Shown: one piece after another, positions 1 through 64,000 of the stretch
Layout: every line of letters begins with the position of its first letter
How positions within the stretch are numbered: the stretch's first letter is position 1
NCBI GenBank assembly: GCA_002070185.1
Contig: MWCT01000006.1
Location: 5,001 to 69,000 of the forward strand
Length of the DNA: 64,000 bases
Source of the DNA: a candidate division BRC1 bacterium ADurb.Bin183
GTDB taxonomy: Bacteria; Sumerlaeota; Sumerlaeia; MWCT01
Direction: 5' to 3'
Translations under genes and position numbers: made by a program
The notes under the pieces: model-generated
The model's database searches: none
Told to the model about the DNA's origin: nothing
What the model saw: the letters and a program-made list of their open reading frames with translations, nothing else

Positions 1-777
1 CGACCGCTTTCCATATCAAGCTATCAAAAAAATGAGGAACCGCTTCGGCTGCTCGCGGATAAAGACGGGCGGATTTATTTGCCAAAAGCAGACCAAGCAA
101 GCGGCGAAAAACGAATATCCCAATTTCAGATGGAGATTGAATTCGATACAACCGGGACAAAAAAAATAAAATTCGGACCCGATTACAGATTTAACTTCTA
201 TTATTTTAATCCCATTGACCCCTTTATATTATGGTTCAAAGCCGCGCTTATTGTTGGCTTCATTCTATCGCTTCCTTTCATCTTTTTCGAAATATGGAAA
301 TTTGTCACACCGGGGTTAAAAGCCAAAGAAAAAAAAGCGGTTAAACCCATTATTTTTGCAGGCGCTATTTTATTCCCCGTCGGTATGGCATTTGCCTATC
401 TCATGTTGGCGTTTGCGCTGGGGTTCTTTTCTTCCTATAGTTTCCCCGGATTAGAGCCGCGTCTGGGAATCATGCCCTATCTGAACCTTGCCCTGACCAT
501 GATGCTGGCATCCGGTTGCGTTTTCGAACTCCCGGTAATTATCGTAGTTTTGAGTTGGATGGGCATCGTCCGCGCCGCATTTCTAAGAAAATACCGACGC
601 CATGCCATCATCTTGCTTTTCATATTTGCCGCTATTATCACGCCGCCGGATGTGTTCACCATGTTTATGGTTGCATTGCCTTTGCTTTTTCTTTATGAAA
701 TATCCATAATAATATCGGCGATTATTGAAAAGCGAAAAACACAGGAATCATCATCGCCTAAGGAAGAAGAGTCTTGA
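1..777 (+). CDS. tatC: Sec-independent protein translocase subunit TatC (5' partial)
   Basis: TatC is the multispanning membrane receptor of the twin-arginine translocase, which exports folded proteins. The frame is open from the first base, so the first membrane helix lies outside the window; the TTG at 79 is only the first possible start inside it. Visible family features are the cytoplasmic loop FVTPGLKAKEKK (matching the conserved F-x-x-P-x-L...E of TatC), the FELPV segment with its membrane Glu, and the TPPD motif before the last helices. The periplasmic loop before the DPF...FK segment is about 70 residues, roughly 50 longer than in E. coli TatC. The tail is charged and cytoplasmic. The next gene starts inside its stop codon. 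A Tat-type signal is found in the window on the radical SAM protein at 56288. Confidence 0.93.
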   Translation, partial: RPLSISSYQKNEEPLRLLADKDGRIYLPKADQASGEKRISQFQMEIEFDTTGTKKIKFGPDYRFNFYYFNPIDPFILWFKAALIVGFILSLPFIFFEIWKFVTPGLKAKEKKAVKPIIFAGAILFPVGMAFAYLMLAFALGFFSSYSFPGLEPRLGIMPYLNLALTMMLASGCVFELPVIIVVLSWMGIVRAAFLRKYRRHAIILLFIFAAIITPPDVFTMFMVALPLLFLYEISIIISAIIEKRKTQESSSPKEEES

Positions 778-1685
778 ATCCTTGTGTGCTCATCATAGAT
801 CGCGATCAAAGATCGAACGAACACCTTCGGGGTTTGCTGCACCCGCGCTTTGATGTCATCGTGGCGGCAACCATGAACGAAGCCGACATATTCGTCCGAC
901 GAATGAAGTTTGAACTCATTTTAGTGGATTTCGAAATCTTCAAAGAATCGGATGCCGCTCTGAATGCCTCGATAATGCAGCATCAGACAACAGCCCGCAT
1001 CGGGCTTATTTCCACGCCGGATACAGAGCATTACCTCCCTTTTTTATTGAAATGGCGATGCTTTCACGTCCTTCCCAAACTGCCCTTCTATAACGCCCGC
1101 GACGTCCTGCTTTTTGTGGAAAACATCCTCGAACCCTCCAATGCCTTCGGCTTGGCTCGTTACCTTTCCGATGAAGCAGACTGGTCCCGAGAACGCATCG
1201 CGAATCGCAGCGACAAGAATCGTATCATCGAGGACGCGGTTAATTATTTTGCCTCTTGCGAATATGAAATCCATGAACTCTACGACGTCCGCCTCATCAT
1301 CGAGGAAGCGATAAATAACGCCCTATATCACGCCTTCCGCGATGAGCAAGGCGGGGAAAAATACCGCCCGGACACGTTTGAAACTCTGGCAATCGGCGAA
1401 GAGATGTGGATGGAATATGGCTCGGATGCCACAACCATCGGATTCAGCGCGACAGATAACCGCGGCGACTTATCGCCCGAAGTCATTATCAACAAATTAG
1501 CCAGACAATACAATAAAGAGGGACTTTTTGACGAAAGCGGGCGCGGGCTTTACCTCGCAAGGGTTTTTTCAAGCCAAATTATTTTTAATATTGAAAAGAA
1601 AAAACGCACCCAGATTGTTTGCCTGTTCTATGAAAAACGACTGAACATTCCCAAACCATTCAGCATCAATTTCATTGACGCTTGA
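774..1685 (+). CDS. Receiver domain fused to an RsbW/HATPase_c_2-type ATPase domain
   Basis: A 303-residue cytoplasmic signalling protein. Residues 1-120 look like a response-regulator receiver: acidic pocket D9/D11, phospho-acceptor candidate D52 in LILVDFEIF, and K102 followed by L-P. Residues 150-295 resemble the GHKL ATPase fold of anti-sigma kinases (RsbW/SpoIIAB): N-box EEAINNALYHAF, G1 DNRGD, G2 ESGRGLYLA. There is no histidine phospho-acceptor domain, so it is probably not a classical sensor kinase. The inferred role is an anti-sigma or switch kinase controlled by phosphorylation of its own receiver. It starts at TTG 774, overlapping the tatC stop by four bases, so the two are probably cotranslated. 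The 3' end overlaps the convergent CCA-enzyme gene by 14 bases. Confidence 0.8.
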   Translation: MNPCVLIIDRDQRSNEHLRGLLHPRFDVIVAATMNEADIFVRRMKFELILVDFEIFKESDAALNASIMQHQTTARIGLISTPDTEHYLPFLLKWRCFHVLPKLPFYNARDVLLFVENILEPSNAFGLARYLSDEADWSRERIANRSDKNRIIEDAVNYFASCEYEIHELYDVRLIIEEAINNALYHAFRDEQGGEKYRPDTFETLAIGEEMWMEYGSDATTIGFSATDNRGDLSPEVIINKLARQYNKEGLFDESGRGLYLARVFSSQIIFNIEKKKRTQIVCLFYEKRLNIPKPFSINFIDA

Positions 1686-3030
1686 CCTCTGGAAGCGGAA
1701 ACTCTTTCGCCGACAAGGCAAGCGCATCCGCTCGATTTTTTATCTCGCCTTCCAGCTGGGCTTCTTGAATCCGATTCAGAATTTCCTTAAAAAGCGGGCC
1801 CGGTTTGTATCCAGCCGCGATGAGGTCTTCGCCGGTCACGAGAGGGGGCGGGATAATCTCCTTTTGCTCCGCGCGGAATTCTTCAAGTTTATCCCGGCAG
1901 AATTCATAATTTTCAAGCCCGCCATGGCTTGCAAGACAATCCGCCCGATGCAGCTCCAAATCCTCCTCTATGTTCGGATGCGACAGAAATCTCCTCAATG
2001 TTGAAATACGCATATCCTTGACAGAAAGAAAGTGCATGTGGCGCGCAACAAGGTCTGTGATTTTTTCTCGCTCATCATTGGAAAAACACAACCGTCGGCA
2101 AATAGCGTCCGCCATCAACGCGCCGATTTTAGTATGACCGTCAAAACGAATGCGCTCCGCCTTGGTGAATGTCGGAGGTTTCCCGATATCATGTAGCAGA
2201 CAACCGAATGCAAGCGCGGCGGATGGACTCCGCAATGCGTCAAGGGAAAGCTTCGTATGTTCAAAACAATCCCCCTCCGGATGAAATTCCTCCGGCTGCG
2301 GAACGCCTTTGAGGGCTTGAACCTCCGGCAGAATTTCTTTAAGAATGCGCGAGTTTTCCAACATCTCAAGGGCTTTCCCGCGATTCTCTTCAGTAAAAAT
2401 CCTGATTAACTCATCGCGAACCCGTTCTGCGCTTATCCTTTTAATCAAGCTTGAGCATGACAACATCGCCCGCCATGTCTCATCCTCGATGGGAAAATTA
2501 AATCGAATGGAAAAACGAACGGCTCGGAGCAAACGGAGGGCATCCTCGCCAAAGCGATCCTCCGCCTTGCCGATGCAACGCAAAATCCCTTTCTGCAGAT
2601 CTTCGCGTCCTTTGACAAAATCAAGAAGACGCCCTGAAATCGGATCCCAGAACAAGGCATTGATTGTAAAATCTCTACGCATGGCGTCCTGACGGACGTC
2701 CGAAAAATGCACCTCGCTGGGATGGCGATTATCAAGGTAGGCGCCATCCGACCGAAAAGTTGCCACCTCGATTTTTATATCGCCCACCATCGCAACAACA
2801 ACGCCGAAATGGGCGCCGACCGCTATCGTTTTGGGCAACAACCTCATCACCGTCTGAGGGGATGCGCTTGTGGCGATGTCAATCTCCTGAATCGGCAGGT
2901 TCAGCAATTTGTCTCTGACGCAGCCGCCCACCCAAAAAGCGTCATGCCCGGCATTGCGAAGAGTCTGAAGAACTTCGAGCGCCGCTTTTTCAATTTCCGA
3001 TTGACGGCTGTTGATTCCGGTTTGATTCAT
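1672..3030 (-). CDS. cca: CCA tRNA nucleotidyltransferase / poly(A) polymerase family protein with HD domain
   Basis: A class II nucleotidyltransferase that adds or repairs the tRNA 3' CCA. Residues about 25-165 hold the head domain: GGCVRD, the metal-binding EIDIAT, and RRDFTINAL. The neck follows with EDALRLLRAVRF and ERVRDELIRIF. A C-terminal HD phosphohydrolase domain is visible as CLLHDIGKP. The order head-neck-HD fits CCA-adding enzymes of E. coli/PcnB-like type; whether it adds CCA, only A, or only CC cannot be decided from motifs alone. The tRNA gene at 43232 encodes its own CCA. It is the last gene of a minus-strand operon: its ATG overlaps the stop of the upstream gene as ATGA. Confidence 0.9.
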   Translation of the reverse strand: MNQTGINSRQSEIEKAALEVLQTLRNAGHDAFWVGGCVRDKLLNLPIQEIDIATSASPQTVMRLLPKTIAVGAHFGVVVAMVGDIKIEVATFRSDGAYLDNRHPSEVHFSDVRQDAMRRDFTINALFWDPISGRLLDFVKGREDLQKGILRCIGKAEDRFGEDALRLLRAVRFSIRFNFPIEDETWRAMLSCSSLIKRISAERVRDELIRIFTEENRGKALEMLENSRILKEILPEVQALKGVPQPEEFHPEGDCFEHTKLSLDALRSPSAALAFGCLLHDIGKPPTFTKAERIRFDGHTKIGALMADAICRRLCFSNDEREKITDLVARHMHFLSVKDMRISTLRRFLSHPNIEEDLELHRADCLASHGGLENYEFCRDKLEEFRAEQKEIIPPPLVTGEDLIAAGYKPGPLFKEILNRIQEAQLEGEIKNRADALALSAKEFPLPEVKRQ

Positions 3031-4628
3031 GTTTTATTCACGCCTTTTTTTAGGGAAATAAAAACAATGAACCCGCCGCAAATGGGGATACTTCCCTCCG
3101 GAGCGGGCTCGTCTGTCCAAACCGCAAGCGGATAATTTTCATAAGGTTCGCTGGAATAAAGATTATAAGAAAGAATGCCGCCTTGCCACATCAAAGATTT
3201 GACTTGAACCTCCGGCAATTTCTCCGCCGGATAAAAACCATTTTCGGCGATTGGATATTTTTTGCGATAATCAATAAAACGAAAAGGCGCGGGCGAATTT
3301 TCAATATAGATAATTTGGAAATCTGAGTCGTAGTAAAAAACATGCGGGGGATACTGCCCGCCGCCTGATTGCCAATCGGATGGTTTGCGAACATCCGGAT
3401 GGATAAATTGAACTTCATCCTTGCAGGTCAGCGGGTCTTCAAGGCGAAGACATTGGGCTGGCTCCTGCGGCATGGGATATTTCAAATCCAGCCATGCGGC
3501 AACCTCGCCCATTGTCGCAGGCGTCAAACCAATCGGCAGATCCGAAAAAAAGCGGTTGTAATACTCCAATCCCGATTTATTCCATGAATCATGATCCTCC
3601 TGATGGATGGTCAGGACTATCATATCATTGTATTCCTTATTTTTCAGCAGCTCGCGCGCAAGGCGGTGATAATAATCATCCTGATGAGCGGCGATAGATG
3701 TGCAAAGAATATCGTCCACATCGGTTGAGAACATGACAGCGCCGCTTGCTCCTCCCGGCACATGGATAGTGTTTATCAAATCTCGAAACGTCCATTGAAA
3801 TATCCACAAAGGGAGCGGCATGCGGCTTGGAATTCTGAAATTTGCCGCATCCGGGCGATAAGGGTTCCAAGGACAGCCGCCGTGAAACATGCTTGTGTCG
3901 CATGTGAAGTGGTCGAAACCCACACCCCAAATGGCGTTGATTCCCAGTTCGGCGGCAGCATGTGTGAAATTGGTTCCAACGCTCCCAATAAATTGATCTA
4001 TGGCGACGGTTGAAACGCGCCGTTGAAAAACCTTTTCGAGGTTTTGAATCCCTTCGCGCATCAAATTTACCGTTTCGTTAAGAGTCTTATCCAGATTGTA
4101 ATTAACAGGATTGAAATGGCTGTATGAAGATGGCATGAAGGCAAATTCATCGCCATGAAGTTTTAGCCCTTTTTCAAAATAATCAAGATGCGCCTCAGCG
4201 ACAGGCGGGTCAATAAACCATGTTATTGGCAAGCCGTTTTCATGAAGAATCCGTTCCATATTGCCGACATGGATAAAGGCGTCGCCATGTTTATCCTCCC
4301 CGCAACACAAATGATGCGGCAGCCGGTCTTGCAAAGAGGGATCCCACTTTTCGTGTCGGTTGCATGAAAGGGCAGCGATGATAAAAGCCTCCTTCTCAGA
4401 GAAGACAACAACAGGTATTGAAAAAATGTTATTTTGATGCAGGGATTTGAAAATCACCCTTCCCCGACCAGTCCGGTTGGCAACGAATGTAGTAACGCCT
4501 TTTTCATAATCACATACGGCATGAATATAAGAAGGGCATTCTTTGATTTCCCCAATAGGCAAGCCTCTTCCATGTTTCCATCGGATGGAGCGCCCTGCAA
4601 TCAAAACAATAAATTGGTCAGGATACAT
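3027..4628 (-). CDS. Putative polysaccharide-deacetylase-like barrel protein
   Basis: A protein of about 533 residues that is not firmly recognised. After an N-terminal region of about 90 residues comes a stretch that reads like the start of a NodB/polysaccharide-deacetylase barrel: an early acidic strand (GEDKHGD), then NGLPITWFIDP, then LHGDEFAFMPSSYSHFNP with paired His and Asp residues, and later VLTIHQEDHDSW. These could form a metal site, but the canonical motifs are not all present. No signal peptide is evident. An upstream GTG at 4706 would overlap the previous gene by 61 bases; the ATG at 4628, 17 bases after that gene's stop, is preferred although its SD is weak. It lies between the uridine-kinase-like gene and the CCA enzyme, overlapping the latter by four bases. 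Confidence 0.6.
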   Translation of the reverse strand: MYPDQFIVLIAGRSIRWKHGRGLPIGEIKECPSYIHAVCDYEKGVTTFVANRTGRGRVIFKSLHQNNIFSIPVVVFSEKEAFIIAALSCNRHEKWDPSLQDRLPHHLCCGEDKHGDAFIHVGNMERILHENGLPITWFIDPPVAEAHLDYFEKGLKLHGDEFAFMPSSYSHFNPVNYNLDKTLNETVNLMREGIQNLEKVFQRRVSTVAIDQFIGSVGTNFTHAAAELGINAIWGVGFDHFTCDTSMFHGGCPWNPYRPDAANFRIPSRMPLPLWIFQWTFRDLINTIHVPGGASGAVMFSTDVDDILCTSIAAHQDDYYHRLARELLKNKEYNDMIVLTIHQEDHDSWNKSGLEYYNRFFSDLPIGLTPATMGEVAAWLDLKYPMPQEPAQCLRLEDPLTCKDEVQFIHPDVRKPSDWQSGGGQYPPHVFYYDSDFQIIYIENSPAPFRFIDYRKKYPIAENGFYPAEKLPEVQVKSLMWQGGILSYNLYSSEPYENYPLAVWTDEPAPEGSIPICGGFIVFISLKKGVNKT

Positions 4629-4645
4629 AACCGAAAAATTATCCG

Positions 4646-5989
4646 TCAGTATTTGTAAACGCTCCCGCCGATATATTCGCGCATGAGCGAGTTGCGGGGG
4701 ATGCACGAATCATCATCAATAGGCGTGACAGCGTTCAAAAGTTCATAAACGCGTCTTGCGCGAATAAAAGCGTCGTATCGCTTCGGTTGGTCTTTATAGG
4801 CGTTGTATATCTGGTCCATATATTTCCACAGATATTTTTTATGAACCGAAAGTTCATAAGGAAGCGAGCCGTTGAAAATATAATTGGCTTGGCTGATAAA
4901 CGGGACAATATATTGCATCTCAGACTTGCGGACGTAATGCCAATGCCCCACAGTCATTTCGGGCGAATAGCTCCGAGCCCATGAATCGCGCACCATACGG
5001 CGAAGCATGCGAAGGTCAGCCCAACGCATAAACTCGCCGTCGGGGGTCTTAATCTGGCAGAGCGCCTCGATATACATTTTATATTTTACATCAACCGGAA
5101 CGCTGGCAGTTAGCGGTTCATAAAGACCATGAAGACTGTCAATCAAGAGAATCTGATTTGCCTCCATGTGAAAGGGCGTCGTCTTATGCTCGCGTTGTCC
5201 AGTCTTAAAATTATAAAAAGGCATCTGAATCTCTTCGCCGCGTATCAACGCCGCAAGGTGTTCATTAATCAGTTCAATATCAAGCGATTCAGGACGTTCA
5301 AAATCATAATCCCCGAATTCATCTTTTGGATGCTCTTTGAGATTTTTGTAATAATTATCCAGCCCTATGGTCGTCAGAGATATTTTTTCTTCGGCAAGAC
5401 GCTCGCCAATTTTGATAGTGGTGGTAGTCTTGCCTGAACTGGAAGGACCGGCAATGATGACGATGCGGATTTTATCTTTTTTCTTTAAAATGGATTGCGC
5501 CAGATTATCTATCTCATCGTGATAAACCTTTTCAGCCGCCTCGATGATGATAGGCAGCGTCCCGCGGCGCACATGTTCGTTCAAATGTTCGACAGATTCG
5601 CAGCCATAATCAACATTCCATGAAAGGACGTCCCATAAAATCTTATACGGGACAGTCTCCGCCACTTCGCCGGACTTGCGCCCTTCGCGCAGGTGGGCGT
5701 GCTCTTTGCGGTAATTGGCGTATGCCCGCGCTGTGGCTTGATGGTCGTTTTGCTCAAGCACTTTAATCACAATATCCTGAATTTCCTCAACGGTAGGTCT
5801 TTCGCCCGCCTCAAAGGTTTCATTAAGGACGCGCACCACCTCATCGGAGAGTTCTTTTGCCCGATTGATATCTTCGCCGCCGATGGAGCGAGCCGCGCGA
5901 AATATAGCATCTGTCACTCTATCCTGATCAAATTGAACTAAACGTCCGTTGCGTTTGTAGATATAAGTTATATGGCTATCTACCGTCAT
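4646..5989 (-). CDS. ATP-cone domain fused to uridine kinase / phosphoribulokinase-type kinase
   Basis: A 447-residue cytoplasmic kinase. Residues 5-100 form an ATP-cone (YKRNGRLVQFD, ending in QATARAYANYRKEH), the nucleotide-sensing module best known from ribonucleotide reductases and NrdR. After a linker of about 75 residues the P-loop GPSSSGKTTT (181-190) opens a uridine kinase/PRK-type domain with LDNYYKN as the expected substrate-binding segment. The likely role is nucleoside phosphorylation tuned by ATP/dATP level, an inference from domain content. The start at ATG 5989 is chosen because AAGGGAG lies seven bases upstream; the frame stays open to 6091 without an SD. It is the first gene of the operon with the deacetylase-like and CCA genes. 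Confidence 0.85.
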   Translation of the reverse strand: MTVDSHITYIYKRNGRLVQFDQDRVTDAIFRAARSIGGEDINRAKELSDEVVRVLNETFEAGERPTVEEIQDIVIKVLEQNDHQATARAYANYRKEHAHLREGRKSGEVAETVPYKILWDVLSWNVDYGCESVEHLNEHVRRGTLPIIIEAAEKVYHDEIDNLAQSILKKKDKIRIVIIAGPSSSGKTTTTIKIGERLAEEKISLTTIGLDNYYKNLKEHPKDEFGDYDFERPESLDIELINEHLAALIRGEEIQMPFYNFKTGQREHKTTPFHMEANQILLIDSLHGLYEPLTASVPVDVKYKMYIEALCQIKTPDGEFMRWADLRMLRRMVRDSWARSYSPEMTVGHWHYVRKSEMQYIVPFISQANYIFNGSLPYELSVHKKYLWKYMDQIYNAYKDQPKRYDAFIRARRVYELLNAVTPIDDDSCIPRNSLMREYIGGSVYKY

Positions 5990-6063
5990 GGCGGCTCTCC
6001 CTTTTAATAATGAACCTTGCGATTTATAATAGGGATAATCAATGCCCCGCATCTCGTTGTAAA

Positions 6064-6097
6064 GAAAAAAGGGCGTGATCTCAAAGACCACACCCTT
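6064..6097 (-). terminator. Rho-independent terminator after the secreted protein gene
   Basis: On the minus strand a 13-bp stem with two G-T wobbles (AAAGGGTGTGGTC against GATCACGCCCTTT) and a five-base loop is followed by TTTTTTCTT. It lies between the stop at 6122 and the start at 5989, so it should separate the secreted-protein transcript from the kinase operon. Confidence 0.8.
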
Positions 6098-6121
6098 TAA
6101 ATATCCGCAGCCGAATCCTGC

Positions 6122-7783
6122 TTATGGTTTGGGGAAACTCTGGATGACAACCTTATCCAAATACACGCGCCCAAATTGCGCGATGCGGACTGCCGGAGAG
6201 CTGGTTGCCACAATGTCAAAGTCCAGCACGATTGAATTCAGCGGGAAGAAATCTTTGCTGCCGGGATACACATCCTGCGGCGATTCAAAAAAGAGCGGAT
6301 AATCGCGTCCATCTGCTGTGGGCATCTGGGCGCAATTTTCGTCAACCTGGCGAACAGAGCGAAATGCCATTGTGTCAAAAGCGCCATTGCTGACACGCAT
6401 GCGAATCATAGGCAGGGAGCTTCTGGCGCTTTCAGATTCACAACGAAGGGTGAATGTGATTTTATAAAGACGATCCGCTTCAAACCGCTGAGTCGCCTTA
6501 TCAATTTGCAAGCCCCATGCGCCGAAGGTCAGGGGAGTTTTTGAAATGCCGGGCTCGGCTTCAAGCCAAACGCCGGTTGTGCTGACGCCGCTGGTCGCTG
6601 CATCAAAAGCAGGAACGCTATAAGGAGCCCAGTTGTCCATGAAATCTTCAACCGAATCATAAATAAATTCGCTAAAAGGCTCCATTGTTGGCGGAGCAAA
6701 ACGCATAACTTCGATAGAATTGCACCAGACCGCGCCGCTTTGCTCCGGCGTGAAGTCAACAACGTCAAAATAAAGACGAAGATTGCGGCACATCTTATCC
6801 TCGGTAGTCGGCTGATAATAATAGGAATTATAGACGCTCCAGTCAGTAGTCAGACTATTATTGCCCTTGTCAATAATAAGGTTGGCGCTGGTCAAAGTTT
6901 TGAAATCGCTCCAGCGCATACGAACCTGCGGCACAAACTGCTTGTTGGGCTGATCCGTTTTCAGCTCATATCGGGCAAGATACAGATAATCCTTCTCATA
7001 TTCCAGCGTAACATTGTATTTAGTTTGCCAACTGCCGAACACATTCGAGGTTGAGTTATCATCAATGCCAATGACGCCCGTATCCGTTAGAACCGGTGAT
7101 ATGATGAAATCGCCAAGTTCATCGTTTATGACAGTTCCGCTCGGCGTTGGGAACGGCTCCCAGCCTTCTGAGTCCGGATCGTCAAAGGGAAACATAACGC
7201 CAAAGGGCGGAGGCGCAGACACCTGATCGAAAGCGCCGCGAAGCGAAGTGATTGTGATAGATTTAGATGCAACGCCAAAGCCATCCGAGGCATAAATGAT
7301 TATGTTGCCGTCGGAAAGCTCCTGCGCCGCCGGATTGTAAGAGTATTCGCTATCTTTTTGAGGGCAGGCTTTGATGTCCCAGATGGAAAGCCATGGATTG
7401 CGATTTGCCGTATCCACCGCATTTGTCAGTTCCTTAGCGCCGGGAAATAATGCATCGGCTGGGTCATCCAGTTGAGTAATCCCATTAATTTCATAATTGT
7501 CAATTTCGCCGTCCGGTCCATCGGGATCCTCATAGAAAGACCACAAGATAAAAGAAGTCGGAGTATCCATGTCGCAAACATAATAATCAAGATTAATAGC
7601 ATTTGGAAAACGAAACCAACCGCCCACCGTTTGCCCGCTGATAATCTCTCCTTCATCTTCAATATCCCCAATAATGATAACATCGGGAATATTCCCGATA
7701 ACCGGTGGAAAAGTTTCCGCCATCGCCGTCAATGCCAGCAGCATTACCGCAAGAACCATTCCCGCTTTGTGCAAACACCTCAT
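6122..7783 (-). CDS. Secreted protein with two beta-sandwich-like modules, function unknown
   Basis: A 553-residue protein with a Sec signal peptide (residues 1-22, cleavage near AMAET). After an N-terminal region of about 190 residues come two copies of a module of about 120-130 residues, at about 249-365 and 420-553. Each opens with a FG-x-W motif (VFGSW, TFGAW), has a central P-x-x-R-M-R-[WV] motif (PQVRMRW, PMIRMRV) and ends in a hydrophobic strand (SIEVMRF, KVVIQSF). The same module occurs once in the secreted protein at 52764-53975. A jelly-roll or carbohydrate-binding-like fold is plausible but not shown. AAAGGGGTG before the ATG is a good SD, and a terminator follows. No enzyme motif was seen. 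Confidence 0.8.
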   Translation of the reverse strand: MRCLHKAGMVLAVMLLALTAMAETFPPVIGNIPDVIIIGDIEDEGEIISGQTVGGWFRFPNAINLDYYVCDMDTPTSFILWSFYEDPDGPDGEIDNYEINGITQLDDPADALFPGAKELTNAVDTANRNPWLSIWDIKACPQKDSEYSYNPAAQELSDGNIIIYASDGFGVASKSITITSLRGAFDQVSAPPPFGVMFPFDDPDSEGWEPFPTPSGTVINDELGDFIISPVLTDTGVIGIDDNSTSNVFGSWQTKYNVTLEYEKDYLYLARYELKTDQPNKQFVPQVRMRWSDFKTLTSANLIIDKGNNSLTTDWSVYNSYYYQPTTEDKMCRNLRLYFDVVDFTPEQSGAVWCNSIEVMRFAPPTMEPFSEFIYDSVEDFMDNWAPYSVPAFDAATSGVSTTGVWLEAEPGISKTPLTFGAWGLQIDKATQRFEADRLYKITFTLRCESESARSSLPMIRMRVSNGAFDTMAFRSVRQVDENCAQMPTADGRDYPLFFESPQDVYPGSKDFFPLNSIVLDFDIVATSSPAVRIAQFGRVYLDKVVIQSFPKP

Positions 7784-8037
7784 AAGTACACCCCTTTCAA
7801 AAATCTGTATTTTATTCTAAATACACCCACCCGCATCCTACAAAAAAGATGCGCCAACCCAGAAGATTCAACAGTAAATCTTCTTCACATATCAAACAAA
7901 GCCATCACTAAATTCCATATTTTAACCCGTCAAGATAAAAGTCTAAAAAACAACAAAAGTTTTCCTTGATTTGTTTGGCGGGAATAAACAGATGGTATAT
8001 TTATATTGTTTGCATAGATATATTTAGGAGAATACAA

Positions 8038-8952
8038 ATGCTGTCTTTGAGAACGCTTGCCGAAAAAGATATTCCCCTTCTTACGGAAATATGCCGTTTG
8101 GGAATGGAATACGACGTTTGGTATGAAGACCTCCTGAAACAAAAAACGATTCAAGCAAAAGATTATCAGTCCGAACTGGGTTTGGTCGCAGAAATTGACG
8201 GCGAGCCGGCTGGTTTTGTGCAGGGGGTTATGGGAAAGCGCCGCGATGAAACATTCGGATGGATTCGCCTCCTTGCCGTTCATCCAAAATTCCGCTGTCA
8301 AAGCGTTGGAACAACTCTTTTAAAAGAAATCGAAAAACGCCTTGAGGCTCAGGGCGCGGCAGGCGTCTCTATCATGGACGTCGCGGCAAATTATCAAATG
8401 CCCGGCGTTGATTTTCGATACAAGGAAGCCTTTTGTTTTCTCATTAAAAACGGATATGAACGCGGCATCCCGAATCATAATCTCATCTGCGATGTTCGCC
8501 CGGATATGGCTGACCCTTTTTTGGCGGATATCGAGCGGCTCAAAGGCGAAGACTTTACCATCCGGCGCGCTCAACAATCAGATTGGGACAGCCTTGTGAA
8601 ATTCCTAAAAGCCAACTGGCCCGCATGGGTGGACGAAGCCGCTGGCGCGTATGATAATGATCCCATCACCCTCTATATCTGCATCCACAAAGGCGAGGTT
8701 GTCGGATTTTCCGGATATGAAGGCAACAACAGAGGCATGGGATGGTTTGGACCTATGGGCGTTGACCCTGTCACCCGCGGGAAAAAAATCGGCGCCTTTA
8801 TCCTCCTTTTATGCCTGCGCGACCTTGCACTTATGGGGCATCGAAAGGCAATCATCCCTTGGGTTGGTCCGATTCGTTTTTATGATAAAATCTGCCAAGC
8901 GAAAATTGAACGCATCTTCTGGACATTCACCAAGCGTTTGAAAAAAGGTTAA
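8038..8952 (+). CDS. Tandem GNAT-family N-acetyltransferase
   Basis: A 304-residue cytoplasmic protein with two GNAT folds. The first (about 1-150) shows LLAVHPKFRCQSVGTTLL, the acetyl-CoA pyrophosphate loop of the R/Q-x-x-G-x-G/A type. The second (about 175-304) shows GVDPVTRGKKIGAFIL and ends with PIRFYDKICQAKIERIF, typical of the last strand of the fold. The substrate is unknown. The start is ATG 8038 behind TAGGAGAA; the frame is open to 7966 but has no SD there. The next gene starts 12 bases downstream, so it probably leads an operon with the zinc-ribbon protein and the nucleotide-sugar dehydratase. An acetyltransferase for an amino-sugar would suit that context, but this is a guess. Confidence 0.82.
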   Translation: MLSLRTLAEKDIPLLTEICRLGMEYDVWYEDLLKQKTIQAKDYQSELGLVAEIDGEPAGFVQGVMGKRRDETFGWIRLLAVHPKFRCQSVGTTLLKEIEKRLEAQGAAGVSIMDVAANYQMPGVDFRYKEAFCFLIKNGYERGIPNHNLICDVRPDMADPFLADIERLKGEDFTIRRAQQSDWDSLVKFLKANWPAWVDEAAGAYDNDPITLYICIHKGEVVGFSGYEGNNRGMGWFGPMGVDPVTRGKKIGAFILLLCLRDLALMGHRKAIIPWVGPIRFYDKICQAKIERIFWTFTKRLKKG

Positions 8953-8964
8953 TGAGGAATAAAA

Positions 8965-9315
8965 ATGGAGTACGAAGAACTTTTTGTTTTGAATGAATTC
9001 TCCGAAATTATCAAATACCACAACTCTGTCTTGGATAGGATTAAAAGATTCCGCGAAGGATACCCCTATCTGATTGCGCCTAACGTGTTTGATGTTCTGC
9101 AAGCCAACCTAAAAGATAACATCACAATTTTATTTCGCGAAATGCAAGGAATGCAGGACCAGCGCAATAAACAATATGATAAAAAATATGTGTGCAAAAA
9201 CTGCCAAAAAGTTTATATGGTTAAACTCCCCCGCGGTATTTGTGATGAATGCCGCGGAAAATATGGCGACAAGGTGATGGAGCATATTAATAAACCTGCA
9301 AACAACTCAAAATAA
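8965..9315 (+). CDS. Small protein with C-terminal zinc ribbon, function unknown
   Basis: A 116-residue protein, not recognised. Residues 1-70 are probably alpha-helical and charged. Residues about 75-100 contain CKNCQKVY...GICDECRGKYG, two C-x-x-C knuckles expected to bind one zinc. It has no signal peptide or membrane segment. TGAGGAAT gives a good SD seven bases before the ATG. It sits 12 bases after the GNAT gene and six bases before the dehydratase gene, so all three are likely cotranscribed. It could be a nucleic-acid-binding or protein-interaction factor. Confidence 0.75.
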   Translation: MEYEELFVLNEFSEIIKYHNSVLDRIKRFREGYPYLIAPNVFDVLQANLKDNITILFREMQGMQDQRNKQYDKKYVCKNCQKVYMVKLPRGICDECRGKYGDKVMEHINKPANNSK

Positions 9316-9321
9316 TGCTAT

Positions 9322-11202
9322 ATGCTAAAAAGAAAAGTCCATCGGATTATCCTACTGCTCCTTGACGCCCTTTTTGTGGCGGTGGCTCTTGCCTTGGCGT
9401 ATCTCATCCGCCGCGATTTTCACATCGAACCGGAATATCGCAGCCAATATCTCACCATTCTCCCGCTGATTCTTCTGGTGCGCCTGACGCTCTTTTTCCT
9501 TTTTAAACTTTACAAAGGCATGCTCCGATATGCCAGCATCAATGAACTCATTGCCATCGTCGCCTCATCCACTATCGGCACGCTAATCTTTGTGATAATC
9601 AATATTATTCTGGAAAACTTTACGCGGCTTGGTCCTTTCCCGCTTCACCCAACAGGACAAAACGTCCTGCGCGTTCCTTGGGGCATTATCGTAATCGAAT
9701 GGCTTCTTGTCATGATTATGATAGGCGCAGGACGATTCAGCCGCAGAATAATCCTGACTTTTGGCATGAGTCTGCCCAAAGACGTCCGCCGCGTTTTGAT
9801 TGTTGGCGCAGACGATATGGGCGAGACGGTGGCGCGCCAGCTGCTCAAAGATTCCTCGCGCGGCTATCGCCCTGTCTGCTTTATTGACGACGACCCCGCC
9901 GTGCTGGGCAAATATATCCACCAGATGCCGGTTGTCGGACGTCTTCGCGACCTGCCGGATGCCATCGAGCGCTACCGCATAGACGATGTTATCATGGCGA
10001 TGCCCCATATCTCGCCAACCAAACTGCGCCAGGTTATCAGCGCTTGCAAAAGCATGCCGGTCACTTTCCACATCGCCCCCAGCATGCATGACCTCATTGA
10101 AGGCAAGGTGGAAGTCAGCCAGATTCGCCGCGTGGAGATAGAAGACCTCTTGGGGCGTGAGCCCGTTCGCCTCTTATTGCCGGAAGATAAAAATTACATC
10201 AAAGGGGAAAAAGTTCTCGTCACCGGCGCGGGCGGTTCCATAGGTTCGGAACTCTGCCGCCAACTGATGTCCTACAATCCAGAGCGAATACTTTTTCTCG
10301 GACGCGGCGAGAACAGCATTTATGAAATCACATCGGAATTGAATTATAACTTCAAGAGCGATAAGATAATTCCTATCATCGCCGATATCGCCGATGAAAC
10401 GCGGTTGCGCCAAATATTTGAGCATCATCGCCCGACCATTTGCTTTCATGCGGCGGCTCACAAACACGTCCCGCTTATGGAGATGTATCCGCAGGAGGCG
10501 GTCAAAAACAACATCTTCGGCACGTTGAATCTCGCCAGATTTGCCGATGAATTCAAAACAAAAATTTTTGTGTTTATCTCAACGGACAAAGCGGTTCACC
10601 CAACCAGCATCATGGGCGCGTCCAAACACATGGCAGAAACGATTATATTCACACTCGCAGAGCGCTCCAAAACCTCCTTTCTTGCCGTGCGGTTTGGCAA
10701 TGTTTTGGGCAGCCGCGGAAGCGTGATTCCCCTTTTTAAAAAACAAATTGAACGAGGCGGTCCCGTCACCGTCACCCATCCAGAAATGACCCGCTATTTC
10801 ATGACCATACCGGAGGCGGTGAGCCTTGTCCTCCAAACCGGCGCTATGCGAGATATAGGACGGCTTTTTCTTTTGGATATGGGCGAACCTGTGAAGATTG
10901 TAGATTTGGCGCGAAACCTTATCACCCTTTCCGGCTTTGAGCCCGGAAAAGATATCGAAATCGTTTTTACAGGGATTCGCCCCGGCGAAAAACTTTCAGA
11001 AGAACTGCTATCAGAGGGCGAGGATATAAAGAAAACGGATATGGACAAAATTTTTGTCGCGCAGACAACGGGCAGCGATTGGATTGAACTCCAGCGCGGG
11101 ATGGATGATTTCCGCCAGCATTGCCTCGAAGGAAATGAAGACGCCATCCGCCGTCTGCTTATGAAATTTGTGCCCTCCTATCGCCCCGAGTCTGCCCATT
11201 AA
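9322..11202 (+). CDS. Membrane-bound nucleotide-sugar 4,6-dehydratase (PglF/WbpM/CapD family)
   Basis: A 626-residue enzyme of the family that converts UDP-GlcNAc-type sugars to 4-keto-6-deoxy intermediates for surface polysaccharide or protein glycans. The N-terminus has about four membrane helices (residues 10-140), followed by a first Rossmann domain (RRVLIVGADDMGE) and the catalytic extended-SDR domain starting at VLVTGAGGSIGSELC (about 298-312). STDKAVHPTSIMGASKHMAE carries the Met-x-x-x-Lys that replaces Tyr-x-x-x-Lys in this family. The length is typical for the long membrane form. The C-terminal RPGEKLSEEL is also typical. No glycosyltransferase cluster surrounds it, which is unusual for this family. 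Confidence 0.92.
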   Translation: MLKRKVHRIILLLLDALFVAVALALAYLIRRDFHIEPEYRSQYLTILPLILLVRLTLFFLFKLYKGMLRYASINELIAIVASSTIGTLIFVIINIILENFTRLGPFPLHPTGQNVLRVPWGIIVIEWLLVMIMIGAGRFSRRIILTFGMSLPKDVRRVLIVGADDMGETVARQLLKDSSRGYRPVCFIDDDPAVLGKYIHQMPVVGRLRDLPDAIERYRIDDVIMAMPHISPTKLRQVISACKSMPVTFHIAPSMHDLIEGKVEVSQIRRVEIEDLLGREPVRLLLPEDKNYIKGEKVLVTGAGGSIGSELCRQLMSYNPERILFLGRGENSIYEITSELNYNFKSDKIIPIIADIADETRLRQIFEHHRPTICFHAAAHKHVPLMEMYPQEAVKNNIFGTLNLARFADEFKTKIFVFISTDKAVHPTSIMGASKHMAETIIFTLAERSKTSFLAVRFGNVLGSRGSVIPLFKKQIERGGPVTVTHPEMTRYFMTIPEAVSLVLQTGAMRDIGRLFLLDMGEPVKIVDLARNLITLSGFEPGKDIEIVFTGIRPGEKLSEELLSEGEDIKKTDMDKIFVAQTTGSDWIELQRGMDDFRQHCLEGNEDAIRRLLMKFVPSYRPESAH

Positions 11203-11230
11203 AACCAGCGGAATTAAGAAAAATTTCCCT

Positions 11231-13420
11231 GTGGCGCATAACGTGAAAACCAACGCAAACCACCAAACACTCAATCGGGCAATCCTATGCATGGCGTTGG
11301 GGCTTGCAGGCGCCTTTTTGCTGATAAACCCATTAACCCCCAAAATTTTCACCCGCCAGATTGACAAATTTGAAATGGCTTCCCGCGATTTGCGCATGGC
11401 GCTGCGCCCTCCCCGCAAAATGAATGACAATTTAATCGTTATCGGTTTTACAGACCTTGACCATTTTCTCTATGGCGAGGAAATAGACTCCCGAGAGGCG
11501 TATCAGATTCTGCTCCAGACGCTCCGCCGGTGGGGCGCGCAAGCCGTTCTTTTTGACATCCTTTTTGAACATCCAAAACCGATGGACTCCATACTCGCCC
11601 TTAAATTGCAGGAAATGCCGACATATATCAGTTACAAATTTCTCGGCGAAGCGCCGCCGCTTGAACCTCTGGAAAAGGAATTGACAGGCGGCGCCTCTCA
11701 ACCATCCATACAAAAACAAACACTCGAAGATGACCGCATGCAGCTGCTGGACGGTATTGACCAAATGGATAATCTTTCGCGGGAACGCGACGGATTGATT
11801 ATAAATCCCGATGAAAGCAAAGCGGCGGAACTTGATCGCGCCATCCATCTTCAAAAGTTCAAAGTCAATAAATACGCTTTAAACTTTTTTGAAAAACGAT
11901 GGGGCATGAATAAAAAAAGATTTGACCGCCTGTCGCCTCCCGCCGCCCCCTTTGCCGTATTGCCTTCGCCGCTATTGTTTGTATCAGCCGGCGGCGTTGG
12001 CTTTATCAACGTGGTAAAAGAAGGGGAGGAAGTAGTTCGCCGCGCCCCGTTTTTTATAAAACATAAAGACCGCATTTATCCGCATCTCGACCTCGTATTC
12101 CTTTGCGATTATTATGGCGTCAATTTCGATGAGTTGAACATCTTGCCAGACCGCATCGAATTTCACCCCAAAAAAAACGCAAGCGCGCCAAAAAAAATCC
12201 CGATTGATTCAACAGGCAAAGTGCTCGTCAACTTCAGAGAAGGCGACCCCTTTTTAAAAAGAAACGCCTACCCACTCCACCAAATCCTTCATTATGCAAA
12301 ATTTGGGGAAAAAGCGCAGAGTCGGATTAAACCGGAAGTCTTCAAAGACGCCATTATCCTTGTGGGGGAATTAAATCCCGGCGGGTCTGATATGGAACCG
12401 ATTCCCATTGCCGAAGCCTTTCCTATGGTTGGGCTACACGCCGCGATTATAAATATGGTGCTGAATGATGATTATATCCGCGCGGCTGGGAAAAAAGCCG
12501 AAGCTGCCATAACTATTGCCTTGGGCATTTTAATGGGACTCCTCTTTTTCCGTCTGGATTATAAAAAGGCGTCGCTCATCGCATTTGTTATCTTGGCATT
12601 TTATTCCGCGGTAGCTTATTTTGCCTTCAATGGAAAATCGTTTTTTCTGCCTTATGCTCGCCCCGCGGGAACAATTGTTTTATCATACATTATACTGATA
12701 TTTTACATCGTCGGCATCAAAGAGCGGGAACGGCGGCGCGTCCGGAATGTCTTTCTGAAATCAGTCTCGCCCAAAATCGGCGAAGAGATTTTGCGTAATT
12801 ATGACAATGAAGCCATCTGGGGCTCGAAAAAAAATGTTACGATACTCTTTGCCGATATTCGAGGCTTCACATCGCTTTCGGAAGAAATCGGCGCGAAAGA
12901 ACTGGTGGATTTTTTGGATGTCTATTATGACACGCTATCGCAGATTATATTCCAATACGACGGCGTGGTTAATAAATTCATGGGCGATGCCGTTATGGCA
13001 ATCTTCGGCGCGCCGCTGGAACTGACGGACGCTGAATTCAAAGCCTTAAGAACAGCGCTGGATATGCAATCGGCTGTGGCAGATTTGAATGCGCTGCCCA
13101 TTCTTGTGGAAAAATCAAAAAAGATTGCACTGGGAATCGGCATCTGCTCAGGCGATGTTGTCGTGGGCACTGTTGGTCGCAAAAAAATCCGCATCGAATA
13201 TACTGCGCTGGGGGATACTGTTAATGTGGCGGAGCGATTGGAAAGCAACGCCCCCGCCGGCGACATTTATATCAATGATGCAGCATGCAAAAAAATCGCA
13301 TCCAGCCAGAACGCATTCCTCAAAGAAAATAATATCAATTTTGAACCGCTCCCGCCTATGATGGTAAAAGGACGGGCTAAACCAGTATCCGCATGGCGGG
13401 TTGTCGGCTTAAAAAGTTGA
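11231..13420 (+). CDS. CHASE2-domain class III adenylate cyclase
   Basis: A membrane cyclase of about 729 residues that probably makes cAMP in response to an extracytoplasmic signal. An N-terminal helix is followed by a long CHASE2 sensor (IDSREAYQILLQTLRRWGAQAVLFDILFEHP), three membrane helices (about 420-500) and the catalytic domain (about 530-720). Metal-binding Asp residues are in FADIRGF and KFMGDAVMAIFG. The Lys of NKFMGD and the Thr of EYTALGDTVN fit adenine rather than guanine specificity, and NVAER supplies the transition-state Asn and Arg. The start is uncertain: GTG 11231 lies 28 bases after the dehydratase stop, while TTG 11168 would overlap that gene; neither has a strong SD. 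The end overlaps the convergent ompH-like gene by 12 bases. Confidence 0.85.
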   Translation: MAHNVKTNANHQTLNRAILCMALGLAGAFLLINPLTPKIFTRQIDKFEMASRDLRMALRPPRKMNDNLIVIGFTDLDHFLYGEEIDSREAYQILLQTLRRWGAQAVLFDILFEHPKPMDSILALKLQEMPTYISYKFLGEAPPLEPLEKELTGGASQPSIQKQTLEDDRMQLLDGIDQMDNLSRERDGLIINPDESKAAELDRAIHLQKFKVNKYALNFFEKRWGMNKKRFDRLSPPAAPFAVLPSPLLFVSAGGVGFINVVKEGEEVVRRAPFFIKHKDRIYPHLDLVFLCDYYGVNFDELNILPDRIEFHPKKNASAPKKIPIDSTGKVLVNFREGDPFLKRNAYPLHQILHYAKFGEKAQSRIKPEVFKDAIILVGELNPGGSDMEPIPIAEAFPMVGLHAAIINMVLNDDYIRAAGKKAEAAITIALGILMGLLFFRLDYKKASLIAFVILAFYSAVAYFAFNGKSFFLPYARPAGTIVLSYIILIFYIVGIKERERRRVRNVFLKSVSPKIGEEILRNYDNEAIWGSKKNVTILFADIRGFTSLSEEIGAKELVDFLDVYYDTLSQIIFQYDGVVNKFMGDAVMAIFGAPLELTDAEFKALRTALDMQSAVADLNALPILVEKSKKIALGIGICSGDVVVGTVGRKKIRIEYTALGDTVNVAERLESNAPAGDIYINDAACKKIASSQNAFLKENNINFEPLPPMMVKGRAKPVSAWRVVGLKS

Positions 13421-14029
13421 TGCAGGAGTGGACGTGGCGGCTGGATGAGTCTCGCCGTTGGTTGAGGATTTTGATGTTGAGGGCTCTTCCCCAGAAGTCG
13501 AAATGATGGGATTTTCCTTTTCCATTTTTTCAATCATATTAATGACAGCGTCTGTGACGCCGACTCGGGCGGAGCCATAAAGAACGCTGTCGTTTTTGAG
13601 TATTAAATCATATCCGCCTTGTTTGCCAACCTCTCGAATTGCCTCATCAACTCGGGCGAGCGTCGGCTCAAGAAGCCTTCTTTCCGAACGCTTGATGATG
13701 CGATTAACCTTGTCCTGTTGCTCCTCAATGGCAATCTTCAAATCGTCAATCTCTTTGCGGCGGCTCTGCTTTTGCTCCTCAGTCAAAATCGTCTTTTGCT
13801 GTTCATAAGATTCGCTCAAGATTTTATAGCGATTAAGCTGATCGTTGATGCTTTCCTGCTCTTTTTTGACCTCGTCCTGAACGCTTTCCACTGTGCGGCG
13901 GATGAAAGCGGATTCCGTCATTATTCGGTCGAGATCCAAAACCCCGATTTTGAGCGTGCCGCTGGTTTCCTGAGCCCGCCCTGCCAGCGATAAAATACAT
14001 ATAACCGCCAATAAAAAATATCTGCGCAT
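13409..14029 (-). CDS. ompH: OmpH/Skp-family periplasmic chaperone
   Basis: A 206-residue exported protein with a Sec signal peptide (MRRYFLLAVICILSLAGRAQ). After a short strand region with GVLDLDRIM comes a long charged, heptad-like helix pair (about residues 45-125, EEQKQSRRKEIDDLKIAIEEQQDK), the tentacle hairpin of Skp. The C-terminal tail beyond about 170 is Ser/Thr/Pro-rich and low in complexity. Skp holds unfolded outer-membrane proteins in the periplasm before assembly by BamA. The gene directly follows bamA on the minus strand (39-base gap), the classical arrangement. The end overlaps the cyclase gene on the other strand. Confidence 0.9.
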   Translation of the reverse strand: MRRYFLLAVICILSLAGRAQETSGTLKIGVLDLDRIMTESAFIRRTVESVQDEVKKEQESINDQLNRYKILSESYEQQKTILTEEQKQSRRKEIDDLKIAIEEQQDKVNRIIKRSERRLLEPTLARVDEAIREVGKQGGYDLILKNDSVLYGSARVGVTDAVINMIEKMEKENPIISTSGEEPSTSKSSTNGETHPAATSTPASTF

Positions 14030-14068
14030 CCTTTTGCTCTCCTTGCGGTGTTTTTTAATGTGTCTTGA

Positions 14069-16357
14069 TTAGAAATTTGCTCCAAGGCGGAAATGGAAAA
14101 ACTGGGTATCGTCGTGGCGTTTTTTGGCAACAGCCTGTGCAAAGTCAATATACACGCGGACAAATGAGATTTTAAATCGGACGCCGGTGCCCACGCTGGC
14201 GCGGGGGCTGGACAATCCCACCCGTTCATCTAACATACCGGCATCTACAAAAACAATACCCTTCAACTCGTCATAAATAGGATAGCGAATTTCGTTTTTA
14301 AGCAGGAGCTTTGTCGAACCTCCAAGCGCCATATCATCATCTCCCTTATCCTTTGGACCCGCGCCCCGATACTTAAAGCCGCGCAGGTCATTTGCGCCGC
14401 CGAGGAAAAAGCGTTCCGTTATGCCTACCTTGTCCGCATCATACGGCATCAATCCCCCAAAACCGCTTAGGGAGTAAACAAAATCCTTATATATCCCTTT
14501 GTAATATGAAAAATCCGAACTGAGTTTGGCGAGAGCGCCATCCGCATAGCCCAATTCCAAACCGGCGCTGCGCGTAAATCCCCGCGTAGGCCACCAAGAA
14601 TCATCCGTTCGATCCTCCACGATGCGGAGACGTGTTGTTGCAACAGGGTATGAATCAAGCTTGGTAAGAATATCATCACCTTCATCAAAGAAGTTGACAT
14701 GCTCAACGCGAAACCGCAGGTAAGCCTTCACATATTCAGAAAGCGGTTTGCCCACTTCAAGCGATGTGCCATAAATACGTTCTGCATATTCCCTGCGCAC
14801 AAAGGTGTCCCGATAAATAGCCCATTCGAGCGATTTATCCGTGTCGCGCCAATAACGATCGAGATAGGCTATATGAAAAGATGTTGATTTTGTGCCAAAT
14901 AGAACACGCGCGCGCAAGTCGCGGGCGTCGCCGAAAAGGTTGCGTTCGCGCAAAGTTGCCTGAAAATACGCGCCCGGATCCTCGCCGTATCCCACGCCCA
15001 AAATAAAGTTGCCCGTTGTTCCCTCTTTCACATTAACCACAGCATCGCGAACGTCCTTTTTCTCGGTCGGCTCGCGAGTGATGGTCACATCCTCAAAAAT
15101 TTCCAGCCGTTTCAACCGCTCGATTGTGCGCACCTCCTGAAACGTGCGGTAAACCTCGCCCGATTTTAGAGTCACCTCGCGCTCAACCACCTCATCCGTC
15201 GGCGGCGGCGATATTTTATCATACATTTTGCCCAGTTTCGTCTCGGAACTGTCGCGGGGAAATCCCTTTCTTCTGACCTTGATTTTGCCGACATAAACAC
15301 GTTCGTTCTCTTTGATATCCAGAATCAAGTTGATGGCAGGTTCATCCGACAATCGTTTCAAATCAGGCTCCACCTGCATCTGAATGTAGCCCTCGTCTCC
15401 ATAAAGGCGGCGCAATTTCGCAAGACCTTTTTGATACTTGTCCGCATTATAGAATTTGCCCGATAGGGGAGCAAAGCAACTGCCGATTTCCTGCAATGTG
15501 AAAAGAGTCGCGTTGCGCGGCTCAATCTGTCGGACGACATACCGAGGTCCTTCGGTGATGTCTATAACCGGATTAATCCACCCTTTTTCCTCGTTATACT
15601 CCGGCTTGCCGCGTTTAACAACAACATCCAAAAAACCCCGAGCGGCGTAGAACTGGCGGAGAATCTCCAAATCGTCGTCAAAGGTCGTCTCATCATAATA
15701 ATTATTAAAGAATGCCCAAGAGCCCTTATTATCCAGAAGGAAACGCAAACGGAAAGAACTGAAAGATTGATTGCCTTGCAAGATGAGGTCTTTAATTTTG
15801 ATCTTTTTACCCTCGTCAATAACAATGATGACGAACGCCTTGCCGTCGCCGGGTTGCTCGATGCGCACTTTGGCGCGGGCGTTTTTATACCCGCCGCCGG
15901 AATAAAGTTTTTCAATCTCAATACGCGCCTTGATTTCCGTGCTTGATGGGAGAATCTCCCCTCTTTTCAAAGGAAGCCTCGACTCAATCAGGCTCGCCTT
16001 CATTGCGCTGTTTCCAATTATCTGAATATCTTCAACGATTGGATTTTCCGTTAGGACGATAGTGATGCGAATACCGCCTTCCATATCCTCTTTATAAAAA
16101 CGGATATCTTCGGAAAATTTGCCCAGAGCATAGATGGCGCGAAGGTCCTCCTGCCTCATCTCCGGCGAGGAGCGTTCACCGACCTTTGTTCGAATGATTC
16201 TATGAATCTCCTCTTCCTTGACCGTCCGAAGACCCTGAATGACTATCTCTTTGACAACGGGTTCCTCCTGCGCAGGCAGGGATGAAATGAAAAGACAAAA
16301 AATGAAAAAGAACGAAAAAGTCTTTAAAAAAGATTTTCGAGCAAATAGGAAACGCAC
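14069..16357 (-). CDS. bamA: Outer membrane protein assembly factor BamA
   Basis: The core beta-barrel of the BAM complex, which inserts outer-membrane proteins. The 762-residue form starting at GTG 16357 has an AAGGTGG SD five bases upstream and begins with a signal peptide (SFFFIFCLFISSLPAQ); upstream in-frame ATG 16396 and TTG 16420 lack an SD. Several POTRA domains follow (VKEIVIQGLRTV, VEDIQIIGNSAM, IKIKDLILQGNQ, RYVVRQIEPRNA, VYVGKIKVRRKG), then a barrel with GVGYGEDPGAYFQA, the FFLGGANDLRGFKYRG element of the VRGY/F loop region, and a C-terminal strand ending in FHFRLGANF with the terminal aromatic residue. It leads the bamA-ompH pair. Confidence 0.95.
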   Translation of the reverse strand: MRFLFARKSFLKTFSFFFIFCLFISSLPAQEEPVVKEIVIQGLRTVKEEEIHRIIRTKVGERSSPEMRQEDLRAIYALGKFSEDIRFYKEDMEGGIRITIVLTENPIVEDIQIIGNSAMKASLIESRLPLKRGEILPSSTEIKARIEIEKLYSGGGYKNARAKVRIEQPGDGKAFVIIVIDEGKKIKIKDLILQGNQSFSSFRLRFLLDNKGSWAFFNNYYDETTFDDDLEILRQFYAARGFLDVVVKRGKPEYNEEKGWINPVIDITEGPRYVVRQIEPRNATLFTLQEIGSCFAPLSGKFYNADKYQKGLAKLRRLYGDEGYIQMQVEPDLKRLSDEPAINLILDIKENERVYVGKIKVRRKGFPRDSSETKLGKMYDKISPPPTDEVVEREVTLKSGEVYRTFQEVRTIERLKRLEIFEDVTITREPTEKKDVRDAVVNVKEGTTGNFILGVGYGEDPGAYFQATLRERNLFGDARDLRARVLFGTKSTSFHIAYLDRYWRDTDKSLEWAIYRDTFVRREYAERIYGTSLEVGKPLSEYVKAYLRFRVEHVNFFDEGDDILTKLDSYPVATTRLRIVEDRTDDSWWPTRGFTRSAGLELGYADGALAKLSSDFSYYKGIYKDFVYSLSGFGGLMPYDADKVGITERFFLGGANDLRGFKYRGAGPKDKGDDDMALGGSTKLLLKNEIRYPIYDELKGIVFVDAGMLDERVGLSSPRASVGTGVRFKISFVRVYIDFAQAVAKKRHDDTQFFHFRLGANF

Positions 16358-16571
16358 GTTTTCCACCTTTTGGCAAAAATTAATATCGTATGACATTAAA
16401 AATTTACAGGCGCAATGCAAGAAAAATTAATTGAAAATGCCCAAATTCATCAAAGAGCATTTTATGCTTGCATGGCAGAGAAAAACCAAATGAATATTAA
16501 TTCAATAATTGAGAGTTCGGATTAAAAGCATAAAACGCGGATTCACATCCTGACATCGTGAGCAAAGTGTT

Positions 16572-17543
16572 ATGAAAAAATCGGAACAAATCAATCCGGT
16601 GGATGCGGCGGCGCAGGAGGGCATTGATGCCCTTAAAGCCGGACGTTATGATCTGGCAATCGCCCATTTCAAAAAAGCGATGCAAATCGCCCCCTTTCGC
16701 CAAGATATAAAACAAATGCTTGCCGATGCCTTAGATCGCAAGCCTGCTTCCAAGGAACCCGAAACCTCAAAACAACCGGAAATAGCGGTTGACGATATTC
16801 CCGAAATTGATGAAATCCAGCCCGCAGAGCAAGACGAGATGATAACGCGTCAACCCCCGCAATCAAGCGGCGTCCGCATCGGGCTCTGGCTTTTAATATT
16901 TTCAGTTTTGTGCCTCACCTCCGTTGCGTTTTTCTTTTTCTTTGCCGGCGCGATTCAAAATTTTGTGAGCAATCTGGCGCGTCCGCGCGAGGAAACCCAG
17001 ATAAGCCCTGCCGACCGCGAAGCTGCCGCCCTCTATAAAGAAGCCGAACTTTTGCAGGACCAGCGCAGATATTCGGAAGCTATTGACGCCATCAAAAAAG
17101 CCATTGAAAAAAATCCCACCAATGTCAAACGATTCGAATCTAAAATGGCTGAACTTTATTTCAATGAGGCAGAGGTCTATTATAAAAAAGATGAATACAC
17201 TAAAGCCGTCGCCAGTTATGAACAGGCAGTCCAGCATAACCCCGATTCCACGGAATATCATTACGGACTCGGCTGGGCAAATTATATTCTGGGCAGAAGA
17301 AATCAAAACAGAAAACAGCGCGCTATGACCTATTATGAAAAAGCCATGGACTCGTTCAAAAAAATCTTGGAAAAAAACTCTGAAAATCTTCAGGCAAAAA
17401 ACGCCCTTGCGCAGGTTTACGCCGCGCGGAACGAGGTGGATAAAGCCGCGGAGATGTATCGCCAAATTATCAGACAGGACCCCGAATCTAACGAAGCGGA
17501 ACGCGCGCGCCGCTCGCTGAAAAGCATGGGGCTAAAACAATAA
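16572..17543 (+). CDS. TPR-repeat protein with one membrane helix
   Basis: A 323-residue protein. One TPR-like unit (about 10-45, GIDALKAGRYDLAIAHFKKA) is followed by an acidic Pro-rich linker, a membrane helix (about 102-128, LWLLIFSVLCLTSVAFFFFF) and at least four TPRs (about 150-320), such as EAELLQDQRRYSEAIDAIKK and YKKDEYTKAVASYEQAVQHN. TPRs act as protein-binding scaffolds. With no N-terminal signal peptide, the main TPR block should face the periplasm. It lies 23 bases upstream of the ABC sugar-importer genes and may share their transcript, but a functional link is not shown. Confidence 0.82.
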   Translation: MKKSEQINPVDAAAQEGIDALKAGRYDLAIAHFKKAMQIAPFRQDIKQMLADALDRKPASKEPETSKQPEIAVDDIPEIDEIQPAEQDEMITRQPPQSSGVRIGLWLLIFSVLCLTSVAFFFFFAGAIQNFVSNLARPREETQISPADREAAALYKEAELLQDQRRYSEAIDAIKKAIEKNPTNVKRFESKMAELYFNEAEVYYKKDEYTKAVASYEQAVQHNPDSTEYHYGLGWANYILGRRNQNRKQRAMTYYEKAMDSFKKILEKNSENLQAKNALAQVYAARNEVDKAAEMYRQIIRQDPESNEAERARRSLKSMGLKQ

Positions 17544-17566
17544 TTTGAAATCTGGGAGGTGCGGCG

Positions 17567-18835
17567 ATGGCACATCGAAATAATAAACTGGTTATATTTG
17601 TTATCTCTTTGATTCTTTTATTTGCCACAATTCAATTACAGGCTCAAAATATTGAAATCTCTTTTTTCACCATGCAACTGCGCCCAACATTTGACGATTA
17701 TTTCCTGCCTTTATTTGAAGAGTTTGAAAAGGCTCATCCGGGCGTGAAAATCAAATGGCTCGACCACCCCGCCACTAATTATGAAACCAAACTGCTGACC
17801 TCCTTCATGGGCGATAACCCGCCGGATGTGGTCAATCTGACCCCTCAAATGCTTCCGAGTTTTGCCAGCCGGTCGGTTCTTTTGCCCCTTGAAGGCGTCG
17901 TCCCCAAAGAAATTATCGAAATCTATTACCCCAATGTGGTCAGCGATGCCTGCACATACGGCGGCAAAATATATGCGCTCCCATGGTATTTGGCGGGCGC
18001 GGTTGCTATGGTGAATATGAACATCTTCAAAGAGGCAGGTATGACGGAAAAAGATATCCCCGCCACCTATGACGAACTTGTTGATGTGGCAAAAGTCATT
18101 CATGAAAAAACGGATAAATTCGCATTTTTTCCCATCTACACGGAAGCGGCATCAATGCACGGAATGCTTTTTGTCCGGGGCATCCCCATTCTTGATGAGA
18201 CGCAAACAAAAGCCATATTCAACGTGCCCAAGTCTGTTGAGACTTTCAAATTCTGGATAGATTTTTATAAAAACGGACTCACCCCGCGCGAGGCGCTCAC
18301 CGCCACGCACCGCCGTCCTATCGAATTATACAAAAGCGGCAAACTCGCCATATTCCACAACGGCGCACAATTCTTGAAACTCATCCAATCCGATTCGCCG
18401 GAAGTTTATAACAACACCGTTGTCCGCCCCTGCATGTATTGGAAGGATAACGAACTCTATACGATTGATGTCCAAAATCTAACCATCGCCGCAAAATGTA
18501 AAAATCCCAAACTGGCTGCGGAATTTGCCGCCTTTGTCACAAACGGTGAAAACCAACTCAAATTCTGCAAAATTGTAACCATTGTCCCCTCCGTTATCAA
18601 AGCGGCGGAAGACCCTTTTTTCACAGAAGTTGAAGATACGCCGCTTGGACTCGCCAGAAAATATATCGCCGCACAGATAAAAAAAGGCGTAGTGGTTCGA
18701 TTCCCGGAAAAAAACTCAGCCAAGCTGATCAAGGCAATGGATGACATCACGGAAAAAGTTGGGCTGGGACAAATAACACCGGAGGAAGGAATCAAACAGG
18801 CGGAGGATAAATGGAATGAGATTCTCCGGAAGTAG
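17567..18835 (+). CDS. ABC sugar transporter substrate-binding protein (CUT1 type)
   Basis: A 422-residue extracytoplasmic solute-binding protein of family 1 (MalE/UgpB-like). A Sec signal peptide (residues 1-27, ending QLQAQ) has no lipobox Cys, so a soluble periplasmic protein is expected. Family features are FTMQLRPTFDDYFLPLFEEFEKAHPGVKI at the N-terminus split by typical loops, PPDVVNL, YALPWYLAGAVAMVNMNIFKEAG, and a C-terminal helix-rich lobe ending EEGIKQAEDKWNEIL. The ligand is probably a sugar or oligosaccharide. A strong SD (GGGAGGTG) precedes the ATG. The following permease gene overlaps its end by 20 bases. Confidence 0.93.
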   Translation: MAHRNNKLVIFVISLILLFATIQLQAQNIEISFFTMQLRPTFDDYFLPLFEEFEKAHPGVKIKWLDHPATNYETKLLTSFMGDNPPDVVNLTPQMLPSFASRSVLLPLEGVVPKEIIEIYYPNVVSDACTYGGKIYALPWYLAGAVAMVNMNIFKEAGMTEKDIPATYDELVDVAKVIHEKTDKFAFFPIYTEAASMHGMLFVRGIPILDETQTKAIFNVPKSVETFKFWIDFYKNGLTPREALTATHRRPIELYKSGKLAIFHNGAQFLKLIQSDSPEVYNNTVVRPCMYWKDNELYTIDVQNLTIAAKCKNPKLAAEFAAFVTNGENQLKFCKIVTIVPSVIKAAEDPFFTEVEDTPLGLARKYIAAQIKKGVVVRFPEKNSAKLIKAMDDITEKVGLGQITPEEGIKQAEDKWNEILRK

Positions 18836-19700
18836 GCTCCGCCAGATTTTTTTGGCATATCTCTTTCTCCTTCCAACGTTGATTATTCTTAGCGTGTTCC
18901 TTTTTTATCCGATGCTCCGCGCCTTTCTTCTTTCCTTATGGGATTATTCGCCGCTTTCCCCAGATAACAAATTTGTCGGGCTCGATAATTTCATCCGCCT
19001 TTCAAAAGATGCCGATTTCTGGCGCTCGCTTGGAAACTCCTTCCTTTATCTGATTGTTGTGCCGATTATCATAATTCTTTCGCTGGCGCTGGCGCTGCTT
19101 GTCGAACCCAAAATCCCGTTTGTCAACTTTTTCCGAGCCGCTTATTATATGCCGGTTGTTACAATGATGGTCGTCGTCGCCCTTGTCTGGAAAATGATTT
19201 TTGATACCGACCACGGTATCCTCAACTCGCTTCTATCTCGAATGAGCCTGATTTCAGAAAACGTCCCATGGCTGACCAGTCCCAAACTTGCGCTCTTCAC
19301 CGTCATGACGGTAACCATCTGGAAGGGACTGGGATATTACATGGTGATATTCATCGCCGGGCTGCGCTCAATCCCGCACGAGTTGCTCGAAGCGGCAATG
19401 ATTGACGGCTGCAAATCGCGTCAAACGCTCCTTCATGTTAAAATTCCCATGCTCTGGCCCTCCATAACGCTGGTGGCGATTATCTCCTCCATCAGCGCCC
19501 TGCAGGTTTTTGAAGAAATTTATATGATGACGCAGGGGCGCCTTGGCACATCCACGCTGGTGTTTTACATTTATGACTTGGGCGTGAGGGGAGAGCAAGA
19601 AATGGGCTACGCCTGCGCTATGGGCGTGGCGCTTTTCTGCATCATTTTCATCTTCACATTTTTTAACGTCCGCTTGATGGGTAAAGCGCACAAAATTTAA
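18816..19700 (+). CDS. ABC sugar transporter permease, MalF/UgpA type
   Basis: A 294-residue inner-membrane permease with about six helices. The EAA loop that docks the ATPase reads ELLEAAMIDGCKSRQTLLHVKIPML. The N-terminal LAYLFLLPTLIILSVFLFYPML-type helix and WDYSPLSPDNKFVGLDNF are typical of the first CUT1 permease. It pairs with the permease gene 20 bases downstream. Its ATG lies inside the end of the binding-protein gene, implying translational coupling. Confidence 0.93.
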   Translation: MRFSGSRLRQIFLAYLFLLPTLIILSVFLFYPMLRAFLLSLWDYSPLSPDNKFVGLDNFIRLSKDADFWRSLGNSFLYLIVVPIIIILSLALALLVEPKIPFVNFFRAAYYMPVVTMMVVVALVWKMIFDTDHGILNSLLSRMSLISENVPWLTSPKLALFTVMTVTIWKGLGYYMVIFIAGLRSIPHELLEAAMIDGCKSRQTLLHVKIPMLWPSITLVAIISSISALQVFEEIYMMTQGRLGTSTLVFYIYDLGVRGEQEMGYACAMGVALFCIIFIFTFFNVRLMGKAHKI

Positions 19701-19719
19701 GGCGGGAGAATGGAAGAGT

Positions 19720-20523
19720 TTGAAAATATTTCTTAAATATCTTTTTCTTATCGCCCTTGTCATCGTGTTTGTCGGTCCCTTTTACTGGCTCGTTTCCATT
19801 GCGCTGAGGGCGAGCGGCGATATCTATTCGCTTCGGATAATTCCAGAAAATCCCACACTCATGAATTTCGCGGAAACCTGGCAAAAATTTGAACTATGGC
19901 GCCCGTTTGTTAACAGCGTCATGGTGGCAGCCGCCGTATTATTTCTTAACATCCTCCTGAGCTCCCTTGCCGCTTATCCGCTGGCGCGGCTGAAATTTCC
20001 TGGACGCGACCTGATTTTTTTCCTGCTCCTTTCCACAATGATGATCCCTTTTCAACTATACATGATACCCCTTTTTCTCACATGTCTAAAACTGGGGCTG
20101 ATGAATTCGCTGGCGGGAATCGTGCTGCCGACATCGGTCGGAGTCTTTGGAATCTACCTTATCAAACAGTATTACCTGACCATTCCGATGGACCTTGAGG
20201 AGGCGGCGCGAATTGACGGCGCGGGAGAGTTTTCCATCTGGTGGCGGATTATGTTCCCCCTGACCAAACCCGCCATTGCCACATTATCCATTTTCACCTT
20301 TGTGGGCAACTGGAGCAATTTTCTCTGGCCCCTCATTATCATTGACCGCGAGGATAAATACACCCTGCCGATTGCCATCGCCAAACTCTCCGGGGCATTC
20401 ATTGATAAAACCCAGTATCTGGCGGCGGGCTCGGTGATTGCCATCGCGCCGGTCATTATCATTTATCTTTTTATGCAGCGTTACTTCATCAGCGGCATCA
20501 GCGCCGGCGCCGTCAAGGGATAG
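19720..20523 (+). CDS. ABC sugar transporter permease, MalG/UgpE type
   Basis: A 267-residue inner-membrane permease with about six helices, the second CUT1 subunit. The EAA loop is DLEEAARIDGAGEFSIWWRIMFP followed by PLTKPAIATL. The start is TTG 19720, 20 bases after the upstream stop, with GGCGGGAG nearby as SD. No ATPase gene follows, so a shared MsmK/UgpC-type ATPase encoded elsewhere is expected, as is common for CUT1 systems. Confidence 0.92.
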   Translation: MKIFLKYLFLIALVIVFVGPFYWLVSIALRASGDIYSLRIIPENPTLMNFAETWQKFELWRPFVNSVMVAAAVLFLNILLSSLAAYPLARLKFPGRDLIFFLLLSTMMIPFQLYMIPLFLTCLKLGLMNSLAGIVLPTSVGVFGIYLIKQYYLTIPMDLEEAARIDGAGEFSIWWRIMFPLTKPAIATLSIFTFVGNWSNFLWPLIIIDREDKYTLPIAIAKLSGAFIDKTQYLAAGSVIAIAPVIIIYLFMQRYFISGISAGAVKG

Positions 20524-20553
20524 AAAATATTTTTTGAAAGAAAGAATATTATT

Positions 20554-20883
20554 ATGATTGCTTATTGCGGACTCGATTGCGGAAAGTGCGAAACCTTTAT
20601 TGCAACGGTAAATGATGATGATAATTTACGGGAAGCCATTGCTAAAAAATGGTCGGAACAATACAGCGCCCCCTTTGCAGCAAAGGATATTAATTGCGTT
20701 GGCTGCAAATCTGCAGGAGCGAAAATCTATTATTGCGAGCAATTGTGCGAAATTCGCAAATGCGCCTCCGCTAAAAATATAGCCCATTGCGGCAAATGCG
20801 ATAAATATCCCTGCTCGATTCTGAAAGAGTTTTTTAAAATGGCTCCCGATGCGCAAAGGGTTTTGGATGCCTTAAAGGCGTAG
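20554..20883 (+). CDS. DUF3795-family cysteine-rich protein
   Basis: A 109-residue protein matching the DUF3795 pattern: it begins MIAYCGLDCGKCETF and carries CVGCKS, YYCEQLCEIRKC and HCGKCDKYPC, about thirteen Cys in all. The family is of unknown function, and the Cys spacing suggests metal binding, possibly Zn or Fe-S. The gene follows the permease by 30 bases with only a weak A/G-rich SD; whether it belongs to the transporter operon is open. The downstream gene is convergent. Confidence 0.85.
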   Translation: MIAYCGLDCGKCETFIATVNDDDNLREAIAKKWSEQYSAPFAAKDINCVGCKSAGAKIYYCEQLCEIRKCASAKNIAHCGKCDKYPCSILKEFFKMAPDAQRVLDALKA

Positions 20884-20890
20884 ATATGTT

Positions 20891-22567
20891 CTATCGGGGT
20901 ATTTGATAAACCTTCCAAATATCATTTCCGAAAACTTCCTTCCATTCGGGACGTTTGATTTTTTCTGCCAGCGGCGCAGCTTTTGTATTCAGGATAATGA
21001 GCATGGAGATTTTATATTTTTTAATGAAATCATCCGCTCCAATATTGTTATAAAAGCCGGCAATCATCCGCTTTTTATCCTCTGCAAAGGGCGTGGCGTA
21101 TTCCATCGCCCAAACGGATGAATGAGGCGTAAACGCGGGAATCTGGTCGCCCAAACGAATATCGGAGCAAAAAATATTTTCCCGTGTATTGAGACCGTTC
21201 AGATAATTGAAAACCTCCATTGATTGTGTTGGAAGGAGCAAAAAATGAGGATGCGGCTCAAATGTGAACAACCTGCGTAGGTAAAGCAGATTATCTGGGA
21301 GCATCAAAATAAAAAGCGCCGACATAATCAAAATCAATTTCAGAAAACGCCTCTGGGATATTCGATAAAAAAACGGAAACGCCCCCAGCGCCGAAATGAG
21401 AAAAAGAGCCGTAAAAAGATAACCCCTTGCAAAATGCGCCGGCTGGACGCTTCTTTGAAGGGTTAAGATTTTATCATTTTGGATAAGGCATATCACAACA
21501 AACAGCCAGATAAAAAGCAGCCGCCCTTCGCGCTTCTGAAAAAAAACTCGGCGAAAATCGCGATTCAAAAATACAAGAGGCGTTGAAAAAAGCAAAAAAC
21601 CATAAGCGGGAAAATAACAGCGCAAAGGTATCGCGCCGTGCAAATTGATTAGGTGCTGTTCCACAAGGCTGCGGCTGACGGGGAAAAAACGCATGAATAT
21701 TTTGTAATAGAAAATAAACACACCTAAAATCGAAAACGACAGGACAAATTGCTTCAGATGTTTTTTATCCTTTGAGTATAAATACTCTATGATAAAAAAT
21801 AACAGCATGATTGCCGATATCTCCAGCCCGACAAAAACACCGCTGCCGCAAGCGAGCAGTTGCCCCGCAAACGCAAGCCTGCTATTCCCGCGAATTGCGC
21901 CCAGAACAGCCAAGAAGAAACACAAATGATATATCCCCTCCAACGGGTTAAACACGTTTCGAAATATGTTGAATATCCACCCCGAATAATCGCTTTCCAC
22001 ATCTATGAACGTATCAAGATAACTCGATTCAAACGGCAGAGTTCCGGCAAATCTGCCGACCCCGAATCGAAAAGCGGCAATAAACCACGCCAGCCCCGCC
22101 CCAAAAAGGAGCGTCAAAAATAAACCTCGGCTGATGATTTGCCCGTTTCGTTCCGCCATCTCTTTCGGATAAAAATTCTGAAAAACCCTAACGAAAAATT
22201 TATACAACAAAAACAAAAAACCAATTCCGAAAACGATGCGAAGAATTTCCCACGCCGCGCGTGTGCTTGTTGTGAGCTTCCAAAACCATGCCAACAGGGT
22301 AAAGGGAATCTGAAACATAATAGCGGGATTATCTGAGCCGGGCGGCGCGTAAGGGTATGAATAAAAAATGCCGTTTCCCCGCTCAAAAACCGAGCGGAAA
22401 ATGGCGGAATATGTGTTTTGATCCGAAATCAAAAAACCTGTATAATAATACCCTTGCGGCGTGTGGTGTCTCCAATATATCTGATACACAAAAGGCAAAA
22501 GGATAATGATAAAAATCCCGAGACCAACAATGAAATCTTTTTTTTCAAACGAAAGTTTAATCTTCAA
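20891..22567 (-). CDS. Polytopic membrane protein, possible GT-C-type glycosyltransferase
   Basis: A 558-residue protein with about eleven hydrophobic helices. After helix 1 (FIVGLGIFIIILLPFVYQIYW) a first extracytoplasmic loop contains YTGFLISDQNTYSAIFRS, and a hydrophilic domain of about 110 residues closes the protein (from about 445, including EVFGNDIWKVYQI). This topology (acidic first loop, many helices, C-terminal soluble part) is that of GT-C lipid-linked-sugar transferases, but no diagnostic motif was recognised, so the function is a guess. It starts at TTG 22567 with no strong SD. It is monocistronic and convergent to the DUF3795 gene. Confidence 0.68.
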   Translation of the reverse strand: MKIKLSFEKKDFIVGLGIFIIILLPFVYQIYWRHHTPQGYYYTGFLISDQNTYSAIFRSVFERGNGIFYSYPYAPPGSDNPAIMFQIPFTLLAWFWKLTTSTRAAWEILRIVFGIGFLFLLYKFFVRVFQNFYPKEMAERNGQIISRGLFLTLLFGAGLAWFIAAFRFGVGRFAGTLPFESSYLDTFIDVESDYSGWIFNIFRNVFNPLEGIYHLCFFLAVLGAIRGNSRLAFAGQLLACGSGVFVGLEISAIMLLFFIIEYLYSKDKKHLKQFVLSFSILGVFIFYYKIFMRFFPVSRSLVEQHLINLHGAIPLRCYFPAYGFLLFSTPLVFLNRDFRRVFFQKREGRLLFIWLFVVICLIQNDKILTLQRSVQPAHFARGYLFTALFLISALGAFPFFYRISQRRFLKLILIMSALFILMLPDNLLYLRRLFTFEPHPHFLLLPTQSMEVFNYLNGLNTRENIFCSDIRLGDQIPAFTPHSSVWAMEYATPFAEDKKRMIAGFYNNIGADDFIKKYKISMLIILNTKAAPLAEKIKRPEWKEVFGNDIWKVYQIPR

Positions 22568-22802
22568 TTCATTTGCCCATAAAAATTATGTAATATTGTT
22601 TCATGGAGATTTCCGCAAGCGGCATCAAGCTTTTTGAATCATATGAAAGATGAGAAAAATATTATAATTTTTGTATGTTATTTGACATTGACTTGATGAT
22701 GGTTGGTCATTCTACTATTGGTCTTATATTCGTTGGCAAAAAGCAATAAGACAGACAGTCTCTGAAATTCCTGTTGCTGTCGTTATCTCTTCATGCAGAG
22801 GT

Positions 22803-23069
22803 GTGGATGTGGCTGGCAGAAGTTCAAGAAGCAAAGGCAAAAGCGGCTGGCTGAGTTTTTTTTTCCTGATTCTTTTTCTGGCGGCGTGCGCCTTTTCGGG
22901 ATACCTGTTTCAGACCAACCAGAAATTGCAAAAGGATATCCAAAAAATGCGCCAAGAAAAAATTCAGGCAGAAAAGGATCTGGTTAAAGCCCGCGCTCAA
23001 TTAAAACAAAAGGAAGATGAACTTGCTGAATTGAAAATTCAGGCGGTCATAAAAAATCCAGGCAATTAA
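22803..23069 (+). CDS. Small membrane-anchored coiled-coil protein
   Basis: An 88-residue protein with a basic N-terminus, one membrane helix (about 19-38, LSFFFLILFLAACAFSGYLF) and a charged heptad-like helix to the C-terminus (QKMRQEKIQAEKDLVKARAQ). The topology resembles FtsL/FtsB-type or TolA-like small proteins, but no specific family is recognised. The start is GTG 22803 or GTG 22809; AGAGG at 22797 is better spaced for 22809. It stands alone, about 170 bases before the DUF1015 gene. Confidence 0.6.
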   Translation: MDVAGRSSRSKGKSGWLSFFFLILFLAACAFSGYLFQTNQKLQKDIQKMRQEKIQAEKDLVKARAQLKQKEDELAELKIQAVIKNPGN

Positions 23070-23240
23070 ACAAACGCGCAATTCTTTGACGCCGGATTAT
23101 TTTATGATTAAGATGACGATTATTGTAAGAAATATCTTGCAGCCTCTTTTAGATATCAGCAAGTAGAAAAGCCATATTTATAAGACTGGCTATTTGCCGG
23201 TGTCGGATTTTTAAGCGTTATCGAGGAGGCAAACTCCGTT

Positions 23241-24599
23241 ATGACTGATGTTTTCCCGTTCATTGGGACGAGATACAACTCTCGCCTCATCGAAGATATG
23301 AACCTTGTGATTAGCCCCTGGTATGAAATGATACCGGCGGAAAAGCAAAAGGAATATCGCGACCGCCATCCCAATAATATTCTTCATCTTATTCCATCTT
23401 ATGAAAACAACGAAAATGAAGAGGCGGAATATGAAAACCCCTTCTCCCGCACAGCGAGCGTGATTCAGGCATGGCGCCGCGATGGAATTCTTGTTAATGA
23501 CAATAACAAAAGTTTTTACCTATATGAACAAACCTATGCGCACCCTGTGGCAAAATGCAAGGTGAGACGCGGAGTTTATGCCTTGGTGAATCTGAGCCGC
23601 CAAAAACCGAACCACATGATTGTGGAAGGCTCCACGCCCTATCTGGGACGGGCGTTTCACCTCAAAATCCTGCGCGCCACCCGATGCAACTTCAGCCCTA
23701 TCCCCATGTTCTTTCACGACTCTGAAGGCGAATTTTCAAAAATTTTCGAAGACGTTCAGTCCAGCAAACCTTGGGAAGAGATTCGCGAAACGTCGGGCGA
23801 CACGCATCGAATGTGGGTCATCAATAAAAAAGAACCCATTGCCAAAATGACCGAATTTTTCCGCAATCGAAAATGTTTCATGGTCGAAGGACACAAACGA
23901 TTCGAAGTCTCGCTGACCTATCGGGACGAGCAGCGCGAGGTCACCGGCAAACTTGACGGACAGCAACCCTTTGATTATATTCTTGTTTTCCTTACCAGTT
24001 TTGAAGAGCAGAACGTGACCACCCTCCCCATTCATCGCGTGCTTTCCTCCGAAATGGGCAGCGGCGTGGACATGAATGAATTCATGGAAGACCTCGCCGT
24101 CTATTTCAACATAACACCTATCAAAGTCAGCATGAAAAAACATGACGCCGCAGCGGTAAAAATTCTCTCCGTCATCGCCGATAAAGGGAAAAAGAAACCA
24201 ACCATTGGAATGGTTTTACCCGATGAGCGCGTCTTTGCGCTTTCCTTGAAAAACGATGTAAATGTCTCTGATTTGTATGATGATGATTCGCCTCTGACGG
24301 ATGCTGTTAAAAATCTTGATGTCAGCATTTTGAATCACTACATTATCAGACAATGTTGGATTGGAAATCCAGAAATTGAATTGGAGGAGGAAGACCTCCT
24401 TTATTTTGAAGATGCCGCCGCGGCGCTCAAACATAGCGTGGAAAATAAATCAGCGGCAACATTCCTACTGAATTCATGTCCGATGAAAAGTCTGACAGAG
24501 GTGGTGGCGGGCGGCGGCGAAATACCGCCATTCTCCGTCCGTCTTCACCCCACGATAATCTCCGGACTCATCATCCGCGACATGTCCGTGCGGCACTAA
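23241..24599 (+). CDS. DUF1015-family protein
   Basis: A 452-residue cytoplasmic protein with the DUF1015 layout: an N-terminal VFPFIGTRYNSRL segment, NPFSRTASVIQAWRRDGIL, SFYLYEQTYAH, then RRGVYALVNL, a central FFHDSEGEFSKIFED, and IFAL-like DERVFALSLK with LDVSILNHYII near the end. The family is widespread and biochemically undescribed; members often lie near serine or NAD biosynthesis genes, and nadE is 2.5 kb downstream here. GGAGG is present but 14 bases before the ATG. The stop abuts a hairpin leading into rarA. Confidence 0.83.
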   Translation: MTDVFPFIGTRYNSRLIEDMNLVISPWYEMIPAEKQKEYRDRHPNNILHLIPSYENNENEEAEYENPFSRTASVIQAWRRDGILVNDNNKSFYLYEQTYAHPVAKCKVRRGVYALVNLSRQKPNHMIVEGSTPYLGRAFHLKILRATRCNFSPIPMFFHDSEGEFSKIFEDVQSSKPWEEIRETSGDTHRMWVINKKEPIAKMTEFFRNRKCFMVEGHKRFEVSLTYRDEQREVTGKLDGQQPFDYILVFLTSFEEQNVTTLPIHRVLSSEMGSGVDMNEFMEDLAVYFNITPIKVSMKKHDAAAVKILSVIADKGKKKPTIGMVLPDERVFALSLKNDVNVSDLYDDDSPLTDAVKNLDVSILNHYIIRQCWIGNPEIELEEEDLLYFEDAAAALKHSVENKSAATFLLNSCPMKSLTEVVAGGGEIPPFSVRLHPTIISGLIIRDMSVRH

Positions 24600-24620
24600 A
24601 ACCCAAAGCCGGGTTTTTTT
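24598..24620 (+). promoter_or_regulatory. Terminator-like hairpin abutting the rarA start codon
   Basis: AAAACCC (24598-24604) can pair with GGGTTTT (24611-24617) around a six-base loop, followed by TTT and directly by the ATG of rarA. It has the form of a short intrinsic terminator for the DUF1015 gene. It also occupies the place where an SD for rarA should be, so it may attenuate transcription or translation of rarA. Confidence 0.5.
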
Positions 24621-25982
24621 ATGGACCTTTTTGATTCTATCAACGAAAAGAAAAACAAACAGGATGTCAGAAAAGAACGTCCGCTGGCTGATAGAATGCG
24701 CCCCAATGATTTTTCTGAGTTCGTCGGACAATCCAAACTCCTCGGCAAAAATTCGCTTCTACGGCGCCTGATTGAAGAAGACCGCATCTGCTCAATGATT
24801 CTCTGGGGTCCCCCCGGCTCCGGCAAAACTACGCTTGCCAATATTATCGCCCGCAAAACCCAGTTTGCCTTTTTCACACTCTCCGCCGTCACATCGGGCA
24901 TAAAAGAGGTCAAACACATCTTTGAACAGGCGGAACTGAATCAGCAAAGTTACAACCGCAAAACCATACTTTTTATTGATGAAATTCACAGATTTAACAA
25001 GGCGCAGCAGGACGCCTTTTTGCCGCACGTAGAAAAAGGAACCATTCTTCTTATCGGCGCAACAACGGAAAATCCATCCTTTTCAATTATTGCGCCCCTT
25101 TTATCGCGTTGCAGAGTTTTTGTTCTGACGGCGCTTAATGACGCAGACTTGAAAACCATCCTTGCTAATGCCCTAAAAGATGAAAAACGCGGGCTGGGCG
25201 CCTTCGGCATTTCATGCGACGAAGAAGCCATTGCGGTAATCGTTCAACTCTCGGATGGCGATGCGCGGCGCGCCCTTAACCTTTTGGAATTTTGCGCGGG
25301 CGTCGTTAAAGATGGCGATAAAAAAATCACCGCCGACGTCGTGAAAGAGCTCGCCCAGCGCACCCATCTGATGTATGATAAAAAAGGCGAAGAGCATTAC
25401 AATATCATCTCCGCTTTGCATAAAAGCATGCGGGGAAGCGACCCAGACGCCGCCCTTTACTGGCTGGGGCGAATGCTGGCTTCAGGGGAGGATCCCCTTT
25501 ATGTCGCGCGACGCATGATCCGTTTTGCCAGCGAAGACATCGGCAACGCCGACCCGCAGGCGCTCCAGATTGCGCTTGCCGCTCGCGAGGCTTACGATAA
25601 ACTGGGCTCGCCGGAAGGCGAACTCGCCCTTGCTCAAGCGGTCGTTTATCTTGCCGCCGCCCCCAAAAGCAATTCGATTTACGTCGCTTACGAACACATG
25701 ATGAAAACAATCCAAGAAACGGGTTCTCTGCCCGTGCCGCTCGTTATTAGAAACGCCCCCACCCGCCTCATGAAAAATTTGGGATACGGCAAAGATTATT
25801 TATACGACCATGATTCAGAGGAACATTTTATACCTCAGGACTATCTGCCGGAGGAATTACTGGGGATAAAATTCTACCAGCCGGGCAAATTCGGCTTTGA
25901 AAAAGAGATTCAAAAACGCCTTGATTGGTGGGAAAAAATCAAAAAGAAAGCGGCAAAAAAAACTTTTGATTCTGATGAATAA
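24621..25982 (+). CDS. rarA: Replication-associated recombination protein A (RarA/MgsA)
   Basis: A 453-residue AAA+ ATPase related to clamp-loader subunits, acting at stalled replication forks. It opens with MDLFDS and RPLADRMRPNDFSEFVGQSKLL, the standard RarA N-terminus, which supports this ATG. Walker A is GPPGSGKTT, Walker B LFIDEIHRFNKAQQD, sensor 1 GATTENPSF. The C-terminal tetramerisation region includes YNIISALHKSMRGSDPDAALYWL. Length is normal. No SD precedes the ATG; a T-run and hairpin do. The next gene begins 14 bases downstream behind its own strong SD. Confidence 0.95.
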   Translation: MDLFDSINEKKNKQDVRKERPLADRMRPNDFSEFVGQSKLLGKNSLLRRLIEEDRICSMILWGPPGSGKTTLANIIARKTQFAFFTLSAVTSGIKEVKHIFEQAELNQQSYNRKTILFIDEIHRFNKAQQDAFLPHVEKGTILLIGATTENPSFSIIAPLLSRCRVFVLTALNDADLKTILANALKDEKRGLGAFGISCDEEAIAVIVQLSDGDARRALNLLEFCAGVVKDGDKKITADVVKELAQRTHLMYDKKGEEHYNIISALHKSMRGSDPDAALYWLGRMLASGEDPLYVARRMIRFASEDIGNADPQALQIALAAREAYDKLGSPEGELALAQAVVYLAAAPKSNSIYVAYEHMMKTIQETGSLPVPLVIRNAPTRLMKNLGYGKDYLYDHDSEEHFIPQDYLPEELLGIKFYQPGKFGFEKEIQKRLDWWEKIKKKAAKKTFDSDE

Positions 25983-25996
25983 GGGAGGGAACTATT

Positions 25997-27118
25997 ATGG
26001 CTTATCGTTTGAACGACTTGAGATATCAAAGAAAAAAACTGTCGCCCGCACAACTTATCGAACGTTTGAATAATTCCACACTCGACCTGAAATTCTCTGT
26101 GGGCATCTGGTATTTCACACCCGCAGGCGGACGCTTTCACGACCGCTATATCCCAGAAGCAAATATCAAAGAGCGGCTGGAGATGGCAGCCGAGATGGCG
26201 GAGTACGGCGTGAGCGGCATCGAGGCTCATTACCCCGCCGAGGTCAATTGGGAGAATCTGCCCCTTTATAAAAAACTCGAAAAAGAAACAGGAATTCGAC
26301 TTGTCGCTGTCCCATTCTCCCATTTTTTTGATAAAGATTTTGAATTTGGCAGCCTTTCAAATCCAAATCGCGCCGTGCGGAAAAAAGCGGTGGATATCGC
26401 CGTTGAAGGCATTAAACTCGTCAAAGCCGCAGGCGCCAATGTCGCCATCTCATGGCCCGGGATGGACGGCTATCTCTATTCCCTCGGCACAATATTCCCA
26501 TACATGTGGGACTGGTTTGAAGGGGGCATGGCAGAGGCTTTGGATGAAGCGCCGGGCGTTCGAGTGGCAATTGAACCGAAACCTTATGAACCCGCTCCCA
26601 ATAACATTTACCGCACCACAGCGGAAGGCATTCTGGCAGCTCAGCGCATTGAAAAAAGATTGAAAAATCCCATTAATCGAAAACTCCTTGATGCAGGACA
26701 TTGCCTTGTCGGTTTGAATCCCGAAGTCGGACATGTGCGCATGGGATTTGAAGACTGCGCCGCCGCCTATAGCCTCGTCGGCTTGGAAGGGCGTCTTGCC
26801 CACACCCATTGGAACAGCCAACCGCTGGGGAATTATGACCAAGACTTGAACGTGGGCGCGGTCGAATGGAGTCAGGCGGAGGCTCTCCTTTTTGCTCTCA
26901 AAGTCATGGGATACAAAGAGTATTTCGGCATAGACATCAATCCAGAAAGAATGCCCGTCCTCAAAGCCGTTGAAATAAACACCACCGTCCTCCGCATCAT
27001 GAATGAACGCATTAATTCGCTTCCCAATGAAAAAATCATCGAATGTTTCATGCGCCCGCAAGACCGCCGCGGCGATTTGGAACTCATCCTTGCGGGAATG
27101 ATGAGAAAAAGAGCGTAA
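25997..27118 (+). CDS. Sugar isomerase/epimerase-like TIM-barrel protein (xylose isomerase-like)
   Basis: A 373-residue protein of the AP-endonuclease-2/xylose-isomerase-like barrel superfamily. Candidate metal ligands and catalytic acids are seen in order: SGIEAHYPAEV, VAIEPKP, LLDAGHCLVGLNPEVGH, RLAHTHWNSQ and YFGIDINPERM. This spacing (E...D..H...H...E/D) fits a two-metal sugar isomerase. Length and the GHVRMGFED segment are close to bacterial xylose isomerases of the TIM-barrel type, but the substrate cannot be named. The SD AAGGGAGG is strong. It lies between rarA and nadE, 10 bases before the latter. Confidence 0.8.
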   Translation: MAYRLNDLRYQRKKLSPAQLIERLNNSTLDLKFSVGIWYFTPAGGRFHDRYIPEANIKERLEMAAEMAEYGVSGIEAHYPAEVNWENLPLYKKLEKETGIRLVAVPFSHFFDKDFEFGSLSNPNRAVRKKAVDIAVEGIKLVKAAGANVAISWPGMDGYLYSLGTIFPYMWDWFEGGMAEALDEAPGVRVAIEPKPYEPAPNNIYRTTAEGILAAQRIEKRLKNPINRKLLDAGHCLVGLNPEVGHVRMGFEDCAAAYSLVGLEGRLAHTHWNSQPLGNYDQDLNVGAVEWSQAEALLFALKVMGYKEYFGIDINPERMPVLKAVEINTTVLRIMNERINSLPNEKIIECFMRPQDRRGDLELILAGMMRKRA

Positions 27119-27128
27119 GGAAATTTAT

Positions 27129-28772
27129 ATGAAAATCTGCCTTTCACAAATCAACACCATCGTTGGGGATATTGAATATAATACGCAACGCATTATTGAT
27201 GAAATCGAAACAACCCGCAAAGCAGGCGTTGACCTAATCATCTTCTCGGAAATGACAATCGTCGGATATCCGCCCCGCGATTTGTTGCTTCATAATAAAT
27301 TGATAAATGATAACCTTGCAGCGCTTGAACGCATCGCCGCCCAAACAATAGGAATCGGCGCCATCATCGGCTGCGTTGTGCGCAACCCAGCGCCCGTTGG
27401 CAAAGGACTCTTCAACGCCGCCGTTCTTTGCGCCGATGGCGGAATTGTTTCCCGTCATTACAAAACGCTTATCCCAGCCTATGATGTTTTCGATGAGCCG
27501 CGTTATTTCGACCCCGCGCCATCCGTTCAAAAAACCGCTTTCAAAGGATTAAATCTCGGTATAACGATTTGCGAAGACATCTGGAATTTCCCGGCTCCAG
27601 ATGGCAACCGGCGCCTTTACAAAATAGATCCCGTCAAAGAACTTTCAACGCAGGGAATTGATATCCTCATCAACATCTCTGCATCGCCGTTTACGCTCGG
27701 CAAACGCCCCATCCGCGAATACGTCATGCGCGAAACAGCTCGCCGATGCGGCGTCCCCGTTGTCCACGTCAACCACATCGGCGGAAACGATAGCATCATC
27801 TTTGACGGATGGAGCATCGTCATTCAGCCGGATGGGCAAATCTCCGCCAATACCTGCGACTTTGCTGAAGATAGGGTTATTTACGATACAGAAACAAAAA
27901 AAGGGAACATCCGCCCCGCAACGCAAAAAATTCCTGAACGGCTCTTAGAAGCCCTCAAATGCGGACTGAGCGATTACGTCCGTAAATGCGGATTTAAAAA
28001 AACAGCACTTGGACTTTCCGGCGGAGTTGATTCCGCCATCGTGGCTGTGATTGCAGTTGAAGCGCTCGGACGCGATCGAGTCGTCGGCGTATCCATGCCC
28101 TCGCAATTTACATCGCAAGAAAGCCTCGATGACGCCGCCGCCCTTGCAAAGAATCTGGGAATAGAATACATCACAATCCCAATTGAGAAACCGACAGAAT
28201 CATTTTTAGAACTCCTCAAACCCCAATTTAAGGGGACGCCTTTCAATGAGGCAGAGGAGAATATTCAGGCGCGTGTGCGCGCAACAATTCTCATGGCGCT
28301 CTCCAATAAATTCGGTTGGCTCGTCCTCAGCACGGGAAATAAATCCGAGCTTGCCATGGGCTATTGCACACTCTATGGCGATATGTCCGGAGGACTGGCA
28401 GTCATCTCCGATGTGCCCAAAACGCTGATATATGAACTCTGTGAGTGGATTAATCGCGAATCAGAAATCATACCCCGTTCCACCATCGAAAAACCGCCGT
28501 CGGCAGAGCTGCGTCCCAACCAGAAGGACACTGATTCTCTGCCGCCTTATGATATACTTGATCCGATTATCCGTGAATATGTCGAAGAGCATCGAAGCGT
28601 CGAGGAAATCGCAGCCAGGCTTGGGCATGACCTCAGATTTGTCCAAGGAATTGTGCGCACAATTTCCCGCAATGAATACAAACGCCGGCAGGCTGCCCCC
28701 GGATTTAAAGTAACAAGCCGCGCCTTTGGCGAAGGCTGGCGTATGCCCATCGCCGCCTCCTGGGGAAAATAA
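27129..28772 (+). CDS. nadE: Glutamine-dependent NAD+ synthetase
   Basis: Converts deamido-NAD to NAD+ using glutamine, the last step of NAD synthesis. Residues 1-265 are the nitrilase-fold glutaminase with its Glu-Lys-Cys triad in IFSEMTIVGYPPRD, YKTLIPAYDVFDEPRYF and GITICEDIWNF. Residues about 290-547 are the ATP-pyrophosphatase synthetase with LGLSGGVDSAIVAV, VLSTGNKSELAMGYCTLYGD and SAELRPNQKD. The 547-residue length fits the two-domain bacterial form. AAGGAAAT is the SD before the ATG. Confidence 0.97.
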   Translation: MKICLSQINTIVGDIEYNTQRIIDEIETTRKAGVDLIIFSEMTIVGYPPRDLLLHNKLINDNLAALERIAAQTIGIGAIIGCVVRNPAPVGKGLFNAAVLCADGGIVSRHYKTLIPAYDVFDEPRYFDPAPSVQKTAFKGLNLGITICEDIWNFPAPDGNRRLYKIDPVKELSTQGIDILINISASPFTLGKRPIREYVMRETARRCGVPVVHVNHIGGNDSIIFDGWSIVIQPDGQISANTCDFAEDRVIYDTETKKGNIRPATQKIPERLLEALKCGLSDYVRKCGFKKTALGLSGGVDSAIVAVIAVEALGRDRVVGVSMPSQFTSQESLDDAAALAKNLGIEYITIPIEKPTESFLELLKPQFKGTPFNEAEENIQARVRATILMALSNKFGWLVLSTGNKSELAMGYCTLYGDMSGGLAVISDVPKTLIYELCEWINRESEIIPRSTIEKPPSAELRPNQKDTDSLPPYDILDPIIREYVEEHRSVEEIAARLGHDLRFVQGIVRTISRNEYKRRQAAPGFKVTSRAFGEGWRMPIAASWGK

Positions 28773-28825
28773 ACTTGTTAAGTAAAGGAATTGATTCAGA
28801 TGTGCGGTAGAAGGGAAACGATTTA

Positions 28826-29557
28826 ATGGCAAGCGACACGATTCGCGAAATTAAGGGATTTTTCCAACAGCATCTGACCCCAGTTGTCCGATGGATATTT
28901 TTTATCAATGTCGGCGTTCTTCTGATGCAATATACCGTGCTGGCGGCTATCGGATGGGATGGAAAATTTTTGTATTATTTCAGCCAGAATCCCTCATTAT
29001 CTATCCGCAGATTTCAGGTCTGGCGGTTTATCACATATATGTTCCTCCACGGAGACGGCATGCATCTTTTGATGAATATGTTCGCACTTTGGTTTTTTGC
29101 GCCAAGACTGGAGATGCTCTGGGGCGGACGCAATTTCTTGAAATTTTATTTTGTCTGCGGAATTGGCGCGGCGATTGTCCATGTCATCTGGGGCTTCATC
29201 TTCGGCAAAAATGACATGATGATTGGCGCATCGGGAGCGCTGTATGGCATCCTTCTGGCTTATGCGTTCAACTGGCCTGATGACACCGTTCTCATGAATT
29301 TTTTTATTCCTATGAAGGTGAAGTATATGGTTTTGCTTTTTGGTTTTGTCGCCTTCATCAATTCAATTGGGGCGAGGGCATCAGGCAGCAACATATCGCA
29401 CATCACACATCTGGGCGGCTTGTTGACGGCTTTTCTATATTTGCGAGGGTGGCGATTTTTCAAAAAAACATTTTTTCGACGCTCGCAAAAACGTTTGGTG
29501 AAACGCTATTACCGCGACGCAAACGGCAATATCTATACCCAGATAGAAGAAGAATAG
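28826..29557 (+). CDS. Rhomboid-family intramembrane serine protease
   Basis: A 243-residue polytopic protease with about six helices that cleaves other membrane proteins within the bilayer. The catalytic Ser136 is in GASGALYG and the partner His195 in HITHLGG. HLLMNMFALWFFAP holds the conserved helix-2 Asn, and the WGGRN loop follows. The cytoplasmic tail after the last helix is basic (FKKTFFRRSQKRLVKRYYR). An SD is poorly defined (AGGGAAACG). No rhomboid substrate can be proposed from the neighbourhood. Confidence 0.92.
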   Translation: MASDTIREIKGFFQQHLTPVVRWIFFINVGVLLMQYTVLAAIGWDGKFLYYFSQNPSLSIRRFQVWRFITYMFLHGDGMHLLMNMFALWFFAPRLEMLWGGRNFLKFYFVCGIGAAIVHVIWGFIFGKNDMMIGASGALYGILLAYAFNWPDDTVLMNFFIPMKVKYMVLLFGFVAFINSIGARASGSNISHITHLGGLLTAFLYLRGWRFFKKTFFRRSQKRLVKRYYRDANGNIYTQIEEE

Positions 29558-29650
29558 TTGAAAAAACAACTCTTAAATTAAATTTAATCTTGCATTTTGT
29601 TGAATGAGATGTGTTGTAAGAAAATAATATTTAAATAAAGGAGAACAGCG

Positions 29651-31156
29651 ATGAGAAATCTTATTATTCTTTTATCCCTCGCGCTTACAGTTTCTGCATG
29701 TGGGGTTGTCCCATTGAACAAGGAAATTGCTGAAGCGGATATTGACATCCCGCCCATTCCCCGCGAATTCCGCGCCGCTTGGGTCGCCACAGTCGCCAAT
29801 ATTGACTGGCCCTCCAAGCCGGGGCTGCCTGTTGAAGAGCAAAAGGCGGAAGTAATCGCCATTCTCGATAAAGCCGTAGAAATAAATCTTAATGCCATCG
29901 TTCTTCAGGTGCGTCCACAATGCGACGCCCTTTATGATTCGAAACTGGAACCCTGGTCTTATTTTCTTACGGGCAAAATGGGTAAGGCGCCCGAGCCATA
30001 TTATGATCCTCTTGAGTTCTGGGTCGAAGAATCGCACAAACGCGGAATCGAACTTCATACTTGGTTCAACCCCTATCGTGCCAATCACCCATCTATGAAA
30101 AGCGAAATCTCTGAAAATTCAATCATCAAAACCCGCCCGGACCTTGTCAAAAAATTGGGCAACCAAGGATATTACTGGATGGACCCCGCAATTAAGGAAG
30201 TTCAGGACATCTCAGCGGCTGTTATCGCTGATGTTGTTAAACGTTATGATATTGACGGATTTCATTTTGATGACTACTTCTATCCTTACCGCGATTATAA
30301 TGATAACAAGGATTTCCCCGATGATGACACATGGGAGGCGTATCAAAAATCCGGCGGCAAACTGTCCCGCGATGATTGGCGCCGAGATGCCGTCAACACC
30401 TTCATTAAACGCGTTTATGACGAAACAAAAAAATCAAAGCCGCATGTCAAATTCGGCATCAGTCCCTTCGGTATATGGCGTCCGGGATATCCCCCCGAAG
30501 TTGCAATGAACGCATTTGATCAATATAGCGTGTTATATGCGGATGCCAAACTCTGGCTCGAAAAAGGCTGGGTGGATTACTGGACACCGCAGATATATTG
30601 GGAAATCTCAAACGAGCGCGTTCCTTATAAACCCATCCTTCGTTGGTGGACAGAGCAGAATAAAGAAAATCGCAACATCTGGGTTGGCAACTACACAAGC
30701 AAATATCAGCCGGAGGAAATTATCAATCAAATCAAGGCAACCCGCGATCAGCCCGGCGCCAGCGGCAATGTCCATTTCAGCATGAAGCCCTTGTTGGAAA
30801 ACCGCAACGACCTTTCCAAAAAACTTAAAGAGCAAGTTTATCAAGAACAGGCGCTTGTGCCCGCATCGCCTTGGCTTTCCAATGACCCCTTCCTTCTTAA
30901 ACCCGCTTTGGATATTATCAAAGGACGCGATGGCAGCATCGCCCTCGAATACTCGCTGGATTCTCCGTCCCCTGTCTGGCAATGGGTCATCTACAAAAAG
31001 ATTGACGGCGCTTGGAAATGGACAATTTTGCCGGGCGGCATGAAACGTTGCGTTATTGAACCCGCAGAAGCCGCCAAATTGGAAGCAGTGGGCGTCTCGG
31101 CTGTGGATCGCGTCAATCAGGAAAGCAAGCGCATCGCATATTTTATTAATAAATAA
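29651..31156 (+). CDS. GHL10/UPF0748-family lipoprotein (glycosyl hydrolase-like)
   Basis: A 501-residue exported protein. The signal peptide ends in a lipobox (TVSAC, Cys at 17), so it is probably a lipoprotein. The rest matches the glycosyl-hydrolase-like 10 family (YngK-type): EFRAAWVATVANIDWPS, NAIVLQVRPQCDALYDS, HTWFNPYRAN, DGFHFDDYFYPY and KFGISPFGIWRP. HFDDYFYP holds the acidic pair usually proposed as catalytic. Family members are thought to act on peptidoglycan or other envelope glycans; the true substrate is unsettled. AAAGGAGA is a good SD. Convergent with tilS. Confidence 0.92.
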   Translation: MRNLIILLSLALTVSACGVVPLNKEIAEADIDIPPIPREFRAAWVATVANIDWPSKPGLPVEEQKAEVIAILDKAVEINLNAIVLQVRPQCDALYDSKLEPWSYFLTGKMGKAPEPYYDPLEFWVEESHKRGIELHTWFNPYRANHPSMKSEISENSIIKTRPDLVKKLGNQGYYWMDPAIKEVQDISAAVIADVVKRYDIDGFHFDDYFYPYRDYNDNKDFPDDDTWEAYQKSGGKLSRDDWRRDAVNTFIKRVYDETKKSKPHVKFGISPFGIWRPGYPPEVAMNAFDQYSVLYADAKLWLEKGWVDYWTPQIYWEISNERVPYKPILRWWTEQNKENRNIWVGNYTSKYQPEEIINQIKATRDQPGASGNVHFSMKPLLENRNDLSKKLKEQVYQEQALVPASPWLSNDPFLLKPALDIIKGRDGSIALEYSLDSPSPVWQWVIYKKIDGAWKWTILPGGMKRCVIEPAEAAKLEAVGVSAVDRVNQESKRIAYFINK

Positions 31157-31167
31157 AAGATTAACCC

Positions 31168-32616
31168 TTATTGAAATAAAACAGCTAAAACCGTTTCATC
31201 GCCTTTGGGCGTGAACATCTCGCAAGGCATTCGCGGCGCCCATAAAACGCCTTTTTGATCTGCTATGATGACGCAGTGGTCGCGCAGAGGAACGGGGATT
31301 TTTTTCTCAATGAACCATTTTTTTAATGGCTTGGTGACTCCGTAAAAGTTGATTCCGTCGCCGCTGCGGCGCGTTCGAAAAGACAGCGGAAAATTAATCC
31401 GAGAAACCGGAATCGTAATTGCCTCCATGGGCGCTTCGTTTGCCGAGCACATTGCGACGGACATGTCTTTTGTTTGATACGGGATGTGTTGCCTTTCAAC
31501 GGTTATTGCCGTTTGCGGGCTTTCGAAAAATGGCAGACCCAACTCTTGGTTTTGAATGGAAATTAAAAAAGGCGCGAGACGTTTGATTATCTCAGATTTT
31601 GCTAACGATTGCGGGACGTCGGTTTTGAATCCCATAACCCGTTGAAAATCTTTGTAAAACAAGACGCCGCCCCCAAAGCGCAAAAGCTCGCCGCTTTGCC
31701 CTTCGCGAATCATGCGCATCAAAGCCTCGATAGATTTGCGCGAAGGCGGCAGAGAAATCCCCTTAATTCGGCGCATCCACAGCCGCAAAATCTCAGAAAT
31801 TATAAAATCCGGCAGCGGATTCAAATCATTCAAATCAAACCACTCAATCGCATCTTTCATTTTTAAAAAACTTTGAAACAACAAAGAGGCGTCGTTGATT
31901 ACATAATCAAATAATTCCCCAAAATGATTAGCAGTCGCAGCGAATTTCTCTGAAACATCCGGCGCAATCTCGCGCTGTAAAAAAGGAAAAACCTGCTGTC
32001 GTATCTTATTTCGGAGAATCGTAAGGTCGCTGTTTGTTGAATCCTCGCGCCAAATGAAATCGCGAGATTCGAGATATTCAATAATTGACGAACGCGGAAT
32101 ATTTCTTAACGGGCGAAGCAAAGTGATGCCGCCCCAATCTGCGCGTTCGCGGAAGCCCGCCAGACCGCGCAATCCGCCGCCCCGCAAGAGCCGCATCAAA
32201 AACGTTTCGGCAAGGTCATCCCGCTGATGAGCAAGAAGGGCGGCGCTTGCGCCAACCTTGCGCGCGCAGGCGCAGATAGCATTGAGCCGCTCTTGACGCA
32301 GGGCATCTTCGGAAACTTTTTCGCCGTACATGAATTGAAGCCGTTTTATATACAATGGAATATTATGGCGCTTACACAAATCCGCCACAAAAGCCTCGTC
32401 GCCGTCCGCCTCGTCCCCTCGAATCCCATGATTAACATGGCACACGGCGATACGAAAGCCCATGCGCTTTGAAAGTTCCAATCCCCCATAAAAAAGCCCG
32501 ATTGAATCCGCCCCCCCAGAAACACAAAAAAGCAGCAGGCTCCCAGCCGCCGTTTCAGGATGCTTCCCCAAAGCAGCTGCCAACATTTCAAGATATGATT
32601 GACTTTTTTTCTTCAT
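31168..32616 (-). CDS. tilS: tRNA(Ile)-lysidine synthetase TilS
   Basis: Modifies C34 of the CAU anticodon of tRNA-Ile2 to lysidine, so that it reads AUA and is charged with Ile. The N-type ATP-pyrophosphatase P-loop is CVSGGADSIGL (near residue 33), followed by the HVNHGIRGDEADGDE segment and ALLAHQRDDLAETFLMRLLRG. PLRNIPRSSIIEYL and REDSTNSDLTILRNKIRQ are also signature regions. A C-terminal TilS domain ends with KPLKKWFIEKKIPVPLRD. Length 482 is normal for the long form. Its probable substrate tRNA is encoded at 43232-43308. Confidence 0.95.
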   Translation of the reverse strand: MKKKSQSYLEMLAAALGKHPETAAGSLLLFCVSGGADSIGLFYGGLELSKRMGFRIAVCHVNHGIRGDEADGDEAFVADLCKRHNIPLYIKRLQFMYGEKVSEDALRQERLNAICACARKVGASAALLAHQRDDLAETFLMRLLRGGGLRGLAGFRERADWGGITLLRPLRNIPRSSIIEYLESRDFIWREDSTNSDLTILRNKIRQQVFPFLQREIAPDVSEKFAATANHFGELFDYVINDASLLFQSFLKMKDAIEWFDLNDLNPLPDFIISEILRLWMRRIKGISLPPSRKSIEALMRMIREGQSGELLRFGGGVLFYKDFQRVMGFKTDVPQSLAKSEIIKRLAPFLISIQNQELGLPFFESPQTAITVERQHIPYQTKDMSVAMCSANEAPMEAITIPVSRINFPLSFRTRRSGDGINFYGVTKPLKKWFIEKKIPVPLRDHCVIIADQKGVLWAPRMPCEMFTPKGDETVLAVLFQ

Positions 32617-32697
32617 AGAATAAGGGTTTTATAAATTATTTGTCTATGCTAAGTCAAATACTCCTTATTAAAAATTTTTTATTCGAAAGGATGAAAT

Positions 32698-34026
32698 ATG
32701 GTTTATCATCAATTTCCAAAAGACTTTTTATGGGGCGCGGCGACGGCATCCGCGCAAATCGAAGGCGCGGCGGATGAAGACGGAAAAAGCGTTTCCGTTT
32801 GGGATGAATTCGCAAAACGCCCCGGCGCTACCCGAAATGGGCAGACTCCAAATATCGCCTGCGATCATTATCACCGAATGGAAGAAGACTTAAACCTGAT
32901 GAAAAATCTTGGATTGCGAGCTTATCGCTTTTCCATTGCCTGGCCCCGCATTATTCCCGAAGGCGTCGGTGCGGTGAATCCAAAAGGGCTGGATTTTTAT
33001 GCCCGTCTTGTGGATGGACTCCTCGAACGAAACATCGCGCCCTTGATTACACTCTACCACTGGGACTTGCCCCAAGTGCTGGAAGAAAAAGGCGGCTGGC
33101 GCAATCGTCAGACTGCCTACGCTTTTCAAGACTACACGGCTGCTGTTGTTAAAAAACTTGGAGACCGCGCAACCCTTTGGGCAACATTTAACGAATCGCC
33201 ATGTTTTATCAATCTTGGATACCGCACCGGCATACATGCCCCGGGCGCCAAAGAGCCTGAAAAAACCATTCGCCAAATTTACCATCATGTGATGCTGGCT
33301 CACGGTCTTGCCATTCAGGCGATCCGCGCAAATGCAAAGAAAAAACCAAGCGCCGGCATCGTCCACTGCCAAAATGTCCCGCAGCCCATTTTTGATTCGC
33401 CCGAACATGTGGAGGCGACGCGCAAAAGTTTCTACAAACAAGGCGCGTGGATGCTTGACCCGCTTTTCAAAGGCAAATATCCCGAAGAGGAATGGCGCGA
33501 ACTCGGCGCAAATGTTCCGGATATCCAAAACGGCGATATGGAAATCATATCCCAACCGATGGATTACATCGGTTATAATATCTACGGAGCCTCCGAATTC
33601 ATTCACGCAAAAAACGGCAGCGGCATCGCCGAACCCATGTATCCCCGCACAGAAATGGGCTGGGCAATCACACCGGATATCATTTATTGGTATGCTCGTT
33701 TCCTCCACGAACTTTATAACCCCCCAATTATCTACCTTACCGAAAACGGTTGCGCCTATCCCGATGACATCAACGACTCAGGGCGTGTGGACGATTACGC
33801 ACGCATCGAATACATCAGCGCGCATCTCAAATCGGCTCATCGCGCCGTGAAGGAGGGCATTCCCCTCAAAGGCTATTTCGTCTGGACTCTGATGGATAAT
33901 TTTGAATGGGCGTTTGGATATTATCGGCGATTCGGAATTATATTTACAAACTTTGAAACCCTTCAGCGCATCCCGAAATTGAGCTATGAATGGTATGCCA
34001 ACGTGATAAAAAATAACGGCTTGTGA
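32698..34026 (+). CDS. GH1 beta-glucosidase
   Basis: A 442-residue cytoplasmic glycoside hydrolase of family 1, hydrolysing beta-glucosides or related disaccharides. It begins FPKDFLWGAATASAQIEGA. The acid/base Glu166 lies in TFNESPC, where the usual Pro after Glu is Ser; the nucleophile Glu349 lies in YLTENG. FVWTLMDNFEWAFGYYRRFG is the conserved aglycone-side region. It lacks a signal peptide, so it probably acts on imported disaccharides, which would suit the CUT1 importer at 17.5 kb. AAAGGATG is the SD. The CPBP protease gene follows after 26 bases. Confidence 0.93.
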   Translation: MVYHQFPKDFLWGAATASAQIEGAADEDGKSVSVWDEFAKRPGATRNGQTPNIACDHYHRMEEDLNLMKNLGLRAYRFSIAWPRIIPEGVGAVNPKGLDFYARLVDGLLERNIAPLITLYHWDLPQVLEEKGGWRNRQTAYAFQDYTAAVVKKLGDRATLWATFNESPCFINLGYRTGIHAPGAKEPEKTIRQIYHHVMLAHGLAIQAIRANAKKKPSAGIVHCQNVPQPIFDSPEHVEATRKSFYKQGAWMLDPLFKGKYPEEEWRELGANVPDIQNGDMEIISQPMDYIGYNIYGASEFIHAKNGSGIAEPMYPRTEMGWAITPDIIYWYARFLHELYNPPIIYLTENGCAYPDDINDSGRVDDYARIEYISAHLKSAHRAVKEGIPLKGYFVWTLMDNFEWAFGYYRRFGIIFTNFETLQRIPKLSYEWYANVIKNNGL

Positions 34027-34052
34027 TTGAATAAACGCCGCAAGTCAATCAG

Positions 34053-34736
34053 ATGAAAAACAAAAAAGCCATACTCGCCATATTATTGCTTGTGCCCGTC
34101 CCGAGTATCGGCGTTTTTGCCGCAATGATTCTATTTCCCAATTCTCCAACCGGCGCCGTAATCTTTGCTATCTGCAAACTCTGGTTATTCGCCTTTCCCG
34201 CCCTTTGGTTTAAATACGCCGAAAAAGGAAAATTCAGACTGTCCCCGCCCCAAAAAGGCGGACTCTTTATGGGCTTAGTCGCCGGTGTGCTTATCAGCCT
34301 TGCGATATTTTTATTTTACATGCTGGCGGGCGCGCGCTTGATTGATAGTTCGTTGATAATTGACAAAATTGAAAACACGGGTCTGGCATCCCCCGCTCGA
34401 TATATCGGCGCGGCGGCATACTGGATTCTTGTCAATTCTATCCTCGAAGAATACGTTTGGCGCTGGTTTGTGGTCAGACAGTTGCAGACTTTGGTCAGCA
34501 AAGTCCCCGCCATTTTATGCTCCGCCCTATTCTTCACGTTGCATCATATTGTCGCCATGCAGATATACCTCAGCCCGCTGGCAGTTTTAGTTTGCTCTGC
34601 CGGTATTTTTATCGGAGGCGCCATCTGGTCGCTAATGTATATCCGATACAAATCCATCTTTCCCGGATATCTGAGCCATGCCATTGTGGATTTAACCATT
34701 TTTGCAATCGGCGCTTCAATAATTTTTGGCGGATGA
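34053..34736 (+). CDS. CPBP-family intramembrane metalloprotease (Abi/Rce1-like)
   Basis: A 227-residue polytopic protein with about six helices. The CPBP signature is present: EEYVWRWFVVRQL (E-E-x-x-x-R), FFTLHHI (F-x-x-x-H) and LSHAIVDL. These Glu and His residues coordinate the metal in the Rce1 family. Bacterial members process peptides or prenylated/lipidated proteins or give self-immunity; no bacteriocin gene is seen nearby. SD weak. Possibly cotranscribed with the GH1 gene. Confidence 0.87.
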   Translation: MKNKKAILAILLLVPVPSIGVFAAMILFPNSPTGAVIFAICKLWLFAFPALWFKYAEKGKFRLSPPQKGGLFMGLVAGVLISLAIFLFYMLAGARLIDSSLIIDKIENTGLASPARYIGAAAYWILVNSILEEYVWRWFVVRQLQTLVSKVPAILCSALFFTLHHIVAMQIYLSPLAVLVCSAGIFIGGAIWSLMYIRYKSIFPGYLSHAIVDLTIFAIGASIIFGG

Positions 34737-34790
34737 ATTTTTATTTTCGATTTTAATGTCATTTTAATCTTTCATGCATTAGGGTTGTCT

Positions 34791-34796
34791 TATAAT
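34791..34796 (+). promoter_or_regulatory. Candidate -10 element of the PepSY/two-component cluster
   Basis: A perfect TATAAT lies 28 bases before the ATG of the PepSY-like gene, within an AT-rich stretch; the matching -35 (TCTTTC or TTTCAT) is poor. It could drive the six-gene cluster that follows. Confidence 0.4.
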
Positions 34797-34823
34797 CAAT
34801 TTTGAACAAAGGAGAAGAAAAGC

Positions 34824-35564
34824 ATGAAAAGAAACTCAAAGGTATGGGTTGTTTTAGTTTGCGGCATCATCGCCGCATCGCTGGCAATTGCCGCATGGGC
34901 GCAGAACGACAAAAAGGTTAAAGAGGAGAAGCAAGAAAAAATAATCGCTCTGGAGAATGCGCCGGCGCCTGTGCAGGCAACCATCATTAAGGAAACCGCC
35001 GGAGGAGAGATTAAGGAAATAGAAGAAGAACTGGAAAACGGTAAAATTGTTTATTCCGCCGAATTTGTTAAAGATGGCAAAAAGAAAGAGATTCATGTCG
35101 CCGCTGATGGAAGCCTCATGAAGGAAGATGATAACGAGGACGAAGATGACGAGGAGGAATCGGTCCCTTATGAGTCGCTTCCTGCGGCAGTTAAAGCGGC
35201 GGTGGAAAAACATTTAGGAGGCGCAGGACCTTTTAAAGCCAAAGTCGAAACCAAAAAAGGAATTAAGGTTTTTGAAATTGAATCCAAAATCAGCGAACAA
35301 GACGCCAGCATCGAAGTGACCGAATCGGGCGATCCGCTCGAAATCGAACGCGAAATCCCCGCTCAAAACCTGCCCCCTGCGATTATTGATAAAATCATAA
35401 AAAAGTTCCCCGAAGGCAAAATCAAAGAAGCCGAGCAGGTTCAAAAATTCTATTATGAGATTGAAATAACCGAAAACGGCAAAACAAAAGAAATCATTTT
35501 TTCCCCTACGGGCGAGATGAAAAAAGAAAAAAATGATAAAAAAGAGGAGAATGACGACGACTGA
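34824..35564 (+). CDS. Exported acidic protein with PepSY-like repeats
   Basis: A 246-residue protein with a Sec signal peptide (residues 1-27, ending AAWAQ). The mature part carries three similar units of about 65-75 residues of the PepSY-like type: NAPAPVQATIIKETAGGEIK, SLPAAVKAAVEKHLGGAG and NLPPAIIDKIIKKFPEGKIK, each followed by a strand pair such as YYEIEITENGK. Between and after the units are highly acidic runs rich in Asp and Glu, which could bind cations. PepSY-like proteins next to two-component systems are thought to modulate sensing; here that is inferred. AAAGGAGAAG is the SD. The stop overlaps the regulator ATG by one base (TGATG). Confidence 0.8.
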   Translation: MKRNSKVWVVLVCGIIAASLAIAAWAQNDKKVKEEKQEKIIALENAPAPVQATIIKETAGGEIKEIEEELENGKIVYSAEFVKDGKKKEIHVAADGSLMKEDDNEDEDDEEESVPYESLPAAVKAAVEKHLGGAGPFKAKVETKKGIKVFEIESKISEQDASIEVTESGDPLEIEREIPAQNLPPAIIDKIIKKFPEGKIKEAEQVQKFYYEIEITENGKTKEIIFSPTGEMKKEKNDKKEENDDD

Positions 35565-36262
35565 TGCGCCTCCTTCTTGTTGAAGATTTCAAGCCCCTCC
35601 AGAAATCCTTGCTCAAAGGCTTGCGGGAAGCGGGATATGCCGTGGATGCCACTGGCGACGGCGAGGAGGGGCTTTGGTATGCTGAATCTAATGATTATGA
35701 TCTCATCATTTTAGATTTGATGCTCCCCGGTATGGACGGTATGACCATCCTAAAAAAACTCCGCGCAAAAGGGAAAAAGAATCAAATACTCATCCTTACG
35801 GCGAGGGACTCCGTCGAGGACAGAGTCAAAGGGTTGGACGCAGGCGCGGATGATTATCTGATTAAACCATTTTCATTTGAAGAACTACTCGCACGTGTCC
35901 GCGCCCTCCTGCGCCGCTCTTATCAGGAAAAAAAACCAATCATACGGATCGGCGACCTTGAAATTGATGTCGCCGCAAAAATAGTCAAAAGAGGGGGAAA
36001 GGCGATTGATCTTACTTCAAGAGAATACGCCCTCCTCGAATATCTTGCCTTTCGCAAAGGAGAAATCGTCAGCCGTCAGGACATCTGGGAACACGTCTAT
36101 GATTTTCATACGGAGGCAACCAGCAATGTGGTGGATGTTTTTATTCGGTTCTTGCGGCAGAAGATCGAAAGGGATGACCTGACCCGTTTGATCCATACTC
36201 GGCGCGGACTTGGCTATGTTTTATATTATCAGGGAGAGGAGTCGGAAAACAATATCCAGTGA
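35564..36262 (+). CDS. OmpR/PhoB-family response regulator
   Basis: A 232-residue DNA-binding regulator. The receiver has E7/D8, phospho-acceptor D51 (LIILDLMLPG), a T near 80 (LTARDS) and the conserved Lys in YLIKPFSFEEL. The winged-helix output domain (about 130-225) has the typical LTSREYALLEYLAFRKGEIVSR, VDVFIRFLRQKIE and IHTRRGLGYVL. The partner is the histidine kinase at 37814, one gene downstream. The stop overlaps the GTG of the glycosyltransferase by four bases. Confidence 0.96.
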   Translation: MRLLLVEDFKPLQKSLLKGLREAGYAVDATGDGEEGLWYAESNDYDLIILDLMLPGMDGMTILKKLRAKGKKNQILILTARDSVEDRVKGLDAGADDYLIKPFSFEELLARVRALLRRSYQEKKPIIRIGDLEIDVAAKIVKRGGKAIDLTSREYALLEYLAFRKGEIVSRQDIWEHVYDFHTEATSNVVDVFIRFLRQKIERDDLTRLIHTRRGLGYVLYYQGEESENNIQ

Positions 36263-37797
36263 GGAGAATATCCCGTATATATTTGTTTTTTGCCTTAATA
36301 GCCCTGTTTTATCTGGGGCTGCCTTCATTTATCCGCCCTCTTTATCCAAGGGATGAAGGGCGATATGCGGAGGTTGCTCGACAAGCCACCGATAATGGAT
36401 GCTGGCTGATTCCTTATCTTAATGGAATTCCGCATCTCACCAAACCGCCGCTTTACTACGATTTGACAGGTGTTGCCTTTTCTCTGTTGGGTCAGAATCT
36501 GTTTTCGGCTCGATTGATTTCCGTCATCTCATTTATGGGATGTCTGCTTTTGACTATCAAATGGGCCGGAAAACAGGGCGGTATCGAAGCGGCGAAGATA
36601 ACTGCCATTCTTACATTTGCCATGGTTCAGCCCGTTTTGGCGGGACAATTCGGCGATCTGAACATGCTTTTGACCTTTTTTGTGACGGCAGGAATGCTCT
36701 TGATATTTGATGGTATGCTTAATCCCGAAAAAAGGTACTCGTGGCACTGGGGCTGGGCGCTGGTCTCTTTGGGATTCCTTGTGAAGGGACCTCCGGCTCT
36801 GATTCTTCCCGTCGGAACAATCTCCTTGTTCAGGATTGTACATGGACGATCCGCCAAAATAAATTGGAAGCCTTTGGTTGCCGCTTTTGCCATTTTTATG
36901 TTGATCGCTGCGCCTTGGTTTCTCTGGATCCTGGCGAGCATGGAGAAGAACGTGATACCTTTCTGGTGGAAATATTCCTTACAGCGGTCGGCGATTAATA
37001 AAGAGAGAAGTTCCGTATTTTACTTTTTTAATTATCTTCCTATTGTTATTTTGGGGACATCGGGCTGGGGGCTCGCTTACTATTGGGGATTAATCAAAAG
37101 AATAAAACGCTCCATGCCCCTTTTGATAAATGGGCAATTTTCCAAAGGGTTCATGATATTATTTTCCGGGGCGAACGCATTCGAGTCATTTTTATTATCC
37201 TGGATTATCTTTACGCTGGCTTTTTTTTCTTTAATCCGCGCTACGATGTTTTCTTACATCCAGCCCCTGTATCCCGCCGCAGCATTGTTTTTAGGTGTTT
37301 TTTACGCAAAAAAATACAAAACATGGTCTGGGTTTTATTTAACGCATCATAAAAGAATTATTGCCTCTCTTTCAATGACATGTGCAATTATTTGGATATT
37401 TGCCTGCGTATATTATCTGGCGCGCTTTGCACCCCCATCGAAAAAATTCATAGATAATAGTTATGAACTTAATGCCGTAGGAGATAAAATCGAACCGGCC
37501 AAAGGAAGGCAATTTGATTTGATTCAGATTGATGAATTTTCACCATATATCAATTATGTTCTAAAAAAGGATTCCATCCTTGTGGAGACAGAAATTCATA
37601 AGGATTTGCCAATACCCCCGGCTTTTAGCGCTTCTTGGAATAGCATTGAAAAAAAGATTCAAAACAATGACCCTCTCCTGATTGTTGCGAAGAGGAAATA
37701 CTTACAAGAAAAGAAAATAAACAATTATAATAATATTAACATTCTGTTTGAAGGACAGAAATTCACGGTATTGAAGACCCGCTCGCTTCAATTTTAG
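36259..37797 (+). CDS. ArnT-like membrane glycosyltransferase (GT-C, GT39/GT83 type)
   Basis: A 512-residue polytopic transferase with about eleven helices. The first periplasmic loop has YPRDEGRYAEVARQATDNG and HLTKPPLYYDL, the D-E-x-R-Y and K-P-P-L/W motifs of ArnT and protein mannosyltransferases. Enzymes of this type move a sugar from an undecaprenyl carrier to lipid A or to proteins in the periplasm; the sugar here is unknown. A C-terminal soluble domain follows the last helix (from about 395). GTG 36259 overlaps the regulator stop. It sits between the regulator and its kinase, so its expression is tied to that system. Confidence 0.87.
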   Translation: MRRISRIYLFFALIALFYLGLPSFIRPLYPRDEGRYAEVARQATDNGCWLIPYLNGIPHLTKPPLYYDLTGVAFSLLGQNLFSARLISVISFMGCLLLTIKWAGKQGGIEAAKITAILTFAMVQPVLAGQFGDLNMLLTFFVTAGMLLIFDGMLNPEKRYSWHWGWALVSLGFLVKGPPALILPVGTISLFRIVHGRSAKINWKPLVAAFAIFMLIAAPWFLWILASMEKNVIPFWWKYSLQRSAINKERSSVFYFFNYLPIVILGTSGWGLAYYWGLIKRIKRSMPLLINGQFSKGFMILFSGANAFESFLLSWIIFTLAFFSLIRATMFSYIQPLYPAAALFLGVFYAKKYKTWSGFYLTHHKRIIASLSMTCAIIWIFACVYYLARFAPPSKKFIDNSYELNAVGDKIEPAKGRQFDLIQIDEFSPYINYVLKKDSILVETEIHKDLPIPPAFSASWNSIEKKIQNNDPLLIVAKRKYLQEKKINNYNNINILFEGQKFTVLKTRSLQF

Positions 37798-37813
37798 CCT
37801 TCTTGGAGATAAT

Positions 37814-39322
37814 ATGTTCGGATCTCATAAATATTCCGGCGGAAAGAGAAGCCTTCGAACAAGGCTTTTAATCAATCTTTCCATATTTATGGCAATAATT
37901 TTTTCCGCACTCTGGTTTGTTGTGGCGGCAAGAACTCAAAAAGCCCTTTACTCCGCCCTCGATGAGGCTGTTCTTGCAAGAGCGGAAAGCGTTGCCGCTC
38001 TGCTTTCTTACGATCCCGAGAGCGGATTGCTCCGTATGGAGAAAAATGAAAGGCTGATGTATGAATTCCGCGCCGATGAAGATGACGCCTTTTTTCAAAT
38101 CCGCGACGCATCGAATGGACGGATTTGCTTCCTTGCGCCTTCGATGAAAAGCAAAGAATTCCGTTCGGAGGCGATGAACAAAATCGCCCGCAAAAAAAGC
38201 AAAAAGAAGATTTATTGGAACGATGTTTTTGGAAAGGAAAACGTGCGTTGTCTGCGCTGGTTGACATCGCCGCAGAAACGGCAAATTCCCACAGGCGCCC
38301 CCATCTTTCTTTTTGGAGAATGCCAAATTGCATCATCCGCTTCTCTTGAAATTATTGTCGGGATAGAGCGGGAGAACGTTGACCGCAATTTTCAACGGAT
38401 TATGGCATATTCTGCAGGCGCTTTTTCCCTGACATTTATTCTCGTTCTATTTCTAACCAATCTTCTTTTGAGTTATTCCTTGCGTTCGCTTTCGCGCCTT
38501 TCAAAGGAACTGAATCAAATTGATAAAATATCATCCGCTATTTCAATTTCAGAGGGCGATGACCGGGAAACCCGGCGCGTGGCATCCGCCATCAATGCCC
38601 TGTTGGAACGGCTTGCCCAATCGGTGGAATGGGAGCGGCGGATGACATCCAATGTTGCTCACGAATTGCGCACGCCTCTGGCAGCCCTTCGTTCCACATT
38701 GGAGGTGGCTCTCAGCCGCAAGCGCAGCGATGGCGAATATCAAGAAGCGATGCAGGATTCTTTATCCTTAGTTTGCCAAATGCAACGTTTGGTGGAAAAC
38801 CTGTTGAATCTTGCGCGCCTCGAATCCGAACAATCGCCTATAATTCTCGAGTCGTTGAATCTAACTCAAATGGTCAAAGAGTGCTTGACTGGCTTTCAAT
38901 TGCAAGCGCAGAGCAAAAATATTTTTATTGATTTACGCACAGAGGATGAGGTGCGCCTTTCAATTGACAAAGACAAATTAAGGGTAATCCTAAATAATAT
39001 TCTGGATAATGCCGTGGAATATACGCCGAGCGGCGGAAATATCCTTATTCAAACGCGATATAAAACAGAAAATGCCGCCGCTGAAATTCTGGTGGAAAAT
39101 TCGGGCGACCCGCTTTCTGATGAGGAACTTAATAACATTTTCAAAAGATTTCACAGGCAAGATACATCACGAGCGGCTGGCGTTCATTTTGGCATCGGAC
39201 TCAACCTTGTTCATTCTTTGTGCGACCTTTTAAACATTCAAATATCTGCCTCCTCCCGACCGGGTGTCGCCTTATCATTATACCTGAACATCCCGCAGAT
39301 GAATTCGGAGAAAAGCTTATGA
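37814..39322 (+). CDS. Sensor histidine kinase of the embedded two-component system
   Basis: A 502-residue membrane kinase. Helix 1 (about 18-38) and helix 2 (about 195-217) enclose a periplasmic domain of about 155 residues; a HAMP-like region follows. The dimerisation domain holds the phospho-acceptor in NVAHELRTPLAAL (His about 282). The ATPase domain has the N-box NILDNAVEYT and the G2 box GIGLNLVHSL; the G1 box (VENSGDPLS) is slightly divergent. Its regulator is at 35564. GGAGATA is the SD. The ATG of the next gene overlaps its stop (ATGA). Confidence 0.93.
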   Translation: MFGSHKYSGGKRSLRTRLLINLSIFMAIIFSALWFVVAARTQKALYSALDEAVLARAESVAALLSYDPESGLLRMEKNERLMYEFRADEDDAFFQIRDASNGRICFLAPSMKSKEFRSEAMNKIARKKSKKKIYWNDVFGKENVRCLRWLTSPQKRQIPTGAPIFLFGECQIASSASLEIIVGIERENVDRNFQRIMAYSAGAFSLTFILVLFLTNLLLSYSLRSLSRLSKELNQIDKISSAISISEGDDRETRRVASAINALLERLAQSVEWERRMTSNVAHELRTPLAALRSTLEVALSRKRSDGEYQEAMQDSLSLVCQMQRLVENLLNLARLESEQSPIILESLNLTQMVKECLTGFQLQAQSKNIFIDLRTEDEVRLSIDKDKLRVILNNILDNAVEYTPSGGNILIQTRYKTENAAAEILVENSGDPLSDEELNNIFKRFHRQDTSRAAGVHFGIGLNLVHSLCDLLNIQISASSRPGVALSLYLNIPQMNSEKSL

Positions 39323-40761
39323 AAAGCAAGAATTCCCCAATAATATTGCTGTTGATTCTTGCCGCTTGTTTATGGGCGGCAGCGCCGGCGCTTTGGGATT
39401 TATGGGGACCCGATGAGTGCCGTTATGTCCAAGTTTCAAAGGAATTGCTCCAACATGGCAACCCATTTCGCCTGACCGTCAACGGCGAGTTTTATGAAGA
39501 TAAGCCGCCGCTGCCTTTTATTTTGATGGCTATTCCGCTGGCTTTGAACGGCGGCGCAGTCAACTCCCTCTTCTGCCGATATCCTTCCATAATTATGAGT
39601 ATTTTAATCCTTATCTTTACATACTATATAGGGAGACGCTTATTCTCGGAGCGTGCAGGATTATGGGCGGCGCTTTGTTTGATGACCGCTCCTCTTTTTT
39701 GGCAGGAAGCCCCGTCTGCCCGGTTGGATATGCAATTTTCATTCTGGGTTCTATTTCCCATCTGGATTTATGCCATGCATCCTAAAATGAAATTGGGACA
39801 AGCGGCGCTTTTTTGGCTTGGGGTATCATGCGGCGCGCTAACCAAAGGTCCTGTGATATTGATATTCATTCTCGCATTTTTATTGGGCATGCAAAAAAAT
39901 TCGCCGGAGGAGCGTCCATTTAAAAAAGTATATTTTCTGTGGGGCATCATTTTAACTCTGCTCATCTGCCTTGGGTGGATGTGGGCGGAAAGCCGAGCCT
40001 CCTCCATGGAAGCTATTCAGAATCAAGCAAAAACTCAGATTATTAAACGAATCTTTTCGCCCTCGCTTCATAAAAACCCATTCTGGTATTATATATTTAA
40101 CCTCCCTGTGAGTTTTGCGCCTTGGATTATTCCTGTTGCCGCAGGCGCATTTTCCCTTTTTCGATACCAACAGTTTCGCAAAGAACATCTAAAGAAACTA
40201 TACCCTCTTGTTATGTGGATTTGTCTGCCGTTGATATTTTTTTCCATTTTAGGAGGAAAGCGCGAGCAATATCTTCTGCCGATATATCCAGCGCTAGCTT
40301 TATTTGCCGGTTGGTATATCTCTGAGGTGATTTGGGACAAAATCGTTCGCCTGCCCTTTTTTCATCCTATGAGCGCGGGCATCTTATCGAAAAAGGTTTT
40401 TGTGATTGCTTATACGGCGGCGTTGATTGCTTTATGGATTGTGTTTCCGCTCTTGAATCAAAGAAAAAGCCCGCGCCCCTTGTGCCTTCGTCTGGATACA
40501 CTGGCGCAAGAATACGGATCAAATGTTGGCGTTTTGAAATATGGTTTAAGACAAACGTTTCAGGTTTATGGCAATTACAAGATTATGAAAGTTTTTGAGG
40601 AGGAATTAAATATAGGCAAAGAAACGCCCAGCATAATTCTTGTAAAAGATAAAGGCGGGGCGGAGAGCAAACACAAATGGCAGGAATGGGGATATGCCCC
40701 TGATTCAAAATTTAAATTGAGCGGCGACACCTTTGAAATTTGGGTGAAAAGGAAATTATAA
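39319..40761 (+). CDS. Second ArnT-like membrane glycosyltransferase
   Basis: A 480-residue polytopic protein starting at ATG 39319, which overlaps the kinase stop as ATGA and has GGAGAAAAG as SD. It shares the motifs of the first transferase: GPDECRYVQVSKELL and YEDKPPLPFIL in the first loop, then about ten helices and a short soluble C-terminus. It is clearly a paralogue of the 36259 gene in type, but the two are too different to be a recent duplication. Both probably use undecaprenyl-linked donors on the periplasmic face. The metallophosphoesterase gene follows after one base. Confidence 0.87.
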   Translation: MKSKNSPIILLLILAACLWAAAPALWDLWGPDECRYVQVSKELLQHGNPFRLTVNGEFYEDKPPLPFILMAIPLALNGGAVNSLFCRYPSIIMSILILIFTYYIGRRLFSERAGLWAALCLMTAPLFWQEAPSARLDMQFSFWVLFPIWIYAMHPKMKLGQAALFWLGVSCGALTKGPVILIFILAFLLGMQKNSPEERPFKKVYFLWGIILTLLICLGWMWAESRASSMEAIQNQAKTQIIKRIFSPSLHKNPFWYYIFNLPVSFAPWIIPVAAGAFSLFRYQQFRKEHLKKLYPLVMWICLPLIFFSILGGKREQYLLPIYPALALFAGWYISEVIWDKIVRLPFFHPMSAGILSKKVFVIAYTAALIALWIVFPLLNQRKSPRPLCLRLDTLAQEYGSNVGVLKYGLRQTFQVYGNYKIMKVFEEELNIGKETPSIILVKDKGGAESKHKWQEWGYAPDSKFKLSGDTFEIWVKRKL

Positions 40762-40762
40762 G

Positions 40763-41782
40763 ATGTCTCGATATACTATTATATTTCGCGGATTTGCGAT
40801 CCTGATGTTTTCACTTTGGTTGTCTTTGCAAATATACGCGCTGATTGTGCAGCGCAAAGGGGATTCTCCCTTGCCTCCATTATTCGGTAATTTTCCAGCC
40901 ATCCGAGCGCATCTGGAACGTGACACGGAAGATGGGGATTTTTCATTCGCTGTGGTTGGGGATACCAAAAGCATTGGGACTTTTGAAAAGATTGTAGAGC
41001 ATTTGCGCCGGACGCCGATTAGTTTCGCGGTTCTTTTGGGCGACTGTTCTTCAGGCGGCTCGGAAGAACACCATAGGTATTTCCGATCCGAATGCGCCGA
41101 GGAGTATGCGCTTTCAGTGCCAGTATTCTATGTGGTGGGGAACCATGATGTTAACCCAGTCAAATTCCCGTTCGAACGATTCGAAGAAATGTATGGTCCC
41201 AGCATTTTTAAATTTGAATATCGAAAATGTCTGTTTATTGTTTTACGCATCCTTGATGCGCCATACTCGAATAAAGAAAGCATGGATTTTCTTGAAGAGT
41301 TAAGCCAAACAGACCTTCGCAAATACAGATATAAATTTGTTTTTATGCACATCCCGCCGCCTGTTTCTCCTTTTATCAAGGCGAGGCAATATAAAGAATC
41401 CGCCCAGCTTGAAGCGATGTTTGATAAGATGGGAATTGATTACGTTTTTGCAGGAGATTTCCACGGTTATGCGGAAAGCCGAAAACCAAAGACGACCTAC
41501 ATAATCACAGGCGGCGGCGGCAGCAATCTCAGAAAAGTTCCCGCTAATCAATTCCACCATGCGGTAGTGTGCCGAGTTGCTGAAAATTCGATTGATAAGC
41601 GTATTATCTACGTGCCTGAAACTAAATATTTTGAAGATCGCCTCGAAAAATTCGCCATTATTTCATTTTATCCATGGATGCAAAAAAATGTATATCTGTT
41701 AATTGCTACTGATGTCCTGTGTATTTTGTGTATTATCGCGTTGATGAAATCGGTAACGATAAAAAAGAAAGAAAATAAATAG
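40763..41782 (+). CDS. Membrane-anchored metallophosphoesterase
   Basis: A 339-residue calcineurin-like phosphoesterase. An N-terminal helix (about 8-26) and a C-terminal helix (about 308-328) flank the catalytic domain. The five metal-binding blocks are present: VVGDTKS, LLGDCSSGG, VVGNHDVNP, MHIPPP and AGDFHGY. The usual D-x-H of block one is replaced by D-T-K, so the metal site may differ. With a single N-terminal anchor the domain should be periplasmic. Substrates could be lipid A or carrier-lipid phosphates, given the two ArnT-like neighbours; this is inference. It begins one base after the upstream stop. Confidence 0.87.
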   Translation: MSRYTIIFRGFAILMFSLWLSLQIYALIVQRKGDSPLPPLFGNFPAIRAHLERDTEDGDFSFAVVGDTKSIGTFEKIVEHLRRTPISFAVLLGDCSSGGSEEHHRYFRSECAEEYALSVPVFYVVGNHDVNPVKFPFERFEEMYGPSIFKFEYRKCLFIVLRILDAPYSNKESMDFLEELSQTDLRKYRYKFVFMHIPPPVSPFIKARQYKESAQLEAMFDKMGIDYVFAGDFHGYAESRKPKTTYIITGGGGSNLRKVPANQFHHAVVCRVAENSIDKRIIYVPETKYFEDRLEKFAIISFYPWMQKNVYLLIATDVLCILCIIALMKSVTIKKKENK

Positions 41783-41794
41783 CCCTTGAATTAA

Positions 41795-43204
41795 TTATTC
41801 TTTTTCAAGGTCGTCGCGTATGAGACGATAATGATCTCGGATGGAGGCAAGACGACCTTGCGCCTCCTTGAGCTTGTCAGTGGTGGATTGCAGCCTTGCA
41901 GCAAGATGTTTCGCAAGGCTTAAGCCAATCTCCGGCGCGCAACGCAAAAACTCCTGAAACTGTTCCTCCGCAATTTCCAAAAGAACCGTGCGGCTCAAAG
42001 CGCGAATAGTCGCCGTGCGGCGCGCATTTAAAAGCGTGCTCATCTCGCCGATAAATGACCCGGGCATATTAATGACGGCAATCTGCCGACCCGCTTTCAA
42101 AATCTCAACCTCGCCTTTGAGCAACATATAAGCGTTGCGAGATTCATCCTCCTCATAAAAAAGAATATCAGAAGGCTCGAGAACCCGCGGTCGGATTAGC
42201 GCCGTTTCCTCCTGCAGAATTTTGCGGATCGCCTCGTTTTTGATTTCGGATTCGATGATGGACTTCATCTCTTCCGGCGGGAGAACGGCTTCCGCTTTTG
42301 GGCGGATGATGCGAGTGGCGCCCGGTTCAAATTTCCCTTCCAGATACAATTCCAGATCCTGAATAAGCGTGGCGCAATTTAAATACCGCAAAAAAGGCTC
42401 GCGTTGGCACATCTTCAAAATAATCGCGCAGACTTCATCCGAAAGACTGGGAAGATAGCGGGCAGGGGAGGGTATGTCGTCTGTAATTTTTTTAGTCAAA
42501 AGAAGCGATGTGTTCAGATCCGAATAGGGCGGTTTGCCAACGAGAAGCGTATAAAATGTAATCCCCAACGCATAAATATCCGTCCTGATGTCAATGTTGC
42601 TCTCCCCGCGAGCCTGCTCGGGCGAGGAAAAAAGCGGCGTCCCGAGCATCATGCCAGCCATCGTCATAGAAATATCCACCTGCTCCCGGGCAAGACCAAA
42701 ATCAGTCAACTTTGCCGTCCCATTTTCGGCGATGATGATATTGGACGGCTTGACATCCCGATGAATAATTTTCAGTTTATCGGCGGCTTCAAGGGCGCGC
42801 GCAATAGCAAGAATAATCGCGGCAGCCTCTTTTTCGCCAAAACAGCCCTTGCGCTTTTGAATATTGGAAAGCGTTTCCCCTTTGACGAATTCCATGATGG
42901 AATAGTAGTAACCTTCATAAGTGCCGTAGCCGTATCCGGCGACAATATTCGGATGACGCAACTTTTTGAGCGTTTCCGCCTCTCTAATCAACCTCCGGAC
43001 AAATTCGCGGTTTTTGCAATAATGAAGGTGGAACACCTTCAGCGCAACGCGTTCGCCGGTTGCCTCGTTCATAGCCTCAAAAACAACGCCGCTGGCGCCT
43101 TTGCCCACTTGCTCAATTATTGTAAAACCCGATATAATATTTCGCCGAAACTGACCGATTTCGGTCAACGGACTCATGGCTTGTAAGGTGTCCCGCTTGT
43201 TCAT
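41795..43204 (-). CDS. Ser/Thr protein kinase fused to a C-terminal cyclic-nucleotide-binding domain
   Basis: A 469-residue cytoplasmic protein. Residues about 25-285 are a Hanks-type kinase with G-loop GKGASGVVFEA, catalytic Lys in ALKVF, HRDVKPSN, DFG in LTDFGLA and SSPEQAR. Residues about 330-435 are a CRP-like cyclic-nucleotide domain whose phosphate cassette reads FIGEMSTLLNARRTATIRA, keeping the Glu and Arg that hold the cyclic phosphate. It is therefore probably a cAMP- or cGMP-regulated kinase. There is no membrane helix; a short coiled tail follows. ATG 43204 is used because the longer frame (to 43243) would run into the tRNA gene. It lies 27 bases downstream of that tRNA on the same strand. 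Confidence 0.9.
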   Translation of the reverse strand: MNKRDTLQAMSPLTEIGQFRRNIISGFTIIEQVGKGASGVVFEAMNEATGERVALKVFHLHYCKNREFVRRLIREAETLKKLRHPNIVAGYGYGTYEGYYYSIMEFVKGETLSNIQKRKGCFGEKEAAAIILAIARALEAADKLKIIHRDVKPSNIIIAENGTAKLTDFGLAREQVDISMTMAGMMLGTPLFSSPEQARGESNIDIRTDIYALGITFYTLLVGKPPYSDLNTSLLLTKKITDDIPSPARYLPSLSDEVCAIILKMCQREPFLRYLNCATLIQDLELYLEGKFEPGATRIIRPKAEAVLPPEEMKSIIESEIKNEAIRKILQEETALIRPRVLEPSDILFYEEDESRNAYMLLKGEVEILKAGRQIAVINMPGSFIGEMSTLLNARRTATIRALSRTVLLEIAEEQFQEFLRCAPEIGLSLAKHLAARLQSTTDKLKEAQGRLASIRDHYRLIRDDLEKE

Positions 43205-43231
43205 TTTGGAAGGTCTTCCGTGAGGTTGGCA

Positions 43232-43308
43232 TGGTGGGCCCACCAGGACTCGAACCTGGGACCAACCGGTTATGAGCCGGTAGCTCTAACCAACTGAGCT
43301 ATGGGCCC
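43232..43308 (-). tRNA. tRNA with CAU anticodon, probably tRNA-Ile2 (lysidine substrate)
   Basis: A complete cloverleaf of 77 bases with encoded CCA: acceptor GGGCCCA/TGGGCCC, D-arm with AGCTCAGTTGGTTAGAGC, anticodon stem ACCGG/CCGGT around loop CTCATAA, and T-arm CCAGG-TTCGAGT-CCTGG. The CAU anticodon is shared by initiator Met, elongator Met and Ile2. Acceptor pairs C4-G69 and C5-G68 are the known TilS identity elements of Ile2, and the TTGGTC variable region matches Ile2 rather than Met. The acceptor begins G-G with a 1-72 pair, which excludes the usual initiator form. Confidence 0.95.
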
Positions 43309-43365
43309 CCCACAAAAATAAAACCCGAGCGAATGCCTTATCAGCATGTAAAAATCTGAATACGT

Positions 43366-43392
43366 ATCATAGATGAGCGCTTCGCATGTCAA
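43366..43392 (-). promoter_or_regulatory. Candidate sigma-70-type promoter for the tRNA-kinase unit
   Basis: On the minus strand a perfect TTGACA (43392-43387) is followed after a short 15-base spacer by TATGAT (43371-43366), 58 bases before the tRNA 5' end. No terminator separates the tRNA from the kinase gene. Confidence 0.5.
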
Positions 43393-43494
43393 GGATAAAT
43401 CCCCTATAAAAATTCGTCTTTACTACCAAGCCATCTTGTGAGATATATAATTAATGGTTTGAGTAAAACAAAAAAATGATGCACGAGGTTTTAG

Positions 43495-44418
43495 ATGCGC
43501 CACTTGTTAATTATCCTCATAGCGGAGGCGATTGTTATGGCTGGATACGGACAGGCAAAGGAGAATCAAATCTATAATTCTCTTACGCCAGAAGAGGAAT
43601 ATGTTATTCTCCGAAAGGGAACCGAGCGCCCTTTCAGCGGAAAATATTGCAACTTTAAAGAAAGAGGAACTTACATCTGCAAAAGATGCAACACTCCGCT
43701 TTACCGCTCAAATGATAAATTCGATTCAGGATGCGGCTGGCCCAGCTTTGATGACGAAATACCGGGCGCGGTCAAGCGCGTTATTGATGCGGATGGGCGC
43801 AGAACGGAAATCCTCTGCGCCAAATGCGGCGCGCATCTCGGTCATGTTTTCAAAGGAGAGGGATTCACGCCTAAGAACACAAGACATTGCGTTAATTCCA
43901 TCTCGCTGGATTTTCTTGCAGAAAATGACCGCCCTGCCACCGAAACAGCCGTTTTTGCCGCAGGATGTTTCTGGGGCGTGGAATACCATTTCCAAAAAGC
44001 GCCCGGCGTGATTTCAACGAGCGTAGGTTATACCGGCGGGATAAAACCAAATCCAACATATCAGGATGTCTGCGCCGGCGAAACCGGTCATGCCGAGGCA
44101 ATCGAGGTGGTTTTTGACCCAGCCAAAACATCCTTCGAAAATCTTGCCAGACTCTTTTTTGAAATCCACGACCCAACGCAAGTTGATCGCCAAGGTCCGG
44201 ACATCGGCGAGCAATACCGCTCTGCCATCTTTTACAAAAACGAGGAGCAAAAGAAAACTGCGGAACGGCTCATTGAAATGCTCAAACAAAAAGGGCTGCG
44301 AGTCGCCACTAAAATCGAACCGGACGCGCCTTTTTGGCGCGCTGAAGATTATCATCAAAAATATTATGAGAAAAAACGCCAGAAACCCTATTGCCATATT
44401 TATCAAAAACGATTTTAA
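43495..44418 (+). CDS. msrBA: Exported MsrB-MsrA fusion, peptide methionine sulfoxide reductase
   Basis: A 307-residue bifunctional repair enzyme that reduces both R- and S-methionine sulfoxide in proteins. A signal peptide (residues 1-22, ending GYGQA) places it in the periplasm. MsrB comes first (about 30-150), with zinc Cys pairs in CKRC and CAKC, GCGWPSF and the catalytic Cys in RHCVNS. MsrA follows (about 155-305) with catalytic GCFWGVEYHF, GYTGG and PTQVDRQGPDIGEQYRS. The last Cys (KPYCHIYQ) may act as resolving residue. No cognate thioredoxin-domain or DsbD-like electron donor gene is adjacent. Confidence 0.95.
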   Translation: MRHLLIILIAEAIVMAGYGQAKENQIYNSLTPEEEYVILRKGTERPFSGKYCNFKERGTYICKRCNTPLYRSNDKFDSGCGWPSFDDEIPGAVKRVIDADGRRTEILCAKCGAHLGHVFKGEGFTPKNTRHCVNSISLDFLAENDRPATETAVFAAGCFWGVEYHFQKAPGVISTSVGYTGGIKPNPTYQDVCAGETGHAEAIEVVFDPAKTSFENLARLFFEIHDPTQVDRQGPDIGEQYRSAIFYKNEEQKKTAERLIEMLKQKGLRVATKIEPDAPFWRAEDYHQKYYEKKRQKPYCHIYQKRF

Positions 44419-44434
44419 GAAAATTCGGCAGGTT

Positions 44435-46741
44435 CTAAAAACCCTTCAAAGCCTTTAAAACCCTGTCCGGCGTAAATGGCGATTTGCGCATGCGCACGCC
44501 AATGGCGTCAAATATGGCGTTAGAAATGGCTGGGATAGGACCGTTGATATTAATTTCCGAAACGCTTTTGGCTCCAAAAGGTCCAGTATTTTCAAAGGTC
44601 GGAACGAGAATGGTTTTTATCTCCGGCAGGTCGCGGGCGCTGAATATCTTGTAATAATTAAAATTCGGATTAAGCATCCTGCCGCGCGAGTCAAAAAGAT
44701 ATTCCTCCGTTAGCGCAAATGAAATGCCGTTGAGCAGAGCGCCTTCGCATTGCCCTTCCGCCAAAACAGGATTAATCGCAGTCCCGCAATCCACAGCCGA
44801 TACATATTTCACAACAGTCACTTTGCCGGTTTCTGTGCAAACCGCCACTTCGGCAAAATGAGCGGCAAATGGCGGAGGCGATTGGTGCGCGATATGCGAC
44901 GCCATACCCATGATTTGCTTTTGTTCGCGCTCATAAAGCGAATAATGCGCAATGCGCGAAAGGCTGACTTTTTTCCCCGCCGCCGCGGCTTCGCCATTCC
45001 GGAGCGTCGTCTCCTCTTTTGAGACATTAAACATCTGCGCCGCAACGGAAAGAATCTCATCCCGCACGTTTTCAGCGGCTTTTTTAACCGCCATGCCGGA
45101 AAGATACGTGGTGCTTGATGCATAAGCGCCAACATCAAAAGGCGTCATATCTGTGTCGGATGAATAAACGATTATCTTTCCCAGCGGGACAGTCAAAACC
45201 TCTGCGGCGATCTGAGCCAGAACCGTGTCGCTGCCCGTGCCGAGATCCGTCGCGCCGATAAGCAGATTAAAGGAGCCGTCCTCGTTCATCTTAATCGTGG
45301 CGGCGCCCATATCAACTTCTGGAATGCCCGAGCCCTGCATAAGACAAACCATACCCACGCCTCTTTTTATGGCGCCCTCTTTCGGTTTGCCGTGCTTTTC
45401 CGCCCAGCCGATTTCCTTTGCGCCACGCTCGATGCATTCATCTAACCCGCACGTGGCAAGGCTCTGCTCAACCCCTTCGCGGCCTTCGCCCAACGCCTGA
45501 ATAATCGGCGATATCTCGCCGACCTGAATATGATTCCGTTTGTAAAACTCAATCGGATCCATCCCGATGGCATGAGCCATCTCATCCATTTGAATCCCGA
45601 TGGCGGCATAACCTTGTGTGGCGCCGTATCCTCGATACGCCCCGCCCACCGGCAGATTGGTATAAACGCTATCGCCGACAAATCTAACATTCAGGCAATG
45701 AAAAAGCGGGAGAGTCTTGCTGCCGGTATTGCAGATTACGGTCAGGGCGTGCGCCCCATAAGCGCCTGTGTTCATGATGACGCCAAGGTCTATGGCGGTG
45801 ATATCGCCATTCTTTTTGACGCCGGTGCGCAAACGTATAATCTGCGGATGGCGCGTTCGTGCCGAAATAAATTCCTCCTCGCGGGAGTATGCAAGTTTAA
45901 CAGGACGCCCCGTCTTTAATGTGAACGCTGCCGGTATGCCCTCGATAAGAACCTCCTGCTTGGCTCCGAATCCGCCCCCAATTCGAGGCTTGATAACGCG
46001 AACGCGCGAAACCGGAATGCCGAGCGCCTGTGCTATTATCCGCCGCGCATGGAAAGGCACCTGCGTGCTAGTTCGAATAATCAACCGCCCATTTTCATCA
46101 AGATAGGTGATAGCCACATGAGGCTCGAGGGGGCAATGCTGCGCATAATGAGTTTCATATTCATAATCCAAGGCAACGTCAGCCTCTGCAAGCCCGCCCT
46201 CGACATTCCCTATGTTAAGCTCCACATGCGCCGCCATATTTTTGGACGGGTCATAAGGCGTATGAATAACCTGCTGCGCCTCTTTTTCGTCATGAATGAC
46301 AGGCGCTCCCGGCTTCATGGCATCGCGGGCATCAAGAATGGCGGGCAGAATCTCATACTCAACCTTTATCAAAGAGAGCGCCTTTTCGGCGATTTCCGGC
46401 GATTCCGCCGCCACAGCGCAAACTCGGTCGCCCACAAACCGCACCTTGTTATCAAGCAGAAAAGAATCGTATGGGGATGGCTCCGGCGCGCCTTGCCCTG
46501 CTGTCGTGTGCACAATGCGCGGCAGGTCTTCCCACGTCAAAACACCGTGAACACCCCGCAAGGATTTGGCTTTTTGTGTGTCAATTTTAATAATACGGGC
46601 GTGCGCATGCGGACTGTAAAGAATCCTGGCATGGAGCAAATCGCGGAAATCCATATCAGCCGTAAAAGCCGCGCGTCCCGTTGCAAGGCTCGCGCCGTCC
46701 ACTTTCCATTCGCTCTTGCCGACTGTGGAAAACTCTTTCAT
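44435..46741 (-). CDS. Molybdenum hydroxylase large subunit (xanthine dehydrogenase/aldehyde oxidase family)
   Basis: A 768-residue subunit that binds the molybdopterin cofactor and hydroxylates an aromatic heterocycle or aldehyde. Motifs include GGGFGAKQE, the substrate-site loop GGAYRGYGATQG, DLGTGSDTVLAQIAAE, and SEININGPIPAISNAI, which keeps the active-site Glu near the C-terminus. The AYRCSFR loop of form I CO dehydrogenase is absent, so it is not CoxL. ATG 46741 overlaps the stop of the Fe-S subunit as ATGA. The substrate is unknown; nicotinate, purine or aldehyde type are all possible. No cofactor-maturation (XdhC/CoxF) gene is in view. Confidence 0.92.
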   Translation of the reverse strand: MKEFSTVGKSEWKVDGASLATGRAAFTADMDFRDLLHARILYSPHAHARIIKIDTQKAKSLRGVHGVLTWEDLPRIVHTTAGQGAPEPSPYDSFLLDNKVRFVGDRVCAVAAESPEIAEKALSLIKVEYEILPAILDARDAMKPGAPVIHDEKEAQQVIHTPYDPSKNMAAHVELNIGNVEGGLAEADVALDYEYETHYAQHCPLEPHVAITYLDENGRLIIRTSTQVPFHARRIIAQALGIPVSRVRVIKPRIGGGFGAKQEVLIEGIPAAFTLKTGRPVKLAYSREEEFISARTRHPQIIRLRTGVKKNGDITAIDLGVIMNTGAYGAHALTVICNTGSKTLPLFHCLNVRFVGDSVYTNLPVGGAYRGYGATQGYAAIGIQMDEMAHAIGMDPIEFYKRNHIQVGEISPIIQALGEGREGVEQSLATCGLDECIERGAKEIGWAEKHGKPKEGAIKRGVGMVCLMQGSGIPEVDMGAATIKMNEDGSFNLLIGATDLGTGSDTVLAQIAAEVLTVPLGKIIVYSSDTDMTPFDVGAYASSTTYLSGMAVKKAAENVRDEILSVAAQMFNVSKEETTLRNGEAAAAGKKVSLSRIAHYSLYEREQKQIMGMASHIAHQSPPPFAAHFAEVAVCTETGKVTVVKYVSAVDCGTAINPVLAEGQCEGALLNGISFALTEEYLFDSRGRMLNPNFNYYKIFSARDLPEIKTILVPTFENTGPFGAKSVSEININGPIPAISNAIFDAIGVRMRKSPFTPDRVLKALKGF

Positions 46742-47211
46742 CGCGTTTTGCCTATGGCTTCGGCGGCTTTTTGAACCGCCTTGATTATTTTCACATACCC
46801 CGTGCAGCGGCAAAGATTGCCATCAAGCGCTTTTTTAATATCGTCCTCCGCCGGATGCGGATTTTCATTCAAAAGCCCCTTTGCGGAAAGAAGCATGCCC
46901 GGCGTGCAATACCCGCACTGAATCGCGCCCTCATCCAAAAACGCCTTTTGCAGCGGATGAAGATTTTCTGTCGAACCCAGACTTTCCGCCGTCTCAATCC
47001 TGCGCCCCTCGCATCTTGCGGCAAAGATAAGGCAGGAATTGACCGGCGAGCCATCAAGCAGAACCACACACGCGCCGCAGTTGCCTTTGCGGCAACCCTC
47101 CTTAACGCTGAAAAATCCCTCGCGCCGCAAAACATCAATCAGGCGCTCCGCCGGTTTGATTTCAACCTGCCGCTCTTGATTATTGATATTCAAATTTACA
47201 ATCATGTTCAA
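46738..47211 (-). CDS. Molybdenum hydroxylase small subunit with two [2Fe-2S] clusters
   Basis: A 157-residue electron-transfer subunit. The N-terminal plant-type ferredoxin cluster is bound by CRKGNCGACVVLLDG with a further Cys at NSCL. The C-terminal helical cluster domain shows QCGYCTPGM and LCRCTGYVKI. Electrons pass from the molybdenum centre through these clusters to the FAD subunit. It overlaps both neighbours by four bases, which indicates translational coupling in the order FAD, Fe-S, Mo. Confidence 0.95.
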   Translation of the reverse strand: MNMIVNLNINNQERQVEIKPAERLIDVLRREGFFSVKEGCRKGNCGACVVLLDGSPVNSCLIFAARCEGRRIETAESLGSTENLHPLQKAFLDEGAIQCGYCTPGMLLSAKGLLNENPHPAEDDIKKALDGNLCRCTGYVKIIKAVQKAAEAIGKTR

Positions 47212-48083
47212 GCCTTCGATTTTGCCTTTGCGCGCTCAACCGCCATTTGGATACAGCGACGAATCAGAGCCGGCGCCGCTTGCTTTTTATACCCATCTAA
47301 AACGCGCATATCCTTCAGATAATTAACCATATCCGCGCCCGCGCCGGCGGCAAGGGCGATATTATCCTCCGTCAGAACTTCCCCTTTCAGCGCCTCCTCC
47401 GCCGCCGTCAGACGAATCGGAAGCGGCGTTGCCGCGCCCAAAGCGATGCGTGTTTCATGACATTTATTGCGAGCGATAGAAACATAAACCGCAATATTGA
47501 GAAGGGCGAAATCCGTCTCAGTTTTTGAAAATTTAAGAAAAGCCGCTGCAGAGGACGGTTTCTGGCGGGGGAGGATAATCTCCTTGAGAATAGCCTCTTC
47601 TCCCATTTGACGCCGAGGCTGGGATTTAAAGAATTCATCCGCCTTGAAAATTCGGCGCCTCCCGCCAATTGTCACAAATTGGGCATCCAGAGCCAGAAAT
47701 AAAACCGGCAAACTCGACCAGATGAAAACCTGAACCGCATTGCCGCCGACGGTGATGAGATTTCTCAAAGGAGTTGTGGCGATGGTCAGAACCGATTCGC
47801 CGATAACGCCTCCGCAATATTTTTTCAGGAGAGGATTTTTCAAGAGCGTTCCCAATGGGGCAGCTGCGCCGATATGGATGCCGTCTCCCGCGTTTGTAAT
47901 ATAATCAAGCCCCGCCTTTGAAAGGTCAATAATACCCCTAATATACTTTGGCGCGCTGAATGTAAATCCCGTGCCGCCGCCTATGAGAACATAACCGCCG
48001 TTGCCTGCCTTAAGATGCCTTCGAGCGGCATCCAATGAGGCGGGCAAAAAATATTTCTCAACAGATGATATTAAATTATCCAT
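47208..48083 (-). CDS. Molybdenum hydroxylase FAD-binding subunit
   Basis: A 291-residue flavoprotein subunit of the CoxM/XdhB (PCMH-type FAD) family. FAD-binding signatures are VLIGGGTGFTF near residue 31 and LITVGGNAVQ near 105; ALGAATPLPIRL lies in the C-terminal domain. It passes electrons to an external acceptor such as NAD+ or a quinone. It is the first gene of the three-gene operon. Upstream (48126-48121) is a perfect TTGACA on the minus strand, but no good -10 lies at the right distance. SD weak. Confidence 0.92.
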   Translation of the reverse strand: MDNLISSVEKYFLPASLDAARRHLKAGNGGYVLIGGGTGFTFSAPKYIRGIIDLSKAGLDYITNAGDGIHIGAAAPLGTLLKNPLLKKYCGGVIGESVLTIATTPLRNLITVGGNAVQVFIWSSLPVLFLALDAQFVTIGGRRRIFKADEFFKSQPRRQMGEEAILKEIILPRQKPSSAAAFLKFSKTETDFALLNIAVYVSIARNKCHETRIALGAATPLPIRLTAAEEALKGEVLTEDNIALAAGAGADMVNYLKDMRVLDGYKKQAAPALIRRCIQMAVERAKAKSKA

Positions 48084-48144
48084 AATTATTATGGGCGACC
48101 ATTGGCTCTGCGAGAGATTTTGTCAATCATTTTCAAATAAGATT

Positions 48145-49620
48145 TCAGGGAGCAACTTGTTTTAGCGCCTCATCTATTTCAACAGGTTGTAAAACGCCGT
48201 CTTTGCGGATTTTCTCCACACCGGACACATCATAAAAAATCCACACAGGCACGCGAAACACGCCATGCTGCTGGGCAATCTGCGGAAATTGCGACGTTTC
48301 CACCATCGCAAAAACAACCTTGCCAGAATGAGAGTCGAGATTTAAGCCCGATAAAACCCGATCCTGCTCTTGACATTTCTTCGCCTTAGCGGAGCAAAAA
48401 TAAATCGCCAGCGGTTTGCTTTGCTGTGTCACCAAATATTGCGCCTGATTATAAGGCAAAAATCCCGCTCGGCTGCTTACCGTCTCTTTTGCCTGTGTCA
48501 TATAACTTAAAGTGCTGCCCGTTTTTTGTTGAGCCGATTGATCCATCGTTACAGCCGCATCTGTTTTATCATCCTCTTTTTGCCCCGATGCCAGCTTTAC
48601 ATAATAGACGTTATTATCAAAAACGAAATCATCGCGTTTGATTCTTCCGCCCGGAATATAAACAATCCCCCGCCTGTAATCTGTTGCCAGACAAATGTAT
48701 AACCTCGCCTTGATATTTGACGGCTGACATGTCCAATTCGATATCCCTTCTTTAGTCACATTGGCAAACCAGATGTCATTGCTCACTAATAACGTTCCAT
48801 ACCGCGCGCAAAATGAAAGAAGAAAAGGACCCGATACTGTGGATGATGTGCAAAAGAACCCCTTAGGAAGCGAGTTGGGCGATTGCATCCATGCCCCTAA
48901 CTTGCCGGATGGCAAAATTGGCGCAAAATAAACCGCTCTTTGAGGTGTTATGTTATCAGTGGGGGAACTATCTATATTAATCAAACCTCCCCACACCCAA
49001 ACCCGTCCGCCGGCGACGCCGGCATTGTGATACCAAAGCGGAGTCGGCAGCGGATTTTCCTCCTCCCATGAGATAATGGAGCCGTCCCCGCCAACCTTTG
49101 CCGCCCAAACTTTGTCGGATACACTATTACTCTCAAGTCCCCCGAGAAGGTGGATGTAGCCCTGCGTAGCGACTGCCGGCGCGCATTGAACGCCATTGCC
49201 CGGAAAAGGAAAAGATTCCCGCCATGGCTCCAATTCACCGGTTGGCAAAGGACGCGTCCAGTAGATTGTGTTGGTTCTTTTTTCTAAAGAGCCATGCTTG
49301 CCTGCAACCACATAGACAATATCATTAAGCACCAGCGTGGAATTATCAATATAACTCCGGTCCGTAGGGAGCGGGGTTGTATTCTTCCATTCGCCGAGCG
49401 TGCCATCAGGATTAATCTTTGCCATCTCCACAGAATTCGAATACCCCATTCCATCAACGTTGCCGCTGATTACGTAAAGATAATCCCCAAGCACAACTGC
49501 CCCTGCCATCTGCCTTCCCGCTCTAAGAGGCGTTGTGGTTTTAAACTGGATTTCCTGTCCGCAGGTAATTTGCATAACACCCAGAAAAAAAATTAAAAAA
49601 ACTATGAGTTTTTTATGCAT
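48145..49620 (-). CDS. Secreted kelch-repeat protein with C-terminal thioredoxin-like domain
   Basis: A 491-residue protein starting at ATG 49620 behind GTGGAGGA. A Sec signal peptide (ending ITCGQ) contains a Cys two residues before the expected cleavage site, so a lipoprotein is not excluded. Residues about 30-345 have galactose-oxidase/kelch-like blades (GDYLYVISGNVDG, NDIVYVVAGKHG, GYIHLLGGLESN, GGRVWVWGGL, GIVYIPGG). Residues about 385-491 look like a thioredoxin fold (PLAIYFCSAKAKKC, GKVVFAMVETSQFP, VPVWIFYDVSG), but the two Cys are separated by six residues rather than two. Redox activity is therefore doubtful. Confidence 0.8.
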   Translation of the reverse strand: MHKKLIVFLIFFLGVMQITCGQEIQFKTTTPLRAGRQMAGAVVLGDYLYVISGNVDGMGYSNSVEMAKINPDGTLGEWKNTTPLPTDRSYIDNSTLVLNDIVYVVAGKHGSLEKRTNTIYWTRPLPTGELEPWRESFPFPGNGVQCAPAVATQGYIHLLGGLESNSVSDKVWAAKVGGDGSIISWEEENPLPTPLWYHNAGVAGGRVWVWGGLINIDSSPTDNITPQRAVYFAPILPSGKLGAWMQSPNSLPKGFFCTSSTVSGPFLLSFCARYGTLLVSNDIWFANVTKEGISNWTCQPSNIKARLYICLATDYRRGIVYIPGGRIKRDDFVFDNNVYYVKLASGQKEDDKTDAAVTMDQSAQQKTGSTLSYMTQAKETVSSRAGFLPYNQAQYLVTQQSKPLAIYFCSAKAKKCQEQDRVLSGLNLDSHSGKVVFAMVETSQFPQIAQQHGVFRVPVWIFYDVSGVEKIRKDGVLQPVEIDEALKQVAP

Positions 49621-49750
49621 AAGATCCTCCACTTCAAAACGTCATATACCATCTTTGCCATTATCTACGTAAACCGCCTCATCCCTGTCAATCTTTTTCT
49701 CCCCCTTTGGGTCAGCTATTAAAAACCTATTAAATATCGTAGATGAGTTT

Positions 49751-51550
49751 TTACGGTCGGGTGTGCATAATCAAATCCCCAGCGCTCTGTATGCCGTTGG
49801 TTGGGTCGTAGGGCGGTTCCAATGGCATCAGCCCCTTTCCATCCTTGACGCGACTGGAATCGCAGTTGGGTCCAAAGCTGAAAATTCGCGCCGGTGTTTC
49901 ATCCGTGACGCTGAGGGGCGCGTTCCTGTCATCATGAAAGGGGTCGGGAGGAAGGTCGTTCGGAAATTGTTTGAGAATGCCCTCTTTTGTTGCGGCGAGT
50001 TTTCCTTTGGGCGGAAATGGGTATTTACGCTCGCGCGGAATTTCGATAAAAATGTCCCCCGCGCTGGTGGTCCCATTAGTCGGGTCGTATGCGATAGCAG
50101 CTTTTTCATCCTTTTTATCAGGACCGATGCTGTAAACTGTAAATGGCTCTTTCTCGGCAATGAATTTAAGCGGTTGGTTGCCAAATGGATCTTGCGGCAG
50201 ACCCTCTTTCATAAGCGGCGCAAACTCCGCCGCCTCTTTGGGGAATTGCCCATTTGTGAGAAAACGATATCTTGCCGCCGCCGCCATGAGGAGCAACAAC
50301 GATTTCGCCTCGATGGTTGCCCAGCTCATTTCCTCCCAAATGAAAGATGATTTCACTTCTTCTGGCATATAATCCCAGTCGGGCATCTGGCGTTTTAATG
50401 AAATTTGAATGGGCGTTTCGTCGTCTATATCTTTCAATTTCCTGAACATGTCATAAAATTCTTTTATTTCATCAGGCGATGAACAGGCATTCAGAAGATA
50501 AATCTGCAAACCATTGCATGATATGCTCTTGATAGCTATACTGATTAAATTAGTTATCATAGTAGTTGTCATATCTGTTTTGTTGTAGAGAAACTGCGAT
50601 AAAAGATAGGTTAGGCGAAGCAGATGCAACGCCCTTGCGTTCTCGCCCTCAAGCATGGCAAAAATCGCTTTGACGCCGAGAATTTTGCTGATCACCGGAT
50701 AGATTAAATAATTTTGAAAAATATTGTCCCCAATAGTTAGTGGGTAAATTTTTTGGATGCATCCTTTGCATGAGGCGGCTTTTTCAAGGATGTTTTCAAA
50801 CGGTTCCTTGTTTGTGTTATCACCAATCTCGATGATGTAGTCCCATGCGTTTTGCCCTTCCGATGAAAGGCGGTGAAAAGCAAGGCACTGCTCGATATTC
50901 TCGGGGATCTGCTTGATAAAAGGATTGGGAGATTTTTGTAAATCGCTCTTCCAAAGGTTATTGGCATACTCCGCTTTCTCCCATTTTTCGTTGATAATCA
51001 AGGCATTAAGAAAGATGGCGCGCGCCCAAAAATCCCGAGACGCCGCCTTCCATATATCTTCGGCAAGGGCAAGGTACGAACGGGCTGTTTTCTTTGACTC
51101 ACCCAATTGCTTGTAATATTCAATAACGCGTTTGTCCTCGACTCGATGCAGCGCCGATGGGACAATTTTTTTCAGCGGATACATAAACCTGATTAATTTG
51201 TTGGTGGGAATGTCGTCAAGGCTTTGGGATATTTGCGCCAAATCCCAATCGCCCTTGATGGACTGCGATGGCGTGAAAAAAAGCGCGGTTTTTGTGATCG
51301 GCGCGTGGATACCCGAAATTATTTTTAATTCGAAAATCAGAATAAATCCGTCGGATCTGGTGATTATTTTTGCCGGCTTTCCATATCGGTTTTCTCCATA
51401 AATAAAATCGCTTTTGAATGAAAACACGGTTGGATTAATTTCAAGCAGCGACATGACCCCATCGGCGAGATAAACGCCCTCAATTGATGCGGCGCTCCCC
51501 GCCGCGGCGAGCATCAAAAACATCCAAATCATCCACAAACATGATTTCAT
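49751..51550 (-). CDS. Secreted protein with two GspG/pseudopilin-like C-terminal modules
   Basis: A 599-residue exported protein with a Sec signal peptide (residues 1-21, LMLAAAGSAAS). The first about 400 residues are mostly helical and unrecognised. The C-terminus has two copies of the segment typical of type II secretion pseudopilins and DUF1559-like proteins: LPQDPFGNQPLKF...YSIGPDKKD...YDPTNGTTSAGDI and LPPDPFHDDRNAPLSV...FSFGPNCDSS...YDPTNGIQSAGDL. No prepilin peptidase site or N-terminal pilin helix is present, so it is not itself a pilin. AAAGGAGA is the SD. Function unknown. Confidence 0.78.
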   Translation of the reverse strand: MKSCLWMIWMFLMLAAAGSAASIEGVYLADGVMSLLEINPTVFSFKSDFIYGENRYGKPAKIITRSDGFILIFELKIISGIHAPITKTALFFTPSQSIKGDWDLAQISQSLDDIPTNKLIRFMYPLKKIVPSALHRVEDKRVIEYYKQLGESKKTARSYLALAEDIWKAASRDFWARAIFLNALIINEKWEKAEYANNLWKSDLQKSPNPFIKQIPENIEQCLAFHRLSSEGQNAWDYIIEIGDNTNKEPFENILEKAASCKGCIQKIYPLTIGDNIFQNYLIYPVISKILGVKAIFAMLEGENARALHLLRLTYLLSQFLYNKTDMTTTMITNLISIAIKSISCNGLQIYLLNACSSPDEIKEFYDMFRKLKDIDDETPIQISLKRQMPDWDYMPEEVKSSFIWEEMSWATIEAKSLLLLMAAAARYRFLTNGQFPKEAAEFAPLMKEGLPQDPFGNQPLKFIAEKEPFTVYSIGPDKKDEKAAIAYDPTNGTTSAGDIFIEIPRERKYPFPPKGKLAATKEGILKQFPNDLPPDPFHDDRNAPLSVTDETPARIFSFGPNCDSSRVKDGKGLMPLEPPYDPTNGIQSAGDLIMHTRP

Positions 51551-51702
51551 TTCGCAGTCTCCTTTAATAAAGTGCGAGTGTTTTTAACCTGCCAATATGG
51601 ATATAACGATGCATTCGCGCAGTTTTCGTTCAGAACGTTGAAAAATCCGACAACCCCATAAGAGCGCATAGAAGAATGGGATATTTCAATCAGCGGTTCA
51701 TA

Positions 51703-52590
51703 TCATGGAACCAGAAATTCCGCCGCTTTGGGAATGACCTCAAAAACGATGTCTTGCGCCGGCTCGGTCGGAATCGGCTCGCCGTCCAGTTGCATAAAAA
51801 GACTGCCTGCGCTTCGAACAATGAGCCGCTCAGCCACGCCTCTGAAAAGCAGACGCTCATTCCCCATTCCACAATTTTTATTGAATAACATTTTACAAAC
51901 GCCGGAAAGATAATGCCGCGCTTTATTCTTTTTGAAAATCAACATTTCCATCTCGCCATCGTCCGCCTTGCTTGCAAAAAGGCGAAAGCCGGCGTAAATG
52001 GGCAGATTGCTGAAAAGGAGCGAATATCCTTTTATTAATTCACCCGAAGGAAACAGCTCCGCCTCAATCGGCGCAATCTCATCAAGGCGCGCCAACCGAC
52101 GCAGTCCCTGCATCACAAAAGCCGCATGTTTCCATCGAACCTTCGACCTCGTTTCAATTGTATGCACAACTGAGGCATCCAGCCCCACGCTCCCAAAACA
52201 AGTGAAATAGCGATTTGCCGCCCGACCGATATCCATTTTGAGCGTTTTTCCCGCCAGCGCCACGCGGCAGGCTGCGGCTGGATTGGCGGGAATATTCAAC
52301 GAACGCGCCAGCGCGCTCACCGTTCCCAGCGGAATTACGCCATATCTAAATCCCTTACCAATAGACAGATTAAAAAGATGGTGGATTGTGCCGTCGCCCC
52401 CGCCCATTAAAAGGGTGTCAAAGCCATCCCTTTGACCATCCGCAATTGCTGATATGGATTCATCTTTTGAATGAAATCGAATTATTCTATAATCATTGCC
52501 GGAAGCCGAAAAAATCGCCTCAATCGAACGGAGGACTTCATCCGGGCAATGGTTCCGATCCACAGCATTTAATAACGCAAGAATTTTCAA
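51703..52590 (-). CDS. Diacylglycerol/sphingosine kinase-family lipid kinase (YegS/DagK type)
   Basis: A cytoplasmic lipid kinase of about 295 residues. The catalytic-domain signature is LLMGGGDGTIHHLFNL, followed by RYGVIPLGTVSALARSLNIP, the nucleotide and magnesium-binding regions of the DAGK_cat fold. The C-terminal domain (MDIGRAANRYFTCFGSVGLDASV, SLFMQLDGEPIPTEPAQDIVFEV) is also typical. It phosphorylates diacylglycerol or a related lipid. The start is TTG 52590, giving MKILALLNAV; the frame is open to 52611. ACGGGG upstream is a poor SD. Confidence 0.87.
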   Translation of the reverse strand: MKILALLNAVDRNHCPDEVLRSIEAIFSASGNDYRIIRFHSKDESISAIADGQRDGFDTLLMGGGDGTIHHLFNLSIGKGFRYGVIPLGTVSALARSLNIPANPAAACRVALAGKTLKMDIGRAANRYFTCFGSVGLDASVVHTIETRSKVRWKHAAFVMQGLRRLARLDEIAPIEAELFPSGELIKGYSLLFSNLPIYAGFRLFASKADDGEMEMLIFKKNKARHYLSGVCKMLFNKNCGMGNERLLFRGVAERLIVRSAGSLFMQLDGEPIPTEPAQDIVFEVIPKAAEFLVP

Positions 52591-52763
52591 AATGCAAAAC
52601 CCCGTCAACAACCATTAAAGATGGCAAAGAAATTATATTTGAATTCAAACCATGTCAAGCAAGGGTGGCATTGCATAAAAAATAACTTTGCGATTGATTG
52701 CGGTCTGATAACCGGCGGGGAGATAAAAATAACGGCAATGCAATGTTTTCATATATGCCGCGC

Positions 52764-53975
52764 TTATGGCGTCCCTAAAGATGTGGAATCGCACAAAAAC
52801 CAAATGCTATCCTTGGTTGTTTTATATAAACCGTCAACTGAGTTCCATATATAAATGTTATCGCGGTCATCCCAGATTGTCAGCGAATCTGCGCCGCCGC
52901 TGGCAATGCGCACAACATCATCCATAATGGTTTTTGTTGCCGCATTGGGGTTAAATGGCGACCAGACCTTTAAATCGCCGTCTTGTTCCAGATAAGCCAC
53001 ATAGCGTCCGCAAACCGCCGTCTGATACGTATCGTCCTCGTTGACAAAATACTTTACGTCGTTGCACCATACATGAAGACTATATTCTCTGCGAAAAGCA
53101 TTTTCTGTTTCAATTAAAGCGGCTATTTGGTCATTATATGCGCCGGAATAAAAATCATCTTTTAACAGCTTCACAATATAGCCATTGATATCGGCATACG
53201 CTTTCTCATCCTTTGTGCCCCATAAACCGTTGATGATATAGTCGGATGGCTGCGGTTCATCAACGCGGAACACATACGCTTTTGTGATAACAAACGTGAA
53301 ATCGGGGTCTGCCGGCGCATCAAAATATATCATATCCATAGAAAGATAATAATTCGTATCGGCGGTAAGAATGTTGTTGTCAAATTTCAAGGTCATAGTC
53401 CCTTTGCCGCCAAAACTCTTAAGCATGCGCCCATCCAATTGATATACGGCAGCATCCATAAAATCCGTTCTATTCACACGCAACCGAAACGTCGGAATGC
53501 GGTGCCCGCTCTTTACCGCGCTATACATATAATCAACATAACAAGTCACGCTGTTCAGATCGCTGGCGCCGCTTGGTTTTTTGATGGGAAATGACGGGCT
53601 TTGCCAAAAGCCGTATGTATTCGATGGGTGAGCCATATTGGGGCGCATCTCCAATTGATTAGAAGCGTTCTTGTTAAAACGGGGCGGGGCAAAAACACTT
53701 GTCACATTTTCCGTCCAAGCGTTCAACGGCAAATCAGTAACATACGTGGTCTGTTCATAGGCAAGTTGAGCGTCTTGTAAAGATTTGACACCCTTGATTG
53801 GCTCCGGCTTTGCCCCTTCCGATTCCTCATCTAACGCTCGGACATCCACCGTGATGAACAACCCTGAACCAAATCCGCTTGGCACAGCCTTGAAAGGTTT
53901 TTCCTCATCGGCAAAAGCAAAAGAACAGCAACAAACAACAAACACCATCACCGCAACAACAATCAACTTTTTCAT
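52764..53975 (-). CDS. Secreted protein sharing a module with the 6122-7783 protein
   Basis: A 403-residue protein with a Sec signal peptide (residues 1-22, SFAFADE). Residues about 121-245 repeat the module of the 6122-7783 gene: TYGFWQS, then HRIPTFRLRVNRTDF and a closing strand KAYVFRV. Before it is a region of about 95 residues without recognised motifs. The C-terminal 160 residues contain short strand repeats such as RYVAYLEQDGDLKVW and DSLTIWDDRDNIYIWNS, suggesting part of a beta-propeller. AAGGCGGA is the SD. Function unknown; probably cell-surface or periplasmic. Confidence 0.77.
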   Translation of the reverse strand: MKKLIVVAVMVFVVCCCSFAFADEEKPFKAVPSGFGSGLFITVDVRALDEESEGAKPEPIKGVKSLQDAQLAYEQTTYVTDLPLNAWTENVTSVFAPPRFNKNASNQLEMRPNMAHPSNTYGFWQSPSFPIKKPSGASDLNSVTCYVDYMYSAVKSGHRIPTFRLRVNRTDFMDAAVYQLDGRMLKSFGGKGTMTLKFDNNILTADTNYYLSMDMIYFDAPADPDFTFVITKAYVFRVDEPQPSDYIINGLWGTKDEKAYADINGYIVKLLKDDFYSGAYNDQIAALIETENAFRREYSLHVWCNDVKYFVNEDDTYQTAVCGRYVAYLEQDGDLKVWSPFNPNAATKTIMDDVVRIASGGADSLTIWDDRDNIYIWNSVDGLYKTTKDSIWFLCDSTSLGTP

Positions 53976-53992
53976 CTTTGTCCGCCTTTTAT

Positions 53993-54790
53993 CTAAGAAT
54001 TTCTATTGGGAATTTGAGAACGTTTAAAGGGTTTATGATCCTCGATACGTCCAACTCGTCCAATGTGAATATACTCGCGGAGAACCTTGCCCCCGCTGTC
54101 GCTGAAAAATTCTGTGGCATATCCCACGCCGTTTGACTGGGATGAAAAATATTTCAACCCTGTGATTTTGTTCGAATCATCCCGCTGCCATTCGATAAAT
54201 ATAACCGAATGCCCCGAACCGTTATTGCGCGAGATGTCCATAAAATCGCCCGTCTTTGCCTCCTCCCAGTTATCAATTGCTTGACCCAGACCATAATACA
54301 CAATTGCCTCGCGAGGGCTATCCCCCCTCCCGACAACAAACCAAATAAGCATCATATTGAAAAGATCCTCCCAAGACATCCCATTAAAGTCATCCGGGTT
54401 GATGCCTTTTTGTTTGTTCCTAATTTGCATAGCACGAAAAAAAATCTCAAAAGTCAGACCGCAGCAATTGCTGCATCGCGTTTGATTGGGATGACCGCGG
54501 GCAATAATTTTACCGCGATAAACCAGATCCTCTGTCACGCCGTTATAAATGTCATATTCATTCTTTTCCCAACGATAGGGATAAGAACCATCCGTCGGAT
54601 ACGCGCCAATCACATGAAGAACATAAGGGTTGAGCGCGCCGTCTTCGTCTTCCTGAATCTTGGTGTTTTTTGCCAGATAGCGAGCAACAGGGGAGTGTGG
54701 AGCGGCGCAGCCGATTAACAGCAAAGCAACGCCGCAAATCAATCCCTTGATGAATAACCGAACATGATTTGAAATTCGAATACTACTCAT
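53993..54790 (-). CDS. Lipoprotein with possible Cys-His hydrolase domain
   Basis: A 265-residue exported protein with a lipobox (LLLIGCAAP, Cys about 28). The body contains CSNCCGLTFEIFFRA, a buried-looking Cys before a helix, and later GSGHSVIFIEW, a His on a strand, followed by TGLKYFSSQSNGVG. This order resembles NlpC/P60 or CHAP-type papain-fold peptidases, but the family is not recognised, and the hydrolase idea is a weak inference. Its ATG lies within the end of the dockerin-like remnant, with no SD. The 52764 gene follows after 17 bases. Confidence 0.72.
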   Translation of the reverse strand: MSSIRISNHVRLFIKGLICGVALLLIGCAAPHSPVARYLAKNTKIQEDEDGALNPYVLHVIGAYPTDGSYPYRWEKNEYDIYNGVTEDLVYRGKIIARGHPNQTRCSNCCGLTFEIFFRAMQIRNKQKGINPDDFNGMSWEDLFNMMLIWFVVGRGDSPREAIVYYGLGQAIDNWEEAKTGDFMDISRNNGSGHSVIFIEWQRDDSNKITGLKYFSSQSNGVGYATEFFSDSGGKVLREYIHIGRVGRIEDHKPFKRSQIPNRNS

Positions 54791-55068
54791 TGAGAATTAG
54801 CCAGACAAGATCCGCTACATCAACAATACCATCTCCATTAAGATCCCCAAATAGGGCTCCGCGCTTTTGAGAATCGAGTCAATAATTTCGTCGTGTATGA
54901 CGGCGTCGGCGTTAGCGCGGTAGTAGCATTAAGAACACCCGCCTCATCTGGAGAAAACTCGTTATCAGAGCCGTCCAAATCCCCGTATTTCCACGGACCG
55001 CCGGTCATTCTGAATCGGAAGCAATAATAAAACCCCGCAATCAACACACCACGAAAAGACTTTATCAA
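54783..55068 (-). pseudogene. Frameshifted remnant of a secreted protein with dockerin-like C-terminus
   Basis: Three frames on the minus strand join into one sensible protein tail. The first gives YYCFRFRMTGGPWKYGDLDG and NEFSPDEAGVLN, the second ANADAVIHDEIIDSILKSAE, the third GDLNGDGIVDVADLVWLILN and then a stop at 54783. The last two parts align with the end of the 1473-residue protein at 57627 (DEDIADHILNRR, then DLNNDGKIDVADLICTF). No single frame covers it and only about 95 residues remain, so it is a truncated relic with two frameshifts. Assembly error is the alternative. Confidence 0.65.
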
Positions 55069-55365
55069 CGTTCCGCAAAAATTTTATTTATATAAAATGA
55101 ATTCTACCAAATTTGATTTTTTGCATGTCAAGCGTCTTGTTGTATAAGCCAGCCGCTGAACAGAGCCATGTCATTGCCTAATATATATTTTTGAGTTAAA
55201 GGATGCTTCGGATAAACCTAATATATCTTGTGGCGTCGCAGTAACTGCCCTTGCCTTGCTTCTATCAAACGCGGCGCCGTCATTTCTTAAACGAACTCAA
55301 AATTTTTCATCAAAAAAAATAAAACGGTATTGAATCGAGAATACAAAAAATATTTGTGGAATTAT
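55069..55365 (-). other. Intergenic region, nothing recognised
   Basis: About 300 AT-rich bases between the relic and the 55366 gene. A + strand frame of about 50 codons without a start (about 55192-55333) is open, but matches nothing I recognise. No hairpin, tRNA or repeat was seen. It may hold the eroded upstream part of the relic. Confidence 0.4.
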
Positions 55366-56175
55366 TTAAATTAACGATGCGAGCCCATTCAGGCGCATCA
55401 AATTTTTTTCAAGAACGTCCTTCAAAACAGGACTATATGTGAATATCTCATCAAAGGCGCGATGAAAAAAATAATAATCATCAACAAAAGAAAAGGCAGT
55501 ATTAACATCCTCAACACATACCGCATCGCTCTTTTTTCCCCATGCCAATCCCGCCGCATACATTCTGGCAATGGCGCAATAAAAAATCAGATAACCATAG
55601 CAAAGGCGCATCCCCATTTCTTTGCGAAGACTTCCTTTTTGTATATGATTCCTAACCCATGCCTCTGTCGCCTCAGAAAAAACATTTTCCCCGTTTTGAC
55701 TTTTTAGATTTTCCAAAGCCAAATAGGGAAACGCCTTTTCCAGCGGCGCCATTTTGATTTTCCCCGCCTTAAACAAGTGGCGCAAATATTGAGTTATAAC
55801 GAAAACCACTCCCCCCAGATTTGAACGATGTTTGTGCGGTTGATTGCGGGCGGCGATTATTAATCCTGTCAACATGCGGCATAGCCCCTCGCTCTTTTTT
55901 GCCTTTGCCGCAATCCGCAGCGGCGTGCCATATTGGTTATCCTTCATCAATTTAAAAAAAGCCGCCATAACCTCATCGCGCGGAACTTTGGCATTAATCT
56001 CGTCTGAAAAAAGCGAATTTCGTAGCAGCTCCAGCCAGACTGCGCCCGCAATGAATCTATCTTTCAAAGACGCCCTCTCGCATTTCAGAAGTTCAAGAAG
56101 CGCGGCTTCTATCGAATCTGCCTCTTCTATCGAAAGCGGCATCCCGCAATCTAATATAATAGGTTCCTCAGACAT
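55366..56175 (-). CDS. Hypothetical cytoplasmic protein
   Basis: A 269-residue protein, not recognised. It is largely helical, with no signal peptide or membrane segment and no cofactor motif. Segments such as VWLELLRNSLFSDEINAKVP, NQYGTPLRIAAKAKKSEGL and MRLCYGYLIFYCAIARMYAA suggest repeated helical hairpins, perhaps a HEAT- or TPR-like solenoid. Codon use looks like that of the neighbours. Its ATG faces the radical SAM gene across a 112-base divergent region, with only a weak SD (GGATAA). Confidence 0.65.
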   Translation of the reverse strand: MSEEPIILDCGMPLSIEEADSIEAALLELLKCERASLKDRFIAGAVWLELLRNSLFSDEINAKVPRDEVMAAFFKLMKDNQYGTPLRIAAKAKKSEGLCRMLTGLIIAARNQPHKHRSNLGGVVFVITQYLRHLFKAGKIKMAPLEKAFPYLALENLKSQNGENVFSEATEAWVRNHIQKGSLRKEMGMRLCYGYLIFYCAIARMYAAGLAWGKKSDAVCVEDVNTAFSFVDDYYFFHRAFDEIFTYSPVLKDVLEKNLMRLNGLASLI

Positions 56176-56287
56176 ATTTTACATTATCCGCAATTACTCC
56201 ATGTTTGAGTCAAGAATGATTGTTGACTCATGCCCGCTCAAAAAACTATCAACTATTTATAAATGAAAAGAAAGGAGGTATCTTCAG

Positions 56288-57478
56288 ATGGAAGAAAAAC
56301 AGGATGCAAAAGAATTAAGCCGACGAGAATTTTTGCGTCTGGGAATTGAATCTGCCGCGGGGGTTTGCGCCTTCTCCCTGTTTTATCATCTGGGCGTATC
56401 TCCGCTAAATGCCGCTCAAACCCCGGCGCCCACGCCGACGAGTCCATCCGCCGATATGTTCAATACCGACGCCCGCTGGTGGGAAACCGCCGGAAGGGAC
56501 AATATTGTTCGATGCGCCTTATGTCCCCATAATTGCACCGTCCCTGACGGCGCGCGCGGATTGTGCGGTGTGCGCGAAAACAGGGGAGGGAAATATAAAG
56601 CGCTTGTATATGGCAGACCAGTGATACAAGCCATTCACATTGACCCAATCGAAAAAAAGCCGCTCTTTCATTATTTGCCCGCCGCAAAGGCGCTTTCCTT
56701 CGGCACGGCAGGTTGCAACTTTATATGCAAATTCTGCCAGAATTGGGATCTGGCTCAGTCTAAACCGGAGGCGTTTAAATCGGAATACATATCCCCGAAA
56801 GAAATGGTCGCTCTCGCAAAAGAAAAACAAACGCCTGTGATCGCCTGCACCTATAATGAACCAACCATATTCGCGGAATATGTTTATGATGTGGCTGTGG
56901 AAGGCAATAAAGAAGGCATTAAAACAGTGATGATTTCAAATGGATTTATCAATGAAAAACCCCTGCGCGAACTTTGCAAGGTGCTTTCTTCCATAAAAAT
57001 TGATTTCAAGGCGTTTACAGAAAAATTTTATAAGGAAACCTGCGGCGGCGAAATGGCGCCTGTCATGAACACCTTAAAAGTACTCAAAGAAACAGGCATC
57101 TGGTTTGAAATGGTAACACTAATTATCCCCACATTAAATGATGATGAAAAAGAAAACAAAGAGATGTGCCAGTGGATTATCAAAAATGTAGGTCCGGATG
57201 TGCCCATCCATTTTTCCCAGTTCCATCCCATGTTCAAACTCATGAACCTGCCCCGCACTCCGCTTGAGACTCTTGAAAAATGCCACACCTTCGCCAAAGA
57301 GGCGGGCATTCATTATGTTTATCTTGGCAACGTCTGGAATCATAAATACGAAAACACTTTCTGTCCAGTTTGCGGCAAACTGCTTATCAGACGGCAGGGA
57401 TATTTTACAAAAATCGAAGGACTCAAAGAAAACATGTGCTCCGAATGCGGCGAGAAAATTGCCGGCGTCTGGGGTTAA
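56288..57478 (+). CDS. amrS: AmmeMemoRadiSam-family radical SAM enzyme with twin-arginine signal (AmrS/PflA-like)
   Basis: A 396-residue radical SAM protein. The cluster motif is GTAGCNFICKFCQNWDLAQS (C-x3-C-x2-C). An N-terminal Cys motif CALCPHNCTVPDGARGLCGV and a C-terminal zinc ribbon (CPVCGK, CSECGE) are typical of the AmrS subfamily, which accompanies AMMECR1 and Memo proteins in a system of unknown chemistry. Before them lies a Tat-like signal, SRREFLRLGIESAAG with a hydrophobic stretch (about 10-40), followed by a Thr/Pro linker. It may thus be exported or tethered. AMMECR1 and Memo are not adjacent. The SD AGGAGG is strong. Confidence 0.9.
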   Translation: MEEKQDAKELSRREFLRLGIESAAGVCAFSLFYHLGVSPLNAAQTPAPTPTSPSADMFNTDARWWETAGRDNIVRCALCPHNCTVPDGARGLCGVRENRGGKYKALVYGRPVIQAIHIDPIEKKPLFHYLPAAKALSFGTAGCNFICKFCQNWDLAQSKPEAFKSEYISPKEMVALAKEKQTPVIACTYNEPTIFAEYVYDVAVEGNKEGIKTVMISNGFINEKPLRELCKVLSSIKIDFKAFTEKFYKETCGGEMAPVMNTLKVLKETGIWFEMVTLIIPTLNDDEKENKEMCQWIIKNVGPDVPIHFSQFHPMFKLMNLPRTPLETLEKCHTFAKEAGIHYVYLGNVWNHKYENTFCPVCGKLLIRRQGYFTKIEGLKENMCSECGEKIAGVWG

Positions 57479-57626
57479 TCACGGCAAACTCAAATTGTAG
57501 CCTCTCATCTAAAAATAAATACATCATATTGTATAATCGGTTAAAATTAATTATAATTTGCTTGACTTGCAAAAAGCAAAATCATTATTTTCTAGCCTTG
57601 ATAAATTGAAAACAGGAGGTCGAAAA

Positions 57627-60600
57627 ATGAAATCAAGGTCATTCATTGCAGGTCTATGTTTGTGCCTCGTCTTCCTTATCTCCCTACCCATCATGGCGCA
57701 AAATGCCGTTGTAGAACTCTGGTTCAGCACATCAGAGGAAAATCTTATGGAAAAATCAAAAGGCAAAGGCGCGTCTTTTACGCATGGCGATGTCCTTGCC
57801 TGTCCGTTATATCCGACATTCGGACCCACCCGCGTTGCCTGCTACAATCTGGACCTTCTCAACAAATTCAATTATAATAAAGAAATTGAAAACTTCGGAC
57901 TTGATGCCCTCGACGTTCTTGAATGGAACAGATTCCCTCGAGAAAAATTCCCGCACCTTGTCGCCTTCTCCACAGAAATACATCTTAATAAAAATTTGAA
58001 GGATCCATCCGATGGCGACCTTCTCTTCAATGACGGCTCCTTTATCACCAATAGGCAGTTAATAGAAACATGGCTTATGTGCGCTTACCCAGATAACTCA
58101 TTTGAAGAACTTGACCTCAACGGCTTTCGGGATTTTGGACTGGATGCCGTTGACGTGATCCCGCTTTCTAAATGCCCCCTCCAAAAAGGATATTTTGGCG
58201 AAAATGCCGCTAATGGATTTGGCAAACTTTTTGCAGTATCCTTTTCCACAGAACGCGATATTGTAACCTATAAAGGACAAATCCTCGCAACAGCAGGCGA
58301 TTGCCTTACTGCCGACCCTTCCTGCTCTTCATTTCTTGCGCCGTTCATTATCAAAAATGCCAAAATCACCATTAAACATCAAAAAAACCAGCAGGAGCCA
58401 TTTGATGCCGGGCTGGACGGACTCTTTCGCCTTTCTGCAAACCCCGATGAATCTCCCTACTTTGAAGAAACCGATTCAAATTGTCTGCTTACCCAATTCT
58501 TCAAAGATACCGGCATCCTGAACTCTATCGAACAGAAGAAGCCCGCCAGTGATGAAAAAGCGCCGCCCGATTTAGAACCTCTTGACGATGGCGCCGCCAA
58601 TGGAGACCTTCTTCTTGATAATCCCGCAAAAATCATCCTAACCAACGAGATGATCACTCAAGACCTCTTTGCGCCGAACCCCTGGCCCGGCGATCGCGGT
58701 TTGGATGCCATTGATATTACAATCATGACGCTTGAAGGACCCACTCCCACTCCCAAGCCGACCCGCACTCCCAAACCAACCCCAACGCCAACCATGACGC
58801 CCAAACCTACTCATACCCCGAGACCAACCCCAACACCCAGGCCGACACGCACCCCGAGACCGACCTCAACACCCAAACCGACACTCACCCCGATGCCAAC
58901 CATGACGCCCAAACCAACCTTCACCCCGGTTCCTACCCCAACGCCAACGATGACGCCTAAACCGACCCCGACCCCCATTCCAACCACAACGCCATCACCC
59001 ACTCCTCCGCCCATTATCGGTCCGCTTTGGAATTTTGACCTCCACAACTTCACCAATAGCCCTGTCAACGATATGGAGATGATACTCTTCGATGTCAATC
59101 CCAAAGACATTAAGGAATTTTACATAGGCGGATGGGGACCTCCCTTTGATAAACTCATAGGCACATGGCTGGAATGGAAATCAAAATACCCGCTTATGCC
59201 GGGAGAATATTCACACTTTGGCATCTCCGTTGATCCCATCGCTCAGCCGGACATCATGGAAGTCACTTGGACGCGCGATGGAAGACCTGTGAATATTAAC
59301 TATATGCCAATTCATCAATGGGTGGCAGACCGCGATTTGGTAATTCACATCATAATTAATCCGTATTACGGCACCCCCCGCCTCATTCAGCGCTCATGGG
59401 CGGTTGCCCCCTTCTCGCTTCCGCTTGATGACATGCACCGCAATAATCCCGCCCTGAATAAACTGCCGTGGGAATGGGAAAAACCATTCATTCTTGAACC
59501 GGGAGGAAAAAGCCCGGAGTTGATTATTCCCAACGAAACAAACGACCCCATCTTTGTCCGTTATGATGTCATGGACTCGGTCGTCGGACCCATCGCCGAT
59601 GAAACGATTCATGGCGCTTTCATTAACCAGATTATCTTCGGAGCGGGAGCGGCGCCGATCCTTGAGACGCTCAACAACTTTGACCTCTTGAACAACACAA
59701 AATACCCAGTCAATGACCTCCATATTTTCCTCCGTAAAACCGAACCACAAAATATCCGCAACTTCTACACTGGAGGCTGGGGCAAACCTTATGTTATGCG
59801 CAAAGCCATTAAACTATTATGGAAAGGCAAGGAAATCCTGCCCTGTAATTACGTCCATTTTGGACTTCGCATAGCCGCAGGAGTTATCCAGCCGACCGTG
59901 CGCATGATTATTTGGACATACAACGGACAACCGGTTGGAAGCATCCCCTTCCCATGGATGAAATGGGATGCCTCGCGCCCCGGTGTTGTCAAGAGTGTTA
60001 TCACAGCTCCAGCCAATCCAGAAATCGTTACTGTGGATAGACGCATCGCACAAGGACCCTTCGTCCCGCTCAAACTGCTCGATAAGGATAGCGAACCGAT
60101 TCAGGCGATGACATGGGCGCACCTCCGCGGCGACCCCGTCCGTGTGGGACGCCCCGGACCCATCCTCATGGATCCCTTCTTTGACATTTTCTTCGACATT
60201 GCGCCCAATCCGAGAGGCGTTACCGGCGGTCCCTATTTCGCATCCCTGATTCTCGATTACACCGTGCGCCGTTCGCCGGATAAGGAAACCACCCCTTCGC
60301 TCAGAATGATTTCCGAGTTCGATTACAAATCAGGCAGCACGCTATTCAACTTTGATGTCTGGAATGAAAGCGACAGCCCGATTAATGACTTGGAACTATT
60401 TCTTGACGGCGCAACAACTACAAGCATTCTTTATGCAGCTGGCGATTGGGGCAAGATTGAAGATCTGATAGATGGCGTGGTTGTTTCCTATGACCGCTCC
60501 GCCAGATGGGAGCCCGCCAAGCCCGCCGATTTCAATCTCGCATTAAAAGGGCGCGCCAAGCCGATGCTTGTTCAGTCCGTCCTGACCCTCGATGGTAAAG

Positions 60601-62048
60601 AAGTTGCTCCCATCTCAATCCCATGGAACATGATGTCGGCTTCCTTGCCTCGTCAGTTCTCAAGCATTCTGCGCTTGCCCGACTCATGCAGCGAACCGGT
60701 GGTTGTTAAAAGAGAATATGCATTCGCTAAAACCCCGTTCCTCATCGAGGAGCTCAATTCCCTCAATCCGTCAATCGAAATGCTTTCTTGGGAAAAGGTC
60801 GAAGAGGATCCCATTAAAATTCACCCGCATATTCCCAGCGACCCGCTTCAATTGAACATCCCCACGAGCGCCAAAGCCGTTCTTTTGCGTTACAGCGTGT
60901 GGAATTTTGACGGTAAACACATCGCAAATATTTTGACACAGGCAGTTTTGGCGGATGATATCGGCGCCCATTTATTCGTCAGCGAACAGCATACCAACAT
61001 CCAGATTGGCGCCGTTCCGACTCTTGCTAACGGCTTGATACTGGCTTTTAAGGAAATCTCCTGCTCCGATGTGCTTGCGGCGCCCCAGCCTTTTTGGTTC
61101 ACCGGCGGTCTGATCCGCCCCGCGTCATACATCGTCTGGGCAAACCCAAGAGGCATCTTGCCGCCCGGCGAATCCGCTCACTTCGGACTCATCCTTGCGC
61201 CTCAACACGACGGCAATACCGTATTTGCAAGGTCTCTTAAAACAACCTTTGCCGGAACTCCCATCAACGAGCAACCCATCCCCTGGCCCCGATTCAATAT
61301 GTGGGACGAACTGGAACAGGCGATTATCCACAACGCGCCCATTTGCTTGGATGAAATCTGGGTTTCCGCCCGTTTTGGAAGAGCCGATGTATTTCTGCCC
61401 ATTGAAAACCTCAAACCCAACGACCCGTTATTTGAAGTGATAAACTTCATAACCCTCGAGGGCGAGCCGGAAGTTGAAGCTGATATCCCCGTTTCGGGCA
61501 ACAATAGTTCGGCGTTTATTCAGTATGATGTCAATCGCATCGGAGGCGACAAGCCCGTTGTTATCTTCACTAACGAATATGCGACAACGCCGACAATTAA
61601 CATCCCGCCGCAGTTATCCTTCATACTCCCCGCCAACGAAGAAGAGATAACATCCGGCACTTACACCATCAAATGGATAGACAGCGACCCCGATGACGAT
61701 GCCGAGATTAGCCTCTACTTTGACGAAGACGACACCGGCTTCGACGGCACGCCGATTGTGACAGGGCTGAGCGAGGATGACGAAGAAAACCAATATGAGT
61801 GGGATACGGCGCGTCTGGCAGAAGGGATTTATTACATCTATGGAATCATCAATGACGGCGTGAACCCGCCCGTGATGGTTTATGCCAAAGGCTCCATTAA
61901 AATCACCCGTGTTTCTGACGAAGACATCGCGGACCACATCCTTAACAGACGCGTCTTGGCGCCCGAGCGCCTCAAACTTGCAGACCTCAACAACGACGGG
62001 AAGATAGATGTTGCCGACCTTATCTGCACTTTCGTGAAGAGAAAATAG
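57627..62048 (+). CDS. Giant modular secreted protein with Thr-Pro linker, four repeats and dockerin-like tail
   Basis: A 1473-residue protein with a Sec signal peptide (residues 1-24, LPIMAQ). Residues 25-370 have four GLDA-like motifs (GLDALDV, GLDAVDV, GLDGLF, GLDAIDI) spaced about 80-95 residues apart. A Thr-Pro-rich linker covers about 372-461. Four related units of about 210-225 residues start near 468, 682, 906 and 1110 with strands such as NFDLHNFTNSPVND, NFDLLNNTKYPVND and NFDVWNESDSPIND, and share GEYSHFG/CNYVHFG/ESAHFG motifs. An Ig-like domain (about 1327-1428) precedes a single dockerin-like repeat (DLNNDGKIDVADL). It is probably a surface or matrix protein; no enzyme motif was seen. 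AGGAGG is the SD; the start at 57627 fits the signal peptide. Confidence 0.88.
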   Translation: MKSRSFIAGLCLCLVFLISLPIMAQNAVVELWFSTSEENLMEKSKGKGASFTHGDVLACPLYPTFGPTRVACYNLDLLNKFNYNKEIENFGLDALDVLEWNRFPREKFPHLVAFSTEIHLNKNLKDPSDGDLLFNDGSFITNRQLIETWLMCAYPDNSFEELDLNGFRDFGLDAVDVIPLSKCPLQKGYFGENAANGFGKLFAVSFSTERDIVTYKGQILATAGDCLTADPSCSSFLAPFIIKNAKITIKHQKNQQEPFDAGLDGLFRLSANPDESPYFEETDSNCLLTQFFKDTGILNSIEQKKPASDEKAPPDLEPLDDGAANGDLLLDNPAKIILTNEMITQDLFAPNPWPGDRGLDAIDITIMTLEGPTPTPKPTRTPKPTPTPTMTPKPTHTPRPTPTPRPTRTPRPTSTPKPTLTPMPTMTPKPTFTPVPTPTPTMTPKPTPTPIPTTTPSPTPPPIIGPLWNFDLHNFTNSPVNDMEMILFDVNPKDIKEFYIGGWGPPFDKLIGTWLEWKSKYPLMPGEYSHFGISVDPIAQPDIMEVTWTRDGRPVNINYMPIHQWVADRDLVIHIIINPYYGTPRLIQRSWAVAPFSLPLDDMHRNNPALNKLPWEWEKPFILEPGGKSPELIIPNETNDPIFVRYDVMDSVVGPIADETIHGAFINQIIFGAGAAPILETLNNFDLLNNTKYPVNDLHIFLRKTEPQNIRNFYTGGWGKPYVMRKAIKLLWKGKEILPCNYVHFGLRIAAGVIQPTVRMIIWTYNGQPVGSIPFPWMKWDASRPGVVKSVITAPANPEIVTVDRRIAQGPFVPLKLLDKDSEPIQAMTWAHLRGDPVRVGRPGPILMDPFFDIFFDIAPNPRGVTGGPYFASLILDYTVRRSPDKETTPSLRMISEFDYKSGSTLFNFDVWNESDSPINDLELFLDGATTTSILYAAGDWGKIEDLIDGVVVSYDRSARWEPAKPADFNLALKGRAKPMLVQSVLTLDGKEVAPISIPWNMMSASLPRQFSSILRLPDSCSEPVVVKREYAFAKTPFLIEELNSLNPSIEMLSWEKVEEDPIKIHPHIPSDPLQLNIPTSAKAVLLRYSVWNFDGKHIANILTQAVLADDIGAHLFVSEQHTNIQIGAVPTLANGLILAFKEISCSDVLAAPQPFWFTGGLIRPASYIVWANPRGILPPGESAHFGLILAPQHDGNTVFARSLKTTFAGTPINEQPIPWPRFNMWDELEQAIIHNAPICLDEIWVSARFGRADVFLPIENLKPNDPLFEVINFITLEGEPEVEADIPVSGNNSSAFIQYDVNRIGGDKPVVIFTNEYATTPTINIPPQLSFILPANEEEITSGTYTIKWIDSDPDDDAEISLYFDEDDTGFDGTPIVTGLSEDDEENQYEWDTARLAEGIYYIYGIINDGVNPPVMVYAKGSIKITRVSDEDIADHILNRRVLAPERLKLADLNNDGKIDVADLICTFVKRK
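58741..59008 (+). repeat. Thr-Pro coding repeat (linker)
   Basis: An imperfect 12-24 base in-frame repeat encoding units such as PTPTPKPTRTPK and PTMTPKPT. It is a flexible, possibly O-glycosylated linker within the 1473-residue protein, and is prone to length change. Confidence 0.9.
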
Positions 62049-62069
62049 GGTAATAGACACTCAACCTCT

Positions 62070-62103
62070 GGGCGCAGATTCAAAAATCTGCGCCCTTTTT
62101 TTA
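62070..62103 (+). terminator. Rho-independent terminator of the giant secreted protein gene
   Basis: A perfect 11-bp stem (GGGCGCAGATT / AATCTGCGCCC) with a four-base loop is followed by eight T. It lies 21 bases after the stop codon and ends the transcript before apt. Confidence 0.95.
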
Positions 62104-62211
62104 TTGATGAAATTGTTGAAATAAGTGTTGACTTCATAGGCGGAAATGCTGAAAGGATTTTCGTTTTATTATACAAAGTCCGCCTAATAAATTAAAAATC
62201 GGAGGCGTATT

Positions 62212-62727
62212 TTGGAAATTTTAAAAAAATACATCCGTGATATCCCTGATTTCCCCAAAAAAGGGGTCATCTTCAAAGACATCACAACATTGCTCAAAGA
62301 TAAAAAAATGTTCACAAAAGTCATCAGCGCCCTCGCCAAAAAATACAAACCGATGGGCATCGAAAAAGTCGTAGCAGTTGAAGCGCGCGGTTTCATCTTC
62401 GGCGCAGCGCTCGCCCATGCGCTCAAAGCAGGATTCGTCCCCGTGCGTAAAGAAAAAAAACTTCCCCACAAAACAATCAAAGAAACATACAAACTGGAAT
62501 ACGGCACAGACGTTGTTGAAATTCACGCCGACGCTTTGGAAAAAGGCGAAAAGGTTATCGTGATTGACGACCTTCTTGCCACTGGCGGCACCCTTTGCGC
62601 CGCATGCCAACTGGTGAAAAAACTCAAAGCGGACATCGTTGAGGTTGTAACCATCATTGAACTCTCTTACTTAGGCGGCAGGAAAAAACTTAAAAAATAT
62701 AACTACAATTCATTGGTTGTTTATTGA
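62212..62727 (+). CDS. apt: Adenine phosphoribosyltransferase
   Basis: A 171-residue purine-salvage enzyme that makes AMP from adenine and PRPP. VEARGFIFGAALAH holds the family's adenine-side motif and VIVIDDLLATGGTLCA the PRPP-binding loop. FPKKGVIFKDITTLL is the typical N-terminus. It starts at TTG 62212 behind GGAGG with a six-base spacer. The next gene's TTG overlaps its stop by four bases. Confidence 0.96.
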   Translation: MEILKKYIRDIPDFPKKGVIFKDITTLLKDKKMFTKVISALAKKYKPMGIEKVVAVEARGFIFGAALAHALKAGFVPVRKEKKLPHKTIKETYKLEYGTDVVEIHADALEKGEKVIVIDDLLATGGTLCAACQLVKKLKADIVEVVTIIELSYLGGRKKLKKYNYNSLVVY

Positions 62728-63320
62728 GCGATATTTCACAGGATAAAAAGAAAGTCCGTCTGGCGGTTAAAAGACAGATTAGCATTCTTTCAGATAGCTA
62801 TTTGAAAAACGCGGATAATAAAATTCGGGAGAACCTGTTAGCCCTTAAGGAATTCCAGAAATCGAAAACTGTCATGACGTACCTCTCCATCAAAGGAGAG
62901 GTCGAAACTCTGGAATTCGCCAGAGAGGTTCTCAAGCGGAAGAAAAGACTTGTTGTCCCAAAAGTGCAGACACATCCCAAAACTCTTCTCGCTTGCGAAA
63001 TAAATACCCTTGAGGAGGGGCTCAGCCCAAGCCGCTATGGCATCCTTGAACCTGTTAATGCGCTCATCCGGCAGGTTGACCCTTATGAGATTGAGCTCCA
63101 TGTCATCCCCGGCTTGGCGTTTGATAAAAAAGGTCATCGGCTGGGGCGCGGCGGCGGTTATTACGACCGATTTTTATCCGATATCTCGCCGAATGCAATG
63201 ACAGTCGGCGTTTGTTACGAATGCCAGTTTTTAGAATCCGTACCCTGCGATTCAAAAGACGTGCCGGTCCGCTGCGTTGTGACAGAAAGGGGAGTAGTTT
63301 ATCCGGCAGAGGGTGAATAA
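62724..63320 (+). CDS. 5-formyltetrahydrofolate cyclo-ligase
   Basis: A 198-residue enzyme that converts 5-formyl-THF to 5,10-methenyl-THF with ATP, returning stored folate to one-carbon metabolism. The N-terminal basic helix (KKKVRLAVKRQ), the central VVPKV and the C-terminal GLAFDKKGHRLGRGGGYYDRFL signature are present. The start TTG overlaps the apt stop; no SD is seen, so translation probably depends on apt. It precedes ackA by 41 bases. Purine salvage and folate are often neighbours. Confidence 0.95.
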   Translation: MSDISQDKKKVRLAVKRQISILSDSYLKNADNKIRENLLALKEFQKSKTVMTYLSIKGEVETLEFAREVLKRKKRLVVPKVQTHPKTLLACEINTLEEGLSPSRYGILEPVNALIRQVDPYEIELHVIPGLAFDKKGHRLGRGGGYYDRFLSDISPNAMTVGVCYECQFLESVPCDSKDVPVRCVVTERGVVYPAEGE

Positions 63321-63361
63321 GGCTTTAATATTATTAATGATATATTTTCAGGAGGGTCATT

Positions 63362-64000
63362 ATGAAGGTTCTCGTCTTGAACAGCGGCAGCTCATCAGTC
63401 AAATTCCAGTTCTATGATACAAGTCTGGAAGCCATCAAAGGCGGCAGCGAAAAACAACTCGCAAAAGGAATTGTCGAAAAAATTGGAGAAAAAACATCCA
63501 TTCGGAAAATTGAATGCAACGGCAAGCCGCCCTACAAAAAAGAAGACCCCATCGCAGATCATACGCAAGCCATCCGAACAATCATTGATATGCTTTCCGA
63601 TTCCGAATATGGCATCATCAAAGATAAAACGGAGATTGACGCCGTGGGGCATCGCGTCGTTCATGGCGGAGAAACCTTCACCCACTCCTGCCTGATTGAT
63701 GAGAAAGTCTATGATAAAATCAAGGAGTGTATCCCGCTGGCGCCTCTCCACAACCCCCACAATATAAAAGGGTACGAAATCTCAAGAGATCTCCTCGGCA
63801 AAACCCCGCACGTGGCAGTCTTTGACACAGCGTTCCACCAAACCATGGCTCCCTCTGCATTCATCTACGCCCTGCCCTATGATTATTATGAAAAAAAGCG
63901 CATCCGCCGTTATGGATTTCACGGCACCTCCCACCGTTTTGTCGCCCGACGAGTGGGAAGACTCTTCAACCTTGCCAAAGATGCCTTTAATGTCATAACC
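63362..64000 (+). CDS. ackA: Acetate kinase (3' partial)
   Basis: The first 213 residues of a kinase interconverting acetyl-phosphate and acetate with ATP. The start is KVLVLNSGSSSVKFQFYD, with the phosphate-binding NSGSSS. GHRVVHGGE, ECIPLAPLHNPHN, VAVFDTAFHQTM and RYGFHGTSH are characteristic, and the catalytic Asp of FDTAFH is present. The ATG has an AGGAGGG SD. The frame runs off the window end; about 190 residues should follow. A partner pta is not in view. Confidence 0.97.
   Translation, partial: MKVLVLNSGSSSVKFQFYDTSLEAIKGGSEKQLAKGIVEKIGEKTSIRKIECNGKPPYKKEDPIADHTQAIRTIIDMLSDSEYGIIKDKTEIDAVGHRVVHGGETFTHSCLIDEKVYDKIKECIPLAPLHNPHNIKGYEISRDLLGKTPHVAVFDTAFHQTMAPSAFIYALPYDYYEKKRIRRYGFHGTSHRFVARRVGRLFNLAKDAFNVIT

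Follow-up and report, generated by a model that had tools for sequence, protein, structure and literature searches.

The window, by which we mean the whole 64-kb stretch of DNA that was analysed, carries a minus-strand gene that joins a Ser/Thr kinase domain to a C-terminal cyclic-nucleotide-binding (CNB) domain (Table 1). The interval given for it in the first-pass annotation, 41795-43204, is exact and the strand is minus; the plus-strand translation of the same interval is interrupted by several stops, while the minus-strand open reading frame spans 41795-43243. Directly upstream lies a tRNA-Met gene, a phosphoesterase gene faces the kinase gene tail to tail, and a predicted CHASE2-class III cyclase is encoded about 28 kb away.

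Table 1. Positions of the kinase-CNB gene, its parts and the accompanying features in the window
Feature	Position	Strand	Basis or remark
Ser/Thr kinase with C-terminal CNB, whole CDS	41795..43204	-	469 aa, ATG at 43204
PknB-like Hanks kinase domain, residues 28-275	42380..43123	-	Pfam PF00069 Pkinase, E 3.9e-51
cNMP_binding (CNB) domain, residues 340-420; phosphate cassette G386-E387 ... R396-T397	41945..42187	-	Pfam PF00027, E 5.2e-17
44-residue C-helix, residues 424-467, heptad pattern, T441-T442	41804..41935	-	AlphaFold models, periodicity, CRP alignment
tRNA-Met (CAU), directly upstream of kinase gene	43232..43308	-	Ends 27 bases before ATG
Calcineurin-like phosphoesterase (metallophosphoesterase)	40763-41782	+	Tail-to-tail with kinase gene, 12 bases apart
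CHASE2-class III adenylate cyclase (predicted), proposed ligand source; same genome, not adjacent	11168..13420	+	Pfam and co-occurrence

The N-terminal domain is a Hanks-type, PknB-like Ser/Thr kinase that scores 174.4 bits against a Pfam cut-off of 31.7. The full Hanks motifs reported in the first pass are borne out, with every catalytic residue in place (K56, E75, H148-R149-D150, D168-F169-G170 and P195-E196) and T181 in the activation loop. Its closest relatives in sequence are PknB and StkP (E 5.7e-39 to PknB), and its best Foldseek matches are also PknB. The protein falls outside the PASTA kinases: it reaches 254.5 bits over its whole length against the PknB/Stk1 model NF033483 (curated cut-off, 450), and a Pfam scan found no PASTA repeats. 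A search for membrane segments found no hydrophobic 19-mer, the highest hydropathy over 19 residues being 1.34.

Eukaryotic PKG and PKA carry their CNB domains N-terminally and in tandem, before the kinase. Here the order runs from kinase to pocket, the reverse of PKG as had been noted before; there is a single CNB domain at the C-terminus, and the closest kinases are PknB, which places the protein outside the PKA/PKG class. It is not a CRP/FNR transcription factor either, as Pfam finds no helix-turn-helix after the CNB domain and the chain stops with the C-helix.

No terminator-like site separates the tRNA-Met gene from the kinase ATG, and it is possible that the two are co-transcribed; the same arrangement occurs in one orthologue contig (L045, genome G001) and is absent from the other seven examined. 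On the opposite side, the phosphoesterase gene closes a run (35564-40761) that by eye encodes a response regulator, a histidine kinase and two ArnT-like glycosyltransferases. We considered this phosphoesterase as a cAMP phosphodiesterase; it does not accompany the kinase in any of the eight other contigs. We compared these contigs (L045-L052) with the window by blastp and found no shared operon or neighbourhood: only the kinase itself recurs, and what else matched was either another kinase or one of two hits, short or weak, at other places in the window, which indicates that the gene has no operon partner. Further along the window, 57558-62048 (+) holds a 1496-aa open reading frame for which a Pfam scan at E 0.001 gave nothing.

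Conservation of the fusion and its pocket

The search covered 61 genomes, namely the one containing the window and 60 relatives; 40 of them (G000-G039) belong, by inference, to the phylum Sumerlaeota and 21 lie outside it. Full-length kinase-CNB proteins occur in nine (the genome of the window, G001, G002, G003, G004, G010, G013, G019 and G037), and the eight orthologues are 68, 62, 54, 49, 44, 42, 41 and 37% identical to the query. Nine full-length copies at 37-68% identity to the query show that the fusion is a real feature and not a product of chance. All nine genomes lie within the phylum, no full-length orthologue being listed for the 21 genomes outside it. A separate scan of named genomes listed at least 80 loci, nearly all plain kinases; as only listed matches are counted, the family's confinement to the phylum is not implied. 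Among the matches listed, kinase-then-CNB proteins also appear in three unrelated genomes, of a Nitrospirae bacterium (L076), an Azonexus (L124) and a member of the Burkholderiales (L130).

All nine orthologues retain without change the kinase residues K56, E75, HRD, DFG, T181, GTP 188-190 and PEQ 195-197. They equally retain G386, E387, M388, L391, R396 and T399 of the CNB domain, contrary to what is expected of a pocket that has lost binding. E387 and R396 are the Glu and Arg on which the original description of a CRP-like pocket had relied. Decay of a CNB domain does occur in this genome, as another of its CNB proteins, L003, has Gly at the position of the cassette Arg. In the kinase-CNB protein, too, the fold could have been kept as a dimerisation module that lost its response to ligand, leaving the kinase constitutive or otherwise controlled. 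CNB-fold proteins with non-canonical cassettes are known (Kannan et al. 2007, PMC2246266, in the sections drawn on), and the model contains a long coiled C-helix. We nevertheless consider loss of the ligand response decidedly improbable, given a cassette Glu and Arg that, unlike those of L003, are invariant over nine orthologues down to 37% identity, and given the co-occurrence with cyclases described below.

The CNB domain scores 62 bits against the PF00027 cut-off of 27.5 and contains the Gly-Glu and Arg of the cassette. A profile of the nine sequences aligns with Escherichia coli CRP over 123 columns (hhalign, E 7.8e-10), CRP having one extra residue in the cassette loop and the alignment running ungapped from the Arg to the C-helix. 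In this alignment the C-helix continues from the CNB domain and T441-T442 fall on CRP T127/S128, as in a CRP-type domain with a base-capping Thr pair. AlphaFold models, single-chain and built on nine sequences, contain the beta-roll, the cassette helix and helix 424-467 (pLDDT 80.4 for the full protein and 88.3 for the CNB domain alone). Hydrophobic residues recur along the C-helix with a period of 3.5, typical of coiled coils, and the protein is therefore likely to form a homodimer.

The pocket of Sinorhizobium Clr has G85, E86, R95, S96 and a T140-T141 motif whose Thr residues match CAP T127/S128, according to the portion of the Clr study consulted (PMC10127613). The six Clr residues correspond to G386, E387, R396, T397, T441 and T442 of the kinase-CNB protein, and the Arg is separated from the Thr pair by 45 residues in both. 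The pair is found in seven of the nine orthologues and T441 in eight, the exceptions reading T-N in L020 and M-N in L023 (the G037 orthologue). As a yardstick, TT or TS occurs in 3/24 other CNB rows and Thr at the first site in 8/24, as counted by hand on rows with letters at both sites, those cut short there being dropped.

In structure comparisons with VIA-align, PKA RI, PycTIR, MtbCRP, Bd1971 and Clr were tied (Z 15.1 to 14.2), so that the fold says nothing on which ligand is bound. The best bacterial sequence match and the best Foldseek match of the domain are both the cUMP-binding PycTIR domain, so that the base bound may differ from adenine. These matches are consistent with a ligand other than cAMP, whether cGMP, cUMP, cCMP or several of them, with cAMP not the main one. 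With T397 after the Arg, the cassette also reads RTAT and so resembles the PKG consensus GELALLYNDPRTATVIA given by Kannan et al. 2007 (PMC2246266, excerpted), and the Thr-Thr pair is that of Clr, a dual cAMP/cGMP receptor (PMC10127613, excerpted). The VIA-align tie weakens the case from fold, since PycTIR is only one of the five tied structures, and the cyclases of the fusion genomes carry residues presumed to select adenine in 7/7 cases (see below). An RTA cassette is found in cAMP-gated HCN channels as well, which also counts against a non-cAMP ligand. The Pycsar-cyclase (PycC) models of PADLOC do match the cyclase domain in the window, apparently as generic class III matches. A Pycsar system would have a cyclase that makes a cyclic pyrimidine and stands beside its CNB-linked effector, and the two genes of a supposed Pycsar-like pair would here lie 28 kb apart. 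Taken together, we judge it improbable that cAMP is not the main ligand.

A separate reading of the locus as a defence system was set aside, as PADLOC seems to have assigned PD-T4-6 and PycC on generic kinase and cyclase similarity.

Cyclases and their co-occurrence with the kinase

The CHASE2 class III cyclase placed at 11231 by the first-pass annotation is indeed there, within the cyclase open reading frame of Table 1, in which 11231 is an in-frame GTG. Its CHASE2 (E 4.9e-31) and Guanylate_cyc (E 1.4e-25) domains both exceed their cut-offs, and its motifs include the metal Asp pair, the Lys, the Thr/Asp, the Asn and the Arg, by which we predict it to be a class III adenylate cyclase. The Lys (NKF-GD) and Thr (EYT) are what we, like the earlier annotation, take to be the adenine-type residues of class III cyclases, and both are kept in 7/7 CHASE2 orthologues from kinase-fusion genomes (row L171 of the motif alignment was disregarded). 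A CHASE2 cyclase of another genome (L181, G009:C20) has an eroded-looking catalytic motif and is probably inactive.

The genome that contains the window has three class III cyclases: the CHASE2 one, L004 with transmembrane and HAMP-like parts, and L006 fused to an AAA-type ATPase part (the latter two as judged by eye). It also has three CNB domains in all, located in the fusion kinase, in a bare 170-aa protein and in a protein with DUF4440; a DNA-binding helix-turn-helix domain is present on 0/3. The last of these is L003 (positions 1303-2223; from contig C13), whose CNB and DUF4440/SnoaL-like domains stand behind what appears by eye to be a signal peptide. Four of the nine kinase genomes (G001, G002, G013 and G019) yielded no CNB besides the fusion; they are drafts of 88-94% completeness in which a CNB gene could have been missed. 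Both counts fit the earlier suggestion of a route that does not need CRP.

Across the 40 genomes of the phylum, of which 9 have the fusion and 31 do not, a class III cyclase is present in 9/9 fusion genomes and in 17/31 others (one-sided Fisher p 0.011). Orthologues of the CHASE2 cyclase, defined by at least 287 bits to the window protein, a threshold chosen after the list was seen, occur in 7/9 against 3/31 (p 2e-4); with the neutral definition of counting any CHASE2 domain above Pfam's cut-off, the figures are 7/9 against 5/31 (p 0.0011). As a control, other CNB domains are not associated with the fusion (5/9 versus 26/31). Within families f9 (5 genomes) and f14 (7 genomes), the sole kinase genome is also the sole CHASE2-cyclase genome, and permutation within families yields p 0.029.

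The association also holds on an rpoB tree, where a Pagel-type test favours dependent over independent gain and loss of fusion and CHASE2 cyclase (LRT 13.84, 0/200 simulations). The result is similar under the neutral Pfam definition (LRT 12.52, 0/107 simulations) and after removal of the grafted genome G037 (LRT 10.03, 1/90 simulations), and is borderline when any cyclase is counted (LRT 7.87, 5/101 simulations). The tree requires at least 5 changes for the fusion and 6 for the cyclase, and Pagel-type tests may overstate an association with so few changes; an independent-pairs test on the starred branches had 2 pairs only. An rpoB match was lacking in genomes G005, G017, G022, G035 and G037, of which G037 was grafted into its family; G024 and G033, whose matches were broken, were omitted.

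An association of this kind could also arise from lifestyle or shared ancestry, in which case the kinase would bind a cyclic nucleotide supplied by L004 and L006 and the CHASE2 cyclase would not be its partner. The genome's own three cyclases speak for this, as do the unlinked genes, the two fusion genomes without any CHASE2 domain (G013 and G019) and the five genomes with a CHASE2 domain over the cut-off and no fusion (G006, G009, G012, G015 and G022). G012 has a CHASE2 domain and no CNB domain, so that a CHASE2 cyclase can act without the fusion kinase. The tree-aware tests and the pattern within f9 and f14 favour instead a true association, and we find it rather unlikely that the CHASE2 cyclase is no partner.

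The sensor-cAMP-kinase route put forward in the first-pass annotation had rested on the presence of both genes in one 64-kb window, where they lie about 28 kb apart and share no conserved neighbourhood. The co-occurrence of kinase and cyclase, for which that annotation had suggested a search, now lends the predicted route indirect support. Outside the phylum, each of the three genomes with L076, L124 and L130 encodes class III cyclases, one of them with a CHASE2 domain in each, a pairing that is no more than suggestive.

The scanned cyclase of G019 is an FHA-GAF-class III cyclase (L182, 1480-3357), and another stands in the Nitrospirae kinase-CNB fusion genome (L228, 544-2067). The FHA domain reads phospho-threonine, so that kinase and FHA-GAF cyclase might control each other in a loop.

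A proposed cyclic-nucleotide-gated kinase and its relation to known systems

We propose, with a probability of roughly 0.55, that the fusion is a soluble Ser/Thr kinase, probably a homodimer, and that a 3',5'-cyclic nucleotide gates it; this ligand, most likely cAMP, would come from the cell's own class III cyclases, chiefly the CHASE2 one. The CHASE2 domain, outside the membrane, would sense some signal and change the cyclase's output. cAMP would then enter the CNB pocket, where G386-E387 and R396, by homology, would hold the ribose and phosphate, while T441-T442 would cap the base in the manner of Clr and CRP and determine how the putative C-helix coiled-coil dimer is arranged. This would move the two N-terminal kinase domains towards or away from a placement that lets them phosphorylate T181 of the activation loop in trans, switching the kinase; for the direction of the switch we would guess activation over inhibition, at about 65 to 35. 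We infer all of these steps, and the residues that they need are present and conserved.

Bacteria usually sense cAMP through transcription factors of the CRP type (PMC10127613, excerpted). It is possible, and we suggest it tentatively, that in this lineage the only or main cAMP receptor is instead a kinase. The route would then be an independently built counterpart of the PKA pathway, in which a PknB-type kinase is followed by a CRP-type dimer sensor and an extracytoplasmic CHASE2 sensor cyclase feeds the pathway, and the same pairing would have arisen in or spread to Nitrospirota and Betaproteobacteria. If the kinase reads cAMP, second messenger would control protein phosphorylation in an arrangement regarded as eukaryotic. 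The family is a soluble and well-defined target for direct tests of ligand, dimer and kinase switching.

Bacterial kinase-CNB fusions as such are already known from domain catalogues. CNB domains attached to bacterial kinases appear in Table 1 of Kannan et al. 2007, under the group 'Other_bacterial' (PMC2246266), and the CNB domain is among those common to Planctomycetota Ser/Thr kinases and yeast and worm kinases (PMC11032199, section 20). In the excerpts of these two sources, the catalogued proteins have the same two domains in one chain and a canonical cassette, and are listed only, with no ligand or partner cyclase named. The literature searched, to which subscription journals are mostly external and which was available in part, yielded no bacterial Ser/Thr kinase with a demonstrated response to cyclic nucleotides and no biochemically characterised kinase-CNB fusion. 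The main text of an overview of the Sumerlaeota (PMC8092238), in the portion available, makes no mention of cAMP, adenylate cyclase or serine. To this the present analysis adds an anatomical description of a conserved family that has an intact CRP-type pocket, is the sole CNB protein found in several genomes and has evolved in correlation with a CHASE2 cyclase.

The fusion shares its kinase domain with PknB and StkP and differs from them in having neither a PASTA match nor a membrane-like segment. Like PKG and PKA, in which the cyclic-nucleotide domain controls the kinase, it combines a Ser/Thr kinase with such a domain, and its RTAT cassette is of the PKG-consensus type; unlike them, its CNB domain is C-terminal and single, its kinase is closest to bacterial PknB/StkP, and its C-helix is long and CRP-like. 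With CRP and Clr it aligns in the cassette, the C-helix and the base-capping Thr positions, whereas its output is a kinase that precedes the CNB domain and no helix-turn-helix follows. That a CRP-like CNB dimer can gate an enzyme has been proven for Bd1971 of Bdellovibrio, a cAMP-sensing c-di-GMP phosphodiesterase that thus serves as a precedent (PMC6717892, excerpted). Bd1971 has a CRP-like C-helix and matches the fold of the fusion's CNB domain at Z 14.3 (rmsd 1.6 over 86 residues), the difference being that its enzyme is an EAL domain placed after the CNB domain, in contrast to the kinase placed before it here.
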